Positions 1 through 64,000 of a stretch of 64,000 nucleotides of DNA are shown piece after piece. Under the pieces are notes generated by a model. That model was given only the letters and a program-made list of their open reading frames with translations. It had not been told where the DNA came from and made no database searches. Numbering within the stretch: the first letter of the stretch is position 1; every line of letters starts with the position of its first letter. The stretch is from Reyranella sp. (GTDB taxonomy: Bacteria > Pseudomonadota > Alphaproteobacteria > Reyranellales > Reyranellaceae), in the NCBI RefSeq assembly GCF_017305915.1, contig NZ_JAFKJN010000023.1, positions 1 to 64,000 of the forward strand, written 5' to 3'. Position numbers and translations under genes: made by a program.

Positions 1-239
1 ACGTGCGCGTAATGCCGGTTCTTGGTCTCGTACTCGACATGCGCCGTCGAGATCGTGATGCCGCGCTCGCGCTCCTCCGGCGCCTTGTCGATCTGGTCGT
101 ACGCCGTGAACGTCGCTCCGCCCGTCTTCGCCAGGATCTTCGTGATCGCTGCCGTCAGCGACGTCTTGCCATGATCAACGTGCCCGATCGTCCCGATGTT
201 GCAGTGCGGCTTGTTCCGCTCGAATTTCGCCTTCGTCAT
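1..239 (-). CDS. tuf: Elongation factor Tu, 5' part only
   Basis: The first 79 codons of EF-Tu, the GTPase that delivers aminoacyl-tRNA to the ribosome; the rest lies beyond the left edge of the window. The protein starts [12 protein letters not shown] and carries the G1 loop GHVDHGKT (residues 19-26) and the switch-I segment ERERGITI (about 56-63), both diagnostic of EF-Tu. tRNA-Gly and tRNA-Tyr lie directly upstream on the same strand, the classical tRNA-tuf arrangement in which tRNAs and tuf share a transcript. The start ATG is the one normally used by the family. Identification is firm. Confidence 0.97.
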
Positions 240-290
240 GGTGTCACGACCCTCGATGCCTCAAATCTGGCCCTAACGGGGCCTTCAAAC

Positions 291-364
291 TGGAGCGGGT
301 GAAGGGAATCGAACCCTCGTCGTAAGCTTGGAAGGCTTCTGCTCTACCATTGAGCTACACCCGC
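291..364 (-). tRNA. tRNA-Gly (TCC)
   Basis: A 74-nt cloverleaf read on the minus strand. The acceptor stem GCGGGTG pairs with CACCCGC, the D-arm is TAGCTCAATGGTAGAGC, the anticodon loop contains TCC and the T-arm has GGTTCGATTCC. The discriminator base is T and the 3' CCA is encoded. It lies between tRNA-Tyr and tuf and is probably co-transcribed with both. Confidence 0.96.
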
Positions 365-404
365 AACTCCTGAACAGAGCCACACTCGCACGCTGCTGAG
401 CCGC

Positions 405-491
405 TGGTGGAGGGGGAAGGATTCGAACCTTCGTAGACGCGAAGTCGGCAGATTTACAGTCTGCTGCCATTGACCGCTCGGCCACCCCTCC
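405..491 (-). tRNA. tRNA-Tyr (GTA)
   Basis: An 87-nt class II tRNA on the minus strand with a long variable arm. The acceptor stem is GGAGGGG pairing with CCCCTCC, the anticodon stem-loop CAGACTGTAAATCTG gives anticodon GTA, the T-arm contains GGTTCGAATCC, and CCA is encoded. It is the first recognisable gene of the tRNA-Tyr, tRNA-Gly, tuf unit and diverges from rlmB. Confidence 0.96.
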
Positions 492-605
492 GAACCTGCG
501 GCACGCAGCGCGAGTTTGACCTGTTCAGCCCGTCCTTACGGGCGGGCGTTGCTCGCAAATCCAATGAGTTACGTCAAGCGCCAAATCCCGTTACAACGCC
601 CATAA

Positions 606-1409
606 ATGCGCCCACACCAGCACCGTCCCGCCAAACCGTCGCGTAACGCGCCGCGCAATGCTCCCCGTAGCACGCCCAGGGGCGGCCACCAGGCCGTCTG
701 GCTGTACGGCCGGCATCCGGTGCTGGCTGCGCTGGCCAATCCCGAGCGGCGGATCGAGCGCCTGCTGGCGACCAAGGACGTGGCCGAGCGCCACGCCAAG
801 GAATTTGCCGGCCGGAACCTGCAGACCCTCTCCCGCGAGGAGCTGGCGCAGCGGCTACCGGCCGGCGCCGTGCATCAGGGACTGGCCGTCCTGGCGGCGC
901 CGCTCGAGGAGCCGGTGCTGGAGGATGTGCTGGCCCGCTGCGGCGACGATGCGCTGGTGCTGGCGCTCGACCAGGTGACCGACCCGCACAATGTCGGCGC
1001 CATCCTGCGCACTGCCGCCGCGTTCGGCGCGGCCGGCGTGATCGTGACCGAGCGCCATGCGCCGGCCGACACCGGCGTGCTGGCCAAGGCAGCGTCGGGC
1101 GGGCTGGAGATCGTGCCACTGGTGCGCGCCGTGAACCTCGCGCGCACGCTCGAGCAGTTGAAGGAGGCCGGCTTCTGGCTCTACGGCCTCGACGAGCGCG
1201 GCGACGCCGCGATCGACATGCTCGACCTCAAGGGCCGCGTCTGCATCGTGCTCGGCGCCGAAGGCGAAGGCTTGCGCCGGCTGACCGCCGAGAAGTGCGA
1301 CCGCCTTGTGACGATCCCGACACAGGCCGCGCTCGCCGCGCTCAACGTCTCAAACGCGGCCGCCGTCGCGGCCTACGAGTGGGCGCGGCAGGCGAAGCCT
1401 GTTAAATAG
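606..1409 (+). CDS. rlmB: 23S rRNA 2'-O-ribose methyltransferase, RlmB/TrmH (SpoU) family
   Basis: A SAM-dependent SpoU-family enzyme, by homology the one that methylates the 2'-OH of a conserved G in 23S rRNA domain V. The 267-residue protein has a basic disordered N-terminus (1-27), a substrate-binding domain that begins WLYGRHPVLAAL (residues 32-43) and the trefoil-knot SPOUT domain. The three SpoU motifs are DQVTDPHNVGA (122-132), GAEGEGL (217-223) and LNVSNAAAV (246-254). The length matches the family. The start ATG has no clear Shine-Dalgarno, but no later Met could start a complete protein. It diverges from the tRNA-Tyr/tuf unit and is followed at once by tRNA-Thr. Confidence 0.93.
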   Translation: MRPHQHRPAKPSRNAPRNAPRSTPRGGHQAVWLYGRHPVLAALANPERRIERLLATKDVAERHAKEFAGRNLQTLSREELAQRLPAGAVHQGLAVLAAPLEEPVLEDVLARCGDDALVLALDQVTDPHNVGAILRTAAAFGAAGVIVTERHAPADTGVLAKAASGGLEIVPLVRAVNLARTLEQLKEAGFWLYGLDERGDAAIDMLDLKGRVCIVLGAEGEGLRRLTAEKCDRLVTIPTQAALAALNVSNAAAVAAYEWARQAKPVK

Positions 1410-1419
1410 AAGTGAGCCG

Positions 1420-1494
1420 GCCGGGTTAGCACAGCGGTAGTGCAGCGGTTTTGTAAACCGAAGGTCGGGGGTTCAAATCCCTCACCCGGCACCA
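1420..1494 (+). tRNA. tRNA-Thr (TGT)
   Basis: A 75-nt cloverleaf with acceptor stem GCCGGGT/ACCCGGC, D-arm TTAGCACAGCGGTAGTGC, anticodon loop TTTGTAA (anticodon TGT), T-arm GGTTCAAATCC and an encoded CCA. It begins 10 bases after the rlmB stop codon, so co-transcription with rlmB is likely. Confidence 0.96.
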
Positions 1495-1519
1495 TCCTCC
1501 CGCCGGACGCATCGGAGGC

Positions 1520-1537
1520 TTCCCACGCGTGTGGGAA
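1520..1537 (+). terminator. Hairpin downstream of tRNA-Thr
   Basis: A perfect stem TTCCCAC/GTGGGAA around a GCGT loop, about 25 bases after the tRNA. No T-run follows, so it may be a Rho-assisted or processing hairpin rather than a strong intrinsic terminator. Confidence 0.4.
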
Positions 1538-1557
1538 CCGTGGGACGTCTGACGGGT

Positions 1558-1624
1558 GTCATCCCGAGCGCAGCGAGGGATCCTTCGGGAAAAGGGAAAG
1601 ATCCCTCGCTCCGCTCGGGATGAC
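1558..1624. repeat. Dispersed palindromic repeat pair, arms facing inward (copy 1)
   Basis: Two 25-base arms, 1558-1582 and 1600-1624, are inverted copies of one another with one mismatch around a 17-base spacer. Each arm contains the string GAGCGCAGCGAGGGATC or its complement. The same unit recurs at 51404-51463 in the opposite arrangement. It lies downstream of the tRNA-Thr gene and of the convergent minus-strand gene that ends at 1642, the usual location for intergenic REP/BIME-like sequences. Confidence 0.85.
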
Positions 1625-1641
1625 AGGGGCGTTACTGGTCG

Positions 1642-2127
1642 CTACCGCCCGCGCACGCCGATCTTCAGCCGGTGCTCGTTGCCCTCGTCGTCGCCCAGGA
1701 TGATGACGTCGCTGAAGGCCTGGCCGGGCGCATAGCGCCGGCCTTTCACGAAGAACATCGCGATGATGTGCGCCCGGGTGTGCGGGCGCACCGGAAAGTC
1801 CTTGTTGAACTTGCCGCCGCGCCGCGAGCCCACGGTGAACACCGTCTGCTCGGCCGGATGATCGCGCAGCCGGGCGCGCACGATGCGGATGTCGCGTTCG
1901 GTCCGGTTGGCGGCCTCGAGCTCGACCACGATCTGCAGCATCGTCGCGCCGTCGGGCCCCTTGGTCGGATGCCACGCCGGCCACGGTGCCTGCGGTGCGA
2001 AGAACAGGCGCAGTGCCGCCGGCTCACCGGCCGACTTCGGATGGCGCCAGCGGCGCCACAGTCTCGCGAGCCTCCCCCAAAGCATCATGTCCGGCCTCAA
2101 TCGATCGATAGGTCCCAGCAAGGCCAC
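1642..2127 (-). CDS. Conserved-looking hypothetical protein
   Basis: A 161-residue protein I do not recognise. There is no signal peptide or transmembrane helix. The N-terminus is basic and Trp/Arg-rich (residues 18-30), followed by a predicted beta-rich region with segments such as LQIVVELEA and VIILGDDEG. Another in-frame ATG lies at residue 14, 39 bases downstream, so the exact start is uncertain. The gene diverges from galE at 2163 with only 35 bases between, so the two may share a regulatory region. The absence of stop codons over 160 codons, with consistent codon usage, supports a real gene. Confidence 0.6.
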   Translation of the reverse strand: MALLGPIDRLRPDMMLWGRLARLWRRWRHPKSAGEPAALRLFFAPQAPWPAWHPTKGPDGATMLQIVVELEAANRTERDIRIVRARLRDHPAEQTVFTVGSRRGGKFNKDFPVRPHTRAHIIAMFFVKGRRYAPGQAFSDVIILGDDEGNEHRLKIGVRGR

Positions 2128-2162
2128 GGCCGCGCCCGGTCGAGCCCGCCTATATAACGTCC

Positions 2163-3146
2163 ATGCCCCAACAAGTTCTCGTCACCGGCGGCGCCGGCTA
2201 TATCGGCAGCCATGTCTGCAAGGCGCTCGCCGAGCAGGGGGTTACGCCGGTGTGCTACGATACACTGGAAAAAGGCCATCGCTGGGCGGTGCGCTGGGGC
2301 CCGCTGGAGCGCGGCGACATCGGCGACGGCGAGCGGCTCGACGAGGTGTTCGCCCGCCACCGGCCGCGCGCCATCATACACCTGGCGGGCTACATCGAGG
2401 TCGGCGAATCGGTGCGCGAGCCCGAGCGCTATCTGCACAACAACAGCACCAAGACCGCCGCGCTGATCGATGCCGCGCTACGCCACGCCGTCGAGGCCTT
2501 CGTCTTCTCCAGCACCTGTGCGGTCTACGGCGTGCCGCAGTCGGCGCTGCTGGCCGAGACGCACCGGATCGCGCCGCTCAGCCCCTATGCCGAATCGAAG
2601 GCGCGGGTCGAGGTCGCCCTCGGCGGGGCCGCGGCGCGCGGCCTGCGCGCGGCTTCGCTGCGCTACTTCAACGCCGCCGGCGCCGATCCCGGCGGCTGTA
2701 TCGGCGAGGCGCATGCGCCCGAAACGCATCTGCTGCCGCTCGCCGTCGATGCCGCGCTCGGCCTGGCGCCGCCGCTCACCCTGCTCGGCACCGACTATCC
2801 GACCGAGGACGGCTCCTGCGTGCGCGACTTCATCCATGTCGGCGACCTCGCCGACGCCCATGTCCGCGCCCTGCAGTGGCTGCGCGGGCAGTCCGCCGAC
2901 GGCCGGCACGAGGCCTTCAACCTCGGCAGCGGCTCGGGCTACAGCGTGCGCCAGGCGATCGCCGAGACCGCCCGCATCGCCCGCCGTCCGGTGCCGCACC
3001 AGGTCGGCCCGCGTCGCGCCGGCGATTCGCCGCGTCTGGTCGGCGACATCGCCAAGGCCGGCCGCGAGCTCGGCTGGCGGCCGACGCGCGATCTCTCCCA
3101 GCAGATCGAGGACACGCTGCGCTGGCGCCGCACGATGCCGCGCTGA
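2163..3146 (+). CDS. galE: UDP-glucose 4-epimerase (first GalE paralogue)
   Basis: An extended short-chain dehydrogenase/reductase that interconverts UDP-glucose and UDP-galactose with tightly bound NAD. The 327-residue length is normal for the family. Visible motifs are the NAD loop GGAGYIG (9-15), the catalytic SST (116-118) and YAESK (Tyr142/Lys146). The sequence around KGHRWAVRWGPLERGD is shared with the second GalE at 8534, showing paralogy. It provides precursors for the nearby glycan genes, though it stands alone on its strand, separated from them by the molybdenum hydroxylase genes. Confidence 0.9.
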   Translation: MPQQVLVTGGAGYIGSHVCKALAEQGVTPVCYDTLEKGHRWAVRWGPLERGDIGDGERLDEVFARHRPRAIIHLAGYIEVGESVREPERYLHNNSTKTAALIDAALRHAVEAFVFSSTCAVYGVPQSALLAETHRIAPLSPYAESKARVEVALGGAAARGLRAASLRYFNAAGADPGGCIGEAHAPETHLLPLAVDAALGLAPPLTLLGTDYPTEDGSCVRDFIHVGDLADAHVRALQWLRGQSADGRHEAFNLGSGSGYSVRQAIAETARIARRPVPHQVGPRRAGDSPRLVGDIAKAGRELGWRPTRDLSQQIEDTLRWRRTMPR

Positions 3147-3164
3147 AGAATTTGCAATCTCTCG

Positions 3165-3298
3165 TCCGGCGCGTCCGGACCGTCCGGAAGCGTCCGGCCG
3201 AGGGGGTGGCGCCGGATTCCGGATTCTCGGCTCAAATCCTTATGGAATCGGCATCGGAGGTGTCCGGCGTCCGGCCGGTGTCCGGCCGGACGCCGCCG
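3165..3298. repeat. Intergenic cluster of TCCGG/CCGGA motifs
   Basis: The gap between galE and the convergent molybdenum hydroxylase gene is filled with about ten closely spaced TCCGG or CCGGA pentamers, several in inverted pairs such as TGTCCGGCCGGACG, able to form GC-rich hairpins. There is no T-run. It could act as a bidirectional Rho-type termination or mRNA-stability region, or be a degenerate repeat. Confidence 0.45.
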
Positions 3299-3301
3299 GA
3301 A

Positions 3302-5539
3302 CTAAGCGAGCCTGAGCGGCAGGCTACGCAGCCGACGGCCCGTCGCGGCGAATACCGCGTTGGCGACCGCCGGGGCGATCGGTGGCGTGCCCGGCTCGCC
3401 GACACCACCGAGCTCCGCCGCGCCGCTGTCGACGATGTGCACGGCCATCGCCGGCGCATCGGCGAGGCGGACGGCGTCGTAGTCCGTGAAGTTGGACTGC
3501 TCGACCGCGCCGTCCTTCAGGGTGATCTCGCCATAGAGCGCCGCCGACAGGCCGTAGACGATGCCGCTCTCCATCTGCGCCCGCACGATCGCGGGATTGA
3601 CCACCGGGCCGCAGTCGATCGCGCAGGTCACCCGCTTCACCCGCAGCGTGCGATCGGCGACCTCGACCTCGGCGACCTGGGCCACGATCGAGCCGAACGA
3701 GGCGCGCAGCGCGATGCCGCGCCCCGACCCGGCCGGCAGCTTCGCGCCCCAGCCCGCTTCCCGCGCCGCCGTCTCCAGCACCTTCAGATGACGCGGCTTG
3801 CCGGCCAGCAGCGTGCGGCGGAACGCGAACGGATCCTGCTTCAGGTGCAGGGCAATCTCGTCGAGGAAGCATTCGTCGAAGAACGCCGTGTGCGAATGGC
3901 CGACCGAGCGCCAGAAGCCGACCGGCACCACGCCGTCGGGCACGATCGCCTCGAGCTTGTAGTAGGGGAAGGCATAGGGCGGGTTCTCGACCGCATTGCC
4001 CTCGGGCTTGCCCTGACCCGGCAGGCCGACCGCGCGCTTGCCGAACTGGTCGGTCGGCGACTGCCCGACCTGCCGCTTGATCACCGTGGCCAGGCCCTTG
4101 TCGAAGGTTGCCGTCCAGCGCGCCAAAGCCATCGGCCGATACATGTCGTGGCGGATGTCCTCCTCGCGCGACCACAGGACCTGCACCGGCTTGCCCGGCA
4201 GCTGCAGGGCGCAGGCCACGGCCTCGCGAGCCACATCGACCTCGGCACGCCGGCCGAAGCCGCCGCCGAGGAAGGTGGTGTGCACCGTGACGTGTTCCTG
4301 CGCGAGGCCGGCGGCGCGGGCGGCAGCGAGCCGCACCAGGGTCGGCGACTGGTTGGGCATCCAGAGCTCGAGCGCGCCGGTGAACAGCGCCGTGCAGTTC
4401 ATCGGCTCCATCGGCGTGTGGGCGAGGTAGGGCGCGCGATAGACCGCCTCCAGCTTCTGTCCGGCCGGTGCCGCGGGCGCACTGCCGAGCGTGCGTGTCA
4501 GCGCCGGCGCGGCCGTGTCGAGCAGGCCTTCGTAGCGCTTCCACAAGGTCGCGCTGTCGAGCTTGGGCTCGGGCCCGTCGCGCCAGGTGATGTCGACGCC
4601 GTCGTCGAGGAAGCGCTGGGCCTGCCACCAGCTCGTGCCGACCGCCGCCAGGCCGCCGGGCACGATCACGATCTCCTCGATGCCCTTGGGCTTTGAGGGT
4701 GGCTTACTGACGCCCTTGAGCGCGAAGCCCGCGACCTCGCCGCCGAAGGTCGGCGCGTGGCGCACTGCGGCGTAGAGCTGGCCCGGCCGGCGCACGTCGA
4801 TGCCGAAGGTCGCCGCGCCCACGACCTTGGCCGGGATGTCGAGCCGGGTCTGCGGCTTGCCGATCAGCTTGAACTGCGCCGCTGGCTTGAGCGGCGGCGG
4901 CACCATCAGCCCGAGGTCGCCGACATGGTCGACCAGCTCGCCGAAGCGCGCGACGACGCCGCCGTCGCGCCGGCGGACCGCGCCGTCGGCCGCGACCAGC
5001 CCGGCCACCGGCACGCCCGACTTGAGGGCCGCCGCCATCAGCAGCAGCTCGCGGGCGATGGCGCCCGCGGTGCGCATCGGCGTCCAGGCGTCGCGCACCG
5101 TGGTCGAGCCGCCGGTCGCCGAGACGCCCAGCACGCCGCCCAGCTTGCCGGCCGCCCAGTGCGCCATGTCGACCACGGAGCCCGTCTCCTCAGGCGAGAA
5201 CGGCAGGCCGTCGATCAGGATCTCGACATTGCGGTAGACGACGTGCTCGGGCGGGTCCTCGACGCGGACCTGGTCCCAGCGCGCCTCCATCTCCTCGGCG
5301 ACCAGCATGGCGAGCGCGGTGTGCACGCCCTGCCCCATCTCGGCGCGCGGCACCGCGACGATCACGGCGTCGTCCTTCGCGATCTTCACCCAGCCGTTGA
5401 GGCCCGCCTCGCCGGGCTTCACGTTGAACAGGCTGCGGTCGCCCAGCCGATCGCGCTCGTTCGCGAACCACCAGCCGACGCCGACGAAGCCCGCGCCCAA
5501 CACGCCGCCGACGATCGCCGTGCGGCGGCCGAGCTTCAC
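3302..5539 (-). CDS. Molybdopterin-binding subunit of an isoquinoline 1-oxidoreductase/aldehyde oxidase-type enzyme
   Basis: The large catalytic subunit (745 residues) of the xanthine oxidase superfamily, in the single-chain IorB-like subgroup that pairs with a small 2Fe-2S subunit. The N-terminus GRRTAIVGG followed by a hydrophobic stretch looks like a twin-arginine signal or anchor, so the enzyme is probably periplasmic. Family landmarks are ADxA-type repeats of the aldehyde oxidase fold, GGGFGRR in the molybdopterin-binding region and GVGEPGTPP near the C-terminus, where the catalytic Glu lies. Translation starts at GTG with AGAGGG upstream. It is the last gene of a five-gene minus-strand run, 10 bases after the 2Fe-2S subunit. 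The substrate cannot be read from sequence. Confidence 0.88.
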   Translation of the reverse strand: MKLGRRTAIVGGVLGAGFVGVGWWFANERDRLGDRSLFNVKPGEAGLNGWVKIAKDDAVIVAVPRAEMGQGVHTALAMLVAEEMEARWDQVRVEDPPEHVVYRNVEILIDGLPFSPEETGSVVDMAHWAAGKLGGVLGVSATGGSTTVRDAWTPMRTAGAIARELLLMAAALKSGVPVAGLVAADGAVRRRDGGVVARFGELVDHVGDLGLMVPPPLKPAAQFKLIGKPQTRLDIPAKVVGAATFGIDVRRPGQLYAAVRHAPTFGGEVAGFALKGVSKPPSKPKGIEEIVIVPGGLAAVGTSWWQAQRFLDDGVDITWRDGPEPKLDSATLWKRYEGLLDTAAPALTRTLGSAPAAPAGQKLEAVYRAPYLAHTPMEPMNCTALFTGALELWMPNQSPTLVRLAAARAAGLAQEHVTVHTTFLGGGFGRRAEVDVAREAVACALQLPGKPVQVLWSREEDIRHDMYRPMALARWTATFDKGLATVIKRQVGQSPTDQFGKRAVGLPGQGKPEGNAVENPPYAFPYYKLEAIVPDGVVPVGFWRSVGHSHTAFFDECFLDEIALHLKQDPFAFRRTLLAGKPRHLKVLETAAREAGWGAKLPAGSGRGIALRASFGSIVAQVAEVEVADRTLRVKRVTCAIDCGPVVNPAIVRAQMESGIVYGLSAALYGEITLKDGAVEQSNFTDYDAVRLADAPAMAVHIVDSGAAELGGVGEPGTPPIAPAVANAVFAATGRRLRSLPLRLA

Positions 5540-5549
5540 GACTGCCCTC

Positions 5550-6005
5550 TCATGGGCCGCCCATCAGCGCCGCCGCGCGGTGCACGGCGCGGCGCAACGC
5601 GCCGTAGGTGCCGCAGCGGCAGATGTTGGTCAGCGCGTCGTCGATCTCCTTGTCGGTCGGCTTGGGCTTGGCCTTGAGCAGCGCCGCCGTCGCCATGATG
5701 AAGCCCGGCTGGCAGTAGCCGCACTGGGGCACCTGCTCCTCGATCCAGGCGCGCTGCACCGGATGGAGTTGCCCCGCGCCCAATCCTTCGATGGTGACCA
5801 CCGCCTTGTCCGCCGCAGCGCTCGCCGGCAGCGAGCAGGAGCGCACGGCCGCGCCGTCGAGATGGACGGTGCAGGCGCCGCAGGCCGCGACGCCGCAGCC
5901 GAACTTCGGCCCGGTGATGTCGAGGTCCTCGCGCAGCACCCACAGCAGCGGCTTGTCGGCCGGGACGTCGACCGCGTGCCGCGTGCCGTTGACGGTGACG
6001 ATCAT
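5550..6005 (-). CDS. 2Fe-2S subunit of the same molybdenum hydroxylase (IorA/CoxS-like)
   Basis: A 151-residue electron-transfer subunit with two 2Fe-2S clusters. The plant-type ferredoxin cluster is bound by Cys37, Cys42, Cys45 and Cys57. The second, helical cluster is bound by CGYC (Cys95, Cys98) and CRC (Cys129, Cys131). This pattern is complete and typical of xanthine oxidase-family small subunits. It has no signal peptide and would be exported, if at all, with its Tat-signal-bearing partner. Its ATG overlaps the stop codon of the upstream carbamoyltransferase (ATGA), so translation of the two is coupled. Confidence 0.92.
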
Positions 6006-7756
6006 CTCTCGATGAAGGTGTCGCCCAGCACGAGGACGTCCATCCTGGTGCGCAGGAAGCAGTCGATCGCTTCCTCGGGCTTGCACACCACGGGCTCGTT
6101 CTCGTTGAAGCTGGTGTTGAGGACGATCGGCACGCCGGTGATCTCGCCGAAGGTCTGGATCAGCCGGGCATAGCGCGGATTGCCCGCCCAAGTGACCGTC
6201 TGCAGGCGGCCCGAGCCGTCGACATGGGTGACCGCCGGGATCTCCTTGCGCTTGTCGGCCTTGATCCTGAAGACCTGCATCATGAAGGGCACGTCGTCGT
6301 CGGTCTCGAACCAGTCCTTCACCGCCTCGCGCAGGATCGAGGGCGCGAACGGCCGGAACGATTCGCGCCGCTTGATCTTGAGGTTGAGGATGTCCTTCAT
6401 GTCGGCGCGGCGCGGATCGCCCAGGATCGAGCGGTTGCCGAGCGCGCGCGGGCCCCATTCGAGGCGGCCCTGGAACCAGCCGATCACCTTGCCCTCGGCG
6501 ATCGCCGCAGCGGTGCGCTTGCACAAGGTCGCCTCGTCGGCGATGCGCATCATCTTGCAACCCGCCGCGTCGAAGTCGTCGCGCCGCCTGGCGATCGCCA
6601 CGGCGATCTGCTCCGGAGTCGCCGACGGACCCCAGTAGGCATGGTCCATCACGAAGTGGCGCTTGGCCCTGGCGCCCTCGACCTTGTGCCAGGTCGCGAA
6701 GGCGGCGCCGATCGAGCCGCCGGCATCGCCGCCCGCCGACTGGACATAGACATGCCTGAACGGCGTGCGTTCGAGGATCTTGCCGTTGGCGACCGAGTTG
6801 TAGGCGCAGCCGCCGGCGATCACGACGGCATCGGTCTGGTAGCGCTTGTGCAGCGCCGTCAGCAGGTTGAAGAAGGCGTTCTCGTAGGTGACCTGGGCCG
6901 AGCGCGCGATGTTGCGATGATGGTCCTCGAGCGCCGCCGCAGGGTCGCGCGCCGGGCCGAGCAGCGCGCCGAGCGCGTCGCTCCACAGCCGGCCGCCCGA
7001 CGGGATGCCTTCCTTCACCTGGTAGTTGGCGCCCTCGCCCGAGGCGTGGCGGAAGTAGCGCAGGTTGAGCGCGAAGCTGCCGTCGTCCCTGAGCCGCACG
7101 ATCTCCTGCATCTTGTCGACCAGCGTCGGCTCGCCGTAAGGCGCCAGCCCCATCACCTTGTACTCGTCGCCGTAGTGCGGGAAGCCGATGAACTGGGTCA
7201 TCGCCTCGTAGAACACGCCGAGCGAATGCGGGAAGTAGACCCGGCCCTCGACGCCAAGCCTGCCGCCCTCGCCCAGCCCCCATGCCGCCGAGGAGAAATC
7301 GCCGAAGCCGTCGACCGACACGGCGACCGCCTTGTCGTAGGGCGACACGAGGAAGGCGGACGCAAGGTGGCAGAGGTGATGCTCGACGGCATGCACCTCG
7401 CCGGTGAATTTCTCGTCCGGCAGCGTGCGTTGCAGGTTGCCGGCGACGTCGGCACGGTCGCCGCGATGGTGCAGGCGCTTCAGGACGTAGCTCGGGCTGA
7501 CGCCTGCGGTGAGCACATAGGCGAGTTTGCGCCAGCGGTTGGCCGCATTGTCGCTGTTGACCGCGACGTGGGACACGTCGGCCAGCGAGATGCCGGCCTC
7601 CTGCAGGCAGTAGCGGATCGATTCGCTGGGGAAGCCGCCCCAGTGCTTGATGCGGCGGAAGCGCTCCTCCTCGACCGCGGCGACGAGGTCGCCGTCCTTC
7701 ACCAGGCAGGCCGCGGCGTCGGCGTGATAGGCATTGAGGCCGAGAACATACGTCAT
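6002..7756 (-). CDS. O-carbamoyltransferase, NodU/CmcH/TobZ family
   Basis: Transfers a carbamoyl group from carbamoyl phosphate, via carbamoyl-AMP, to a hydroxyl, commonly of a sugar. The 584-residue length matches the family. The N-terminal ASKHA-like domain contains the metal-binding histidines EHHLCH (125-130) and an SVDGFGD segment. The C-terminal YrdC-like part carries [14 protein letters not shown], a hallmark of these enzymes, and NTSFNENEP. The start ATG overlaps the glycosyltransferase stop, and its own stop overlaps the 2Fe-2S gene. Context with GalE and a glycosyltransferase favours carbamoylation of a surface or secreted glycan; relatives act in Nod-factor and antibiotic synthesis. 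The actual acceptor is unknown. Confidence 0.92.
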
Positions 7757-8526
7757 GATTTCAGTCGCCTATCGAGCAGTTCCAACGCGAGCAACACCTC
7801 GGCGAGCAGCCGCTGGAACGCATAGTACCAGCCGGCCGGCCCGTCGAGCACCGCGCCCTTCGCGAAGAGCACGTAGAGAAAGACCAGGATCGGCGCCGGC
7901 CAGCCCATCGCCCGCACCCGGTCGGCGCGGCTCATCTCATCGCGCGGCATCGCGAGCAGGTGCGCGGCTTCGCGCGCCGCGTACTTGAGCTGCGATTGCA
8001 GCCAGCGCAACAACGGCTTGCGGTCGTCGTGGTAGATCGGATCGCGCAGCGCCGCCACGTCGCCGCCGGCGATGCGCACGCGATGGCCGTGCCCCTCGTT
8101 GGCGTACTGGCCGCTCTTGACCCGGTAGAGCACGGTACGCGGCGGATAGAGCGAGCCGCGCAAGGGTCGCCCGTAGATGCGATAGACGAAGGCGGCGCGG
8201 AGGCCGGCGCAGGTGTCGGCCGGCCACAGGCTCTTCAGCTCCTCGACCAGGGCGGGGCTGAGCTCGTAATCGGCATCGAGCGACAGCACCCAATCGGTCT
8301 CGATCTTGGTCAGGCCGAAGTTGCATTGATCGGCGAAGCTGTCGAACGGCCGGTGATGGACCACGATGCGCGGGTCCTTCGCCAGGATCTCGAGCGTGCC
8401 GTCGGTGCTGCCGCTGTCGATCACCACGATGCGACGCGCCCAGCCGAGCGGCGCCAGGGTGCGCTCGATGTTGGCCGTCTCGTTGAAGGTGATGATCAGC
8501 GGCGTGACGCCGTCGAGGAACTGCAT
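7753..8526 (-). CDS. Family 2 glycosyltransferase, WaaE/KdtX-like
   Basis: A 257-residue GT-A fold enzyme. The start [15 protein letters not shown] and the metal/nucleotide motifs DSGSTDGT (37-44) and LSLDADYE (Asp84-x-Asp86) are standard GT2 features. The layout, with YPPRTVLYR in the middle, the acidic HDDRK segment and a hydrophobic C-terminal region (about 210-250), resembles lipopolysaccharide-core glucosyltransferases of the WaaE/KdtX type. It starts seven bases after the second galE and overlaps the carbamoyltransferase by four bases. I infer that it builds a glycan, with the donor supplied by the adjacent epimerase. Confidence 0.85.
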
Positions 8527-8533
8527 GGCCGCG

Positions 8534-9526
8534 TCAGGCCGCCTTGCGCATCGCGCGCGACCGATGCTCCGTCATCCAGCGCCACGCCGTCTCGATCATG
8601 GTGTCGAGGCTCGAATGCTGCGGCGTCCAGCCCAGCGCCTTCTGGGCGGCCGACGGATCGGCGACCAGCACCGGCGGATCGCCGGGACGACGCGCCCCGG
8701 CCTTCACGGCGATGCGGCGCTGGGTGATCTCGCGCGCCCGGGCGATCACCTCCTCGATGCTGCTGCCCTTGCCGGCGCCGAGATTGTAGGCGGCGAACGC
8801 GCCTTCGCGGCAGATGCCGAGCGCCGCGACGTGGGCGTTGGCGAGATCGGTCACATGCACGTAGTCGCGGATGCAGGTGCCGTCCGGCGTGTCGTAGTCG
8901 GTGCCGAACACGGCGATGTGCGGCCGCGTGCCGTAGGCGGCCTGCAGAACCAGCGGGATCAGGTGGGTCTCGGGCTCGTGCTCCTCGCCGGTCTCGCCGT
9001 CGGCGTCGGCGCCGGCGGCATTGAAATAGCGCAGCGCCACGGCGGCGAGGCCGTGCGCCGCGCAGGCGTCGCGCAGCACCTGCTCGCCCATCAGCTTGGT
9101 GCGGCCGTAGGGATTGATCGGGTCCTGGCGCATGCCCTCGACGATCGGCAGCGTGTCCGGCACGCCGTAGGTGGCGCAGCTCGAGGAGAACACCATCTTG
9201 CCCACCCCGGCCGTGCGCATGGTCTCGATCAGGGTCAGCAGGCCGCCGACATTGGTGCGGTAGTAGCGGGTCGGCTCGCGGCTGGACTCGCCGACATAGG
9301 CGAGTGCTGCAAAGTTGATCACCGCCTCGGGCTTGTGGCGGGCCAGCACAGCGCCGAGCGCCTCGGGATCGTTGATGTCGCCCCGCTCGAGCGGGCCCCA
9401 CTTGGCCGCCCAGTCGTGGCCGGTCTGCAGGTTGTCGAACACGACCGGGGTATGGCCCGCCGCGGCCAGCACCTTGCAGGTGTGCGAACCGATGTAGCCG
9501 GCGCCGCCGGCAACCAAGACGCGCAA
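8534..9526 (-). CDS. galE: UDP-glucose 4-epimerase (second GalE paralogue)
   Basis: A 330-residue extended SDR with the NAD loop GGAGYIG (7-13), SSSC around 114-117 and YGRTK (Tyr140/Lys144). It is closely related to the GalE at 2163. The start codon is TTG (coding MRVLVAGG), preceded by a G-rich stretch that can serve as ribosome-binding site. It heads the five-gene operon of glycosyltransferase, carbamoyltransferase and molybdenum hydroxylase, and diverges from the GDP-mannose 3,5-epimerase gene across about 190 bases. Its substrate could be UDP-glucose or another UDP-hexose such as UDP-GlcNAc. Confidence 0.88.
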   Translation of the reverse strand: MRVLVAGGAGYIGSHTCKVLAAAGHTPVVFDNLQTGHDWAAKWGPLERGDINDPEALGAVLARHKPEAVINFAALAYVGESSREPTRYYRTNVGGLLTLIETMRTAGVGKMVFSSSCATYGVPDTLPIVEGMRQDPINPYGRTKLMGEQVLRDACAAHGLAAVALRYFNAAGADADGETGEEHEPETHLIPLVLQAAYGTRPHIAVFGTDYDTPDGTCIRDYVHVTDLANAHVAALGICREGAFAAYNLGAGKGSSIEEVIARAREITQRRIAVKAGARRPGDPPVLVADPSAAQKALGWTPQHSSLDTMIETAWRWMTEHRSRAMRKAA

Positions 9527-9720
9527 GAGACCCCCCGGGAGACGAGCCGAACCTAGGCCAATTCGCGGTGGCTATAGGGGAAGATTCTGACCGAAACCAG
9601 TTACTTTCATCAAAATTGCAAATTTATCCGTGACAAAACCGCCCCGACGGGTTGACGCTTCCGTCCCAAGCGCGCAAACGAGCGCCCCGGGACCCTTAAA
9701 AGTCAAAGGCTTGAGGACAC
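9527..9720. promoter_or_regulatory. Divergent promoter region between galE and GDP-mannose 3,5-epimerase
   Basis: A 194-base gap that must carry promoters for both directions. It contains an unusually A+T-rich patch (about 9596-9640) in an otherwise GC-rich window and a TTGACG hexamer (9652-9657) suitable as a -35 element towards the right-hand gene, though no convincing -10 sits at the proper distance. TTGAGGACAC just before 9721 supplies the ribosome-binding site of the right-hand gene. Confidence 0.45.
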
Positions 9721-10746
9721 ATGTCTAAGGATGATCTCGTCGTCGTGACGGGCGCCGGTGGCTTCATCGGCGGCCATCTGGTCAAGGTTCTGCAGCAGCG
9801 CGGCCACAAGAAGATCCGCGCCGTCGACGTGAAGCCGCTCGCCGAGTGGTACCAGAAGCATCCCGGCGTCGAGAACCAGGTGGGCGACCTCGCCCTGCTC
9901 GAGCCCTGCCGGGCCGCCGCCAAGGGCGCGAAGGTGATCTACAACCTCGCCGCCGACATGGGCGGCATGGGTTTCATCGAGACCCACAAGGCCGAGTGCA
10001 TGCTGTCGGTGCTGGTCAGCACCCACATGCTGGTCGCCGCCAAGGAAGCCGGCACCGAGCGGTTCTTCTATTCGTCCTCGGCCTGCGTCTACAACGGCGA
10101 CAAGCAGACCGACGCCAACGTCACGGCGCTGAAGGAATCGGACGCCTACCCCGCCCTCCCGGAGGACGGCTACGGCTGGGAGAAGCTGTTCAGCGAGCGC
10201 ATGGCGCGCCACTACCGCGAGGATTACGGCATCGCCACTCGCGTCGCCCGCTACCACAACGTCTACGGCCCCGAGGGCACTTATGACGGCGGCCGCGAGA
10301 AGGCGCCGGCCGCGATCTGCCGCAAGGTCATCGCCGCCAAGCTCTCCGGCAAGCACGAGATCGAGATCTGGGGCGACGGCGAGCAGACCCGCTCGTTCAT
10401 GTACATCGACGACTGCACCGAGGGCACGCTCAAGCTCGCGCAGAGCGACATCGTCGAGCCGCTGAACATCGGCTCGGACGAGCTGGTCTCGATCAACCGC
10501 CTGGTCGACATCGTCGAGAAGATTGCCGGCGTGAAGCTCAAGCGCTCCTACAAGCTCGACGCGCCCAAGGGCGTGCGCGGCCGCAACAGCGACAACGCGC
10601 TGATCAAGAAGCTGATGAACTGGGCCCCGTCCATCCGTCTCGAGGACGGCATGGAGAAGACCTACAGGTGGATCCACGACGAGATGACCTCCGGCAAGGT
10701 CTCGGTGGTCAACGCCCTGCCCAAGCAGGCACTCGCCGCTCAGTAG
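9721..10746 (+). CDS. GDP-mannose 3,5-epimerase (plant GME-like)
   Basis: An extended SDR of 341 residues that closely follows plant GDP-mannose 3,5-epimerase. It has the NAD loop GAGGFIG (11-17), NLAADMGGMGFI (75-86), SSSAC with the catalytic-type Cys122, YGWEK (Tyr151/Lys155), GGREKAPAAICRK with Lys194, and GVRGRNSDN near the C-terminus. Cys, Tyr and both Lys of the plant active site are therefore present. The expected products are GDP-L-galactose and/or GDP-L-gulose from GDP-mannose. In plants this feeds ascorbate and cell-wall L-galactose; here the neighbours point to a glycan. The stop TAG lies inside the flanking REP arm. Confidence 0.9.
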   Translation: MSKDDLVVVTGAGGFIGGHLVKVLQQRGHKKIRAVDVKPLAEWYQKHPGVENQVGDLALLEPCRAAAKGAKVIYNLAADMGGMGFIETHKAECMLSVLVSTHMLVAAKEAGTERFFYSSSACVYNGDKQTDANVTALKESDAYPALPEDGYGWEKLFSERMARHYREDYGIATRVARYHNVYGPEGTYDGGREKAPAAICRKVIAAKLSGKHEIEIWGDGEQTRSFMYIDDCTEGTLKLAQSDIVEPLNIGSDELVSINRLVDIVEKIAGVKLKRSYKLDAPKGVRGRNSDNALIKKLMNWAPSIRLEDGMEKTYRWIHDEMTSGKVSVVNALPKQALAAQ

Positions 10747-11370
10747 TCTTATGCTGGGGGCGCGCCACTCCAGTGGCGCGTCATGCCTCCAACCGAGCGC
10801 TGCCGTAAGGCCAAAGTCGAGGCTCTGACACGAGCCCGGCCTTGACCGGATTCTGGTCGATGTACTCTTCGGTCCTGCCGAAGTGCTCTTCGTTCCGGAT
10901 AAACCGGTCCCAATACTCGGTTTGCCAGAACTCGCCGGATCTCCTGAGCAATCCATTCGCCTTCCGAGCAGTGAACCGCTTCCACGAGCCGACGATCGAA
11001 CCAAGCGGATGATTCGGCCGGACGCTGAACAAGACGTGCACGTGGTTCGGCATGATCGTCCACGCATGCAGCCGGTAGCGCGTTCCATCGAACGCAAAGA
11101 AGGCGTCTTCGACAAGGCGTGCGATTGGCTCCGACCTCAGCCAGCACGCGCCCCAGCCATGGTCCAGTATTTCATGACGCAGAGCTTCGGAACACTCAGT
11201 GTCCTGCAGCCGCGCCAATGCGGCAGCCGGTAGACTGTCGACCAGCCGGAACGTGACGAACTGGATGACATCCTGGGAATCGAAATGCGGCAGGTAGTTG
11301 CGGGAATGCCACCCTTTGTGGGTCATTGGCCCATAACGCGCCACTGGAGTGGCGCGCCCCCAGCGCAAGA

Positions 11371-11373
<3 letters not shown>
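10744..11373. mobile_element. REP-flanked RAYT unit with inverted terminal arms
   Basis: Two 38-base inverted arms (10744-10781 and 11336-11373) enclose a single transposase gene. They are identical except for two adjacent bases. Each arm starts TAGTCTT, continues with GCTGGGGG and ends in a palindrome built from CGCGCCACT and AGTGGCGCG. The outer three bases of each arm are the stop codons of the flanking genes. The element sits between two convergent genes. No target-site duplication outside the arms is visible. Confidence 0.85.
10781..11326 (-). CDS. REP-associated tyrosine transposase (RAYT, Y1 family)
   Basis: A 181-residue single-domain Y1 (HUH) nuclease thought to mobilise REP sequences. 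The HUH pair is in MPNHVHVLF (His95 and His97) and the catalytic tyrosine in EEYIDQNPVKAGLV (Tyr155), the standard RAYT arrangement; the WQTEYWDRFIR motif is also typical. It is full length and appears intact. The start ATG lies ten bases inside the right REP arm, and the stop codon shares its last base with the left arm. Such genes are usually single-copy and linked to the REP family they act on. Confidence 0.93.
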   Translation of the reverse strand: MTHKGWHSRNYLPHFDSQDVIQFVTFRLVDSLPAAALARLQDTECSEALRHEILDHGWGACWLRSEPIARLVEDAFFAFDGTRYRLHAWTIMPNHVHVLFSVRPNHPLGSIVGSWKRFTARKANGLLRRSGEFWQTEYWDRFIRNEEHFGRTEEYIDQNPVKAGLVSEPRLWPYGSARLEA

Positions 11374-12345
<972 letters not shown>

Positions 12346-12430
12346 ATTCCCCCTTCGGACGTCGCCTCTTGAACTTTCCCCACGCAGCGTCGGACACTAC
12401 ACGCCAAAGACATCAGGGGAAACTCACAGG

Positions 12431-13987
12431 ATGGCCATCGAGATTGCGGGCCTTGCAGACATCGTGCGTCGACACGGCGGCCAGCAGCCGGACACGCCGG
12501 CCATCGTCTACGAAGGCCGCAAGACCTCCTACGCCGCCCTCGACCGAACCGCGAGCCAGGTCGCCAATGCGCTGATCGCGTCAGGCATCGCGCCGCAGAC
12601 CCGCGTCGCCCATCTCGACAAGTCGAGCGATCTCTCCTTCGAATTGCTGTTCGGCGTCGCCAAGGCCAATGCGGTGATGGTGTCGGTCAACTGGCGGCTC
12701 GCCCCGCCCGAGATGCTGCACATCGTCAACGACGCCGAGGCCGAGATCCTGTTCGTCGGCGAGGAATACTTCCCGGTGATCGAGCAGATCCGCGACAAAC
12801 TCACGAGGGTGCGAAAGATCGTGGCCTTCGGCCCGCACGCCGAATGGGAGTCGTTCGAGGCGTGGCGCGACCGCCAGCCGGCGACCGACCCGCACCTGCC
12901 GACCAGGCCGACCGATACGGCGGTGCAGTTCTATACCAGCGGCACCACCGGCCTGCCGAAGGGCGCCGAGCTCACCAATGCCAACTTCGGCGCGCTGCTG
13001 CCGTCGTGGACCGCGACCTGGCTGCTCGGCCCGGGCGTGCCCAACCTGGTCTGCCTGCCGATGTTCCATATCGGTGGCGCCGGCTGGGGCATCGCCGGGC
13101 TGTTCGCCGGCGCCACCAACCACGTGGTGCGCGAGTTCGTGCCGGCGCAGATCCTCGAGATCATCCAGCGCGAGCGCCTGCAGGTCATGCTGCTGGTGCC
13201 GGCGATGGTGCTGTTCCTCTTGCAGGCGCCGCAGATCCGCGAGACCGACCTCGGGAGCCTGCGCCTGATCGTCTATGGCGCGGCACCGATGCCGGTCGAG
13301 CTGCTCAAGCAGGCGATGGCGGTCTTCCCCTGCGGCTTCCAGCAGGTCTACGGCCTCACCGAGACCACCGGCGCGATCACCCTGTTGCCGGCCGAGGACC
13401 ATGATCCCAGCGACGCGAAGAAACTGCTGTCCTGCGGTTACGCCCAGAAGGGCGTCGAGCTGCGCATCGTCGGCGACGACGGCACCGACAGGCCGACCGG
13501 TGAGGTCGGCGAGATCGCGGTGCGCTCGGCCCAGGTGATGCGCGGCTACTGGAAGCTGCCCGACGCGACGGCGCGGGCGATCCAGGGCGACTGGTTCCTG
13601 ACCGGCGACGCGGGCTACCTCGACGCCAAGGGCTACCTCTACATCTACGACCGCGTGAAGGACATGATCGTGTCGGGCGGCGAGAACATCTATCCGGCCG
13701 AGGTCGAGAGCGCGCTGTTCGGCCATCCCGCCGTCGCCGACGTGGCGGTGATCGGCGTGCCCGATGAGCGCTGGGGCGAAGCCGTGAAGGCGGTCGTCGT
13801 CCGCAAGCCCGGCGCCGAGGTCACGCCGGCCGAGCTGGTCGGCTGGGCGCGCGAGCGCATCGCCGGCTACAAGCTGCCCAAGTCGGTCGACTTCGTCGAC
13901 GTCCTGCCGCGCAACCCGACCGGCAAGATCCTGAAGCGCGAGCTGCGCAAGCCCTACTGGGGCACGCGCGAGCGCCAGGTGAACTGA
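12431..13987 (+). CDS. AMP-dependent fatty acyl/aryl-CoA ligase
   Basis: An ANL-superfamily enzyme (518 residues) that activates a carboxylic acid through an acyl-adenylate to its CoA thioester. The P-loop is YTSGTTGLPKGAEL (158-171), the adenine-binding motif is QVYGLTETTGA, the hinge region has TGDAGYLD and YIYDRVKDM, and the catalytic C-terminal Lys is in PRNPTGKILKREL. These indicate a medium/long-chain acyl-CoA synthetase. ATG at 12431 follows CAGG and gives the usual N-terminus; further upstream is the UXS promoter. The substrate is unknown. Confidence 0.88.
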   Translation: MAIEIAGLADIVRRHGGQQPDTPAIVYEGRKTSYAALDRTASQVANALIASGIAPQTRVAHLDKSSDLSFELLFGVAKANAVMVSVNWRLAPPEMLHIVNDAEAEILFVGEEYFPVIEQIRDKLTRVRKIVAFGPHAEWESFEAWRDRQPATDPHLPTRPTDTAVQFYTSGTTGLPKGAELTNANFGALLPSWTATWLLGPGVPNLVCLPMFHIGGAGWGIAGLFAGATNHVVREFVPAQILEIIQRERLQVMLLVPAMVLFLLQAPQIRETDLGSLRLIVYGAAPMPVELLKQAMAVFPCGFQQVYGLTETTGAITLLPAEDHDPSDAKKLLSCGYAQKGVELRIVGDDGTDRPTGEVGEIAVRSAQVMRGYWKLPDATARAIQGDWFLTGDAGYLDAKGYLYIYDRVKDMIVSGGENIYPAEVESALFGHPAVADVAVIGVPDERWGEAVKAVVVRKPGAEVTPAELVGWARERIAGYKLPKSVDFVDVLPRNPTGKILKRELRKPYWGTRERQVN

Positions 13988-13990
13988 CCG

Positions 13991-14025
13991 CAAAGAAAAC
14001 CGGCGACTCTTCGCGGAGCCGCCGG
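13991..14025 (-). terminator. Probable intrinsic terminator for the Trp/Asn-rich protein gene
   Basis: Read on the minus strand, a stem CCGGCG/CGCCGG with an inner GC-rich loop is followed by TTTTCTTTG. It lies in the 64-base convergent gap after the minus-strand gene ending at 14052 and could stop transcription from that side. Confidence 0.5.
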
Positions 14026-14051
14026 GCCTCAGTTTCACACGAGAGGAGATC

Positions 14052-15026
14052 TTAGCGATGGCTGCTGCCGAAGCTGCGGCCGCCGCCGGAGCTGCGCGCG
14101 CCCGTGTTGCTGGCGGTGTAGTTGCTGGAGCTGCGCGTGTTCGTCGTGGTCGTGGCGGTGTAGCTCGCGGGGCGGGTTTGGCCGCCCCAGTTGCCCCACG
14201 AATGCGTGCCGGTATTGCTCGCCACGTTCGTGCCGCCGGTCGTGCCGGTGGCGGGCGTCGTGCCGGGAGCCGTCGTGCCGCCGCCGTTCCAGCCGCCGCC
14301 GTTCCCGCCGCCATTGTGGTTCCAGCCGTTGCCGGCGGTCGTCGTACCGGTGCCGCTGCCGTTATGGGTCCAGCCATCGTTGCCGTTCTGGCCGCCGGCA
14401 TGGTTCCAGCCAGTGTTGCCGTTCTGGTTCCAGCCGCCGTTGTGAGTCCAGCCGTTCGACGCGGTGTTGTCGCCGCGGTTCCAGCCGTTGTGGTCGCGAC
14501 CCTGATTCCAGGTGCCGTTGTTGTGGTCGCGGGCCCAGTCGCGACGATCCTCGCGACGATCGTCCCGCGCCTCGCGGCGATCCTCGCGACGGTCGGCCCA
14601 CGCCTCACGGCGATCCTCGCGACGGTCGCTCCACGCCTCGCGACGGTCCTCTCGACGATCACCCCAGCCGTTGCGGCCCCAGCCGTCGCGGTCGCCCATG
14701 CGGCCGTCGCCGTCATGGCGCTCGCGGTAGATCTGCCTGCCCTCTCGATCGAGCATGTTGTCCAGCCGCTGCCGCTCATACGGCGAGACGCCTCCGTCCG
14801 AGCGGGCGTTCCGTTCGTAGCGCTCGATGCGCCGCTCGCCCTGCTCGAGGCGGCGCGCCTCGCTGGGGCTGAGCGAGCCGTCGCGTATGCCGTCGCGAAT
14901 GCGCTGCTGCTGTTCGGCCTCGCGCTGGTCGATGCTCCACATCGACTGCGCGGAGGCCCCGCCGGCGCCGGCGAGCAGGCCGCCCGCCGTCAGTACGGCG
15001 TAGGGGATGAGGCGAAGTTTGGGCAT
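14052..15026 (-). CDS. Secreted low-complexity Arg/Asp-, Trp/Asn/Gly-rich protein
   Basis: A 324-residue protein of unknown function. It has a clear signal peptide (about 1-26, cleaved near ASA-QS). Residues 30-105 form a charged helical segment with the repeating pattern seen in some proteobacterial periplasmic proteins (SLSPSEARRLEQGE, then SDGGVSPYERQRLDNML). Residues 120-170 are repeats of DRREDRREAW type. The remainder is a tandem series of GWNHNGG, GWTHNGG and related units ending in a Ser/Thr/Asn-rich tail. There are almost no Cys. The modular N-terminus recalls RcnB-like periplasmic proteins, but no RcnB C-terminal domain is visible. The codon bias is normal, so this is not a shadow frame. 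Confidence 0.75.
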   Translation of the reverse strand: MPKLRLIPYAVLTAGGLLAGAGGASAQSMWSIDQREAEQQQRIRDGIRDGSLSPSEARRLEQGERRIERYERNARSDGGVSPYERQRLDNMLDREGRQIYRERHDGDGRMGDRDGWGRNGWGDRREDRREAWSDRREDRREAWADRREDRREARDDRREDRRDWARDHNNGTWNQGRDHNGWNRGDNTASNGWTHNGGWNQNGNTGWNHAGGQNGNDGWTHNGSGTGTTTAGNGWNHNGGGNGGGWNGGGTTAPGTTPATGTTGGTNVASNTGTHSWGNWGGQTRPASYTATTTTNTRSSSNYTASNTGARSSGGGRSFGSSHR

Positions 15027-15167
15027 TCATTGTCCTCTGGGCGTGTATCGACGGATCACCCGTCTTGAGATTCGCTACGCCCATCTCTCTCCAAACATCC
15101 CTCGAAAAATCGTGAGCACAGCGCTAGAACCTTCACGTCCCTGAAAGGTCACAACGCCGCCACGCCG

Positions 15168-16232
15168 ATGTCCGAATTGCCCGAGAACCTCACTCCCGTC
15201 CGCGCCGCCCACGTCTTCGACGAAGCACGCCTCGCCGACTACATGAAGGCGAATGTCGAAGGCTTCCGTGCGCCCCTGCGCGTCCTCCAATTCGAAGGCG
15301 GACAGAGCAATCCGACGTTCCACCTGACGGACGCCGGCGGCCGCATGTACGTGCTGCGCAAGAAGCCGCCGGGCAAGCTGCTGCCGTCGGCACACCAGGT
15401 CGATCGCGAGTACCGCGTGATCAAGGCGCTGTCGGACCATTCCGACGTGCCGGTGCCGAAGCCCTATGCGCTGTGCCAGGACGACGCGGTGATCGGCACC
15501 GCCTTCTACATCATGGAATTCCTGCCGGGCCGCATCCTCGCCGATCCGAAGATGCCCGGCATCTCGCCGGCCGACCGCGGCAAGATCTTCGATTCGATGA
15601 ACGACGTCCTCGCGCGCATCCACAACGTCGACTACAAGGCCGCCGGCCTCGGCGACTACGGCCGCGAGGGCCAGTACATCCAGCGCCAGATCGCGCGCTG
15701 GTCGAGCCAGTACGATCTTTCCCGCACGCACGACATCGCGGCGATGGAGAACCTCAAGAGCTGGTTGCCGGCGCACATCCCGCCGGGCGACGAGACGCGG
15801 ATCAACCACGGTGACTACCGGCTGGGCAACACCATCGTGCATCCGACCGAGCCGCGCGTCATCGCGGTGCTCGACTGGGAGCTGTCGACGCTCGGCCATC
15901 CGCTGGCCGACCTCGGCTACAACTGCATGATCTGGCATTTCGGCGAAGGCTTCGGCGCGTCCGAGGGCTATGCCGGCATGGACCTCGCGGGGTTCGGCAT
16001 CCCGAGCGAGAAGGACTACGTCGCGGCCTACGCGCGGCGCACCGGCCGCCAGGAGATTGCCGACTGGGACTTCTACGTCGCCTTCTCGCTGTTCCGCCTC
16101 GCCGCCATCGTGCAGGGCGTCTACAAGCGCGGCCTCGACGGCAACGCCTCGTCGGAGACGGCGAAGGGCTACGGCGACCGCGCCCGCGTGCTGGCCGAGC
16201 TCGGCTGGTCCCTGGTGAAAGCAAGAGCGTAA
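15168..16232 (+). CDS. Aminoglycoside phosphotransferase-fold kinase, ACAD10/11-like
   Basis: A 354-residue APH/choline-kinase-fold protein. The nucleotide-binding start is FEGGQSNPTFHL (42-53) with RKKPPGKLLPSAH after it; the catalytic loop is HGDYRLGN (214-221) and the metal-binding Asp is in VLDWELSTLG (Asp236). This subfamily is related to the kinase domain of mammalian ACAD10/11, which phosphorylates 4-hydroxyacyl-CoAs, and commonly occurs with acyl-CoA dehydrogenases; real antibiotic resistance is unlikely. Its TAA stop abuts a REP-like palindrome. The gene is transcribed away from the secreted low-complexity protein across a 141-base gap. Confidence 0.85.
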   Translation: MSELPENLTPVRAAHVFDEARLADYMKANVEGFRAPLRVLQFEGGQSNPTFHLTDAGGRMYVLRKKPPGKLLPSAHQVDREYRVIKALSDHSDVPVPKPYALCQDDAVIGTAFYIMEFLPGRILADPKMPGISPADRGKIFDSMNDVLARIHNVDYKAAGLGDYGREGQYIQRQIARWSSQYDLSRTHDIAAMENLKSWLPAHIPPGDETRINHGDYRLGNTIVHPTEPRVIAVLDWELSTLGHPLADLGYNCMIWHFGEGFGASEGYAGMDLAGFGIPSEKDYVAAYARRTGRQEIADWDFYVAFSLFRLAAIVQGVYKRGLDGNASSETAKGYGDRARVLAELGWSLVKARA

Positions 16233-16308
16233 GTCTTGCCGGACCGCGGACCTCCAGGTCCGCCTCACGATCATGAGCGGACCTGGAGGTCCGCGGTCCG
16301 GGAAGACT
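16232..16308. repeat. REP-like inverted pair bounded by AGTCTT
   Basis: Two inverted arms face each other around a short spacer: AGTCTT-GC-CGGAC followed by a palindrome of GCGGACCT and AGGTCCGC, and the mirror image ending AAGACT. The outer motif AGTCTT and the palindrome layout with a central CC match the arms of the RAYT unit at 10744-11373, although the stem sequence differs. It lies between two convergent genes, and its right edge supplies the TAG of the minus-strand gene ending at 16307. Confidence 0.75.
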
Positions 16309-16486
16309 AGACGACGTGCCGGGTGCGGCCGCGGCGTTCGGCGGGCGGCGGGGTCGGGCCGGAGGGTGCGCCGACACCGGGTTCGGGCCCCGCGCGGAAG
16401 GTGTTGTGCTCGAGATAGGCGCCGACGCCGAAGGTGATCAGCAGGGCGGTCGCGACCAGGGCGACGGTGAGGAACAGCTCGCGCAT
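16307..16486 (-). CDS. Small single-pass membrane protein
   Basis: A 59-residue protein with one hydrophobic helix (about 4-26, LFLTVALVATALLITFGVGA) and a Pro/Arg-rich tail. It starts five bases after the stop of the PqiC-like lipoprotein gene, so it is the last gene of the Mla/Mce-type operon and may be an accessory of it. I recognise no family. The stop TAG is part of the AGTCTT motif of the adjoining repeat, so the C-terminal end may have been set by that element. Confidence 0.55.
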   Translation of the reverse strand: MRELFLTVALVATALLITFGVGAYLEHNTFRAGPEPGVGAPSGPTPPPAERRGRTRHVV

Positions 16487-16491
16487 TGTCC

Positions 16492-17217
16492 CTACTCGTC
16501 GGTCAGCGGCACCATCGACGCGTCGTTGCCCTTGGGGCAATTGGCGCTGTCGAGGAAAGCGTTGGCCGGGTTGCGGTAGCGGGCGATGTCGTACGGCGTC
16601 TCGTCGTTCGGCGGCCGGGGCGGCGCAGCGGCGAGAGTCCAGGCGACCAGCCGCTTCATGACGCTGCCCAGCGCTTGGTCGAACGCCTCGACCACCTTCG
16701 GCACCTTGTCGGCGCGGGCGCGCACGCAGCGCTCGAAGGTGCCGACGCCGACGATCTGCCGGTCGGGCATGCGCACCAGCTTGGCGACGATGCGGACGTG
16801 GGCAATCGGCATGCCGCCATAGAAGTACATCGCCTCGAAATTGCGCAGGTCCGACTGCAGCACGTAGTTGGCCCGCAGGCCGATCGATTCGCGCGCCACG
16901 GCGATGATCTTGTGGCTGTTCTCGAACGAATCGACGATCCGCGTCTGCACCATCAGCGGCGTGCGGTCGGTCCAGGCCGTCTTGGCGTAGTAGTCCGACG
17001 AGGTCGGCGACTGGGCGATGGCGATGCGGCTGGTGTTGAGGTTGGCCGACGCGTTCGGCGCCTCGACAGCGAGCTGCCAGAACACCGACGGCATGTCGGC
17101 GTCGAAGGTGCTCTTGGGCGTGATGGTATAGAGGTCGGTCGGTTCCTCGGCCGCCTTGATCAGCTCGCAGCCGCCGAGCAGCAGGGCGGCCGCGAGGGCG
17201 GCCCACTTCATGTGCAT
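16492..17217 (-). CDS. ABC-type transport auxiliary lipoprotein, PqiC/DUF330-like
   Basis: An outer-membrane lipoprotein partner of an Mce/Mla-type lipid transporter. The start MHMKWAALAAALLLGGC contains a lipobox (LGGC, lipidated Cys at residue 17 if the first ATG is used; another ATG is two codons in). The mature part begins with DLYTITPKSTF, the usual PqiC-like opening, and includes DRTPLMVQTRIVDSFEN and VVEAFDQALGSVMKRLVAW, with the final helix typical of the fold. It follows the MlaD-like gene by 10 bases. The family is believed to help move phospholipid between the membranes. Confidence 0.85.
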   Translation of the reverse strand: MHMKWAALAAALLLGGCELIKAAEEPTDLYTITPKSTFDADMPSVFWQLAVEAPNASANLNTSRIAIAQSPTSSDYYAKTAWTDRTPLMVQTRIVDSFENSHKIIAVARESIGLRANYVLQSDLRNFEAMYFYGGMPIAHVRIVAKLVRMPDRQIVGVGTFERCVRARADKVPKVVEAFDQALGSVMKRLVAWTLAAAPPRPPNDETPYDIARYRNPANAFLDSANCPKGNDASMVPLTDE

Positions 17218-17227
17218 GGGCGAAAAT

Positions 17228-18262
17228 TCATTTGGGCGTGTATCCCTGCTTGCCGGTGAACAGGAAGTTCGCCGGGTCGCGCTCGATCTTGGTGGCGATG
17301 ATGTTGAGGTTCGAGGTGAGCTGGCGCAGCTCGCGGATGGCGTAGGAGAGCTCGACCAGCCCGTTCTCGGAGAACTGGCGGATGCCGCCCTTGCTGTCGG
17401 CGACCAGCCGGTTGAGCTGCAGCGCGGCGCCGTCGATGTTGGACAATGCCTTCTGCGCCTCGACCAGCGTCTTGCGCAGGTCGCTCGGCTCCTTGCCGGC
17501 CAGCGCCTTCCTGGTCTCGGCATCCTGGGGGCCGAACTCCATGGCGATCAGGTTGAGCCGGTCGGCGGCGTCGTTGAGCTTGGCGAAGGTCTTCTGGAAC
17601 TCGGCCATCGCCTTGGGCAGTTCGGCCAGCGTCTGCTGGATGTTGGTGTCCTGCTTGGCGATGCCGGCGAGGGTCGTGTTGAGGCTGCGCAGCGAATCGC
17701 TGACCGCCTGGATGTTGTCGGGATTGAGCAGCTCGTTCAGCCGGTCGACCGTGGTGCCGGCCTTGGACAGGAGCTCCTGCGCCGAGGTCGAGGTGACCTG
17801 CAGGAACGAGGCGCCCTCGCGGATCTCGGGGTACGGCTTGTCGCCCAGCTTCTTCTTGGGTTTCACCTGGTCGATGTCGACGCGGCCGACGATCTGCACG
17901 AAGGCGGCGCCGGCGATGAACGGCTTCTCGAACACCGCGTAGGAGCGCTCGCGGATGTCGATTTGGGAATCGACCGCGACCGTGACCTGGATCTTCTCGG
18001 AGAGCCGCTCGCGGCCGGTGCTGCGCTGGGTATCGACCCGCGAGGTCAGCGCGATGTCGTGCACGCGGCCCACCCGCAGGCCGCGATAGTAGACCGGCGA
18101 GTCCTGGGTCAGGCCCTGCACGTCGCTCGAGAACAGGATCACGTAGTAGGCGTACGAGGTCTGGTCGCCGGCGCGCAGCTTCCAGATCACGAAGCCGACG
18201 ACGGCGGCGATGAACAACATCATCGCCGCACCGATCAGGACGTAGGGCGAGCGCTTTTCCAT
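17228..18262 (-). CDS. MlaD/Mce-family substrate-binding protein
   Basis: The periplasmic lipid-binding component of an Mla-type ABC system. The 344-residue protein has an N-terminal membrane anchor (about 8-28), an MCE domain (about 40-125, with VYYRGLRVGRV) and a long alpha-helical C-terminal half (150-320) suited to hexameric tunnel formation. It is much longer than E. coli MlaD because of this helical part, as is common in alphaproteobacteria. It lies in the operon order permease, ATPase, MlaD-like, lipoprotein. Confidence 0.9.
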   Translation of the reverse strand: MEKRSPYVLIGAAMMLFIAAVVGFVIWKLRAGDQTSYAYYVILFSSDVQGLTQDSPVYYRGLRVGRVHDIALTSRVDTQRSTGRERLSEKIQVTVAVDSQIDIRERSYAVFEKPFIAGAAFVQIVGRVDIDQVKPKKKLGDKPYPEIREGASFLQVTSTSAQELLSKAGTTVDRLNELLNPDNIQAVSDSLRSLNTTLAGIAKQDTNIQQTLAELPKAMAEFQKTFAKLNDAADRLNLIAMEFGPQDAETRKALAGKEPSDLRKTLVEAQKALSNIDGAALQLNRLVADSKGGIRQFSENGLVELSYAIRELRQLTSNLNIIATKIERDPANFLFTGKQGYTPK

Positions 18263-18278
18263 GAACCGTTACCGTACT

Positions 18279-19109
18279 CTACGCCTGCTTGAGCGCTGCC
18301 CGGCCGCGCGGACCGTGGAAGTATTCCCGCACCCAGGGATGATCGTAGGCGAGCATTTCTTCCATCGTACCTACCACGACGCGCTTGTCGAGCAGGACGG
18401 CGATGCGGTCGCACACCGCGTGGAGGCTGTCGAGGTCGTGGGTGACCATCAACACGGTCAGGCCCAGACTTTGCCGCAATTGGCCGATCAGCTCGTCGTA
18501 GTGGGCGGCGCCGATCGGGTCGAGGCCGGCGGTCGGCTCGTCCAGGAACAGGAGCTCCGGATCGAGCGCCAGGGCGCGGGCCAGGCTGGCGCGCTTGCGC
18601 ATGCCGCCCGACAGCTCCGAGGGCTTCTTGTCGCCGGTATCGGGCGGCAGACCGACCAGCGCGACCTTGAGGGCGGCGATCGCCTGCATAAACGGCTCGT
18701 CGAGCTCGGCGTGCTCGCGGATCGGCACGATGATGTTGTCGGCCACCGTGAGGGACGAGAACAGCGCGCCGTCCTGGAACTGCACGCCGATGTGGGCCAG
18801 CAGCCGCTGCTCGGCCTTGCCGTGGACGCCGCGGGTGTTCTGGCCCAGGATCTCGATCGAGCCGCGGGCCAGCGGGTTGAGGCCGATGACGGTGCGCAAC
18901 AGCACCGATTTGCCGGTGCCCGAGCCGCCGACCAGCCCGATGACCTCGCCGCGGAAGACGTCGAGGTCGAGCTTGTTGTGGATGACGTGGTCGCCGAACT
19001 GGGTGCGCACGTCACGCAGCTTCAGCACGACCTCGCGGCCGTCGCCATGATCGACGAGCTGGCCACCCTCCAACGTCCTGCCGGCCGGCGCGTCTTCGTC
19101 TGCGCTCAT
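18279..19109 (-). CDS. MlaF-like ABC transporter ATPase
   Basis: The cytoplasmic ATPase of the lipid transporter (276 residues). It has Walker A GGSGTGKS (61-68), Q-loop FQDGALFSSLTV, the signature LSGGM (166-170), Walker B LLFLDEPTAGLDP (186-198) and the switch His in MVTHDLDSL. FQDGALFSSLTV and the modified signature LSGGMRKR are characteristic of the Mla/Mce class. Its ATG overlaps the stop of the permease gene (ATGA), so subunit synthesis is coupled. Confidence 0.93.
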   Translation of the reverse strand: MSADEDAPAGRTLEGGQLVDHGDGREVVLKLRDVRTQFGDHVIHNKLDLDVFRGEVIGLVGGSGTGKSVLLRTVIGLNPLARGSIEILGQNTRGVHGKAEQRLLAHIGVQFQDGALFSSLTVADNIIVPIREHAELDEPFMQAIAALKVALVGLPPDTGDKKPSELSGGMRKRASLARALALDPELLFLDEPTAGLDPIGAAHYDELIGQLRQSLGLTVLMVTHDLDSLHAVCDRIAVLLDKRVVVGTMEEMLAYDHPWVREYFHGPRGRAALKQA

Positions 19110-20236
19110 ACGTTGGCCAGCAGGAAGATGATGGAGAACACCGCGTCGAGCACGATGACGCAGAAGATCGATTCGACCACCGAGCGGGTGGTGAGCTGGC
19201 CGACGCTCTCGGCGCTGCCGCGGACCTGCAAGCCCTCGAAGCAGCCGATCGCGGCGATGATGAAGCCGAACACCGGCGCCTTGATCATGCCGGTGTAGAA
19301 ATGCCAGATGCCGACCGTGTCGCGCAGCCGGTCGAAGAACTGCACGAGGGTGAAATCGAGATAGATCGTGCAGGCGACTGCGCCGCCCAGCAGCCCGGTC
19401 ATGTTGCCCCAGAAGGCGAGCAACGGCATCGACAGCAACAGCGCCATGATGCGCGGCAGGACCAGCCATTCGATCGGGTTGAGCCCGATCGTGCGCATGG
19501 CGTCGACCTCCTGGTTGACCTGCATGGTGCCGATCTGGGCGGTGAAAGCCGAGCCCGAGCGGCCGGCGACGATGATCGCGGTGAGCAGCACGCCCAGCTC
19601 GCGGAACATGCCGATGCCGACCGCCTCGACGGTGAAGGTCTCCGCACCGAATTGTCTCAATTGCTGCACGCCCTGATAGGCGATCACCACGCCGATCAGG
19701 AAGGTGAGCACGCCGACGATCAGCAGCGCCTTGACCCAGACCTCGAACATCTGCTGCACGACCGTGCCGATACGGAAGCGCTTGGGGCTGAGGCAGGCCT
19801 CGAGGAAGACGACGATGATCTCGCCGACGAAGGCGCAGAGATTGGCAATCTGCTTGCCGAGGTCGATCAGGTCGCGCCCGAGCTCTTCCAGCCAGTGGGT
19901 GAGGAAATCGACGTGCCGCGGCCTGGGCGGCTCGTGCATGTTGTCCTTCACCACCTTGAACAGCTCGGCGTGGCCCGGCTCGGCCGTCTTGACTTCGGCC
20001 TTCGGGCCGCCGGCCAGTTGCAGGATCTCGAGCACGCCCGCGGTGTCGAGGCGCTCGACCTTGGTGGCATCGACCGTACTCGCGGCCGCTTTGGACCCGC
20101 CCGGGGCCGCGCGACGGGCCTTGTCGAGCCGTTGCCGCAGCCCCTTCAGGCTGAACACGGTCCAGGTGCCGCCGACCTCCAGCACCGAGGTGCCGCCGCG
20201 CTCGACGTAGCGGATGGTAGGGTGTGGCTCGGCCAT
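19106..20236 (-). CDS. MlaE-like permease with N-terminal STAS domain
   Basis: The membrane subunit of the Mla-type transporter (376 residues). Residues 1-105 form a STAS-like domain (TIRYVERGGTSVLEVGG, then VDATKVERLDTAGVLEIL), which in E. coli is a separate protein, MlaB. The C-terminal part has about five hydrophobic segments and the MlaE hallmarks IVAGRSGSAFTAQIGTM and VNQEVDAMRTIGLNP. The fusion makes the operon self-contained: STAS-permease, ATPase, MCE protein and lipoprotein. It diverges from the PPK2 gene. Confidence 0.92.
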   Translation of the reverse strand: MAEPHPTIRYVERGGTSVLEVGGTWTVFSLKGLRQRLDKARRAAPGGSKAAASTVDATKVERLDTAGVLEILQLAGGPKAEVKTAEPGHAELFKVVKDNMHEPPRPRHVDFLTHWLEELGRDLIDLGKQIANLCAFVGEIIVVFLEACLSPKRFRIGTVVQQMFEVWVKALLIVGVLTFLIGVVIAYQGVQQLRQFGAETFTVEAVGIGMFRELGVLLTAIIVAGRSGSAFTAQIGTMQVNQEVDAMRTIGLNPIEWLVLPRIMALLLSMPLLAFWGNMTGLLGGAVACTIYLDFTLVQFFDRLRDTVGIWHFYTGMIKAPVFGFIIAAIGCFEGLQVRGSAESVGQLTTRSVVESIFCVIVLDAVFSIIFLLANV

Positions 20237-20308
20237 CGCGTTGGATTAGTCGTCGGCCCCCTCGCTGCTGTCAATCGCCTGTGGCACGATCCGCCGCGGA
20301 GGAACTGC

Positions 20309-21115
20309 ATGAGCAAATGGCCCGTGTTGGACAAGATCAAGTTGATCGACAGTTCTCTGACCGACGAGGAGTACGAGCGTCGCCTGAAGAAGCTGCAGAA
20401 TCAGCTACTGGATCTGCAGGTCCATCACCTGCGGACCGGTGGCCGCGCGATCATCGGCATCGACGGCTGGGATGCCGCCGGCAAAGGCGGCCTGATCCAG
20501 CGCCTGGTGTTCGGGCTGGAACCGCGGTCGGTGCAGGTCTGGCGGATCGGCGCGCCGACGCCCGAGGAACAGGGCAAGCACTTCCTTTGGCGTTTCTGGG
20601 ATCGCGTGCCGGCGCCGCGCAACTGGGCGATCTTCGACCGCACCTGGTACGGCCGCGTCCTGGTCGAGCGGATCGAGGGCTTCTGCAGCAAGGCCGAATG
20701 GCAGCGCGCCTACGACGAGATCAACGAGTTCGAGAAGACGCTGGCCGACTCGGGCGTGCGCTTCGTCAAGCTGCTGGTGCATGTCAGCGAGGAGGAGCAG
20801 AAGAAGCGCATGATCAGCCGGCTCGAGAAGCCGCACAAGCGCTACAAGGTCGGAGTCGAGGACTTCCGCAACATCGCCAAGCGCAAGCAGTATCTCGAAG
20901 CCTACAAGGACATGCTCGACAAGACCGATACCGACCACGCGCCGTGGCATGTCATCGCGACGGACGACAAGCGGCACGAGCGGCTGGCCGGCCTCGAGAT
21001 CGTGGTCGACATCCTGGGCCGCGGCGTGAAGATCGCGCCGCAGGAGCTCGATCCGGAGGTCGCCGCCGGCGCCTTCAAGCTGTGGGGCTGGAAGCCGAAG
21101 AAAGACGAGAAGTAA
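20309..21115 (+). CDS. ppk2: Polyphosphate kinase 2 family protein
   Basis: A thymidylate-kinase-fold phosphotransferase that uses polyphosphate to phosphorylate nucleotides. The single domain of 268 residues has Walker A GWDAAGKGG (53-61), Walker B FDRTWYGRVLVER (109-121) and the lid/helical region KPHKRYKVGVEDFRN. The DRTWYGRVLVER form resembles polyphosphate:AMP phosphotransferases, but the substrate class cannot be settled by eye. The start ATG follows CGGAGGAACTGC, a good ribosome-binding site. The 3' end overlaps the convergent rlmJ by about 40 bases. Confidence 0.9.
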   Translation: MSKWPVLDKIKLIDSSLTDEEYERRLKKLQNQLLDLQVHHLRTGGRAIIGIDGWDAAGKGGLIQRLVFGLEPRSVQVWRIGAPTPEEQGKHFLWRFWDRVPAPRNWAIFDRTWYGRVLVERIEGFCSKAEWQRAYDEINEFEKTLADSGVRFVKLLVHVSEEEQKKRMISRLEKPHKRYKVGVEDFRNIAKRKQYLEAYKDMLDKTDTDHAPWHVIATDDKRHERLAGLEIVVDILGRGVKIAPQELDPEVAAGAFKLWGWKPKKDEK

Positions 21116-21926
21116 GCGCCGGCGTGGCGTCCAGGGCGGCGGCCAGCCACGGCAGCGCCTCGGCCATCGTCTCCTGGAACGTCCAGGGTGGGTTGATCAC
21201 CGCCACGCCGCAGGCGGCGAGCTTGCCCGCGGGCGCCGCCTTCAGGCGCAGTTCCAGGACGAGGGTCTTCAGGCCGGCCAGCGACGCGGTGAAGGCCTCG
21301 ACGGCTTCGTCGTCCTTGATCGGATACCAGATCGCGTAGCAACCGGTGGCGAAGCGGCGCAGCGCCTGCCGGAGAGCGCGCGCCAGCCTGTCGAACTCGT
21401 CGGCCGCCTCGAACGGTGGGTCGATCAGCGCCAGGCCGCGCCGCTCGACCGGCGGCAGCAAGGCCTTCAAGGCGTGCCAGCCGTCGGCCTGGCGGACATC
21501 GACCGCGCGATCGCCGGCGAACTCGCGCTTCAGGGCTAGCACATCCTGCGGATGCAACTCGCAAGCGACGAACCGGTCGCCTGGCCGCAGGCCTGCCCGC
21601 ACCAGCCGCGGCGATCCCGGATAGTGCCGCAGCCCCTCCCCGCGCCCGAACTTGCGATCGTACGCCGCGACGGCCGCCAGATAGCGCGCGACGGCGACCG
21701 GCATGCCGGCGCGCGGCAGCGCCATCAGCCGCGCGATGCCCGCCTCGGCCTCGCGCGTGCGCGCGGCGCGGCCGTCCGTCAGGTCGTAGCCGCCGACGCC
21801 GGCATGGGTGTCGAGTACGAACAGCTTCTTGTCCTTGGCCGTCAGCAGCCGCAGCAGCTCGACCAGCACGACGTGCTTCAGGACGTCGGCGAAGTTGCCG
21901 GCATGGTAGCCGTGTCGGTAATTCAT
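21075..21926 (-). CDS. rlmJ: 23S rRNA (adenine-N6)-methyltransferase, RlmJ family
   Basis: A SAM-dependent enzyme of the family that methylates A2030 of 23S rRNA in E. coli. The 283-residue protein starts with the signature MNYRHGYHAGNFADVLKH, has LDTHAGVGGY (38-47) as SAM-binding region and the catalytic IDPPFE (168-173). The tail of about 20 residues after VINPPW...WLAAAL is Ser/Thr/Ala-rich and is the part that overlaps ppk2. Its ATG overlaps the stop of the upstream archaemetzincin-like gene (ATGA). Confidence 0.92.
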   Translation of the reverse strand: MNYRHGYHAGNFADVLKHVVLVELLRLLTAKDKKLFVLDTHAGVGGYDLTDGRAARTREAEAGIARLMALPRAGMPVAVARYLAAVAAYDRKFGRGEGLRHYPGSPRLVRAGLRPGDRFVACELHPQDVLALKREFAGDRAVDVRQADGWHALKALLPPVERRGLALIDPPFEAADEFDRLARALRQALRRFATGCYAIWYPIKDDEAVEAFTASLAGLKTLVLELRLKAAPAGKLAACGVAVINPPWTFQETMAEALPWLAAALDATPALTSRLSSASSPTA

Positions 21927-22588
21927 CGGACGAGCATGGCGACGGTGTTGCAGGCGCCGAACGGGCGCTCCTTCAGGACACCGGCGACGATCAGCGCTGC
22001 CTTGTCGTCGGGGCAGAACTCGGCCGGCTTATGGTCCAGCTCATCGAGGCTGCGCGGGAAGAGCATGACGCAGCCGTTGGTGCGCAGCCCGGCGAGAAGA
22101 GCGACCGACTTCAGCATCAGCTTGTAGAGGCGATCTCCAGTGACGTCCGAGATTCGCTTGCGCGTCAGCCCGGGTTCGCGCGGCACCAGGCGGACGGTCG
22201 ACATGACGACGTTGAGGTCGCCGTTCAGCTTGGTGCTGGAGAACACGTAGTTCAAACCTTCGACCTTGAGGTCATAGGGCAGGATCAGATAGCGGAAGAC
22301 ACGGCCCTCGCCCATCGTCGCTTGCGCGAACGACCGGCTCACCTTGTCCGGATCGAGCTGGGTCGGTGTGGCGAGATAGCTGCGGTAGAGCGGCAAGTCG
22401 CTGCCAGTCGCCCGCACCGGCGCGACCAGGACCCGCCCCAGCTCGCACACCAGCCCTTCGACGAAGTCGGCATCCTGCTGCGGCATGTCCTTGTGGACGT
22501 GGATCACGACTTCGTCCGGCGGGACGAGCTTTTGCGCGGAGGCGTTGCTCGCCCACATCGCGAGCAACAGAACCAGCCAATACTTCAT
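21923..22588 (-). CDS. Secreted archaemetzincin-like protein lacking the zinc motif
   Basis: A 221-residue protein with a signal peptide (1-18, cleaved near NASA-QK). The layout resembles archaemetzincin (M54) proteases: GLNYVFSSTKLNGDLNVVMSTVRL, then R-K, a helix, then CVM (173-175), a segment LDELDHKPAEF and FC (191-192). Where the family has HExxHxxGxxxC, this protein reads KSVALLAGL (160-168), so all zinc-binding His and the catalytic Glu are missing. The final CxxC is reduced to CPDD. I infer a non-catalytic relative, perhaps a binding protein. It is translationally coupled to rlmJ. Alternatively it is an unrelated family with chance similarity. Confidence 0.6.
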   Translation of the reverse strand: MKYWLVLLLAMWASNASAQKLVPPDEVVIHVHKDMPQQDADFVEGLVCELGRVLVAPVRATGSDLPLYRSYLATPTQLDPDKVSRSFAQATMGEGRVFRYLILPYDLKVEGLNYVFSSTKLNGDLNVVMSTVRLVPREPGLTRKRISDVTGDRLYKLMLKSVALLAGLRTNGCVMLFPRSLDELDHKPAEFCPDDKAALIVAGVLKERPFGACNTVAMLVR

Positions 22589-22648
22589 GGCGATGAGTTT
22601 ACCCGGGGCACGCTTCGTGCTTCAAACCAATGCGCATAGGGGGACCGC

Positions 22649-23587
22649 ATGGCCACGCACGAGCTTCATTCCTCGCCCGAGACCTGCCACTGGGGCTATT
22701 TCGACTGCAAGCTGCCGCCCCAGCTACGCATCAAGTCGGGCGACGTCGCCACCATCCACTGCCTGTCGGGCTCCAAGGACATCCTGCCCGAGCCGCCGAT
22801 GAACGTGCTGCCCGAGCATCGCGAGGTCCTGGCCAAGCTCACGCCTCACCTCGGCCGGCACATCCTGACAGGCCCCGTGCATGTCGAGGGCGCCGAGCGC
22901 GGCGACGTGCTGGCGGTCGAGGTGCTCGACATCAAGTTCCGCACCAACTGGGGCTGGAACGTCCAGCGGCCGCTGGCCGGCACGCTGCCGGAGGATTTCC
23001 CCTTCTACAAGCTGACCCACATCCCGATCGATTCGAACCGCGGCGTCTGCACCCTGCCGTGGGGGCTCGAGGTCGAGCTGCGGCCGTTCTTCGGCATCAT
23101 GGGCGTGGCGCCGCCGGCCGAATGGGGCCAGTGCAGCTCGATCGAGCCGCGCGCCTTCGGCGGCAACATCGACAACAAGCATTTCCAGGTCGGCACCACG
23201 GTCTACTTCCCGGTGTTTGCCGAGGGCGGCCTGTTCTCGACCGGCGACGGCCACGGCGTGCAGGGCGACGGCGAGGTCAACCTGACGGCGCTCGAGACCA
23301 ACCTCTCCGGCACCTTCCGCTTCACCGTGCGCAAGGACATGAAGCTCACCAACCCGCGCGCCGAGACGGCGACGCACTGGATCACCCACGGTTTCGATCC
23401 CGATCTCGACGACGCCGCCAAGGAGGCGCTGCGCGACATGATCCGCCTGATCAGCGCCAAGACCGGCCTGGCGGCGTCGGACGCCTACATGCTGTGCAGC
23501 CTGCAGGCCGACCTTCACGTCACCCAGACGGTGGACGGCAACAAGGGCATCCACTGCATGATCGAGAAGAAGCTGATCGGCGGGTAA
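22649..23587 (+). CDS. Acetamidase/formamidase family protein
   Basis: Hydrolyses short amides such as formamide or acetamide to the acid and ammonia, by family. The 312-residue protein has the conserved GPVHVEGAERGDVLAVEV (75-92), the metal-site segment GDGHGVQGDGEV (199-210) and the C-terminal DLHVTQTVDGNKGIHCMI. The start ATG has AGGGGG upstream. It is convergent with an MFS gene across only four bases. Some members act on other amides, so the exact substrate is open. Confidence 0.88.
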   Translation: MATHELHSSPETCHWGYFDCKLPPQLRIKSGDVATIHCLSGSKDILPEPPMNVLPEHREVLAKLTPHLGRHILTGPVHVEGAERGDVLAVEVLDIKFRTNWGWNVQRPLAGTLPEDFPFYKLTHIPIDSNRGVCTLPWGLEVELRPFFGIMGVAPPAEWGQCSSIEPRAFGGNIDNKHFQVGTTVYFPVFAEGGLFSTGDGHGVQGDGEVNLTALETNLSGTFRFTVRKDMKLTNPRAETATHWITHGFDPDLDDAAKEALRDMIRLISAKTGLAASDAYMLCSLQADLHVTQTVDGNKGIHCMIEKKLIGG

Positions 23588-23591
23588 CCGA

Positions 23592-24800
23592 TCAGGCCGG
23601 TTGCGGCGCCGAACGCTGCGGCACCGGGGCCGAGGGGAAGGCGAGCGCGATCCCGGCGGCGGCGAGCCCCATGATCAGCGAGCCGAGATAGAGCCAGCCG
23701 TAGGTCCCGAAGGTGTCGAAGATCCAGCCGCCGACCGCCGGTCCGAGCGACATGCCGAGGCTGGCGATCAGCGAGCTGGCGCCGATCACGGTGCCCATGA
23801 TGCGCATCGGGAAGTATTCGCGGGCGATCACGGCATAGAGCGGCATGACGCCGCCGTAAGCCAGGCCGAAGACCACGGCGACGGCGTAGAACTCGCCGAT
23901 CTGCCGGGTGAAGTAGTAGGCGCCCGCGCCCAGCGCCTGGACGACGAGCGCGAAGATCACCGTCTGCTTGGCGCCGAACTTGTCGCCGGCGAGGCCGAAC
24001 AGCAGGCGGCCGCCGAGGCCGGCCAGCCCCTCGATGCTGTAGATCGACACCGCCGTCAGCGCGGGGATGCCGCAGGCGATGGCGTAGCTCACGGTGTGGA
24101 AGATCGGTCCGGAGTGGGTGGCGCAGCAGAAGAAATAGGTGAGCCCGAGGATGATGAACTGCGGCGAGCGCAGCGCCTGCCCCACCGTCATGCCGGGATC
24201 GGCGCCGCCCGGCGTCGCCGCCATGCCGGGAGCGGTTTCCGGGGCACGGCGCATGAACAGCGCCGCGGGGATCATCAGGACCCAGCAGACAATCGCGATG
24301 ATGAGCTGCGCGCTCCGCCAGTCGTGGCTCGTCAACAGCCAGCTGGCGAGCGGCGAGATCGTCATCGGGCCCATGCCCATGCCGGCCGACACCAGCGAGA
24401 CCGCGATGGCACGGTGCTTGTCGAACCAGCCGGTGACCGTGGCCATGGTCGGCGCCAGCACCGCCCCGGCCGCGATGCCCACGATGACGCCGTAGACCAG
24501 CTGGAACTCGAGGAGGCTGCTGGCCTGGCTCGCCAAGGCGAGGCCCGCGCCGCTCAGCACCGCGCCCGCCAGCACGACCGGCCGCGGCCCGTAGCGGTCG
24601 GTCAAAGCGCCCCAGCCGAAGGCCGCGATGCCCATCGTCAGGAAGTCCAGGGTCATCGCCGTCGAGATGCCGGTGCGCGACCAGCCGGTCGCCTCCGACA
24701 TCGGCTGCAGGAACACCGCCAGCGAGAACAACGCGCCGATCGCGACGCAGCCCATCATCGCGCCCGCCGCCACTATGACCCAACCGTACTGGAGCCTCAT
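23592..24800 (-). CDS. MFS transporter (first of a paralogous pair)
   Basis: A 402-residue twelve-helix major facilitator. The N-terminus YGWVIVAAGAMMG, the loop GALTDRYGPRPVVLAG (helix 2-3 motif A) and GWSRTGISTAMTLDFL place it with the monocarboxylate/oxalate-formate antiporter-like branch. Its closest visible relative is the MFS at 25410, which shares helix after helix (for example YGWV at the start, DRYGPRPVVL versus DRWGTRPVVL, SAGMGMGP versus SAGMGMSP), so the pair arose by duplication. A strong palindrome lies just upstream of the start. The proximity of an amidase suggests transport of a small organic acid, as inference only. Confidence 0.88.
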   Translation of the reverse strand: MRLQYGWVIVAAGAMMGCVAIGALFSLAVFLQPMSEATGWSRTGISTAMTLDFLTMGIAAFGWGALTDRYGPRPVVLAGAVLSGAGLALASQASSLLEFQLVYGVIVGIAAGAVLAPTMATVTGWFDKHRAIAVSLVSAGMGMGPMTISPLASWLLTSHDWRSAQLIIAIVCWVLMIPAALFMRRAPETAPGMAATPGGADPGMTVGQALRSPQFIILGLTYFFCCATHSGPIFHTVSYAIACGIPALTAVSIYSIEGLAGLGGRLLFGLAGDKFGAKQTVIFALVVQALGAGAYYFTRQIGEFYAVAVVFGLAYGGVMPLYAVIAREYFPMRIMGTVIGASSLIASLGMSLGPAVGGWIFDTFGTYGWLYLGSLIMGLAAAGIALAFPSAPVPQRSAPQPA

Positions 24801-24819
24801 GTTCCGGCCTCCTTGAAGG

Positions 24820-24843
24820 ATACTTAACTAATAAGTTAAGTAT
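24820..24843. promoter_or_regulatory. Perfect AT-rich palindrome (likely operator) upstream of the first MFS gene
   Basis: Perfect 10-base inverted arms, ATACTTAACT and AGTTAAGTAT, flank a 4-base AATA. It begins 20 bases before the ATG of the minus-strand MFS gene, where it would overlap the promoter. Its A+T content contrasts strongly with the surroundings. The size and symmetry suit a MarR-, TetR- or PadR-type dimer; no such regulator is encoded nearby. Confidence 0.7.
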
Positions 24844-24882
24844 TAGCCGGACCCGGGCTGCCGTCAAGCCCGCTTCAAGCCC

Positions 24883-25395
24883 TTACTTGCCGGGCGGCGG
24901 GACGATCCTCATGACGAAGACGGCGGGTGTCTGGGTCGGACCGAACGGGCCCGCCACCTTGTGCTGGACCGGCGGGATGCTGCGCAGGAAGGCGACGATC
25001 GCCTGGGCATCCTGCGGCGTCAGGTTGGCGAAGGCGTGATAGGGCATGATCGGCGCCAGCATGCGGCTGTCGGGCCGCGTGCCTTTCTGGATCGCCGCGA
25101 CGACCTGCGCGTCGGTCCAGTTGCCGAGCCCGGTCTCCTTGTCCGGCGTCAGGTTGGGGCCGACGAACACGCCCATGCCCGGCAGCTCGAAGCCGACATC
25201 GGAGCCGCCGAGATAGCGCGCCATGTCGGGCTTGCCGAGGAAGTAGCCCGGCGTGTGGCAGTCGTGGCAGCTCGCGATGGTGACGAGGTACTTGCCGCGC
25301 GCCACCGCGGCGGGGTCGGCGGCCTGCACTACAAGTGGCGCGACGAAGGGCGCGCACACGGCGGCCAACACCGCGGCGACGGTTTTGGTGTTCAT
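24883..25395 (-). CDS. Periplasmic c-type cytochrome
   Basis: A 170-residue protein with a signal peptide (about 1-25, cut near VQA-AD) and one haem c site, CHDCH (43-47). A probable axial Met lies in the RMLAPIMPYHAFANLT segment. The phrase NLTPDKETGLGNWTDAQVVAAI is typical of small cytochromes that accept electrons from membrane or periplasmic dehydrogenases. It lies between the two paralogous MFS genes, 14 bases after the second one. Its redox partner is not obvious in this operon. Confidence 0.9.
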   Translation of the reverse strand: MNTKTVAAVLAAVCAPFVAPLVVQAADPAAVARGKYLVTIASCHDCHTPGYFLGKPDMARYLGGSDVGFELPGMGVFVGPNLTPDKETGLGNWTDAQVVAAIQKGTRPDSRMLAPIMPYHAFANLTPQDAQAIVAFLRSIPPVQHKVAGPFGPTQTPAVFVMRIVPPPGK

Positions 25396-25409
25396 CGGTC
25401 TCCCCTGGT

Positions 25410-26633
25410 TCAGGCTGGTTGCATGCTGAGCGGTTGCGGCCGCGCTACCGGTTTGAACGTGAGGGCGATGGCCATGGCGCCGAGCCCGATCCCGAACGAG
25501 CCGATATAGAGCCAACCATAGCCGTTGAAGGTGTCGAACACCCAACCGCCGGCGACCGGCCCGAACGCCATGCCGAAGCTCGCCGCGGCCGACACCGCGC
25601 CGAACACCGTGCCCATGATCCTGATGCCGAAATACTCGCGCACCAGCGTGGCGTAGAGCGGCATCACCCCGCCATAGGCGAGCGCGAACACCACCGCGAG
25701 GGCATAGAACTCGCCGAGCTGGCTGACGAAGTAGTAGGTGCCGGCCGCCGCCGCCTGCAGCGCAAGGCCGGCCACCAGCACCGGCTTGGCGCCGAGCTTG
25801 TCCGAGGCGATGCCGAGCAGCAGCCGGCCGCCCAGTCCCGACAGGCCGGCCACGCTGTAGACGCTGACCGCCGCCATCGGCGCGATGCCGCACACCATCG
25901 CGTAGGTCACCATGTGGAAGATCGGGCCGGAGTGCGCCGCGCAGCAGGCGAAGTGGGTCAGCGCCAGCGCCACGAATGCGGAGGTGCGGAAGGCCTGCGC
26001 CGCCGTCATCGGCGGCTCCGCCGGCACGGTGCGCAGCGGATGATCGGGCATGCCCTGCGGCGGGATGACGGGCGGCGGCTTGCGGATCAGCATCGCCACC
26101 GGAAGCAGCAGCACGATCGCGACGATGCCCTGCACCAGCATGGCGGTGCGCCAGTCATAGGCGCTGATCAGCCAACGCACGAACGGCGCCACCACCAGCG
26201 GCGACATGCCCATGCCGGCCGAGACCAGCGACACCGCCAGATTGCGCTGGCGGTCGAACCAGGCCGACGCAATGGTCATCAGCGGCGCGTAGACGCTGCC
26301 GCCGGCCACGCCGACCAGCAGTCCGAACACGAGCTCGAACTGGGCGAGGGTCGTGGCGCGGCTGGCGGCGATCAGGCCGATGCCCAGCAGCACCACGCCC
26401 GACAGCACGACCGGCCGGGTGCCCCAGCGGTCGTTCAGCCAGCCCCAGCCGAAGGCCGACGCGCCCATCGCCAGGAACACCAGGGTTCCCGCGCTCGACA
26501 CGCCGGTGCGTGACCATCCGGTGTCCTCGGCCATCGGCTGCAGGAACACGCCCAGCGACAGGCAGCTGCCCATCGCCATGCAACTGATCAGCATGCCGGC
26601 GCCAACCACCACCCATCCGTAGGCGATCTTCAT
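25410..26633 (-). CDS. MFS transporter (second of a paralogous pair)
   Basis: A 407-residue twelve-helix transporter paralogous to the one at 23592. The start KIAYGWVVVGAGMLI aligns with the RLQYGWVIV start of its partner, which is why I take the ATG at 26633 rather than a TTG two codons upstream. Motif A is WLNDRWGTRPVVLSG. The two transporters and the cytochrome between them form a unit of the same direction. Substrate unknown; the family includes monocarboxylate and oxalate carriers. Confidence 0.88.
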   Translation of the reverse strand: MKIAYGWVVVGAGMLISCMAMGSCLSLGVFLQPMAEDTGWSRTGVSSAGTLVFLAMGASAFGWGWLNDRWGTRPVVLSGVVLLGIGLIAASRATTLAQFELVFGLLVGVAGGSVYAPLMTIASAWFDRQRNLAVSLVSAGMGMSPLVVAPFVRWLISAYDWRTAMLVQGIVAIVLLLPVAMLIRKPPPVIPPQGMPDHPLRTVPAEPPMTAAQAFRTSAFVALALTHFACCAAHSGPIFHMVTYAMVCGIAPMAAVSVYSVAGLSGLGGRLLLGIASDKLGAKPVLVAGLALQAAAAGTYYFVSQLGEFYALAVVFALAYGGVMPLYATLVREYFGIRIMGTVFGAVSAAASFGMAFGPVAGGWVFDTFNGYGWLYIGSFGIGLGAMAIALTFKPVARPQPLSMQPA

Positions 26634-26729
26634 GCGCAACCCCGTCGTCCTCCCCGGGCTCCTCCGGCGCGCAACCGCACGCGGCCGGCTTCGTTGAAGT
26701 CGTCAGCCCAGCCTGAAGGAGAAATAACA

Positions 26730-26897
26730 ATGACGAAAGCCATTCTTGCCCTGATCGCGGTCGGCTCGCTGACCGCGGCTTGCACTTTCCGCAGCGAGCG
26801 CACCGTCGTCGAGAAGCCGGTTCCGACCGCCGCGCCGGCGACCGCCGTGGTGGTGACCGATCCGCCGCCGTCGACCGTCTACGTCCCGGCGCGCTAA
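26730..26897 (+). CDS. Small lipoprotein
   Basis: A 55-residue protein with a lipoprotein signal (KAILALIAVGSLTAAC, lipidated Cys at 18) and a short Pro/Val/Thr-rich mature part ending in VYVPAR. A good ribosome-binding site, AAGGAGAAATAAC, precedes the ATG. It is the only plus-strand gene between the MFS pair and nfeD. No function can be assigned. Confidence 0.75.
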   Translation: MTKAILALIAVGSLTAACTFRSERTVVEKPVPTAAPATAVVVTDPPPSTVYVPAR

Positions 26898-26903
26898 CAC
26901 GAC

Positions 26904-27341
26904 TTAAGGCGCCGGCTCGACCCTGAGCTCGGTGCCGCTCACGGCCGCGACCCGAACCCTGGCGCCCGCGACCATGTCCGGCCCGGTGACGATCCAGCTC
27001 CCGTCACCGAGCTTGACGCGGCCACGGCCCGCCAGGATCGGCTGATCGAGGACGATGATTTTGCCGACCAGCGCCTCGCCGCGTGCGTTGAGCGTTGGGT
27101 CGGCTGTCTTCTGTTGCAGGCTCTTCAGATAGGGCCGCAGGCCCACCGCCGACAGCACCGCGAAGATCGCGAACACCGCGAGCTGCAGCTCGAGCGACAG
27201 GTCCGACGCGATCAGCAGCAGCAGGCCCGACACGAACGCGCCGATCGCCAGGAACAGGAACACCACGCCGGGCGCCAGCATCTCGGCGACCAGCAGAGCC
27301 GCCGCCAGCGCCCACCAGTACCAGAAGACGATCTTGAACAT
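26904..27341 (-). CDS. NfeD-like membrane protein
   Basis: A 145-residue short NfeD1b-type protein: two or three N-terminal helices (about 5-75, with WYWWALAAALLVAEMLAPG) and a C-terminal OB-fold (about 85-145; GRGRVKLGDGSWIV, GARVRVAAVSGTELRVEP). Partners of this type occur beside stomatin-like SPFH proteins, as here: it starts 13 bases after the SPFH gene on the same strand. The pair is thought to organise membrane microdomains. Confidence 0.9.
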   Translation of the reverse strand: MFKIVFWYWWALAAALLVAEMLAPGVVFLFLAIGAFVSGLLLLIASDLSLELQLAVFAIFAVLSAVGLRPYLKSLQQKTADPTLNARGEALVGKIIVLDQPILAGRGRVKLGDGSWIVTGPDMVAGARVRVAAVSGTELRVEPAP

Positions 27342-27354
27342 CGCCGCCCTCCCG

Positions 27355-28320
27355 TCAGCCCGACGGCGGCACCGAGCCGCGCGGTCGGTTGGCGCCGTCG
27401 GCGCCGAGCGCCCGTGCCTGCGCTTCCTTGGCGAGCTCGCCGATGCCGGCGATCGAGGCCATCACGCCCGCCGCCTCCACGGGGAGGAAGAACATCTTGG
27501 CGTTGTTCGACGAGCCCATCTTGGCGAGCGCCTCTACGTACTTGGTGCCGAGGAAGTAGTTGGTCGCCTGCACGCCGTTGCCGGCGATCGCCTGGGCCAC
27601 CACCGCGGTCGCCTTGGCCTCCGCTTCGGCCAGGCGCTCACGCGCCTCGGCGTCGCGGAAGGCGGCCTCACGGCGGCCCTCGGCGGTCAGGATGGCCGAC
27701 TGCTTCTCGCCCTCGGCGCGCTGGATGCTCGATTCGCGAACGCCCTCGGCTTCGAGGATGGTGGCGCGCTTCTCGCGCTCGGCCTTCATCTGCCGGCCCA
27801 TCGCCACCACGATGTCGTCGGGCGGCGCGATGTCCTTGACCTCGATGCGCAGGACCTTGACGCCCCAGGGGTTGGTCGCCTGGTCGATCACCGCCAGCAG
27901 CGTATTGTTGATGTCGTTGCGCTTGGACAGGGCCTCGTCGAGCGCCATGTTGCCCATGACGCTGCGGATGTTGGTCAGCGCCAGGTTGGTGATGGCGAGA
28001 TGGAGGTTCTGCACCTCGTAGGCCGCGCGCGCCGCGTCGACCACCTGGTAGAAGGCGACGGCGTCGACCTGCACTGTCGCATTGTCCTTGGTGATGACCT
28101 TCTGCGGCGGGATATCGAGCACATTTTCCTGCATGTTCATCTTGCGGCCGACCGTGTCGACGAACGGCACGATGAGGTGCAGCCCCGGCGGCAAGGTGCG
28201 CGTGTAGCGGCCGAACCGCTCGATCGTCCAGTTGGTGCCTTGCGACACCGTCTTCACGCCGGCGAAGACAAGCACCAACGCCACCACGACGAACGCCACC
28301 ACGAAAATCAGCGCGCCCAT
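27355..28320 (-). CDS. SPFH/stomatin-like membrane protein (QmcA family)
   Basis: A 321-residue prohibitin-superfamily protein: one N-terminal membrane helix (3-22), the SPFH domain (about 25-185; ERFGRYTRTLPPGLHLIVPFVD) and a long charged coiled coil rich in Ala, Glu and Arg (about 185-255) that drives oligomerisation. It is followed in the same direction by its usual companion NfeD. In E. coli the relative QmcA is an inner-membrane protein that interacts with FtsH. Confidence 0.92.
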   Translation of the reverse strand: MGALIFVVAFVVVALVLVFAGVKTVSQGTNWTIERFGRYTRTLPPGLHLIVPFVDTVGRKMNMQENVLDIPPQKVITKDNATVQVDAVAFYQVVDAARAAYEVQNLHLAITNLALTNIRSVMGNMALDEALSKRNDINNTLLAVIDQATNPWGVKVLRIEVKDIAPPDDIVVAMGRQMKAEREKRATILEAEGVRESSIQRAEGEKQSAILTAEGRREAAFRDAEARERLAEAEAKATAVVAQAIAGNGVQATNYFLGTKYVEALAKMGSSNNAKMFFLPVEAAGVMASIAGIGELAKEAQARALGADGANRPRGSVPPSG

Positions 28321-28355
28321 TCCCGCCTCCCTGAGAGACGCAAAGCCTAACGCGG

Positions 28356-29108
28356 TTACTCCGCCGCGAGAAGTCGCGGCACATCCTGCTGCCGCCGGTC
28401 GGTCGCCAGCCAGCGGTCGAGGAAGCGGTTGATCCAGCGGTCGATCGGCGGGTCGTACAGCGGATGCATGCTGAGATGCACGCCGCGCTGCTGCGCCCCC
28501 GGCATCTTCAGGCGTTCCGCGGCCGACAAGGTCCAGATGCCCTTCATCTCGAGCGTCACCTCCGGATGGAACTGGAAGCCGAAGGCGTTCTCGCCGCAGC
28601 GGAAGCCCTGCACCGGATAGGTCTCGTTGGTCGCCAGCAGCTCGCAGCCGTCGGGCAGGACCATGCCCTCGCGATGCCATTGATACACTTTCATCGGCCC
28701 CGGGAACCACGTCCGGCCGGCTTCGGTCGGCTCGATGTCGACATAGCCGATCTCGACCTTGCCGTCGGGATGCGGACCGACCCGTCCCCCGACCGCACGG
28801 CTCAAAAGCTGCGCGCCGAGGCAGAGGCCGAGATAGGGAACGCCCGCCTCGACCACCTTCGGGATCCAGTCGAGCTCGCACTTGATGCCGGCGAGCGTGC
28901 CGCAGTCGTTGGCCGACATCGGACCGCCGAAGATCACCACGCCGGCATAATCCGACATGTCTTCGGGCAGGTTGCAGCCGAGGTTGGGGCAAAGGCGATC
29001 GAGCTGGTAGCCGCGCTTCTCGAGGAGGGCACCGACCCGTCCGGGCCGGGAGTGTTCCTGATGAACGACGATTGCTACTTTATTGGGCTTTTCAGCCGGT
29101 ACCGTCAT
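28356..29108 (-). CDS. Class I glutamine amidotransferase-like protein
   Basis: A 250-residue free-standing GATase1 domain. The nucleophile elbow is GLCLGAQ (Cys96) and the His-Glu pair is HPEVT (His181, Glu183), so the triad is complete. The approach FGGPMSANDCGT and WHREGMVLPDG resemble GMP synthase-type and gamma-glutamyl hydrolase-like standalone domains (the YfeJ-like group). It is 35 bases upstream of the SPFH gene on the same strand. The physiological substrate is unclear. Confidence 0.85.
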   Translation of the reverse strand: MTVPAEKPNKVAIVVHQEHSRPGRVGALLEKRGYQLDRLCPNLGCNLPEDMSDYAGVVIFGGPMSANDCGTLAGIKCELDWIPKVVEAGVPYLGLCLGAQLLSRAVGGRVGPHPDGKVEIGYVDIEPTEAGRTWFPGPMKVYQWHREGMVLPDGCELLATNETYPVQGFRCGENAFGFQFHPEVTLEMKGIWTLSAAERLKMPGAQQRGVHLSMHPLYDPPIDRWINRFLDRWLATDRRQQDVPRLLAAE

Positions 29109-29155
29109 GGATTTGCAAGATACGCGCAGCCTGTGGCAACGACAAGGCGGAGTGA

Positions 29156-31074
<1,919 letters not shown>

Positions 31075-31146
31075 CGTTTGAAACCGCCCCCTATCTGTTG
31101 TACCCGCTGGCGTTCGAATTCCTGCATTTTGGCTTGGAGTGAGCGG

Positions 31147-31704
31147 ATGATCGGCAAGCTTGTGCAAGCGGCGGTACTGGTGACGGCCGGGCTGGCCATC
31201 AGCGGCTTCAGCGGCTGCACGCCGCGCACGGCCACTCCGGTCAAGAAACCCGCCGCGCCCGACTACGCCGCTCCTTCCCCACCCTCGCCGCCCGCCGCGG
31301 CCAACCGCGCCACTTGCTACAACGAAGCCGATCTCGCCATCATGCAGGCCCGCATGCTGCACCAGGAGCTGACGGTTGCCACCCTGCAGTGCCAGACCGC
31401 CGGCGGCGGCCGCGCCTACGAAGGCTCTTATCGGAGCTTCCTCGACAAGTTCACACCCGAGCTGGCCACCAACGGCCGCGCACTCAACGACCTCTCCCGC
31501 CGCAAGCGCTTCAATGTCGACGTGGTGGTGACCGAATTCGCCAACCGCACCGCGCAGAAGGCGCCGGTCGACAAGGAGTTCTGCTCGCGCAGCCTGCGCG
31601 CGCTCGAATGGGCGCTCGATCCCAAGGCAACCAGCCTGGCGCTGGTCCCGCCGCCCTACGACCTGGGGCCGGACATGAACATCCATCCCTGCGCGGCGAA
31701 GTAA
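31147..31704 (+). CDS. Putative lipoprotein of unknown function
   Basis: A 185-residue protein with a lipoprotein-type signal (hydrophobic 7-20, then SGFSGC, Cys24). A Pro/Ala-rich linker (30-50) leads to a mature domain with Cys57, Cys82, Cys142 and Cys182, which could form disulfides. Phrases such as YRSFLDKFTPELATNGRALND do not match a family I know. The ATG at 31147 is preceded by TGGAGTGAGCGG. It stands alone, followed by a good terminator hairpin. Confidence 0.7.
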   Translation: MIGKLVQAAVLVTAGLAISGFSGCTPRTATPVKKPAAPDYAAPSPPSPPAAANRATCYNEADLAIMQARMLHQELTVATLQCQTAGGGRAYEGSYRSFLDKFTPELATNGRALNDLSRRKRFNVDVVVTEFANRTAQKAPVDKEFCSRSLRALEWALDPKATSLALVPPPYDLGPDMNIHPCAAK

Positions 31705-31717
31705 ACCGACCAAACGG

Positions 31718-31757
31718 ACCGTCTTCGACGGTTTTAAGCCGTTTTCGCCGTTTTTTG
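31718..31757 (+). terminator. Intrinsic terminator after the lipoprotein gene
   Basis: A hairpin ACCGTC-TTC-GACGGT is followed by TTT, then further GCCG units each ending in T-runs, the last of six T. It starts 13 bases after the stop codon. Confidence 0.6.
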
Positions 31758-31859
31758 CCGCTGTCGATAGAAACGGCGTCAGCCACCGGCGAATGAGGAT
31801 GCGGATGCGGAGATACTCGAACATCGCCGCAGCCTAAGGGTGAGCGCGGCAAACACCTA

Positions 31860-31955
31860 TTATGGGCAATGGACGCCACAAAACGCCGCGATTCATCGCC
31901 TTCGAATCGCGGTCCATTGCCCATAATGCCGATTCGTCGGCGCGACTTATCAACA
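31860..31955. repeat. Palindromic dispersed element ending in TTATCAACA (copy 1)
   Basis: A nested palindrome. The outer arms TTATGGGCAATGGA (31860-31873) and TCCATTGCCCATAA (31913-31926) match perfectly, and the inner arms CCGCGATTC and GAATCGCGG flank a short loop. About 20 bases further on it ends in TTATCAACAGG, a few bases before the stop codon of the minus-strand desaturase. A second copy lies at 62850-62946. The rest of the 257-base gap around it holds the terminator at 31718 and no gene that I can see. Confidence 0.75.
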
Positions 31956-31961
31956 GGCTTT

Positions 31962-32885
31962 CTAGATGCGCTGCGCGCCGCGCGGCCCGCGCCGAGAGGC
32001 GTCCTCGTCCTGGCGTGAGGTCGCGAGCCTGAGCACGGCGGCGTAGCCCGGCTGGATCTCCATGCGCTCGCGCAAGCCCGCCGCGATCAGGGCGCGATGC
32101 GCCTTAGGCAGGCGCCAACAGGGCACGAACAGGAAGAGATGGTGCTCGAGGTGGTAGTTCACCCAGTAGGGCGCCACGAACAACCGTTCGAAGAAATTGG
32201 CGAGCGTCGTGCGGGTATTGCGCAGAGGATCGTCGTCGTCCGGCACCACGGCGTGCTCGGCGATGTTCCGGATGCGGCTCACCAGTTGGTACCAGGTCGC
32301 GAGCGGCATCAGCCAGAGCAGCGGATAGAGCCACCAGTAGCCGACTGCCGCCAGGCCAAGGAGCAGCACCAGGTTGGCGACGAAGGACTTCCACTCCCCG
32401 GTGAGGCCGCGGCGGAACTGCGCCAACCGGCGCTGGTAGGCGGTCCGGCCGGTGAGATCGCGGGCGACCTTGCGCCACAGGCTTCTGCGCGTGATCGGGA
32501 ACGGCGCCGACAGGCCGAGATCGGGATCCTCGGCCTGCTGCGTATGGCGATGGTGCGTCAGGTGATAGGGCCGATAGAGCTGCAGGCTGGTGAAGACCGG
32601 CGCCGCGCACAGCCAGGTGGCGACCCATTCGTTGGCCCGCCGATTCGAGAACAGCAGCCCGTGCGCCGCATCGTGCATCAGGATGGCGATGCCGAGCTGG
32701 CGCGCGCCGATCACCATCGCCGCCAGCAGGAAGGTGAACGGGTTCGGCCACCACGCGAACAGCGCCATGCTGCCGAAGATCAGTGCCCAGGCATGCAGCA
32801 CCAGCAGCGCGCCAATCACGTTCGACTTGGCCCGCAGGCGCTGGACCTGCTCGGGCGTCAGCAGCTTGGATATCTCAAGCGCCAT
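31962..32885 (-). CDS. Membrane fatty acid desaturase
   Basis: A di-iron membrane desaturase/hydroxylase-type protein of 307 residues. Three histidine boxes are present: HDAAH (71-75), HLTHHRH (108-114) and HLEHH (245-249). Hydrophobic stretches at 25-65, 160-190 and elsewhere give the usual four helices. The order and spacing match acyl-lipid desaturases. Its start overlaps the 3' end of the upstream D-aminoacylase gene by 11 bases. It may modify a membrane lipid or a carotenoid-like substrate. Confidence 0.9.
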   Translation of the reverse strand: MALEISKLLTPEQVQRLRAKSNVIGALLVLHAWALIFGSMALFAWWPNPFTFLLAAMVIGARQLGIAILMHDAAHGLLFSNRRANEWVATWLCAAPVFTSLQLYRPYHLTHHRHTQQAEDPDLGLSAPFPITRRSLWRKVARDLTGRTAYQRRLAQFRRGLTGEWKSFVANLVLLLGLAAVGYWWLYPLLWLMPLATWYQLVSRIRNIAEHAVVPDDDDPLRNTRTTLANFFERLFVAPYWVNYHLEHHLFLFVPCWRLPKAHRALIAAGLRERMEIQPGYAAVLRLATSRQDEDASRRGPRGAQRI

Positions 32886-34572
32886 GGCGCAGCAGCCTGC
32901 CCGAATGCGTGTTGGTCGGCCGGCCGTCGCGCATGGTGATGCAGCCGTTGACCAGGATGTACCTGTAGCCCTCGGCGCGCTGGATGCGCCGCCATTCGCC
33001 GCCCGGCAGGTCGTGCGCGATCTCGTCGGGCACCACGCGCAAGCCATCGAAGTCGTAGACCACGATGTCGGCCGGCGCGCCGGGTTTCAGCACGCCGCGG
33101 CCGCGGAAACCCGCGACCTCGGCCGGCAGCGCCGACAGCCGCCAGTGCGCCTCCTCGAGCGAGATCATCTTGTGCTCGCGCACCACCTTGCACAGCGTCT
33201 CGGTCGGATAGCGGCCGGCGGTCAGGAACTTGGTGTGAGCGCCGCCGTCGGACACGCCGAACAGGATGTACGGATCGTCGACGATCTCCTTGAGGTGCTC
33301 GATCTTGCCGTTGGGCGGGGCGGCGAAGAACTCGGTCTTGAGATCCTCCTCGACCGCCATGTCGAGCATCACGTCGACCGGATGCTTGCCCATCTTCTCG
33401 GCCGCATGAGCCAGCGTGTAGTCGAGCCACTGCTTGTTCTTCTCGAGCTTGGGCCCGACGATTGCGATCTGCGGCAGCGGGCCGGTCGCAGTGACCGGCA
33501 GCTTCTCGCGCAGCGCCGGCCGGCGCGCCGGATCGGCCAATTTAGCCAGCCGTTCCTCGCGGGTGCCGGTGGTGGCGTCGCACCAGACCTGCTGGTCGTC
33601 GAACAGGTTCCACTCCTCGAAGGTGAAGGTGAAGCCGGCATCGGTCGTCAGCCCCTGCCCGACCACGCGGATTCCGCGCTCCCGACAACCGTTGAGCCAT
33701 TCCAGGATGCGGCGATGGATGTGCGGCCGGTCGTCGAAGGCCTGCACCACGTTCATGATGATCGGCCGGCCACTGAGCGTCGCCATCTCCTCGTAGAAGG
33801 CGCGGTCGCGCGCATTGTCGCCCGACACCAGCAGCATCTGCATGAAGCCGTCGTTGCGCTCGGCCAGCACCTTGGCGAACTCGCGGCAGGTGTCGTCGTG
33901 CATGACGTCGGTCGGCATCGGCGAGCCGTCATGGTCGCGCTGCACCGCCGCCGGACCGGTGGGCAGCATGCGCTGGGCCGACCAGCCGCAGGCGCCGGCA
34001 TCCATCGCCTCGTTCAGAAGACGCCGCAATTCGGCGTGCTGCTCCGGCGTCGGCCGCTGCCCGGCCTTGGCAGCTTCGAAGCCCATCACCCAGATCAGCA
34101 GCGGCGAGATCGGCACGTAGGGCAGGATGTTCACGGCCTTGGGGGCGCGATCGACGGCGTCGAGGAACTCGGGGAACGTCACCCAGCTCCACGGCATGCC
34201 CTGCTGCATGGAGGCCATCGGGATCGCCTCGACGCGGGTCATGGTCAGCATCGCCCGTTCGCGCTCGGCCGGCCGCACCGGCGCGAAGCCGAAGCCGCAA
34301 TTGCCGATCACCACCGAGGTGATGCCGTGCCACGACGACAGCGTGCAGTATGGATCCCAGAAGAGCTGCGCATCGTAATGCGTATGCAGGTCGACGAAGC
34401 CCGGCGCCACGATCAGGCCGTCGGCGTCGATGACTTCGTCGGCATCGTCGGCGCGCAACTGGCCGATCTCGGCAATGCGGCCGCCCTTGATGCCGATGTC
34501 GCCGCGGAAGCGCGGCAGGCGGCTGCCGTCGACGATCATGCCGCCGCGAATGACGCGGTCGAACCGGGCCAT
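32875..34572 (-). CDS. N-acyl-D-amino-acid deacylase family amidohydrolase
   Basis: A 565-residue metal-dependent amidohydrolase. The metal motif DLHTHYD (61-67) is followed by IGNCGFGFAPVRP (Cys92 in the metal-site position used by D-aminoacylases). SDGGAHTKF holds the late catalytic Asp, and PGAPADIVVYDFD is the usual C-terminal beta-sandwich entry. These indicate hydrolysis of N-acyl-D-amino acids or a related cyclic or acyl amide. ATG at 34572 gives the family start MARFDRVIRGG. The upstream gap holds a palindromic repeat. Confidence 0.88.
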   Translation of the reverse strand: MARFDRVIRGGMIVDGSRLPRFRGDIGIKGGRIAEIGQLRADDADEVIDADGLIVAPGFVDLHTHYDAQLFWDPYCTLSSWHGITSVVIGNCGFGFAPVRPAERERAMLTMTRVEAIPMASMQQGMPWSWVTFPEFLDAVDRAPKAVNILPYVPISPLLIWVMGFEAAKAGQRPTPEQHAELRRLLNEAMDAGACGWSAQRMLPTGPAAVQRDHDGSPMPTDVMHDDTCREFAKVLAERNDGFMQMLLVSGDNARDRAFYEEMATLSGRPIIMNVVQAFDDRPHIHRRILEWLNGCRERGIRVVGQGLTTDAGFTFTFEEWNLFDDQQVWCDATTGTREERLAKLADPARRPALREKLPVTATGPLPQIAIVGPKLEKNKQWLDYTLAHAAEKMGKHPVDVMLDMAVEEDLKTEFFAAPPNGKIEHLKEIVDDPYILFGVSDGGAHTKFLTAGRYPTETLCKVVREHKMISLEEAHWRLSALPAEVAGFRGRGVLKPGAPADIVVYDFDGLRVVPDEIAHDLPGGEWRRIQRAEGYRYILVNGCITMRDGRPTNTHSGRLLRHGA

Positions 34573-34627
34573 GCTTCCTCCTGTTTTGCGGGAAGCGTGG
34601 GCGTGGGACACGACTCTGTCAAACAAT

Positions 34628-34752
34628 CCCCCCGTCATCGGGGGAGGTGTCGGCGTCATACACCGACGGAGAGGTCAAGAGTCTTGCTATGCGGGACTCA
34701 TGACCCCTCCGTCGCGGATTACCGCGCCACCTCCCCCGATGACGGGGGAGGG
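34628..34752. repeat. Palindromic repeat family with CCTCCCC/GGGGAGG arms (copy 1)
   Basis: Outer arms around CCCCCGTCATCGGGGGAGGTG are inverted copies (34629-34649 and 34728-34748), and each arm is itself a hairpin. Inside are GTCGGCGTCA...GACGGAGAGGTCA and the matching TGACCCCTCCGTCGCGG...TTACCGCG. The same inner modules occur in the copy at 55556-55682. It occupies most of the 190-base divergent gap between the D-aminoacylase and an alpha/beta hydrolase. Confidence 0.8.
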
Positions 34753-34763
34753 TCTAAACTCGC

Positions 34764-35660
34764 ATGATGAAATCAGTCCGCACCCCTACGCTCGAGATCG
34801 CCTACGAGGAACACGGCCCGGCCGACGGCGCGCCGGTGATCCTGCTGCACGGCTTCCCCTACGACCCGCGCTGCTTCGACGAAGTGGCACCACCTCTCGC
34901 ATCGGACGGCTGCCGCGTGCTCGTCCCCTATCTGCGTGGCTACGGCCCGACGCGGTTCCTGTCGGCCGATACTCCGCGCTCGGGCGAGCAGGCCGCGCTG
35001 GGCAACGATCTCCTGCAGTTCATGGATGCGCTCGGCATCCGGCGCGCCACCCTGATGGGCTACGACTGGGGCGGCCGCGCTGCCTGCATCGTGTCGGCGC
35101 TGTGGCCCGAGCGGGTGCGCGGGCTGGTGAGCTGCACCGGCTACAATCTCCAGGACATCGAGGGTTCGGCGAAACCCGCTGCGGCGGCGCAGGAACACCG
35201 GCTCTGGTACCAGTATTACTTCCACTCGGCGCGCGGCGAGGCCGGTCTCACCCAGAACCGGCGCGACATCTGCCGGCTGCTCTGGAAGCTGTGGTCGCCG
35301 GAATGGAAATTCGACGACGCGACCTTCGCAGCGAGCGCCCGGTCGTTCGACAATCCCGACTTCGTGCCCGTCGTCATCCAGTCCTATCGCCATCGCTATG
35401 GCTACGCGCCGGGCGACCCGGCGCTCCTCGGCATCGAGGCGAAACTGCAGGCCCAGCCGACGATCACCGTGCCGACCATCAACCTGCACGGCGCTGCCGA
35501 CGGCGTCGGTCCCGCGTCGGACCGCGACGGCGGATCGGCCAAGTTCACCGGCGGCTACGAGCGGCGCATGATCCCGCGGGTCGGCCACAACGTGCCGCAG
35601 GAAGCGCCCAACGATACGGTCGCGGCGATCCGCGACGTGCTGAAGGGAACGAAGGCATGA
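34764..35660 (+). CDS. Alpha/beta hydrolase with Asp nucleophile (epoxide hydrolase/dehalogenase-like)
   Basis: A 298-residue alpha/beta-hydrolase. The oxyanion motif is HGFPYD (29-34). The nucleophile elbow GYDWGG (99-104) has Asp101 instead of Ser, as in soluble epoxide hydrolases and haloalkane dehalogenases. A late catalytic His lies in GHNVPQEAP (about 274). Its stop overlaps the start of the next gene (ATGA), so the two form an operon. The exact substrate is unknown. Confidence 0.85.
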   Translation: MMKSVRTPTLEIAYEEHGPADGAPVILLHGFPYDPRCFDEVAPPLASDGCRVLVPYLRGYGPTRFLSADTPRSGEQAALGNDLLQFMDALGIRRATLMGYDWGGRAACIVSALWPERVRGLVSCTGYNLQDIEGSAKPAAAAQEHRLWYQYYFHSARGEAGLTQNRRDICRLLWKLWSPEWKFDDATFAASARSFDNPDFVPVVIQSYRHRYGYAPGDPALLGIEAKLQAQPTITVPTINLHGAADGVGPASDRDGGSAKFTGGYERRMIPRVGHNVPQEAPNDTVAAIRDVLKGTKA

Positions 35661-36271
35661 ACATCGTCTTGATCGGCGCCACCGGGGGGATCGGCAGCCG
35701 CGTCCTCGACGAGGCGCTGCGCCGCGGCCACACCGTCACCGCGACCTCGCGCGATCCCGCCAACAAGCTCGGCGCCCGTTCCGGCATGACGGCGAAGGCC
35801 GCCAACATCGCCGACGTCGCCGCGACCGCCGCTGCGCTGAAGGGCCATGACGCAGCGATCGTGTCGGTGAAGTGGAACGAGGCCGACATTCACCGGGTGC
35901 TCGACGCCATCCGCAAGTCGGGCGTGAAGCGCTGCCTGCTCGTGATCGGCGCCGGCAGCCTGATCCGCAAGGACGGCCGCACCCACTTCGAGCACATGGC
36001 CGAGAAGGGCATCCAGCCGCCGACCTCGAAGCCCGCAGCCCTCGCCTTCGAGGAGATGAAGAAGGCAAACGACCTCGAGTGGACGGCGATCTCCCCCGCC
36101 GCCTCGATCCAGCCCGGCGAACGCACGGGCAAGTTCCGCCTCGGCCTCGACCACTTGGTCGAGGGCAGCCAGGGCGAGAGCCGGATCAGCCGCGAGGACT
36201 TCGCCATCGCCATCCTCGACGAGATCGAGACGCCCCGGCACGTCCGCAAAAGGTTCACGGCTGCGTATTAA
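35657..36271 (+). CDS. NAD(P)-binding (NmrA/SDR-like) oxidoreductase
   Basis: A 204-residue atypical SDR. The N-terminus IVLIGATGGIGSRVLDEALRRGHTVTATSRDP has the GATGxIG loop of NAD(P)H-binding proteins such as YwnB-like reductases. The rest (LLVIGAGSLI, WTAISPAASIQPGERTGKFRLG) fits the same family; no Tyr-x3-Lys is apparent. It is translationally coupled to the upstream hydrolase. It may be a quinone or flavin reductase or a regulatory NAD(P)H sensor. Confidence 0.82.
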   Translation: MNIVLIGATGGIGSRVLDEALRRGHTVTATSRDPANKLGARSGMTAKAANIADVAATAAALKGHDAAIVSVKWNEADIHRVLDAIRKSGVKRCLLVIGAGSLIRKDGRTHFEHMAEKGIQPPTSKPAALAFEEMKKANDLEWTAISPAASIQPGERTGKFRLGLDHLVEGSQGESRISREDFAIAILDEIETPRHVRKRFTAAY

Positions 36272-36331
36272 CCATTCGATACTGGCTTTTTCTCGCGGGA
36301 GGGCTTGAATCGCCCAGAGCGGGGGCCTACT

Positions 36332-38528
<2,197 letters not shown>

Positions 38529-38538
38529 CCGTTGACGG

Positions 38539-38570
38539 AAGGGCGCGCCACGATCGCGGCGCGCCCTTTC
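38539..38570. terminator. Strong bidirectional intrinsic terminator
   Basis: An 11-base stem, AAGGGCGCGCC pairing with GGCGCGCCCTT, and an 8-base loop are followed by TTTC. It sits between the convergent katG and tctC-like genes and, being symmetric with A-rich and T-rich flanks, can serve both. Confidence 0.85.
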
Positions 38571-38575
38571 ACCAT

Positions 38576-39532
38576 TCAGTCGGCCTTCAGCCCGGCCGCC
38601 TTGATCACCGGGCCCCACTTGGCCCGTTCCTGCTTCTCGAAGGCGCCGAGCTGCTCGGGCGAGCCGCCGGCGACGTCGAAGCCGAGCTGCAGCAGGCGCT
38701 GCTTGGTCTCCGGCAGCGCCAGGATCTTGGCGACCTCGGCATTGAGCCGGGTCACGATCTCCTTCGGCGTGCCGGCGGGCGCGTACATCGCGGCCCACGC
38801 GGTGACCTCGAAGCTGTCGACGCCCTGCTCCGCCACCGATTTCACGCCGGGCAAAAGCTCGCTGGTCTTCAGCGTGGTGATGGCGATGGCTTTGAGCTTG
38901 CCCGACTGGACGTGGCCGCGGGTGGCGGTCGCGGTGTCGATGATCAGCGGCACCTGGCCGCCCATGGTCTCGGTCATCGCCGTCGCCGAGGCCTTGTAGG
39001 GCACGCCGAACAGCGGCGCGCCGGTCTTGGCCTTGAACAGCTCGTAGACCAGGCGCGCGGTCGTGCTGGGCAGCGCGATGTTGATCTTGTCGGGCTGCGC
39101 CTTGGCCGCAGCGATCAGCTCCTGGATCGTGCCGGCTTTGAACTCGGGATTGGCCGAGATCACCATCGGCAGCATGCCGACCAGGATGACCGGCACGAAG
39201 TCCTTCGCCGAGTCGTAGCCGGTCGACGGATAGAGGAACTCGTTCATCGTCTGGGTGGCGACCGTGCCCATCAGCAGCGTGTGGCCGTCGTTGGGCGAAT
39301 GCGCCGCCGCCTCGGTGCCGATGTTGCCGCCGGCGCCGGGCTTGTTGTCGACGATGACTTGCTGGCCGAGCGCGCTGCCCAGCCGCTCGGCGACGAAGCG
39401 GGCCGCCACGTCGGTGCCCTGCCCCGCCTGGTACGGCACGATCATGCGAACCGGCTTGTTGGGATAATTCTGCGCCGCCGCCGGCAATGCCAACATCAGC
39501 AGCAGCGATAAAGCCAAGACCACCCGCCTCAT
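38576..39532 (-). CDS. Tripartite tricarboxylate transporter-type substrate-binding protein (TctC/Bug)
   Basis: A 318-residue periplasmic binding protein with signal peptide (1-21, AAA-QN). The mature start YPNKPVRMIVPYQAGQGTD and KPGAGGNIGTEAAA are hallmarks of the TctC/Bug family, which bind carboxylates. No TctA/TctB membrane genes are nearby, so it is an orphan receptor, as is usual in proteobacteria with many Bug paralogues. It is 22 bases after the dehydratase/ligase genes on the same strand, so the ligand may be the acid that those enzymes handle. Confidence 0.92.
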   Translation of the reverse strand: MRRVVLALSLLLMLALPAAAQNYPNKPVRMIVPYQAGQGTDVAARFVAERLGSALGQQVIVDNKPGAGGNIGTEAAAHSPNDGHTLLMGTVATQTMNEFLYPSTGYDSAKDFVPVILVGMLPMVISANPEFKAGTIQELIAAAKAQPDKINIALPSTTARLVYELFKAKTGAPLFGVPYKASATAMTETMGGQVPLIIDTATATRGHVQSGKLKAIAITTLKTSELLPGVKSVAEQGVDSFEVTAWAAMYAPAGTPKEIVTRLNAEVAKILALPETKQRLLQLGFDVAGGSPEQLGAFEKQERAKWGPVIKAAGLKAD

Positions 39533-39554
39533 TGGTTTCTCTCCCTTCCCTCGA

Positions 39555-40688
39555 TTACTTGCTTGCTTTGCTCGGCAATTCGACGATGCCGGTGCCGAGG
39601 ATCGACAGCTCGTCGTCCTGCTGGCGCGCCTCCTGCTCGATCGCGACCAGGTGGCGGCCGTCCTCGACGTACTTGGCGGTCACCTTGCCCTTGATGAACA
39701 GGATATCGCCCGCCGGGTTGTGGCGACGGATCTTGCAGGTCGCGTTGCGCAGGGTGCCGTCGTCGCCCATCCAGTTGGTCATGTGATGGGTCAGCCACGA
39801 GGCGCGCTCGGGGCCGTAGTCGTAGGCGCCGGGCGCGCCGACCTCGTGGGCGAACTCCTCCTCCCAGTGCACGCGCTCGGGGCAGTCGGGGATGCCGAAG
39901 CGGTTCTTGATGCCGAGGCCGGGATGGGCGTCCTGGAGCTTCCACGCGAGCTTGTTGGCGCGGATGTAGAGCCCGCCCCAGCCCTGGGCGTAGGCGATGA
40001 AGCCGGTCACGGTCATCGGCCCCTTGACCATGGTCGGCAGGGCCTCGCCCTCCTTCACGTCCTCCCAGTAGCGCGGCGTGGCGCCGCGGATCTTCTCCTC
40101 GGCATAGAGCTTGTTGGCTTCCGCGAGCTCCTCGTCGGAATACCGGCGCACCGGCTTTTGCCTCAGCTCCTTGTATTTGGTGCCCTTCTCGCGCGCGTGG
40201 TCGCGCTCGGTGCGGAAGCACCAGCTGTCGGCGCCGGCGACGAGGTCGCCCTTCTGGTTGAAGAAATCGACGTGATAGATCTGCTGCACGGCGCGGCCGG
40301 CGAACCTGGTGTCGTGGACGATCAGGTCCTTGAGCCAGGCCTCGGTGGCGATCTCGTCGTTGCGGTTGACCGTCTTGTGCCAGTGCCAGTCCGAGCCCGA
40401 CCACATGGCATGGATGCCCGGCAGGCCGCCGACGTACCCAGAGATGATGCGGCTGGTGGTGAACAGGAACGACGGCAGCGCGATCACGTCGCCGAACCGG
40501 GTCTTCTTCGCGTATTCCGGCACGCACCACAGCGGATTGTCGTCGCCGATGCCGTGGGCGTAGTGGCGGATGTTGTCGCGGGTGGCCTCGTGGCACCACG
40601 GCTCGGCGGTCTGGCCGATCTTGACGCCGATGCGCTGGCGCAGCGCGTCGAGCCCTTCCTCGGTGATCTTGGGAAAGCTGCGTTCCAT
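39555..40688 (-). CDS. MaoC-like/FAS1-type double hotdog acyl dehydratase
   Basis: A 377-residue protein composed of two hotdog-like halves. The N-terminal half (about 1-160) has the FAS1-dehydratase-type segment TRDNIRHYAHGIGDDNPLW, containing the hydratase pattern with Asp and His. The C-terminal half carries KGPMTVTGFIAYAQGWGG and HVTG-like elements, ending in a thioesterase-like strand. It is likely a hydratase/dehydratase of an enoyl- or hydroxyacyl-CoA. It starts five bases after the acyl-CoA ligase gene, and its probable substrate is that enzyme's product or a downstream intermediate. Confidence 0.82.
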   Translation of the reverse strand: MERSFPKITEEGLDALRQRIGVKIGQTAEPWCHEATRDNIRHYAHGIGDDNPLWCVPEYAKKTRFGDVIALPSFLFTTSRIISGYVGGLPGIHAMWSGSDWHWHKTVNRNDEIATEAWLKDLIVHDTRFAGRAVQQIYHVDFFNQKGDLVAGADSWCFRTERDHAREKGTKYKELRQKPVRRYSDEELAEANKLYAEEKIRGATPRYWEDVKEGEALPTMVKGPMTVTGFIAYAQGWGGLYIRANKLAWKLQDAHPGLGIKNRFGIPDCPERVHWEEEFAHEVGAPGAYDYGPERASWLTHHMTNWMGDDGTLRNATCKIRRHNPAGDILFIKGKVTAKYVEDGRHLVAIEQEARQQDDELSILGTGIVELPSKASK

Positions 40689-40692
40689 CTCT

Positions 40693-42225
40693 CTAACCTT
40701 TCGTGCGTAGGATCTTGCGGTTGACCTTGCCGGCCGGCGTCTTGGGCAGCTCGGTCACGAATTCGATGAGGCGCGGATACTCGTGCTGGCTGAGCCGCTG
40801 CCGCACGAGATCCTGGATTTCCCGGGTGAAACCGTCGTCGCCCGGGCGGTCGGCGACGACAAAAGCCTTCACCACCTGGCCGCGCAGCTTGTCCGGCACG
40901 CCGACGGCGCCGACCTCGCGCACGTCGGGATGCTTCAGGACGGCGTCCTCGATCTCGATGGCACTCATGGTCCAGCCGGCCGAGATGATGACGTCGTCGG
41001 CCCGGCCGCCGTGGAAGAAATAGCCGTCCTCGTCGGTGCGCCCCAGATCCTTGGTCGCGATCCACTTGTCGCGTCGCCACACCTTCATCTCGCCGGTGAC
41101 ACCAGGCAGGCACGGCTTGCCCTCGCCGTCCTGCACCTCGACCTTGCCGCCCGGGATCGCCTTGCCGAGCGAACCCGGCTTCACCGCGAAGTCCGGCGCG
41201 CCGGGATAGCTCACCAGGATCACACCGATCTCGGTGGTGCCGTACATGCTGCACATCGGCCGGCCGAACGCGGCCTCGCAGAAGGCGGCGGTCTCGCCGT
41301 CGATCGGCTCGCCGGTGAACGAGGTCTTCTCGAGGAAGTAGCGATGCTTCGGCGCCGCGCCCGACACCCGCATCATGCGGTAGTGCGTGGCGGCCGCCGA
41401 GATGTTGGTGAAGCGATGCTGCTCCAGCGCCTGCAACAGCCGCGCCGCGTCGAACTTGCCGGCGTAACAGCCGATGGTCAGGCCCATGGCGAGCGGCGCC
41501 AGCGTGCCGTGCCACAGCCCGTGTCCCCAGGCCGGCGACGACGGGCAGATGAACCGGTCGCCCGGCCTCAAGCCGGTGCCGTAGAGCGCCGCCACCATCA
41601 CCGTGACGATGGCACGATGGGTGTGCTTCACCGCCTCCGGCAGCTCGCGCGTGGTGCCCGAGGTGTATTGGAAGATCGCCAGATCGTCGCCGCGGGTATT
41701 GGGCGTGAAGGTCGCCGGATAGGCCGCGAGCTCGGCCAGGAAATCGTCGCTCTCGATCAGCAGCTTCGGCTTGCAGTCCTCGACCCTGAGCTTCACGCCG
41801 TCGGGCCCGAACAGCGTGAACAGCGGCACCGCGATCGCACCGGCCTTCATCGCCCCGAACACCGCGGCATAGAAGCCGCGCGACGGCTCCAGCTTGATCG
41901 CTACCCGGTCGCCCGGCACGACGCCTTTGGCGACCAGCCAATGGGCGAAGCGCGCGGAGTCCTCGCTGATCTGGCGGTAGCTCAGGACCTCCTCGCCGCC
42001 GGCCGCCTTAACGACGATAACGGCAGTCTTCTCGCCCCCAGATTCCTTGGCGACATGCCGGTCGATGCATTCGTGCGCGATGTTCAGCCGCTCGCGGTCG
42101 CCGTCGAACAGCTCCCACAGCCTGGCGCTCGCGAAATGCTTTTGCGCGTCGGCGTAACTCGTGAAGTCGGTGAGCTTCATCGCGCGCGAAGGTGCCTTCG
42201 CCATGGGTTGATTGTCCAGAGGCAT
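40693..42225 (-). CDS. AMP-dependent acyl-CoA synthetase (AcsM/benzoate-CoA ligase-like)
   Basis: A 510-residue ANL ligase. The P-loop is a variant, YTSGTTRELPEAVKHTH (about 176-192), and AWGHGLWHGTLAPLA, MYGTTEIG, GGRADDVIISAGWTMSAIEIE and PKTPAGKVNRKIL are all typical. This subgroup activates medium-chain or aromatic acids. The start is uncertain: ATG at 42225, 42204 and 42180 are all in frame and none has a good Shine-Dalgarno. If 42225 is right, the start is only 22 bases from the divergent iclR-type gene. It is the first gene of an operon with the dehydratase and binding protein. Confidence 0.85.
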   Translation of the reverse strand: MPLDNQPMAKAPSRAMKLTDFTSYADAQKHFASARLWELFDGDRERLNIAHECIDRHVAKESGGEKTAVIVVKAAGGEEVLSYRQISEDSARFAHWLVAKGVVPGDRVAIKLEPSRGFYAAVFGAMKAGAIAVPLFTLFGPDGVKLRVEDCKPKLLIESDDFLAELAAYPATFTPNTRGDDLAIFQYTSGTTRELPEAVKHTHRAIVTVMVAALYGTGLRPGDRFICPSSPAWGHGLWHGTLAPLAMGLTIGCYAGKFDAARLLQALEQHRFTNISAAATHYRMMRVSGAAPKHRYFLEKTSFTGEPIDGETAAFCEAAFGRPMCSMYGTTEIGVILVSYPGAPDFAVKPGSLGKAIPGGKVEVQDGEGKPCLPGVTGEMKVWRRDKWIATKDLGRTDEDGYFFHGGRADDVIISAGWTMSAIEIEDAVLKHPDVREVGAVGVPDKLRGQVVKAFVVADRPGDDGFTREIQDLVRQRLSQHEYPRLIEFVTELPKTPAGKVNRKILRTKG

Positions 42226-42230
42226 TTTTA

Positions 42231-42246
42231 ATTGTATATAGACAAT
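42231..42246. promoter_or_regulatory. Palindromic operator between the acyl-CoA ligase and its IclR-type regulator
   Basis: ATTGTATATAGACAAT: arms ATTGT and ACAAT with a 6-base spacer in an AT-rich island. Another ATTGTC lies 20 bases to the left. It is in the middle of the divergent start region, a normal place for an IclR-family autoregulatory operator. Confidence 0.55.
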
Positions 42247-42247
42247 C

Positions 42248-43000
42248 ATGACCGTTCGCGCCGTCCCTGCCCTCTCGCGCGGCATCGCCATCCTCCGCCT
42301 GCTCGGCCGCACCCGCGCGCCGATGGGGATGAAGACGATCGCCGACGCGCTCGACCTGGTGCCGAGCACGGCGCTGCACATCCTGCGGGTGCTGGTCGCC
42401 GAGGAGCTGGTGAAGGTCGACGCCGACAAGCGCTACACGCTCGGCACGGGCACGCTGGCGCTCGCCCGCGCTTCATTGGAGAGCGACGATTTCCCGCCGC
42501 GGGTGCAGCCGCATCTCGACGCCCTGTCGAAGCGCTACGGCGTCACCGCGATCGGCCTGGAGCTGCCCAACCTGCAGCACATGATCGTGGTGGCGCTGTC
42601 GCGCAGCGCGGCGCCGGTCCGCCTGCATGTCGATGTCGGCAGCCGTTTCCCCACCCTGATCAGCGCCACCGGCCGCTGCGTCGCCGCCTTCGGCAGCCAT
42701 CCGCCCGCCGAGCTCGAGAAGCGCTTCAAGGCCTTGCGCTGGGACAATGCGCCGAGCTGGCCGGCGTGGTGCAAGGAGGTCGAGACGACGCGCCGCCAGG
42801 GCTACAGCATCGACCGCGACACCTATATCGCGGGCGTCACCATCGTTTCGGTGCCGGTGCTGGACGGGGGCGCTCTGTCACGCGGCATCGCGGCGGTCGG
42901 CATCAGCGGCCAGCTCGGCCGCGCGCATGCCATCGATCTCGCTCACGACATGCAGGCCGCCGCCCGCGCGGTCGGTCAGGGAACGGCGATCGCCCGCTGA
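42248..43000 (+). CDS. IclR-family transcriptional regulator
   Basis: A 250-residue regulator: a winged helix-turn-helix (about 5-65; MGMKTIADALDLVPSTALHILRVL) and an IclR ligand-binding domain (about 80-245; SATGRCVAAFGSHPPAELEKRFKAL, then VSVPVLDGG). It diverges from the acyl-CoA ligase operon, with a palindrome between, so it probably controls that operon in response to a carboxylate or aromatic ligand. The ATG at 42248 is only two bases from the palindrome and has no ribosome-binding site, so the message may be leaderless or translation may start later, for example at Met25 or Met27. Confidence 0.88.
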   Translation: MTVRAVPALSRGIAILRLLGRTRAPMGMKTIADALDLVPSTALHILRVLVAEELVKVDADKRYTLGTGTLALARASLESDDFPPRVQPHLDALSKRYGVTAIGLELPNLQHMIVVALSRSAAPVRLHVDVGSRFPTLISATGRCVAAFGSHPPAELEKRFKALRWDNAPSWPAWCKEVETTRRQGYSIDRDTYIAGVTIVSVPVLDGGALSRGIAAVGISGQLGRAHAIDLAHDMQAAARAVGQGTAIAR

Positions 43001-43584
43001 TAGGCCGGACGCGCGCGCAGGCGCTCGCGATAGGCCGTGGAACGCGGCCCGAGCAGACGATCCATGCCGAACAGGCCGACCAGGTGCAGCGGATAGCCGG
43101 CCGAGATGTCGGCCAGCGTGAGCCGCCCCGCGACCAGGAAGTCGCGGCCCTCGAGGCGCCACTCGAGCGCGGTCAGGCGCACGCCGGCATTGCCGCGCGC
43201 GTCTTCGAGGACGGCATCGATGTCGGCGCCCTTGCGCTGCAGCCGGCCGACCGTCGCCATGCGCGACAGTGGCGTCATCAGCGTCGACTCGCCGTACCAC
43301 AGCCATTGCACGAAGTCGGTGCGCGCCGGATCGCCGGGGCCGACCAGCAGCGACGAGTGGTGCTTCGCCGCGAGGTACTCGCAGATCGCCATCGACTCGG
43401 TGAGCCGCACCGAGCCATCGACCAGCGTCGGCACCGTGCCGGTCGGATTGACCGCGAGATAGTCGGGCTGCAGCTTGCTGGGCGGGAACGGCAGGCTCTT
43501 GATCTCGGCCTTCACGCCCAGCTCTTCCAGTACCCAGAGCACGCGCATCGAGCGCGTGTTCGTCGCATGATAGACGGTGGTCAT
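42976..43584 (-). CDS. Glutathione S-transferase
   Basis: A 202-residue GST: an N-terminal thioredoxin domain (YHATNTRSMRVLWVLEELG with the catalytic-region Ser/Arg, then NPTGTVPTLVDGSVRLTESMAICEYLA with the glutathione-binding Glu-Ser) and a C-terminal helical domain (about 90-195; FLVAGRLTLADIS). It is convergent with and overlaps the regulator gene by 25 bases. Its ATG overlaps the stop of the M20 peptidase by one base (TGATG). It is probably a detoxification or ring-cleavage type GST. Confidence 0.92.
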   Translation of the reverse strand: MTTVYHATNTRSMRVLWVLEELGVKAEIKSLPFPPSKLQPDYLAVNPTGTVPTLVDGSVRLTESMAICEYLAAKHHSSLLVGPGDPARTDFVQWLWYGESTLMTPLSRMATVGRLQRKGADIDAVLEDARGNAGVRLTALEWRLEGRDFLVAGRLTLADISAGYPLHLVGLFGMDRLLGPRSTAYRERLRARPAYQRAIAVP

Positions 43585-44747
43585 CAGTCGAGCGTCTCGA
43601 GCAGGCGCGTGCAGAGATAGGTCCGCGGCACCAGCGACGAATAGTAGATCTGCTCGTAGGCGGCGTGCGCGCCCTTGCCGTCGGCGCCGAGGCCGTCGAG
43701 CGTCGGGATGCCGAGCGCCGCCGTGAAGTTGCCGTCGCTGCCGCCGCCCGTGAGCGGCACGTCGTTCAGCTCCTTGCCGATCTCGGCGTAGATCGCCTGC
43801 GCCTTCTCGAACAGCGACGCGATGCCGGCATCCTTCTGGTACGGCGGCCGGTTCATCTCGCCCGTGACCGTCAGCTCGACGTCCTTGCCGATCGGCTCGA
43901 GGCCCAGGAACCAGTGCGTCATCTCCTCGGCGAGCTGCTGGGAGGGCACGCGCAGGTCGACCTCGGCGACGCATTCCGCCGGCACGACATTGACACCGGT
44001 GCCACCGGTGATCAGGCCGACATTGCAGGTGATGCCGCGCTCGTAGTCGGTCTTGGCTTCGATGCGGACGATCTGCCGCGCCATCTCGGCGATGGCGCTG
44101 CGGCCGTCCTGGTGGCGGACGCCGGCATGGCTGGCGGCGCCCTTCACCTTGAGCGTGAAGCGGCCGACGCCCTTGCGCGAGGTGACGACGCGGTCGCCGT
44201 CGCGACCGGGCTCCATGACCAGCGCGTACTTGTGGCCGCGGGCGGCGTCCTCGATGCGGGCGCGCGAGGTCGGGCTGCCGACCTCCTCTTCCGGAATGAA
44301 CAGGAAGGTGACCGGCAGCCTGGTCTTCTTGCCCTGCCGGATCAGGTGGCGCAGCGCGTAGTAAGCGATGTAGCCGCCGGCCTTCATGTCGTAGATGCCG
44401 GGCCCGAAGATGCTGTCGCCCTCGCGGCGGATCTTGAGGTCCTTCTCGATCATGCCGATCGGATGGACGGTATCGAGATGCGCCAGTACCAGGATGCCCT
44501 TGCCGTCGGCCTGCTGGCTCATGTCAGGCGTCGTCTTGCACTCCAGGATGTCGCCGAAGCCGTCGCGGCCGGGGATGCGGTCGAGCTTCAGACCGAGGTC
44601 GCGAAACTGGCCCTCGACATGGTCGACCACCTTGTTGACGGACCTGGCGTCGTGGCTCGGGCTCTCGATCGACACCCATTCGACGATGCCGGCGAGGACG
44701 TCGTCGGCATCGATCTTCGGTTCGTTCTTGCGCGCAGGCGTGGCCAT
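43584..44747 (-). CDS. M20-family metallopeptidase (glutamate carboxypeptidase/CPG2-like)
   Basis: A 387-residue zinc peptidase. The metal ligands and catalytic residues are visible in HLDTVHP (His90, Asp92), GIYDMKAG (Asp120) and IPEEEVG (Glu153-155). The dimerisation insert is KGAASHAGVRHQDGRSAIAEM and the last ligand region is LGADGKGAHAAYEQ. These match carboxypeptidase G2-like enzymes that remove glutamate or aspartate from N-acylated substrates. No signal peptide, so cytoplasmic. It is coupled to a GST. Confidence 0.9.
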   Translation of the reverse strand: MATPARKNEPKIDADDVLAGIVEWVSIESPSHDARSVNKVVDHVEGQFRDLGLKLDRIPGRDGFGDILECKTTPDMSQQADGKGILVLAHLDTVHPIGMIEKDLKIRREGDSIFGPGIYDMKAGGYIAYYALRHLIRQGKKTRLPVTFLFIPEEEVGSPTSRARIEDAARGHKYALVMEPGRDGDRVVTSRKGVGRFTLKVKGAASHAGVRHQDGRSAIAEMARQIVRIEAKTDYERGITCNVGLITGGTGVNVVPAECVAEVDLRVPSQQLAEEMTHWFLGLEPIGKDVELTVTGEMNRPPYQKDAGIASLFEKAQAIYAEIGKELNDVPLTGGGSDGNFTAALGIPTLDGLGADGKGAHAAYEQIYYSSLVPRTYLCTRLLETLD

Positions 44748-44749
44748 GA

Positions 44750-45673
44750 TCAGACCGGATCCCAGGTGAAATATTCGGGCGACCGCTTGAGGTCGGTGAA
44801 GTAGGGCTTCATCGACGGCACGGCGTGCTCGGCGATCGCCTCCAAGGTCCAGCCCTCGGAATTGTGCACCGAGCGCACCGGGCGGTTGGCGTTGAACAGC
44901 ATGATCTCGTTCATGCGCACACCGAAGATCTGCGAGGTGATGCCGGCCTCCTGCGCCGCGTCGCTCAGCAGGAACACCGCCATCGGCGCGACCTTGGCCG
45001 GGGTCATCTTCTTGGACCGCTCGAGGCGGGCCTTCTGCGCGTCGGTGTCGGCGGGGATGGTGCCGATCATGCGCGTCCAGGCGAACGGCGAGATGCAGTT
45101 GGAGCGGACGTTGAACGCCGCCATGTCGAGCGCGATCGAGCGCGACAAGCCGATGATGCCCATCTTCGCCGCCGAGTAGTTCGCCTGGCCGAAGTTGCCG
45201 ACCAGGCCCGAGGTCGAGGTGAAGTGCACGAAGGCGCCCGACTTCTGCTCCTTGAAGTAGTTGGCGGCGGCGCGGCTGACGTTGAACGAGCCGTTGAGGT
45301 GCACGTCGATCACCATCTTCCAGTCCATGTGGCTCATGCGATGGAAGATGCGGTCACGCAGGATGCCGGCATTGTTGATCACGCCGTCGATGCGGCCGAA
45401 GTTCTCGACTGCGGCCTTGACCATGCGCTCGGCACCGGCCGGATCGGCCACGCTGTCGCCGTTGGGCACGGCCTTGCCGCCGACCGCCGCGATCTCGTCG
45501 CAGACCTTCTGCGCCGGGGTCGCGTTGCCCGAGCCCTCGCCGTCGACGGCGCCGCCCAGGTCGTTGACCACCACCTTGGCGCCTTCCTTGGCAGCCAGCA
45601 GCGCCATCTCGCGACCGATGCCGCCGCCGGCGCCGGTGACCAGCACCACCTTGTCTTTCAGCATGTTCGCCAT
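44750..45673 (-). CDS. Short-chain dehydrogenase, MFE-2/FabG-like (3-hydroxyacyl-CoA dehydrogenase)
   Basis: A 307-residue SDR with TGAGGGIGREMA (13-24), NNAGILRDR (100-108), STSG at 153-156 and YSAAK (Tyr166/Lys170). The N-terminal insert GGAVDGEGSGNATPAQK is characteristic of the peroxisomal-type multifunctional enzyme dehydrogenase domain, so the likely activity is on 3-hydroxyacyl-CoA or a 17-beta-hydroxysteroid-like substrate. The C-terminal extension of about 50 residues (NSEGWTLEAIAEHAVPSMKPYF) is shared with that subgroup. It lies upstream of the M20 peptidase and GST genes on the same strand. Confidence 0.85.
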   Translation of the reverse strand: MANMLKDKVVLVTGAGGGIGREMALLAAKEGAKVVVNDLGGAVDGEGSGNATPAQKVCDEIAAVGGKAVPNGDSVADPAGAERMVKAAVENFGRIDGVINNAGILRDRIFHRMSHMDWKMVIDVHLNGSFNVSRAAANYFKEQKSGAFVHFTSTSGLVGNFGQANYSAAKMGIIGLSRSIALDMAAFNVRSNCISPFAWTRMIGTIPADTDAQKARLERSKKMTPAKVAPMAVFLLSDAAQEAGITSQIFGVRMNEIMLFNANRPVRSVHNSEGWTLEAIAEHAVPSMKPYFTDLKRSPEYFTWDPV

Positions 45674-45736
45674 AGGTATTTCCTCTCCTCGCAATCCTGC
45701 GCGAGGATTTAGCCCGGCCGCCCGGCGGAGGAAAGC

Positions 45737-46534
45737 ATGAGCCTCGAGCAAACCGTCTCCCAGCACTACACCCACGGAAACCTGGAAGCCGCACTGCTCG
45801 CCGCCGTGCAGCGCGCCGGCAAGAACCTGGAGACGCTGACCTACGCCGATCTCGCCGTGGTCGACGAGTTCCATATCGGCGGGCGGCCCGCGACGGCCGC
45901 GCTGGGCGAGCAGATCGACCTGCCGGCCAGCGCCAAGGTGCTCGATGTCGGCTGCGGCATCGGCGGCCCGGCGCGCTTCTTTGCCGCCGAGCGCGGCTGG
46001 CAGGTCGAGGGCATCGACCTCACTGCGGAATATGTCGAGGTCGCGAAGGCGCTGTCGAAGCGGGTCGGCATGGCCGACAAGGTCTCGTTCCGGCAGGCGA
46101 GCGCCGGCTCCCTGCCCTTCGACGCAGCGAGCTTTGACGGCGCCTACATGATCCATGTCGGCATGAACATCGCCGACAAGAAGCCGGTCTTCGCCGGCAT
46201 CCGCCGCGTGCTGAAGCCCAGCGGCGTGTTCGCGATCTACGACGCGATGCGCCAGAGCGACGGTACCTTCAGCTATCCCGTGCCGTGGTCGTCGGAGCCT
46301 GCGACCAACCACATCGCCACGCCGGAAGCGTACAAAGCCGCACTCAAAGAAGCGGGCTTCGAGGTCGTGAAGGAGCGCAACCGGCGTGAGGCCGGGCTGC
46401 AGTCGATGCAGCAGCGGACAGGCGGCCCGCCGGTCGTGATGGGCGAGACTGCCGTCCAGAAGGTCGGCAACATGCGGGCGCTGCTCGAAGCCGGCGTGTT
46501 CGCGCCGGTCGAGCTCATCGCGCGAGCGGTGTGA
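45737..46534 (+). CDS. Class I SAM-dependent methyltransferase
   Basis: A 265-residue Rossmann methyltransferase. The SAM motif is VLDVGCGIGGPARFF (68-82), followed by EGIDLTAEYVEVA and the post-motif loops LPFDAASFDGAYMIHVGMNI. The form resembles UbiE/sterol C24 and phosphatidylethanolamine methyltransferases. A strong ribosome-binding site (CGGAGGAAAGC) precedes the ATG. The 3' end overlaps a convergent MFS gene by 20 bases. The substrate is unknown; a small-molecule or quinone-like acceptor is plausible. Confidence 0.85.
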   Translation: MSLEQTVSQHYTHGNLEAALLAAVQRAGKNLETLTYADLAVVDEFHIGGRPATAALGEQIDLPASAKVLDVGCGIGGPARFFAAERGWQVEGIDLTAEYVEVAKALSKRVGMADKVSFRQASAGSLPFDAASFDGAYMIHVGMNIADKKPVFAGIRRVLKPSGVFAIYDAMRQSDGTFSYPVPWSSEPATNHIATPEAYKAALKEAGFEVVKERNRREAGLQSMQQRTGGPPVVMGETAVQKVGNMRALLEAGVFAPVELIARAV

Positions 46535-47717
46535 CCGTGATCAGACGCGCCGCCAGCACGGTGGCGATCGCGAACGGCAGCAGGCCGACCACCAGCGGCA
46601 TGGCGAAGTAGTCGCTGCCGATCGCGGTCAGCACGGCCACGATCACCGTGCCCAGCGCGCCCATGCCCATCTGGGCGAGGCCGACCCACGACGAGGCAGT
46701 GCCGGCCAGCCGCGGATAGAGGCTGACCGCGCCGGCGCTGGCGTTGGGGCCGATCATGCCCGAGCCGAAGCTCAGCACCATGTGCGGGCCGATGATCGCC
46801 CACCAGGTCTGGATGCCTGCCAGCGACAGCGCCGCCATGACGATCAGCGCCACGACGTGGAACCAGCCGGCGATGCGCAGCAGCGCGACCGGCTGCACGC
46901 GGCCAACCAGGCGGTTGTTGGCGAAATTGCCGGCGGTGAAGCCGCTCACCGACAGCAGCACGATCAGCCCGAACTCGCGCGGCGAGAAGCCCAATTTGTC
47001 CTGCAGGATGAAGGGGGTGCCCGCCAGCATCCCGAAGTTGATGGCAAAGGCGAAGCCCAGCGTCAGCACGTAGCCCAGGAAGCGCGGGTTGCGCAGCATC
47101 TCGCCCGAGCCGCGGGTCAGGTTGGCGAGATCGACCTTGGTGCTCCGGAAGCGGTTGGTCTCGCCGAGCAGCAGCGCCACCGCGACGAACAACAGGACGC
47201 TGAAGCCGCCGACGAACCAGAAGGTCGCGCGCCAGCCGAACTGCTGGCCGAGGAAGCCGCCGATCGACGGAGCGATCGCCGGCGACACGTTCATCGCCAG
47301 CGCAATCCAGCTCATGACCAGCGGCATCTCCTTGGCGTCGTAGGCATCGCGCAGGAGCGCGCGGCCCAGCACCGCGCCCGAGGCCGCGCCCAGTCCCTGC
47401 AGGATGCGCAAGCCGATCAGGCCGGCGATCGACGGCGCGAAGGCGCAGCCGAACGTCGTCAGGGTGAAGAAGGCGACGCCCAGCAGGACGATCGGCCGGC
47501 GGCCGAAGCGGTCGCTGAGCGGGCCGTAGAAGAGCTGGCCGACGGCGAAGCCCAGCATGTAGGTGGTGAGCGTGAACTTCACCGCATCGGGGCCCGCGCC
47601 GAGGTCGCTGCCGATCAGCGGCATGACCGGCGTGTAGATGCTCATGGTCAGCGGACCGAAGCTCGACAGCGAGATCAGGAGCGCGAGATAGGCGGCGGAC
47701 CGCGGCGCGACCTTCAC
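46515..47717 (-). CDS. Bcr/CflA-type drug-efflux MFS transporter
   Basis: A 400-residue twelve-helix MFS transporter of the DHA1 Bcr/CflA group. SLSSFGPLTMSIYTPVMPLI (first helix with the family-specific Asn/Thr/Pro pattern), GPLSDRFGRRPIVLLG (motif A) and GLGAASGAVLGRALLRDAY (motif C) are present. It starts at a GTG that overlaps the stop of the transglutaminase-like gene (GTGA), so it is translationally coupled to it. No regulator is nearby. Confidence 0.9.
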   Translation of the reverse strand: MKVAPRSAAYLALLISLSSFGPLTMSIYTPVMPLIGSDLGAGPDAVKFTLTTYMLGFAVGQLFYGPLSDRFGRRPIVLLGVAFFTLTTFGCAFAPSIAGLIGLRILQGLGAASGAVLGRALLRDAYDAKEMPLVMSWIALAMNVSPAIAPSIGGFLGQQFGWRATFWFVGGFSVLLFVAVALLLGETNRFRSTKVDLANLTRGSGEMLRNPRFLGYVLTLGFAFAINFGMLAGTPFILQDKLGFSPREFGLIVLLSVSGFTAGNFANNRLVGRVQPVALLRIAGWFHVVALIVMAALSLAGIQTWWAIIGPHMVLSFGSGMIGPNASAGAVSLYPRLAGTASSWVGLAQMGMGALGTVIVAVLTAIGSDYFAMPLVVGLLPFAIATVLAARLITVTPLAR

Positions 47718-48454
47718 TTCCTGGTCGCTTCCGCAGCACCTTCGGCGCCGAAGTCGCCCCCGAGGGAGCCGCCCAGCGGCATCTTCTCCTGCTCGAGGGT
47801 CATGCGCGGGTAGTAATGGCGGAAAGCGTCGCGGATCTCGTCGAACGGAATGTCGGCAAACACGCCGCGATAGGCGAGATACTCCATGTGCCGGCGGCCG
47901 CTGAGATCGTAGGGGTGATAGATCGAATCGCTCGAGGCGTCCCAGTCGAGCGGCTTGAGGCCGAACTTCTCGGTCAGCTCCCTGTTGAAGGCCGGCGTCA
48001 CCTTCACCCAGCGGCCGTCGAGCCAGACCTCGGTGTAGCCGTGGTAATAGAAGGTATCGTTGCCCATCAGCTCGCTGAGCCGTTTCGTCGTCATGTGGTT
48101 GCGCACGTCGGCATAGCCGACCCGCGACGGGATGCCGACGGCACGGCACACCGCCGCCATCAGCCCGGCCTTGTTGACGCAATAACCGTGCCCCGCCCCC
48201 AGGGTCGTGCTGGCGCGATAGGCGTCGCGCTTCATCGGCGTGTTGTAGGGATCGTACCGCAGGTCGTCGCGCACCGCGTAATAGAGGCGTAACGCCCGTT
48301 CACGGTCACTGCCGTCGCCCGCGACCTGTCTTGCATAGGACAGGATTTTCGGGTGATTTGAATCGATCAGGTCGCCCGGTGCGCGGTAGGCCTCGAAGGA
48401 AGCTTGGTCGCGCACCACGTCGTCACGTTCCGTGCGGAGGGAATCGAAATCCAT
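47714..48454 (-). CDS. Transglutaminase-like cysteine peptidase-fold protein
   Basis: A 246-residue protein with a transglutaminase-like core. The nucleophile lies in LGAGHGYCVNKAGLMAAVCRAVGIPSRVGYADV (Cys92) and His138 in FYYHGYTEVWLDGRWVKVTPAFN. In the canonical fold WxxxDP provides the third residue; here the corresponding stretch is WVKVTPA, with Thr instead of Asp, so the triad may be incomplete or replaced. The C-terminus ends with a Gly/Ala-rich tail. It lacks a signal peptide and is coupled to the efflux pump gene. It may process or bind an acyl or peptide substrate. Confidence 0.82.
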   Translation of the reverse strand: MDFDSLRTERDDVVRDQASFEAYRAPGDLIDSNHPKILSYARQVAGDGSDRERALRLYYAVRDDLRYDPYNTPMKRDAYRASTTLGAGHGYCVNKAGLMAAVCRAVGIPSRVGYADVRNHMTTKRLSELMGNDTFYYHGYTEVWLDGRWVKVTPAFNRELTEKFGLKPLDWDASSDSIYHPYDLSGRRHMEYLAYRGVFADIPFDEIRDAFRHYYPRMTLEQEKMPLGGSLGGDFGAEGAAEATRK

Positions 48455-48490
48455 GGCGGGCGTTGTTTACTGCATGAGCGGAGAAAGTCC

Positions 48491-48979
48491 ATGACGGCAG
48501 ACGCGCAATTCACCCATGCGCATATGGTGCGCTTCGACCGGACCATCGACGCTGCACCGGCAACGATCTGGGCGGTGCTGACCGATGCCACACGCCTGCC
48601 GGGCTGGTACGGCGAGGACGGACGGATCGAAGCCCGCGTCGGCGGTGTGGTCAGCCTGATGGGCGGTCACATCAAGGGAACCGTCACGCGGTGCCAACCG
48701 CAGCAGAAGCTCGCGTATACCTGGAATGTCTTCATGCCGGGTCAGACGGAATCGGACTACCCTGAGTCCTATCTCACGCTCGAGCTCGACGGCGGAAGGC
48801 TGACGCTGACGCATCTGCCGGTGCTCGAAGCCTTCGTGAAGCTGAACGCCATGGGCTGGCACACCTTCCTCGACATGGTCGATGCAGCGGCGCGCGGCGT
48901 TGCGGTCGAGCCGCGCGAGGCCTACATGAAGCGCAACGCCGAACGTTATGGCATCGACCTCTCCAAACGCCCCGGCTGA
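48491..48979 (+). CDS. SRPBCC/START-like (AHSA1-type) protein
   Basis: A 162-residue Bet v 1-fold protein: FDRTIDAAPATIWAVLTDATRLPGWYG is the typical N-terminal strand-helix of AHSA1-type members, followed by the curved sheet segments. Such proteins bind small hydrophobic ligands. ATG at 48491 follows GCGGAGAAAGTCC. Its last 32 bases overlap the start of the downstream DHA2-type transporter, so the two form an operon, perhaps of ligand sensing and export. Confidence 0.85.
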   Translation: MTADAQFTHAHMVRFDRTIDAAPATIWAVLTDATRLPGWYGEDGRIEARVGGVVSLMGGHIKGTVTRCQPQQKLAYTWNVFMPGQTESDYPESYLTLELDGGRLTLTHLPVLEAFVKLNAMGWHTFLDMVDAAARGVAVEPREAYMKRNAERYGIDLSKRPG

Positions 48980-50438
48980 CACGCCGGTTGTCAGCGGACG
49001 CCGCCACCTGATCCTGGCGGCCTGCATGATGGCGACCTTCATGGCGGCGGTGGAGAACACCATCGTCGGCACGGCGATGCCCAGCATCGTCGGCTCGCTG
49101 GGCGACTTCCACCTCTTCTCCTGGGTGTTCGTCGCCTACCTGCTGTTCCAGGCGGTGAGCGTGCCGATCTACGGCCGGCTGAGCGACCTCTACGGCCGCA
49201 GGAACGTCTTCTTCGCCGGCGCCGGCATCTTCCTTATCGGCTCGACCCTGTGCGGCTTCGCGCACGACATGTACTGGCTGATCGCCTTCCGCGCCCTGCA
49301 GGGCATGGGCGCCGGCGCCGTGCAACCAGTCGCCTACGCCATCGTCGGCGATGTCTACACCCCGACCGAACGGGCCAAGGTCCAGGGCTACCTGTCGAGC
49401 GTGTTCGGCATCTCGGCAGTGATCGGCCCGACCCTCGGCGCCTACCTGGTGCAGCATGCGAGCTGGTCGGCGGTGTTCTGGGTCAACCTGCCGATCGGCG
49501 CCATCGCGATGGCGATGCTGGGCGCCTTCCTGCGCGAGCAGCCGCAGCACAAGCCGCCGTCGGTCGACATCGTCGCCTCGCTGCTGCTGACGGTGGGCGC
49601 CGGCGCGCTGATGCTGGCGATGATCCAGGCGGCGCAGATCCCGCTCTGGCTGCTGGTGACCTGCACCGTGATCGGCATCGCGGCCCTCTGGGCGCTGGTG
49701 CGGCACGAGCGCCATGCGCCGGCGCCGATGCTGCCGATCCGCTTCTGGACCAACAAGGTCATCGCGCTCGGCAACTTCGGCAGCTTCGCGATCGGCGCGG
49801 TGATGATGAGCGTGACCGGCTTCCTGCCGACCTACCTGCAGGGCGTGATGGGCCGCGGCGCGTCGGCGGTCGGCGCGGTGGTGGCGGCGATGTCGATCAG
49901 CTGGGCGGTGGCGAGCGTCGGCGCCGGCCGCCTGATGCTCCGGAGCAGCTACCGGGCAAGCGCCATGTTGGGCGGCGCCATGCTGGCGCTGGGCAGCCTT
50001 GTTCTGGTCGTCATGACGCCGCACAGCGGCCTCGCGTGGCCGGTCTTCGGTGCGCTGCTGGTCGGGCTCGGCATGGGCTCGTGCAACACGACCTATCTGG
50101 TCTCGGTGCAGGCCGCGGCGGCCCTGCGCGAGCGCGGCGCCGCGACCGCGTCGAACATGTTCATGCGCATCGTCGGCCAATCGACCGGCGCTGCCCTGTT
50201 CGGCGCGCTGCTCAATGCCGGCCTCGCCCACTACGCTCCCGATGCGCCGCACGTCGCCGACCAGCTCATGGAGCCGGGCCTGCGTCAGGCGCTCGGCGTC
50301 GAGCAGATCAGCTCGCTGATCACGGCAATGGCCCTGTCGCTGCGCAACGTCTATTTCGTGGCGGCGATCGGCGGCCTGATCGTGCTGTTCCTGGGCTGGC
50401 GCCTGCCGGCCAGGCTCAGCCCGCGCCTCTCAGAGTGA
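48948..50438 (+). CDS. DHA2-family (14-helix) MFS drug/metabolite exporter
   Basis: A 496-residue transporter. The start HLILAACMMATFMAAVENTIVGTAMPSIVG has the conserved Asn/Thr-x-Val-x-x-Ala-x-Pro pattern of DHA2 members, then GRLSDLYGRRNVFFAGA (motif A) and a long set of about 14 hydrophobic segments. It overlaps the SRPBCC gene. It could export antibiotics, dyes or endogenous metabolites. No TetR/MarR gene lies nearby. Confidence 0.9.
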   Translation: MASTSPNAPADTPVVSGRRHLILAACMMATFMAAVENTIVGTAMPSIVGSLGDFHLFSWVFVAYLLFQAVSVPIYGRLSDLYGRRNVFFAGAGIFLIGSTLCGFAHDMYWLIAFRALQGMGAGAVQPVAYAIVGDVYTPTERAKVQGYLSSVFGISAVIGPTLGAYLVQHASWSAVFWVNLPIGAIAMAMLGAFLREQPQHKPPSVDIVASLLLTVGAGALMLAMIQAAQIPLWLLVTCTVIGIAALWALVRHERHAPAPMLPIRFWTNKVIALGNFGSFAIGAVMMSVTGFLPTYLQGVMGRGASAVGAVVAAMSISWAVASVGAGRLMLRSSYRASAMLGGAMLALGSLVLVVMTPHSGLAWPVFGALLVGLGMGSCNTTYLVSVQAAAALRERGAATASNMFMRIVGQSTGAALFGALLNAGLAHYAPDAPHVADQLMEPGLRQALGVEQISSLITAMALSLRNVYFVAAIGGLIVLFLGWRLPARLSPRLSE

Positions 50439-50894
50439 CGACGGCTCGTCGTCGGACTGCACCAGGAAGTGCGCCGACGCCGAGGCGACGGGACGCGAGC
50501 GGTCGTCCTGCCAGGCTTCAGCGAAAACGTTGACCATGCGGCGGCCCTGCTTGGTGACCTTGGCCGCGGCGATCACGTCGCGCGGGCCGGCTGAGCGCAG
50601 GTAGTCGACGGTGATGTTGACGATCTTCGGCACGGTGTTGCTGCGCGTCTCCCACAAGAGATGGAAGATCGCCGCCATCTCGAGCAGCGCGCCCAGGGTG
50701 CCGCCGTGGATCGCCGGCAGATGGGTGTTGCCGATCAGCGCCTCGTGATAGCGCATGCGGGTCAGCAGCTCGCCGATCGTGTTCTCCGGCGCGATGTGCA
50801 TCCATTTGGCGTAAGGGATTGCTTCGGCGAGGCGGGCGACGTCGCCCTTCTTGCGTGCCTCGTCGAGGCGCTTGATCAGGCTGCTGGTGCTCAT
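50430..50894 (-). CDS. Hotdog-fold acyl-CoA thioesterase (PaaI-like), first of a pair
   Basis: A 154-residue hotdog thioesterase with HGGTLGALLEMAA (about 63-75) as the helix that follows the catalytic-region loop, VPKIVNITVDYLRSA and ASAHFLVQ. It hydrolyses an acyl- or aryl-CoA. Its ATG overlaps the stop of the neighbouring thioesterase (ATGA), so the two may form a heteromeric enzyme. It follows the acyl-CoA dehydrogenase on the same strand. Confidence 0.85.
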   Translation of the reverse strand: MSTSSLIKRLDEARKKGDVARLAEAIPYAKWMHIAPENTIGELLTRMRYHEALIGNTHLPAIHGGTLGALLEMAAIFHLLWETRSNTVPKIVNITVDYLRSAGPRDVIAAAKVTKQGRRMVNVFAEAWQDDRSRPVASASAHFLVQSDDEPSSL

Positions 50895-51382
50895 TGGCGG
50901 AGCCCCCGGCTCACCATCTGCGCCTTGGTCGCCTCGCCCTTGGTGCCGAGCATGAAGGTGCCCGCCGCAGCCGCAACCGGATCCTTGGGATCGCCCTGGT
51001 GGGCGAAGGCGCGGGTGAAGGCGACCGAGCGGGTGATGCGATAGCACTCGGCCTCGGCGATCACCGGTCTCTTGGGGTCGGCGGGCTTGGCGTAGTCGAT
51101 GCGCAGGTCGAGGGTAGCAAAGGGCTTCGGCTCCTTGAGCAGGGTCGCCACCGCCATGCCGCAGCAGCTGTCGAGCATCGCGGTGATCGGGCCACCGGAC
51201 AGCACGCCGGTCTCGGGGTTGCCGACGAGCTCTCTGCGCCAGTCGAGGCGCATCGAGGCGAGCCCGCGCGCCACCGCCAGCACCTTGATGCCGAGCGCCT
51301 TGTTGTGCGGGATGGAATCGGAGAAGAGCTGCTGGAAGAACGCGACGCGCTCGTCGGGGGTGGTGAGTGGAGGGTTGGCCAT
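50891..51382 (-). CDS. Hotdog-fold acyl-CoA thioesterase (PaaI-like), second of a pair
   Basis: A 163-residue hotdog thioesterase: LVGNPETGVLSGGPITAMLDSCCGMAVAT holds the usual Gly-Gly and Asp of the PaaI-type active-site helix, and ATLDLRIDYAKPADPKRPVIAEA is the central strand. The Met of MANPP (51382) is chosen as start because the 16 upstream in-frame codons come from the dispersed repeat at 51404. It overlaps its partner by four bases. Confidence 0.87.
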   Translation of the reverse strand: MANPPLTTPDERVAFFQQLFSDSIPHNKALGIKVLAVARGLASMRLDWRRELVGNPETGVLSGGPITAMLDSCCGMAVATLLKEPKPFATLDLRIDYAKPADPKRPVIAEAECYRITRSVAFTRAFAHQGDPKDPVAAAAGTFMLGTKGEATKAQMVSRGLRQ

Positions 51383-51403
51383 ACCGTGCTCCTGAACGCT
51401 AAG

Positions 51404-51463
51404 GATCCCTCGCTGCGCTCGGGATGACAAAGGGGGCTGTCATCCCGAGCGCAGCGAGGGATC
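51404..51463. repeat. Dispersed palindromic repeat pair, arms facing outward (copy 2)
   Basis: Two 25-base arms containing GATCCCTCGCTGCGCTCGGG (51404-51428) and its complement (51439-51463) around a 10-base spacer; this is the same unit as at 1558-1624, but with the arms in reversed order. It lies between the acyl-CoA dehydrogenase and a thioesterase gene, both read leftward, and is therefore inside an apparent operon. Confidence 0.85.
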
Positions 51464-51473
51464 TTTACTCTTC

Positions 51474-52655
51474 CTACAGCCCCATTTGCCGGGCCGCGAG
51501 GTCCTTCATGATCTCGACCGAGCCGCCGCCGATCGCCATCACCTTGGTCTCGCGGTAGATGCGCTCGACCTTGGCGCCGCGCAGGTAGCCGGCGCCGCCG
51601 AAGATCTGCATCGCCTCGTTGGCGCAGAACTCCATCGCCGACGTGGCGAGGTTCTTCAGCATGCAGATCTCGGCTACCGGCTTCTCGCCCTGCCCCACGC
51701 GATACGCCAGCAGCTCGAGCGTCGACTTCACCGCGTTGATGCGCATCGCCATGTCGACGAGGCGATGGCGCACCACCTGATTGGCGATCAGCGGCTTGCC
51801 GAAGGTGTGGCGCTCGCGGGCATAGGCGATCGCCTCGTCGAGGCAGACCTTGGCATAGCCCCAGGCGCCGGCCGACATGCCCAGCCGCTCCTGGTTGAAG
51901 TTCAGCATGATGCCGATGAAGCCCTTGTTCTCGACGCCGATCAGGTTCTCGACCGGCACCCTGACGTTGTCGAAGAAGAGCTGTGCGGTATCGGAGGCCC
52001 ACCAGCCCATCTTCTTGAGCTTGGTGCGCGAGAAGCCCGCGCGGTCGCGCTCGATCAGCAGCAGCGACACGCCGCCCGCCCCCGGCCCGCCGGTGCGCAC
52101 CGCGACGGTGAAGTAGTCGGCGCGCACGCCCGAGGTGATGAACATCTTGGAGCCGTTGACCACGTAGTGGCCGCCCTCGCGCCGCGCCGTGGTCCGGAGG
52201 TTGGCGACGTCGGAGCCGCCGCTCGGCTCGGTGATGGCGAGGGCGCTGATCTTGTCGCCCGCCAGCACCTCGGGCAGCACCTTGCGCTTCATCCATTCCG
52301 GCCCGAGCGCCGCGATCGGTGGGCAGCCGATGGTGTGGCTGTTCAGGCTGGCGTTGAGGCCGCCGCTGCCGTGCCGCGCCATTTCCTCGGCCTTGATGAT
52401 GCCAAAGAACGGGTCGGTCGGGACGCCGCCATATTCCTCCGGGAAGCCGAGCTGCAGCAGGCCGGCGGCCGACGCCTTCCTGTAGAGCTCGCGCGGAAAC
52501 TCCTCGGCCTCGTCCCACTGGTCGACGTGAGGCATCAGCTCGCGGTCGACGAAGCGTCGGACGGTGGCGCGGAAGGCCACGTGCTCTTCCGTGTAAAACG
52601 GGCTCGCCGGCACCGCTTCCGGCAGGGCGACGCGCCGCGATTCGTTTTCGGACAT
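51474..52655 (-). CDS. Acyl-CoA dehydrogenase
   Basis: A 393-residue FAD-dependent dehydrogenase that oxidises an acyl-CoA to a trans-2-enoyl-CoA. Landmarks are AITEPSGGSD (FAD/substrate loop), YVVNGSKMFITSG, ERLGMSAGAWGYAKVCLDEAIAYARERHTFGKP and the C-terminal MQIFGGAGYLRGAKVERIYRETKVMAIGGGS. ATG at 52655 is chosen because the 48 codons before it overlap the promoter region of the divergent livH-type gene. It may work with the two thioesterases and with the ligases in this window on short-chain or branched acyl-CoA. Confidence 0.9.
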   Translation of the reverse strand: MSENESRRVALPEAVPASPFYTEEHVAFRATVRRFVDRELMPHVDQWDEAEEFPRELYRKASAAGLLQLGFPEEYGGVPTDPFFGIIKAEEMARHGSGGLNASLNSHTIGCPPIAALGPEWMKRKVLPEVLAGDKISALAITEPSGGSDVANLRTTARREGGHYVVNGSKMFITSGVRADYFTVAVRTGGPGAGGVSLLLIERDRAGFSRTKLKKMGWWASDTAQLFFDNVRVPVENLIGVENKGFIGIMLNFNQERLGMSAGAWGYAKVCLDEAIAYARERHTFGKPLIANQVVRHRLVDMAMRINAVKSTLELLAYRVGQGEKPVAEICMLKNLATSAMEFCANEAMQIFGGAGYLRGAKVERIYRETKVMAIGGGSVEIMKDLAARQMGL

Positions 52656-52674
52656 TGGAACAGCGTATCGCTCG

Positions 52675-53622
52675 TTGACACTGCTGAACAGCCGTTCATA
52701 TTGGCAGGCAACACGCGGCAACAGACCGCACGTCTGCAGGGGCTGGAAACTGGTTATTTTTCTCCAACTGACCCTCAACGGGCTGGCGGTGGGCTGCATC
52801 TACGGCCTGGTCGCCCTCGGGTTCGTCCTGATCTACAAGGCGACCGAGCTGGTGAATTTCGCCCAGGGCGACCTGCTCATGCTGGGCGCCTTCGTCTGTT
52901 ACATGTCGGTCGTCTGGTGGGGCCTCGACTACTGGCTGGGCTTCCTGATCGCCGTGGTCGCGGTCGGCGCGTTCGGCGCCCTGCTCGACCGCGTGGTGCT
53001 GCGCCAGGTGATCGGCCAGCCGCAGTTCGCCGTCGTCATGCTGACCATCGGCCTCGGCGCGATGTTCCGCACCTTCGCGAGCGTCACCTGGGGCTCGGAG
53101 ATCTACACCCTGCCGACACCGTTCGGCGGCGTCTGGACGGTCGGCGGCGTCACCTTGAGCCACCAGTACCTGTCGATCGTGTTCGGCACGCTGGTGCTGT
53201 GCGGCGTGCTCTACGCCTTCTTCAACCACACCCGGATCGGTGTCGCCATGCAGGCGACCTCGCAGAACCAGCTCGCCGCCTATTACATGGGCATTCCGGT
53301 GAAGCTGATCTTCTCGCTGATCTGGGCGATCTCGGCCGGCGTCGCGGCGGCTGCCGGCATCCTGCTGGCGCCGGTCACGCTGATCGACATCAACATGGGC
53401 CTCGCGGTGGCGCTGAAGGCCTTCGCGGCGGCGGTGCTGGGCGGCTTCGGCTCGATCCCGGGAGCGCTGATCGGCGGCATCATCATCGGCCTGATCGAGC
53501 TCTATGCCGGCGCGACCCTGCCGGAGGGCTTCAAGGACACCGCGCCCTACATCGTGCTGCTGCTGATGCTGATCGTGCGGCCGCAAGGCCTGTTCGGCTC
53601 GCTCGCGCGCAAGAAGGTGTAG
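52675..53622 (+). CDS. livH: Branched-chain amino acid-type ABC transporter permease (LivH-like)
   Basis: An integral membrane subunit of the HAAT/Liv family with about eight helices; LTLNGLAVGCIYGLVALGFVLIYKATELVNFAQGDLLMLGAF is the family start and AVLGGFGSIPGALIGGIIIGLIE its hallmark. The first 25 codons (from ATG 52675) look unlike the family and overlap the promoter region. An in-frame CTG at 52750, preceded by CAGGGG, gives LVIFLQLTLNG and is a plausible true start. It opens the livHMGF operon. The ligand is set by the binding protein at 58343. Confidence 0.88.
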   Translation: MTLLNSRSYWQATRGNRPHVCRGWKLVIFLQLTLNGLAVGCIYGLVALGFVLIYKATELVNFAQGDLLMLGAFVCYMSVVWWGLDYWLGFLIAVVAVGAFGALLDRVVLRQVIGQPQFAVVMLTIGLGAMFRTFASVTWGSEIYTLPTPFGGVWTVGGVTLSHQYLSIVFGTLVLCGVLYAFFNHTRIGVAMQATSQNQLAAYYMGIPVKLIFSLIWAISAGVAAAAGILLAPVTLIDINMGLAVALKAFAAAVLGGFGSIPGALIGGIIIGLIELYAGATLPEGFKDTAPYIVLLLMLIVRPQGLFGSLARKKV

Positions 53623-53628
53623 GCGGTC

Positions 53629-54771
53629 ATGCGCTTCCCGTTCAAGACCTCCTACAACCAGGACATCCGCATCTTCCGCGACAAGGTCGATGCCTTCTGG
53701 TACGGCCTGCTCGCCGTCGCCGTGCTCGTCCTGCCGCTGCTGCTCGACGACTACTCGGTCGGCGAGATCTCCTGGGTGTTCATCTACGGCATCTGCGGCG
53801 TCTCGCTGATGGTGCTGGTCGGCTACACCGGCCTGGTGTCGCTGGGCCATGCGGCCTTCCTCGGCATCGGGGCCTACGCCCACGCCTACTTCATCATGCA
53901 CGGCGCGCCCTGGATCGTGGCCGTGGTGCTTGCGGTCGTGATCACCACGGCCTGCGGCCTGATCGTCGGTCTGCCGGCGCTGCGCATGACCGGCATCTAT
54001 CTCGCGATCGCGACGCTCGCCTTCTCGGTCATCATCCAGGAGGTGTTCAGCCGCTGGGAATCGGTGACCCACGGCTTCGCCGGCATGAAGGTCGACGTGC
54101 CGGTGATCTTCGGCTTCGCCTTCGACGACGGCCGGTCGTTCTACTTCCTCTGCCTGTTCTTCCTGGTGATCGTGCTGTGGCTGACGCGCAATCTCCTGCG
54201 CGCCCCGACCGGCCGCGCCTGGGTCGCCATCCGCGACAGCGAGATCGCCGCGCAATCGATGGGCGTCAACCTCGCGATCTACAAGTCGATGGCCTTCGCC
54301 TACTCCGCCGCGGTGATGGGCCTGGCCGGCGCCTTGTTCGCGCACAAGATCGGCTACCTCGCGCCCGACATCTTCACCATCCTGCTGTCGATCCAGTTCC
54401 TGCTGCTGGTGATCGTCGGCGGCCTCGGCTCCCTGCACGGCGCGGTGTTCGGCGCGATCTTCGTGGCGCTGCTGCCGCCCCTGATCGCCATCCTGCGCGA
54501 CGGCATCCCCGACAGCATGAACCAGCTCGCCGCGAACACCGGGCTCAGGGTGATCGGCATGCTGGGCACCGCGATCGGCGAGTTCCTCAAGAAGCCCGGC
54601 GTCGAGGCCGGCATCTTCGGCCTGATCCTGGTGCTGGTGATCCTGCTCGAGCCGCTCGGAATGTACGGGCGCTGGCTCAAGATCAAGCTCTTCTTCTCGA
54701 CTTTCCCGATGTACAAGGCATCGACCTTCAAGCGCCAGAAGACGTACATGCGGTCGGAGCGGCTGCGATGA
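53629..54771 (+). CDS. livM: Branched-chain amino acid-type ABC transporter permease (LivM-like)
   Basis: A 380-residue inner-membrane permease with about nine helices. VLVGYTGLVSLGHAAFLGIGAYAHAYF is the family signature, followed by RMTGIYLAIATLAFSVIIQEVF and VGGLGSLHGAVFGAIFVALLPP. It begins six bases after livH and its stop overlaps the livG ATG (ATGA). The C-terminal extension (about 340-380, basic) is common in alphaproteobacterial members. Confidence 0.93.
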   Translation: MRFPFKTSYNQDIRIFRDKVDAFWYGLLAVAVLVLPLLLDDYSVGEISWVFIYGICGVSLMVLVGYTGLVSLGHAAFLGIGAYAHAYFIMHGAPWIVAVVLAVVITTACGLIVGLPALRMTGIYLAIATLAFSVIIQEVFSRWESVTHGFAGMKVDVPVIFGFAFDDGRSFYFLCLFFLVIVLWLTRNLLRAPTGRAWVAIRDSEIAAQSMGVNLAIYKSMAFAYSAAVMGLAGALFAHKIGYLAPDIFTILLSIQFLLLVIVGGLGSLHGAVFGAIFVALLPPLIAILRDGIPDSMNQLAANTGLRVIGMLGTAIGEFLKKPGVEAGIFGLILVLVILLEPLGMYGRWLKIKLFFSTFPMYKASTFKRQKTYMRSERLR

Positions 54772-55526
54772 GCTTCTTCAGCGCCGACAACCTCTCGATC
54801 AACTTCGGCGGCATCAAGGCCGTCGACGGCGTCAGCTTCGACGTCGAGCAGGGCGAGGTCTTCACCATCATCGGCCCGAACGGCGCCGGGAAGACGACGA
54901 TCTTCAACCTGGTGAGCCGCATCTACGAGCCGAGCGGCGGCAAGCTCGCCTTCGCCGGGCGCGACATCACCAACGTACCGCCGCACCTGATCGCGGCGCT
55001 GGGCATCGCCCGCACCTTCCAGAACATCGAGCTGTTCGAGCATGCGACGCTGCTGCAGAACCTCCTGCTGGCGCGGCATGCGCACAAGCGCTCGGATTTC
55101 TTCTCCGAGCTCCTGTTCCTGCCGTATGTGCGGCGCCTGGAGATGGAGCATCGCGAGGCGGTCGAGAAGGCGATCGACTTCCTCGACCTGCAACAATATC
55201 GCGACAGCCTGATCGTCAACCTGCCCTATGGCGTGCGCAAGGTCACCGAGCTGGCCCGCGCGCTGTGCACCGATCCCAAGCTGCTGCTGCTCGACGAGCC
55301 ATCGTCCGGCCTCAACGTCGAGGAGACCGAGGACATGGCGTTCTGGATCCAGGACATCAAGAACCTGCTCGGCATCACCGTGCTGATGGTCGAGCACGAC
55401 ATGAGCCTGGTCTCGGCGGTGTCCGACCGGGTGATGGCGCTGAACTACGGCCGACCGATCGCCACCGGCACGCCGGCCGAGGTGCAGGCGCATCCCGAAG
55501 TCGTCCGCGCGTATTTGGGAGGGTGA
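54768..55526 (+). CDS. livG: ABC transporter ATPase (LivG-like)
   Basis: A 252-residue ATPase: Walker A GPNGAGKTT (36-44), Q-loop FQNIELFEHATLLQNLL, a signature of LivG form (LPYGVRKVTELARAL), Walker B LLLLDEPSSGLN and MVEHDMSLVSAVSDRV. It is translationally coupled to livM. The next operon gene is delayed by an inserted palindromic repeat. The ribosome-binding sequence GGGAGGG falls within its last codons. Confidence 0.95.
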   Translation: MSFFSADNLSINFGGIKAVDGVSFDVEQGEVFTIIGPNGAGKTTIFNLVSRIYEPSGGKLAFAGRDITNVPPHLIAALGIARTFQNIELFEHATLLQNLLLARHAHKRSDFFSELLFLPYVRRLEMEHREAVEKAIDFLDLQQYRDSLIVNLPYGVRKVTELARALCTDPKLLLLDEPSSGLNVEETEDMAFWIQDIKNLLGITVLMVEHDMSLVSAVSDRVMALNYGRPIATGTPAEVQAHPEVVRAYLGG

Positions 55527-55528
55527 CT

Positions 55529-55694
55529 ATGCCGAAGAAAGCGTCGCTCTCTTCTCCTCCCCATTCATATGGGGAGGTGTCGGCGTCTTACGCTGACGGA
55601 GGGGTCAGAAGCATCAGCGTGCCGTCGCCCATGACCCCTCCGTCGGGGGTTACCGCGACACCTCCCCATCTGAATGGGGAGGAAAAGGCCGCCC

Positions 55695-55702
<8 letters not shown>
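55529..55702 (+). other. Repeat-derived 57-codon reading frame between livG and livF
   Basis: ATG three bases after the livG stop, with GGGAGGG five bases upstream, opens a 57-codon frame that runs through the palindromic repeat and ends with TGA at 55700-55702, overlapping the livF start by eight bases. The peptide starts MPKKASLSSPPHSYGEV and ends in NGEEKAAHG. It may be the remnant of the original livF start displaced by the insertion, or an upstream frame that couples livF translation to livG. No function is implied. Confidence 0.45.
55556..55682. repeat. Palindromic repeat family with CCTCCCC/GGGGAGG arms (copy 2), inserted in the liv operon
   Basis: 26-base outer arms at 55556-55581 and 55657-55682 are inverted copies with one mismatch. 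Each arm is a small hairpin (CCTCCCC-N8-GGGGAGG). The interior has GTCGGCGTCTTACGCTGACGG and the matching TGACCCCTCCGTCGGGGG. The modules match those at 34628-34752 on the same strand. Its last arm ends GGGGAGGA, a potential ribosome-binding site 11 bases before the livF ATG. Confidence 0.85.
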
Positions 55703-56468
<766 letters not shown>

Positions 56469-56494
56469 CAACCGGGCGTTAAGGAGACTCGCGC

Positions 56495-58330
56495 ATGGAT
56501 GGCTTTGACGGGCGGATCGAGGTCGAGGGCTGCGACACGATTCCCAGGCTGTTCTGGCATCAGGTGAAGGCGCGCGACGAGCGCACCGCCTTCCGCGAGA
56601 AGCATCTCGGGATCTGGCGCGCGACGAGTTGGCGCGAGTACGGCGAACGCTCGCGCACCGTCGGCATGGGCCTGGTCAGGTTCGGCCTGAAGCGCGGCGA
56701 CGTCGTGTCGATCCTGGCCGAGACGGTGCCGGAGTGGCTCTACGCCGACATGGGCACGGCCGGCGCGGGCGGCGTCACCAACGGCATCTATCCCACCGAT
56801 TCGGCCAAGCAGGTCGACTACATCCTGAACGACAGCCGCACCCGCTTCCTGTTCGTCGAGAACGAGGAGCAGCTCGACAAGTTCCTCGACGTGCGCGAGC
56901 GCTGCCCGAGCATCGCGAAGGTCTTCGTTTTCGACATGGAGGGGCTGGCCGACTTCAGCGATCCCCTGGTCATGTCGTTCGACGAGCTGATGGCGACCGG
57001 CCGCGAGCATCAGACCGCTCATCCCGACGAATGGGAGAAGCGGGTCGCCGCCTCCGCACCCGAAGAGCTGGCGTTGCTGGTCTACACCTCGGGCACCACC
57101 GGACCGCCCAAGGGCGCGATGATCAGCCACCGCAACGTGATCTTCCAGTTGCGCAACGCCGACGCCTTCATTCCGCTCGGCACCGACGACGAGCAGCTCG
57201 CCTTCCTGCCGCTCTGCCACATCGCCGAGCGCACCTTCACGACCTTCCTGCCGCTCAGGTCCGGGGCGATCGCCAACTTCGCCGAGAGCGTCGAGACGGT
57301 GCCGGCGAACGTGCGCGAGGTCGCGCCGACCACCTTCTTCGCCGTGCCGCGCATCTGGGAGCGCTTCTATTCCGGCATCGCCATCCGCATGAAGGAGGCG
57401 ACCTGGACCGGCCGAACGGCGTACAAGTGGGCGATCGGCATCGGCCTCAGGGTCGCCGAGGCCGAGCTCGACGGCCGTACGCCCTCGCCGATGCTGAAGC
57501 TCGCCTACCGCGCCGCCGACTGGCTGGTGCTGGACAACATCAAGCGGGCGATCGGCATGCACCGCATCAAGTTCGCCGGCACCGGTGCCGCGCCGATCGC
57601 GCCCGACCTGATCAAGTGGTACCGCGCGCTCGGCGTCGACATGCGCGAGGTCTATGGCCAGACCGAGAATTGCGGCCTGGCGACCGGCATGCCCGACCGC
57701 ATCAAGCTCGGCACGGTCGGCGTCACCGCGCCCAACACCGAGCTGGTGATCTCGCCCGAGGGCGAGATCCTGCTCAAGGGTCCGCACGTCTTCATGGGCT
57801 ACCTGAACCAGCCGGAGAAGACCGCCGAGACCCTGCGCGACGGCTGGCTGCATACCGGCGACGTCGGCCTCAAGGACAACGAGGGCTATGTCCGCATCAC
57901 CGACCGCATGAAGGACATCATCATCACCGCGGGCGGCAAGAACATCACGCCGTCGGAGATCGAGAACCAGCTCAAGTTCTCGCCCTACATCTCCGACGCA
58001 GTGGTGATCGGCGACAAGCGCAAGTTCCTGTCCTGCCTGGTGATGATCGACTACGACAGCGTGTCCAAGCACGCCCAGGACGCCAACGTGCCCTTCACCG
58101 ACTTCACTTCGCTCTGCCGAACGCGCGAGGTGCAGGACCTGATCTGGACGGAGATCGAGCGGGTGAATTCGGCCTTCGCCCGCGTCGAGACGATCAAGAA
58201 GTTCCGGCTGATCGAGCAGCAGCTCACGCCCGAGGACGACGAGGTCACCCCGACCATGAAGCTCAAGCGCAAGTTCGTCAGCGAGAAATACAAGACGATG
58301 ATCGACGGCATGTATGCCGAGGTAAGCTAG
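56495..58330 (+). CDS. Long-chain acyl-CoA synthetase (AMP-binding), FACL-like
   Basis: A 611-residue ANL ligase of the long-chain FACL type: P-loop VYTSGTTGPPKGAMISHRN (about 192-210), EVYGQTENCGLATG, GWLHTGDVGLKDNEGYVRITDRMKDIIITAGGKN, and a C-terminal TPTMKLKRKFV. AAGGAGACTCGCGC precedes the ATG. The gene stands between livF and the substrate-binding protein, so the operon likely imports a carboxylic acid and converts it at once to its CoA ester. The acid could be a branched, aromatic or dicarboxylic compound. Confidence 0.9.
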   Translation: MDGFDGRIEVEGCDTIPRLFWHQVKARDERTAFREKHLGIWRATSWREYGERSRTVGMGLVRFGLKRGDVVSILAETVPEWLYADMGTAGAGGVTNGIYPTDSAKQVDYILNDSRTRFLFVENEEQLDKFLDVRERCPSIAKVFVFDMEGLADFSDPLVMSFDELMATGREHQTAHPDEWEKRVAASAPEELALLVYTSGTTGPPKGAMISHRNVIFQLRNADAFIPLGTDDEQLAFLPLCHIAERTFTTFLPLRSGAIANFAESVETVPANVREVAPTTFFAVPRIWERFYSGIAIRMKEATWTGRTAYKWAIGIGLRVAEAELDGRTPSPMLKLAYRAADWLVLDNIKRAIGMHRIKFAGTGAAPIAPDLIKWYRALGVDMREVYGQTENCGLATGMPDRIKLGTVGVTAPNTELVISPEGEILLKGPHVFMGYLNQPEKTAETLRDGWLHTGDVGLKDNEGYVRITDRMKDIIITAGGKNITPSEIENQLKFSPYISDAVVIGDKRKFLSCLVMIDYDSVSKHAQDANVPFTDFTSLCRTREVQDLIWTEIERVNSAFARVETIKKFRLIEQQLTPEDDEVTPTMKLKRKFVSEKYKTMIDGMYAEVS

Positions 58331-58342
58331 AGGAGGAAGCAG

Positions 58343-59506
58343 ATGGCCAGGACGACAATCGGAATAGCAGTTGCCGTGGCGGTTGCCGCGGCCTCGAGCG
58401 CATACGCGCAGCAGCGCGGCGTCACCGCCAGCGAGGTGGTGTTCGGCATGCACACCGACCTCTCGGGTCCGGCCGCGACCTATGGCGTCAGCTCGTCGAA
58501 CGGCGTCAAGATGCGGTTCGAGGAGGCCAACGAGCAGGGCGGCATCGAGGGTCGCAAGCTCAAGGTGATCGTCGAGGACCAGGCCTACCAGGTGCCGAAG
58601 GCGGTGCAGGCCTGCAACAAGCTGATCAACCGCGACAAGGTGTTCGCCTTCGTCGGCCCGCTCGGCACGCCGATGAACAACGCCTGCTTCAAGGACCAGT
58701 TCGCGGCGGGCGTGCCCAACCTCTTCCCGCTCTCCGCCGCGCGCTCGATGTACGAGCCGTTCGAGAAGCTGAAGTTCTATGGGGCGGCGTCGTACGTCGA
58801 CCAGATCCGGTCCGGCATCAACTACTTCGTCAAGAACAAGGGCGTAAAGACCGTCTGCGTGATGTACCAGGATACCGACTTCGGCAAGGAGATCCTGGAA
58901 GGCGCCAAGGAGCAGACCGAGAAGCTCGGCATCAAGATCGCCGAGACGACGGCTCACAAGCCGACCGACCAGGATTTCACCGCACCGATCACCAAGTTAC
59001 GCGAGGCGAAGTGCGAGCTGATCGCGATGGGCACCATCGTGCGCGATTCGATCGTGCCCTACACGACGGCACGCAAGGCCGGCTGGAACGACGTGATCTT
59101 CCTCGGGGCGGCCTCTTCCTACGACTCGTTCGTCGGCGCGGCGCCGGGCATGGACGGCTTCTTCGCCATGGGCCTGACCGAGATGCCGTACGTCGATTCG
59201 CCGGTGCCGACGGTCAAGAAGTTCGTCGAGGACTACAAGAAGCGGTTCAATGTCGATCCCAACATCGGTGCGGTCTACGGCTACGTCGCCGCCGACATCT
59301 CGGTGCAGGGCCTCAAGAACGCCGGCAAGAACCTCACGACCGATTCCTTCATCGCCGGGCTCGAGAAGATCAACAACTACGCCGACATCTTCAACGGCCC
59401 GCCGGTCACCTTCGGGCCGAAGATCCGCCAGGGCGCCAACTCCTCGTTCCTCGCCGAGGTCAAGGGCGGGAAGTGGACCCGCGTCACCCAGCCGCTCGGC
59501 TTCTGA
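58343..59506 (+). CDS. Periplasmic substrate-binding protein, Liv family
   Basis: A 387-residue type I periplasmic binding protein with a signal peptide (1-23, AYA-QQ). GVTASEVVFGMHTDLSGPAATYGVSSSNGVKMRFEEANEQGGIEGRKLKVIVEDQAYQ is a typical family start, and VGPLGTPMNN and DFTAPITKLREAKCELIAMGT are also family-like. It ends the liv-type operon (AGGAGGAAGCAG before the ATG). The pocket resembles receptors for aromatic or branched acids as much as amino acids. Confidence 0.92.
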   Translation: MARTTIGIAVAVAVAAASSAYAQQRGVTASEVVFGMHTDLSGPAATYGVSSSNGVKMRFEEANEQGGIEGRKLKVIVEDQAYQVPKAVQACNKLINRDKVFAFVGPLGTPMNNACFKDQFAAGVPNLFPLSAARSMYEPFEKLKFYGAASYVDQIRSGINYFVKNKGVKTVCVMYQDTDFGKEILEGAKEQTEKLGIKIAETTAHKPTDQDFTAPITKLREAKCELIAMGTIVRDSIVPYTTARKAGWNDVIFLGAASSYDSFVGAAPGMDGFFAMGLTEMPYVDSPVPTVKKFVEDYKKRFNVDPNIGAVYGYVAADISVQGLKNAGKNLTTDSFIAGLEKINNYADIFNGPPVTFGPKIRQGANSSFLAEVKGGKWTRVTQPLGF

Positions 59507-59542
59507 GGCCAACGCGGCGCCCGTCGCAGACGCGCGCCGTTC

Positions 59543-61048
59543 ATGAGGCAGCATCTTCAGAATCTTGCCCTCGTCGTCGGCGCGCTCGTTCTGAGCGCGG
59601 CCGCCGCCGAGGGCATCGCCCGCTGGCAGGACGAGCAACCGCTGTTCGCCATGCCTCTGGTGTCGGGCAGCCTGGCGGTCAAGGCGGTGTCGCCGCAGGA
59701 CCTGCCGTTGGCTCAAGGTGTCTCGCGAAGCTGGTTCGCGACGAGCCCGCCGCCGCTGGCCAACCGCGGGATGCCGCCTGCGGAATGGCAGCGCGCCATC
59801 GACGCCTACCGGTCGACTCCTCCCGCGCCGACGTCGTACGGCAGGTTGCTGCCGGACGACATGTTCAGGGCCTGGAACGCGATGTTCGCCGCCGAGCCCT
59901 GCCGCCATCCGCTGCTCGCCGGGATGCCGTCGCATCGGCTCTATCTGTTCGACCCGGCGAACGGCACGGACCGGCCGATCTACCGCTATATGCCCAACGT
60001 CACCACGCCGGCGGGACTGGTCACCAACGCGATCGGCTGGCGCGGGCCGCCGCTGCGGCACAAGAAGCCGGGCACGATCAGGATCGTGTTCGTCGGCGCA
60101 TCGACCACGGCCGAGGCGCACGAGACGCCCTACTCCTATCCCGAGCTGCTCGGTCACTGGCTCGGCCTGTGGGCGGCCGCGCACGGGCTCGACCTCGATT
60201 TCCAGAGCCTGAACGCCGGGCGCGAAGGCATGACGTCGACGGATGTCGCGGCGATCGTACGCGATGAGGTGGCGCCGATGCGGCCCGACCTCGTCGTGTA
60301 TTACGAGGGCGCCAACCAGTTCGACCTGTCGTCGATCGCACGCGGCGCCGAAGGCGGCCTGAAAGGCCGGACCACTCTGCCGGTCGAGCCGCCCTCCTGG
60401 CTCGCGACGCTGGCGCGCTACTCGGAGATCGCCGTGCGGCTGCGGGCGGCCCTGACCCTGATCGACGACAGCGGCAACGGACGGGAACCGGCAAAGCCCG
60501 ATTACACGATCGAATGGCCGCCGGGACTGGACGAAGCCGACCCCGACCTGCGTCATCCGTCGCTGCCGGTCAGCCTGACCACGATCCTGCGCGATCTCGA
60601 CGATATGCGGGCCACCCTGCGCGGGGTCGGCGCGGAGCTCGCCGTTTCGTCGTTCGTCTGGCTGGTGCACGACGGCATGGTCGTCGACCCGCTGCGCGGC
60701 CGTTTCATCTGGGAGAACCTGAACAGGGCTTATTGGCCCTGGCGCTACCGCGACATGGAGCGACTCGCTCTCTTCCAGAACCGCGTGTTCGAGAAGTACG
60801 CCCGACAGCGGGGTGTCCCGTTCATCGACGTCGCGCGCGACATGCCGCGCGACCCCGAGCTGTTCGGCGATGCCATCCACACCACCGCGACGGGCGTTCG
60901 GGTGCGCGCCTGGGTCGTGCTCCAGCAGCTCGTGCCAATCATGGAGGACCGGCTGAAGCGCGGCGCCTGGCCAAGCGGCTCGACGGAAGAGCATTGGCCG
61001 ACCTTCGCGCCCCGGGCCGTGGACCTGGTTTGCAAGCCCGAGCCATGA
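59543..61048 (+). CDS. SGNH/GDSL-hydrolase-fold membrane-anchored protein
   Basis: A 501-residue protein with an N-terminal anchor or signal (about 5-24) and an SGNH-type core: IVFVGASTTAEA (block I, about 182; Ser in the nucleophile position), LNAGREGMTST (block II Gly), VYYEGANQF (block III Asn) and DAIHTTATG (block V Asp and His). All catalytic blocks are therefore visible, in a protein roughly twice the usual length. It lies 36 bases after the liv-type operon. It may act on an acyl group of a surface glycan or lipid; SGNH members of this length often deacetylate or acetylate polysaccharides. Confidence 0.72.
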   Translation: MRQHLQNLALVVGALVLSAAAAEGIARWQDEQPLFAMPLVSGSLAVKAVSPQDLPLAQGVSRSWFATSPPPLANRGMPPAEWQRAIDAYRSTPPAPTSYGRLLPDDMFRAWNAMFAAEPCRHPLLAGMPSHRLYLFDPANGTDRPIYRYMPNVTTPAGLVTNAIGWRGPPLRHKKPGTIRIVFVGASTTAEAHETPYSYPELLGHWLGLWAAAHGLDLDFQSLNAGREGMTSTDVAAIVRDEVAPMRPDLVVYYEGANQFDLSSIARGAEGGLKGRTTLPVEPPSWLATLARYSEIAVRLRAALTLIDDSGNGREPAKPDYTIEWPPGLDEADPDLRHPSLPVSLTTILRDLDDMRATLRGVGAELAVSSFVWLVHDGMVVDPLRGRFIWENLNRAYWPWRYRDMERLALFQNRVFEKYARQRGVPFIDVARDMPRDPELFGDAIHTTATGVRVRAWVVLQQLVPIMEDRLKRGAWPSGSTEEHWPTFAPRAVDLVCKPEP

Positions 61049-61090
61049 GCACGGCCCGTCTGCGGGCTTGGCAAGCGCCGCGCAGTCGTT

Positions 61091-61894
61091 ATGGTCGGCG
61101 CCGACATGAGTGAACTTTCGGGACAGGTGGCGATCGTCACCGGCGGCGCCTCGGGCATCGGCGCCGCGACGGTGGCGCTGCTCGCCGAGGCCGGCGCGAC
61201 GGTGGTCGCGGCCGACATCCAGCCGGCCGCCAAGGACGCGCCCGGCCGCTTCTTCAACCACGACGTGGCCGCCGAGGACTCGTGGAAGGCGCTGCTGGCC
61301 GACGTGGTGGCCCGCGACGGCCGCCTCGACATCCTGGTCAACAACGCCGGCATCACGGGCGGCTGGGGCACCGTCGAGAGCACCACGGTCGAGCAGTGGC
61401 GACGGATCGAAGCCGTCGACTCCGAAGGTGTGTTCCTCGGCTGCAAGTACGCCATCGAAGGCATGAAGAAGACCGGGCCGCGGAAGCCGGCGCCCAAGGG
61501 CTCGATCGTGAACGTCTCGTCGGTGGCAGCGCTGATCGGTTCGGCCGGCCCGACGGCCTACTGCGCGGCCAAGGGCGCGGTGCGGCTGCTCAGCAAGAGC
61601 GTGGCGCTGTACTGCGCCGAGAAGCAGTACGGCATCCGCTGCAACTCGGTGCATCCCGGCGGCGTCGACACCCCGATCTTCAATCCGCTGTGGCAGGCGG
61701 TGGGCCGCGACAAGGGCAAGGCGATGCTCGGCGAGCACCATCCGATCGGCCGCATCGCCGAGCCGCAGGATCTCGGCGAGCTGATCCTGTGGCTCGCCTC
61801 GGACCGCTCGTCCTTCGTCACCGGCGCGGAGTTCGTGGCCGACGGCGGGCTGACCAGCGGACTTACCAGGAGAGGCCTCTTTGGCACGCGTTGA
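61091..61894 (+). CDS. SDR-family oxidoreductase (first of two tandem)
   Basis: A classical 267-residue SDR: TGGASGIGAAT (17-27), NNAGITGGWG (around 85), SSVAALIGSAGPTAYCAAKGA with the Tyr-x3-Lys pair, and CNSVHPGGVDTPIF. It starts at ATG 61091, or at 61106 (MSELSG) five codons later. Its end overlaps the next SDR by 14 bases, and the ribosome-binding sequence AGGAGAGG of that SDR lies inside it. The two are about 50 percent alike by eye, so a tandem duplication is likely. Substrate unknown. Confidence 0.9.
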   Translation: MVGADMSELSGQVAIVTGGASGIGAATVALLAEAGATVVAADIQPAAKDAPGRFFNHDVAAEDSWKALLADVVARDGRLDILVNNAGITGGWGTVESTTVEQWRRIEAVDSEGVFLGCKYAIEGMKKTGPRKPAPKGSIVNVSSVAALIGSAGPTAYCAAKGAVRLLSKSVALYCAEKQYGIRCNSVHPGGVDTPIFNPLWQAVGRDKGKAMLGEHHPIGRIAEPQDLGELILWLASDRSSFVTGAEFVADGGLTSGLTRRGLFGTR

Positions 61895-62654
61895 GAACAA
61901 GGTCGTCCTGATCAGCGGCGGCGCCTCGGGCATCGGCGCGGCGACCGCGCGTCGGGTGATCGCCGAGGGCGGCAAGGCCGTGCTGGCCGACCGCGACGCA
62001 GCCAAGGGCGAAGCGCTCGCGAAAGAGCTCGGCAAGGCCGTGGCCTTCGTCCCGCTCGACGTCACCGACGAGCCGGCGTGGCAAAAGGCCGTGACGACGA
62101 CGGTCGAGACTTTCGGCGGCCTGCACGGTCTGCTGAACGCAGCCGGTGTCGGCGTGCGCAACTCGATCGAGGACTGCAGCCTCGAGGAGTATCGCCGGGT
62201 CAACGACATCAACTCGATGGGCACCTTCCTCGGCTGCAAGCAGGCGATCCCGGCGATGGCCAAGACGATCAAGGAACAGGGCGGCGGCGGCTCGATCGTC
62301 AACATCTCCTCGGTGCTCGGGTTGCGCGGCGCCTCCTATGCCATGGCCTACTGCGCCAGCAAGGGCGCGGTGCGCTCGCTGACCAAGAACGTGGCGCTGC
62401 ACTGCGCCCAGATGAAGTACGGCATCCGCTGCAACTCGGTGCATCCGGGCTACATCGACACGCCGATGATCGCGCCGCGGCTCTCGGGCACGATCGACAA
62501 CATGAGCGGCCGGCAGTGGCTCGAGACCCTGCATCCGCTGGGGCGGCTCGGCCAGGCGGAAGAGGTCGCCAACATGATCCTCTTCCTGCTGAGCGACGAG
62601 TCGGGCTTCTCGACCGGCTCGGAGTTCGTCTGCGACGGCGGGCTGACGGCGTAG
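61881..62654 (+). CDS. SDR-family oxidoreductase (second of two tandem)
   Basis: A 257-residue SDR with SGGASGIGAAT (12-22), NAAGVGVRNS, SSVLGLRGASYAMAYCASKGA (Tyr-x3-Lys) and CNSVHPGYIDTPMI. It starts at TTG (61881), directed by AGGAGAGG nine bases upstream in the coding region of the preceding SDR. Members of this subgroup include cyclohexanol and 3-alpha/7-alpha-hydroxysteroid-type dehydrogenases. A hairpin follows the stop. Confidence 0.9.
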   Translation: MARVENKVVLISGGASGIGAATARRVIAEGGKAVLADRDAAKGEALAKELGKAVAFVPLDVTDEPAWQKAVTTTVETFGGLHGLLNAAGVGVRNSIEDCSLEEYRRVNDINSMGTFLGCKQAIPAMAKTIKEQGGGGSIVNISSVLGLRGASYAMAYCASKGAVRSLTKNVALHCAQMKYGIRCNSVHPGYIDTPMIAPRLSGTIDNMSGRQWLETLHPLGRLGQAEEVANMILFLLSDESGFSTGSEFVCDGGLTA

Positions 62655-62662
62655 TCCAGAAC

Positions 62663-62681
62663 AGTCCAGCCGGCCTGGACT
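62663..62681 (+). terminator. Hairpin after the second SDR gene
   Basis: A stem AGTCCAG/CTGGACT around CCGGC, eight bases after the stop codon. A T-run is absent, so termination would need Rho or the stem only stabilises the 3' end. Confidence 0.45.
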
Positions 62682-62849
62682 GCCAACCCTTTGGCGGATC
62701 AGCCTTTTCGGCCGAAAGTCCAGGAATCCACGACACCCTCCCCCTGGATTCACTCCTTCTTCTTCCGGTCGAGACGCGCAACGCAGATGAGGACACGCAG
62801 AGCAGCGGCGTCATGCGCGCGATTCTGCCCTGGCGCGCACAGACTCCTA

Positions 62850-62946
62850 ATTTGGGCATTGGACGCAGTTTTTCCGTAAGTGAATCAAGCGGCGCACGGC
62901 GTTCCATTGCCCATAATGGCTACGCATCCCGAGGCGTTATCCACAG
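62850..62946. repeat. Palindromic dispersed element ending in TTATCCACA (copy 2)
   Basis: A second copy of the element at 31860-31955. The left arm ATTTGGGCATTGGACGC matches the first copy in 14 of 17 bases, the right arm TCCATTGCCCATAATG is identical, and the same distance further right the element ends in TTATCCACAGG, a perfect E. coli-type DnaA box. It adjoins the stop codon of a minus-strand gene, as the first copy does. The remaining bases of this 299-base gap (62682-62849) show nothing else that I recognise. Confidence 0.75.
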
Positions 62947-62953
62947 GTTTTGG

Positions 62954-63838
62954 TCAGTTTTTCATCCCGGTGATCGAGTTGGCGAGCGCGCGCGGGTCGC
63001 GCTGGGGCCAGCGGCCGGTCTCGACCTGGACGATGAACTCGTTGACGATCCGGTTGAACTGGTCGGGATCCTCGAGGTTGATGGTGTGGCCGCAGTTGGG
63101 CATCACCGCCAGCGCCGAGGTCGGGATCTCGCGCTTCATCAGCACCGACGGCGTCAGGCACGGCCAGTCCTCGTCGCCGGTCAGGATCAGCGTCGGCGTG
63201 GTCATCTTGCGCATGCCCTCGACCAGGTCGTAGAGCGACGGCCGCTGGCCCTGGCAGCCGATCTGGGTGTTGGCCGAGCCCAGCGCCGAATGCTCGCCGA
63301 GCTCCTTCTTGAACTGCGCGAAGCCGCGCGGGTCCTTGTTCTCGAACTGCACGCGCGTGGGACCGTAGGCGTACTTCTCGGCGAAGGCCGGCATGCCCTC
63401 GCCGAGCAGCGACTTGGCCACGACCTCGACCTCGGCCCGGAACTTGGCCTGCTGGTCGCGCTCGGCGCCGTAGCCCACGCCCGCCACGACCAGCGACAGC
63501 GCGTGGGCCGGGTGGCGCAGGCCGAAATGCAGCGAAGCGAAGCCGCCCATCGACAGGCCGACCACGTGCGCCTTGTCGATCTTGAGATGCTTCATCACCG
63601 CCAGGATGTCGTCGGTGGCGCGATTCTGCGAGTAGCTGGCCGGCTTCTCCGGGATGTCCGACGGCGGATAGCCGCGCGCGCTGTAGGTGATGCAGCGATG
63701 GCGCTGGCCGAAGAAGCGCATCTGGGCCTCCCACGAGCGGTGGTCGGCAGCGAACTCGTGCACGAACACGATCGGCGTCCCGCTGCCCACCTCCTCGTAA
63801 TAGAGCTTCACCCCGTCGTCGGTCGTCGCGTGCGGCAT
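62954..63838 (-). CDS. Alpha/beta hydrolase (3-oxoadipate enol-lactonase/esterase-like)
   Basis: A 294-residue alpha/beta-hydrolase: the oxyanion motif is VHEFAADHRSW (a His-Glu rather than His-Gly), the nucleophile elbow is GLSMGG (Ser96) and the catalytic His lies in NCGHTINLEDP. TGDEDW carries the acid. The cap region is short. Such enzymes include enol-lactonases and carboxylesterases. It starts seven bases after the partial ABC ATPase gene, so it is probably the downstream gene of that transport operon. Confidence 0.85.
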   Translation of the reverse strand: MPHATTDDGVKLYYEEVGSGTPIVFVHEFAADHRSWEAQMRFFGQRHRCITYSARGYPPSDIPEKPASYSQNRATDDILAVMKHLKIDKAHVVGLSMGGFASLHFGLRHPAHALSLVVAGVGYGAERDQQAKFRAEVEVVAKSLLGEGMPAFAEKYAYGPTRVQFENKDPRGFAQFKKELGEHSALGSANTQIGCQGQRPSLYDLVEGMRKMTTPTLILTGDEDWPCLTPSVLMKREIPTSALAVMPNCGHTINLEDPDQFNRIVNEFIVQVETGRWPQRDPRALANSITGMKN

Positions 63839-63845
63839 GGCATCC

Positions 63846-64000
63846 TCAATCGAAGTCGCGATCGGCGCCGATCAGCCCGCGCAGCTCGCGGGCCAGCGCC
63901 GAAAAGGCTTCCGATTGTGGCGCGCGCGGACGCGGCAGGTCCACCTTGATGTCTGCCGCGATGCGGCCCGGCCGCGGGGTGAACACCAGGATGCGGTCGG
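63846..64000 (-). CDS. ABC transporter ATPase (NitT/TauT/SsuB type), 3' end only
   Basis: The last 51 codons of an ABC ATPase whose start is beyond the right edge. RILVFTPRPGRIAADIKVDLPRPR followed by FSALARELRGLI is the typical C-terminal end of nitrate/sulfonate/taurine ABC ATPases (SsuB/TauB family), where the strand VMSPRPGRI is common. The adjacent alpha/beta hydrolase lies downstream of it. The assignment rests on this short stretch. Confidence 0.75.
   Translation of the reverse strand, partial: DRILVFTPRPGRIAADIKVDLPRPRAPQSEAFSALARELRGLIGADRDFD

Follow-up and report, generated by a model that had tools for sequence, protein, structure and literature searches.

The understanding of archaemetzincins is limited: structures have been solved by crystallography, but for some members no activity is detectable on standard substrates. 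The archaemetzincin signature reads HEXXHXXGXXHCX4CXMX17CXXC, and at the place of the archaemetzincin zinc finger other metzincins have two disulfides (PMC3427221). CarG of Myxococcus xanthus is a catalytically dead archaemetzincin that acts in the cytoplasm as a transcription co-regulator (PMC3427221, PMC9304148); the Glu of its HExxH motif is replaced by Gln, and the damage in human AMZ1 is confined to a replacement of the third His (PMC3427221).

The window analyzed here, a stretch of 64,000 nucleotides from Reyranella sp., contains a gene, referred to as X, which codes for an archaemetzincin homologue. Its features and neighbours are listed in Table 1.

Table 1. Positions in the window of gene X, its sequence features and its surroundings
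Feature	Position	Strand	Remark
rlmJ (PF04378)	21075..21926	-	ATGA: X stop overlaps rlmJ start
X, pseudo-archaemetzincin, putatively exported	21923..22588	-	221 aa, ATG start; predicted signal peptide 1-18, mature from Q19
C192-P-D-D195	22004..22015	-	position of the archaemetzincin CxxC; C192 and D195 invariant in 8 members
C173-V-M175, Met-turn region	22064..22072	-	second zinc-finger Cys kept
Active-site helix position, HExxHxxGL expected	22085..22111	-	reads K160-S-V-A-L-L-A-G-L168
N113-Y-V-F116	22241..22252	-	equivalent to NFVF, the archaemetzincin edge strand that faces the substrate
Predicted signal peptide MKYWLVLLLAMWASNASA	22535..22588	-	hydrophobic stretch and A-x-A-type site
Inverted repeat GCACG-CTT-CGTGC	22608..22620	.	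divergent intergenic region, adjoins the TTGAAGCA box
Acetamidase/formamidase gene (PF03069)	22649..23587	+	divergent from X

Homology to archaemetzincins and predicted fold

The X protein matched the NCBIfam archaemetzincin model NF033823 with an E value of 1.3e-11 over nearly the whole domain (residues 40-194 against positions 12-165 of 170) and the Pfam model PF07998 (M54) with 5e-5, and a phmmer comparison with the archaemetzincins in the PDB yielded 5e-6; a chance resemblance was rejected on these values. The scores lie below the curated cut-offs of both family models (44.7 bits against 145 for NF033823; 23.7 bits, just below 24.4, for PF07998), and two relatives of X barely reach that of PF07998. 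Nevertheless, all eight members of the X family were significant against both models. A profile built from the eight members retrieved the PDB entries of AfAmzA, MkAmzA and MlAmzA with E values of 9e-11, 4e-8 and 7e-6, respectively, the match to MlAmzA being particularly close in the C-terminal part (GCIMYCPRNLDELDRKRKYFC vs GCVMLFPRSLDELDHKPAEFC), and profile-profile comparison of the family against four HExxH-containing archaemetzincin sequences or fragments gave a probability of 96.5%. The model of non-proteolytic archaemetzincins, NF033824, which we take from its name to be the CarG model, was matched by one of the eight members, at an E value of 0.006.

AlphaFold2 modeling of mature X with the eight orthologues resulted in a pLDDT of 75.1 and a pTM of 0.78, with all five models at 70-75. 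The three best Foldseek matches of this model in the PDB were archaemetzincins (2x7m, 1.3e-5; 3lmc, 2.3e-5; 3zvs, 4.3e-5; probability 1.00), followed by snake-venom and ADAM metzincins; a non-metzincin fold was not seen. The model thus has the archaemetzincin fold, which it supports in outline and not in detail, as TM-scores for the three matches were moderate (0.52-0.58 normalized to the query, 0.61-0.63 to the target); least supported are model residues 97-107, directly after the edge strand, where pLDDT falls below 50. This model superseded a weak one of the full precursor (pLDDT 60), for which 3lmc and 2x7m were the only confident fold matches. Profiles and fold together show that X is a true, diverged archaemetzincin homologue. 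The order of conserved pieces from which the sequence-only reading had recognized this kinship is present, and both the M54 profile search and the structural comparison it had proposed came out in its favour.

In samples of 398 genomes at the phylum level and 385 at the class level, no protein passed the curated cut-off of NF033823. Most hits of this model elsewhere in Pseudomonadota belonged to different HExxH metalloproteases with the zinc motif alone in common, and were rejected. Two alphaproteobacterial genomes of 1.2-1.5 Mb encode archaemetzincin-like proteins (L109, 1339-2139; L110, 1285-1956) that lack a signal peptide and retain HExxH and CxxC intact; an insert separates their active-site helix from the HC pair. 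In a 413-residue protein from elsewhere in the phylum (L026, 1261-2502, in G617), the N-terminal part resembles archaemetzincins (NF033823, E 8e-5), its zinc motif is damaged (CIRSLGHLNGL), and membrane helices come after it; relatives of this protein match mainly in the membrane part; it is possibly a second, unrelated dead archaemetzincin.

Zinc ligands, cysteines and export signal

At the active-site helix, K160, S161 and L164 occupy the zinc-ligand H, E and H positions of HExxH, and a two-residue deletion takes in the position of the third His as well as that of Cys 1 of the zinc finger. The reading KSVALLAGL in place of HExxHxxGxxxC, as noted from the window alone, was thus seen again, and KSVALLAGL or equivalents replace HExxHxxGxxH throughout the family: none of the eight members has HExxH or the third His, not even the most distant (43% identity), so that a merely local loss is not borne out. 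The four-Cys zinc site, Cx4CxMx17CxxC, keeps its second and third Cys, while the fourth is Asp in all members, in agreement with the earlier reading of the last CxxC as CPDD. C173 is invariant; M175 is found in seven members and is Leu in the eighth (G082). Y114, V115 and F116 of the edge strand are invariant as well. Several mature members contain one or two His in all, which makes a three-His catalytic zinc site impossible in them. The absence of the ligands from all members shows that X is unable to bind either of the two zincs in the manner established for its relatives.

The N-terminus of X, with K2, the hydrophobic segment WLVLLLAMW and the site A-S-A-Q, has the layout of the signal peptide that had been proposed; the same layout is found in all eight orthologues and points to export of X. 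An archaemetzincin of Bernardetia combines an intact HExxH with a lipoprotein-type N-terminus. Mature members of the X family contain exactly four Cys, all of them invariant (residues 48, 173, 192 and 213 in X). The disulfide pattern of other metzincins, taken together with the signal peptide, suggests that the zinc finger of X has been replaced by disulfides; two bonds among C48, C173, C192 and C213 would probably stand in for it as a clamp of the fold outside the cytoplasm.

Genomic context, distribution and origin

X is flanked by rlmJ (product against PF04378, E 3e-71) and the acetamidase/formamidase gene in all eight members and not by a carD operon of the CarG type. The ATGA overlap with rlmJ is likewise kept in all eight orthologues, and the two genes probably form a single transcript by way of it; nothing ties the function of X to RlmJ. 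Farther out in the window, two similar genes of MFS transporters on the same strand (23592-24800 and 25410-26639), perhaps a duplication, enclose a gene resembling that of a c-type cytochrome (CHDCH motif), and mlaE-mlaD type lipid transport genes with a putative ATPase gene in between are located at 17228-20236.

The 60 bases between X and the divergent gene (22589-22648) contain a TTGAAGCA box beside a short inverted repeat, both kept across much of Reyranella, the box and GCACG-N3-CGTGC-like repeats being common to X-bearing and X-lacking genomes. The repeat in G073 shows one paired change (GCATG-AAG-CATGC). Box and repeat are perhaps an operator.

Only eight of 75 family genomes carry X, all of them within one genus, Reyranella (8 of 65 genomes); X occurs in some soil- and water-dwelling Reyranella, and Reyranella soli NBRC 108950 and Enhydrobacter aerosaccus ATCC 27094 are among the relatives with the gene. 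Since it is absent from the other 57 genomes of its own genus, X is dispensable. All 71 family genomes compared have rlmJ and the acetamidase gene as a pair; 63 of these genomes lack X and have 44-325 bases between the two genes; a six-frame profile search found no relics of X in the 63. Relatives of X were not found in viral contigs, plasmids or phages. Four loci from a viral scan with an AmzA fragment as query were rejected, as none had an HExxH frame and the translations of two (L104, L105) were no archaemetzincins.

In 46 of the 63 X-lacking genomes, rlmJ is closely preceded, at a distance of a few bases, by a TATAG- or TATAC-type box; these 46 include seven from other genera of the family, which branch outside Reyranella. 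The box is missing from all eight X-bearing genomes because X extends to the rlmJ start. The occurrence of the box in X-lacking genomes, including those of the outside genera, indicates that lack of X is probably the ancestral state and that X arrived within the rlmJ promoter region. On the tree of the flanking proteins, the presence of X requires at least six changes on well-supported branches. Comparison of the X gene tree with the flank tree did not reject vertical descent of G000 with G073 (p 0.41), the X tree being short of signal. One X-lacking genome (G086, locus L056) has a 229-base spacer with neither X nor the TATAG box, in which an X-type leader is kept that is related to the leader of its X-bearing sister G011; this spacer resembles what a deletion of X would leave behind. 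The remaining absences suggest either whole-allele exchange between relatives or several gains. Long inverted repeats, possibly small mobile repeat elements, are found directly before rlmJ in the enlarged spacers of G062 (L058) and G071 (L063).

Function and comparison with known metzincins

The explanation which we favour, with a probability of roughly 0.6, is that X is a diverged exported archaemetzincin without zinc, clamped by disulfides, whose cleft binds a peptide or protein as a periplasmic pseudoprotease. The retained cleft (edge strand NYVF, Met-turn and S1' wall) would most likely serve as the binding surface in the periplasm and, because a catalytic zinc is lacking, would most likely bind and not cut, so that X may be a binder, scaffold or decoy. 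The absence of the zinc ligands predicts that X has no zinc-dependent peptidase activity. As the defining zinc sites are absent, X is an archaemetzincin-fold pseudoprotease and ought not to be classified among the archaemetzincin peptidases. More tentatively, the fold may have been rebuilt for the periplasm, with disulfides and no zinc, and given a new non-proteolytic job, as a ligand receptor or with a new enzyme activity, in an optional insert that moves between members of one genus and seized the promoter of the housekeeping gene rlmJ.

Inactive proteases can govern active ones, as MamO, a dead protease of magnetotactic bacteria, activates the protease MamE (PMC4794232). By analogy, X could serve as a subunit, structural or regulatory, through which a true periplasmic protease is inhibited or activated. 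However, the genome of the window yielded no second archaemetzincin that is intact, and neither rlmJ nor the acetamidase gene, the fixed neighbours of X, codes for a protease, which makes this rather unlikely. That X is an enzyme with a new catalytic site on the metzincin fold, metal-free or with another metal, we consider unlikely: the invariant residues H32, D41, D64, D106, S130, E183 and D185 and the nearly invariant K160 might form such a site, but they correspond to no known catalytic motif, maintenance of the fold or binding would also explain them, and a precedent among archaemetzincins was not found in the literature searched. It is quite unlikely that X is a decaying, functionless remnant of a former protease gene. 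Its patchy presence, its clean absence from most relatives and its divergence, which is faster than that of rlmJ and the acetamidase gene, would fit decay. However, all eight frames are intact, the Cys, Y-V-F, E-L-D-x-K and C-x-x-D positions are invariant, and the dN/dS ratios of the three closest X pairs (0.23, 0.29 and 0.26; 0.18 for rlmJ in the single comparable close pair) argue that X is under purifying selection and not decaying. A role as transcription co-regulator, for which CarG is the characterized inactive archaemetzincin (PMC9304148) and to which the weak match of one member to the non-proteolytic model might point, is hardly tenable and was rejected, because all members have an export signal, whereas CarG acts intracellularly together with CarD, whose gene adjoins its own.

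A description of X was not found in the part of the literature covered. The suggestion that a conserved family of exported pseudo-metalloproteases would be new holds for the combination, in a single genus, of export with the absence of both zinc sites in a conserved family; its components have precedents in dead archaemetzincins such as CarG and in the export of the Bernardetia protein. A lineage without both zinc sites that is kept by selection means that the fold is useful apart from cutting, and the X family offers a clean test of what the archaemetzincin cleft binds. The locus is, moreover, a simple natural case of presence and absence between two fixed neighbours.

X shares its fold, by model and profile, with the archaemetzincins (MEROPS M54; AmzA of Archaeoglobus, Methanopyrus and Methanocorpusculum; NF033823, PF07998), as well as the order of edge strand, VxSxxRL strand, helix, Cys-x-Met turn, DELDxK and FC. 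Unlike these, it lacks HExxHxxGxxH and two of the four zinc-finger Cys, and has a signal peptide and two extra invariant Cys (C48 and C213). Human ADAM22, which is without protease activity, was among the Foldseek matches, and its complex with LGI1 is named in PDB entry titles. It resembles X in being an extracytoplasmic, disulfide-bonded metzincin domain, but is a multidomain membrane receptor of another metzincin family without a sequence match to X. Human AMZ1 also has a damaged zinc site, but its loss is limited to the third His. CarG (NF033824, Myxo_non_zincin) is, like X, an archaemetzincin relative without protease activity; however, it is intracellular and binds the transcription factor CarD, whereas X carries an export signal and has lost all catalytic zinc ligands. 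X is a distinct exported branch, more strongly degenerate than the known inactive archaemetzincins.
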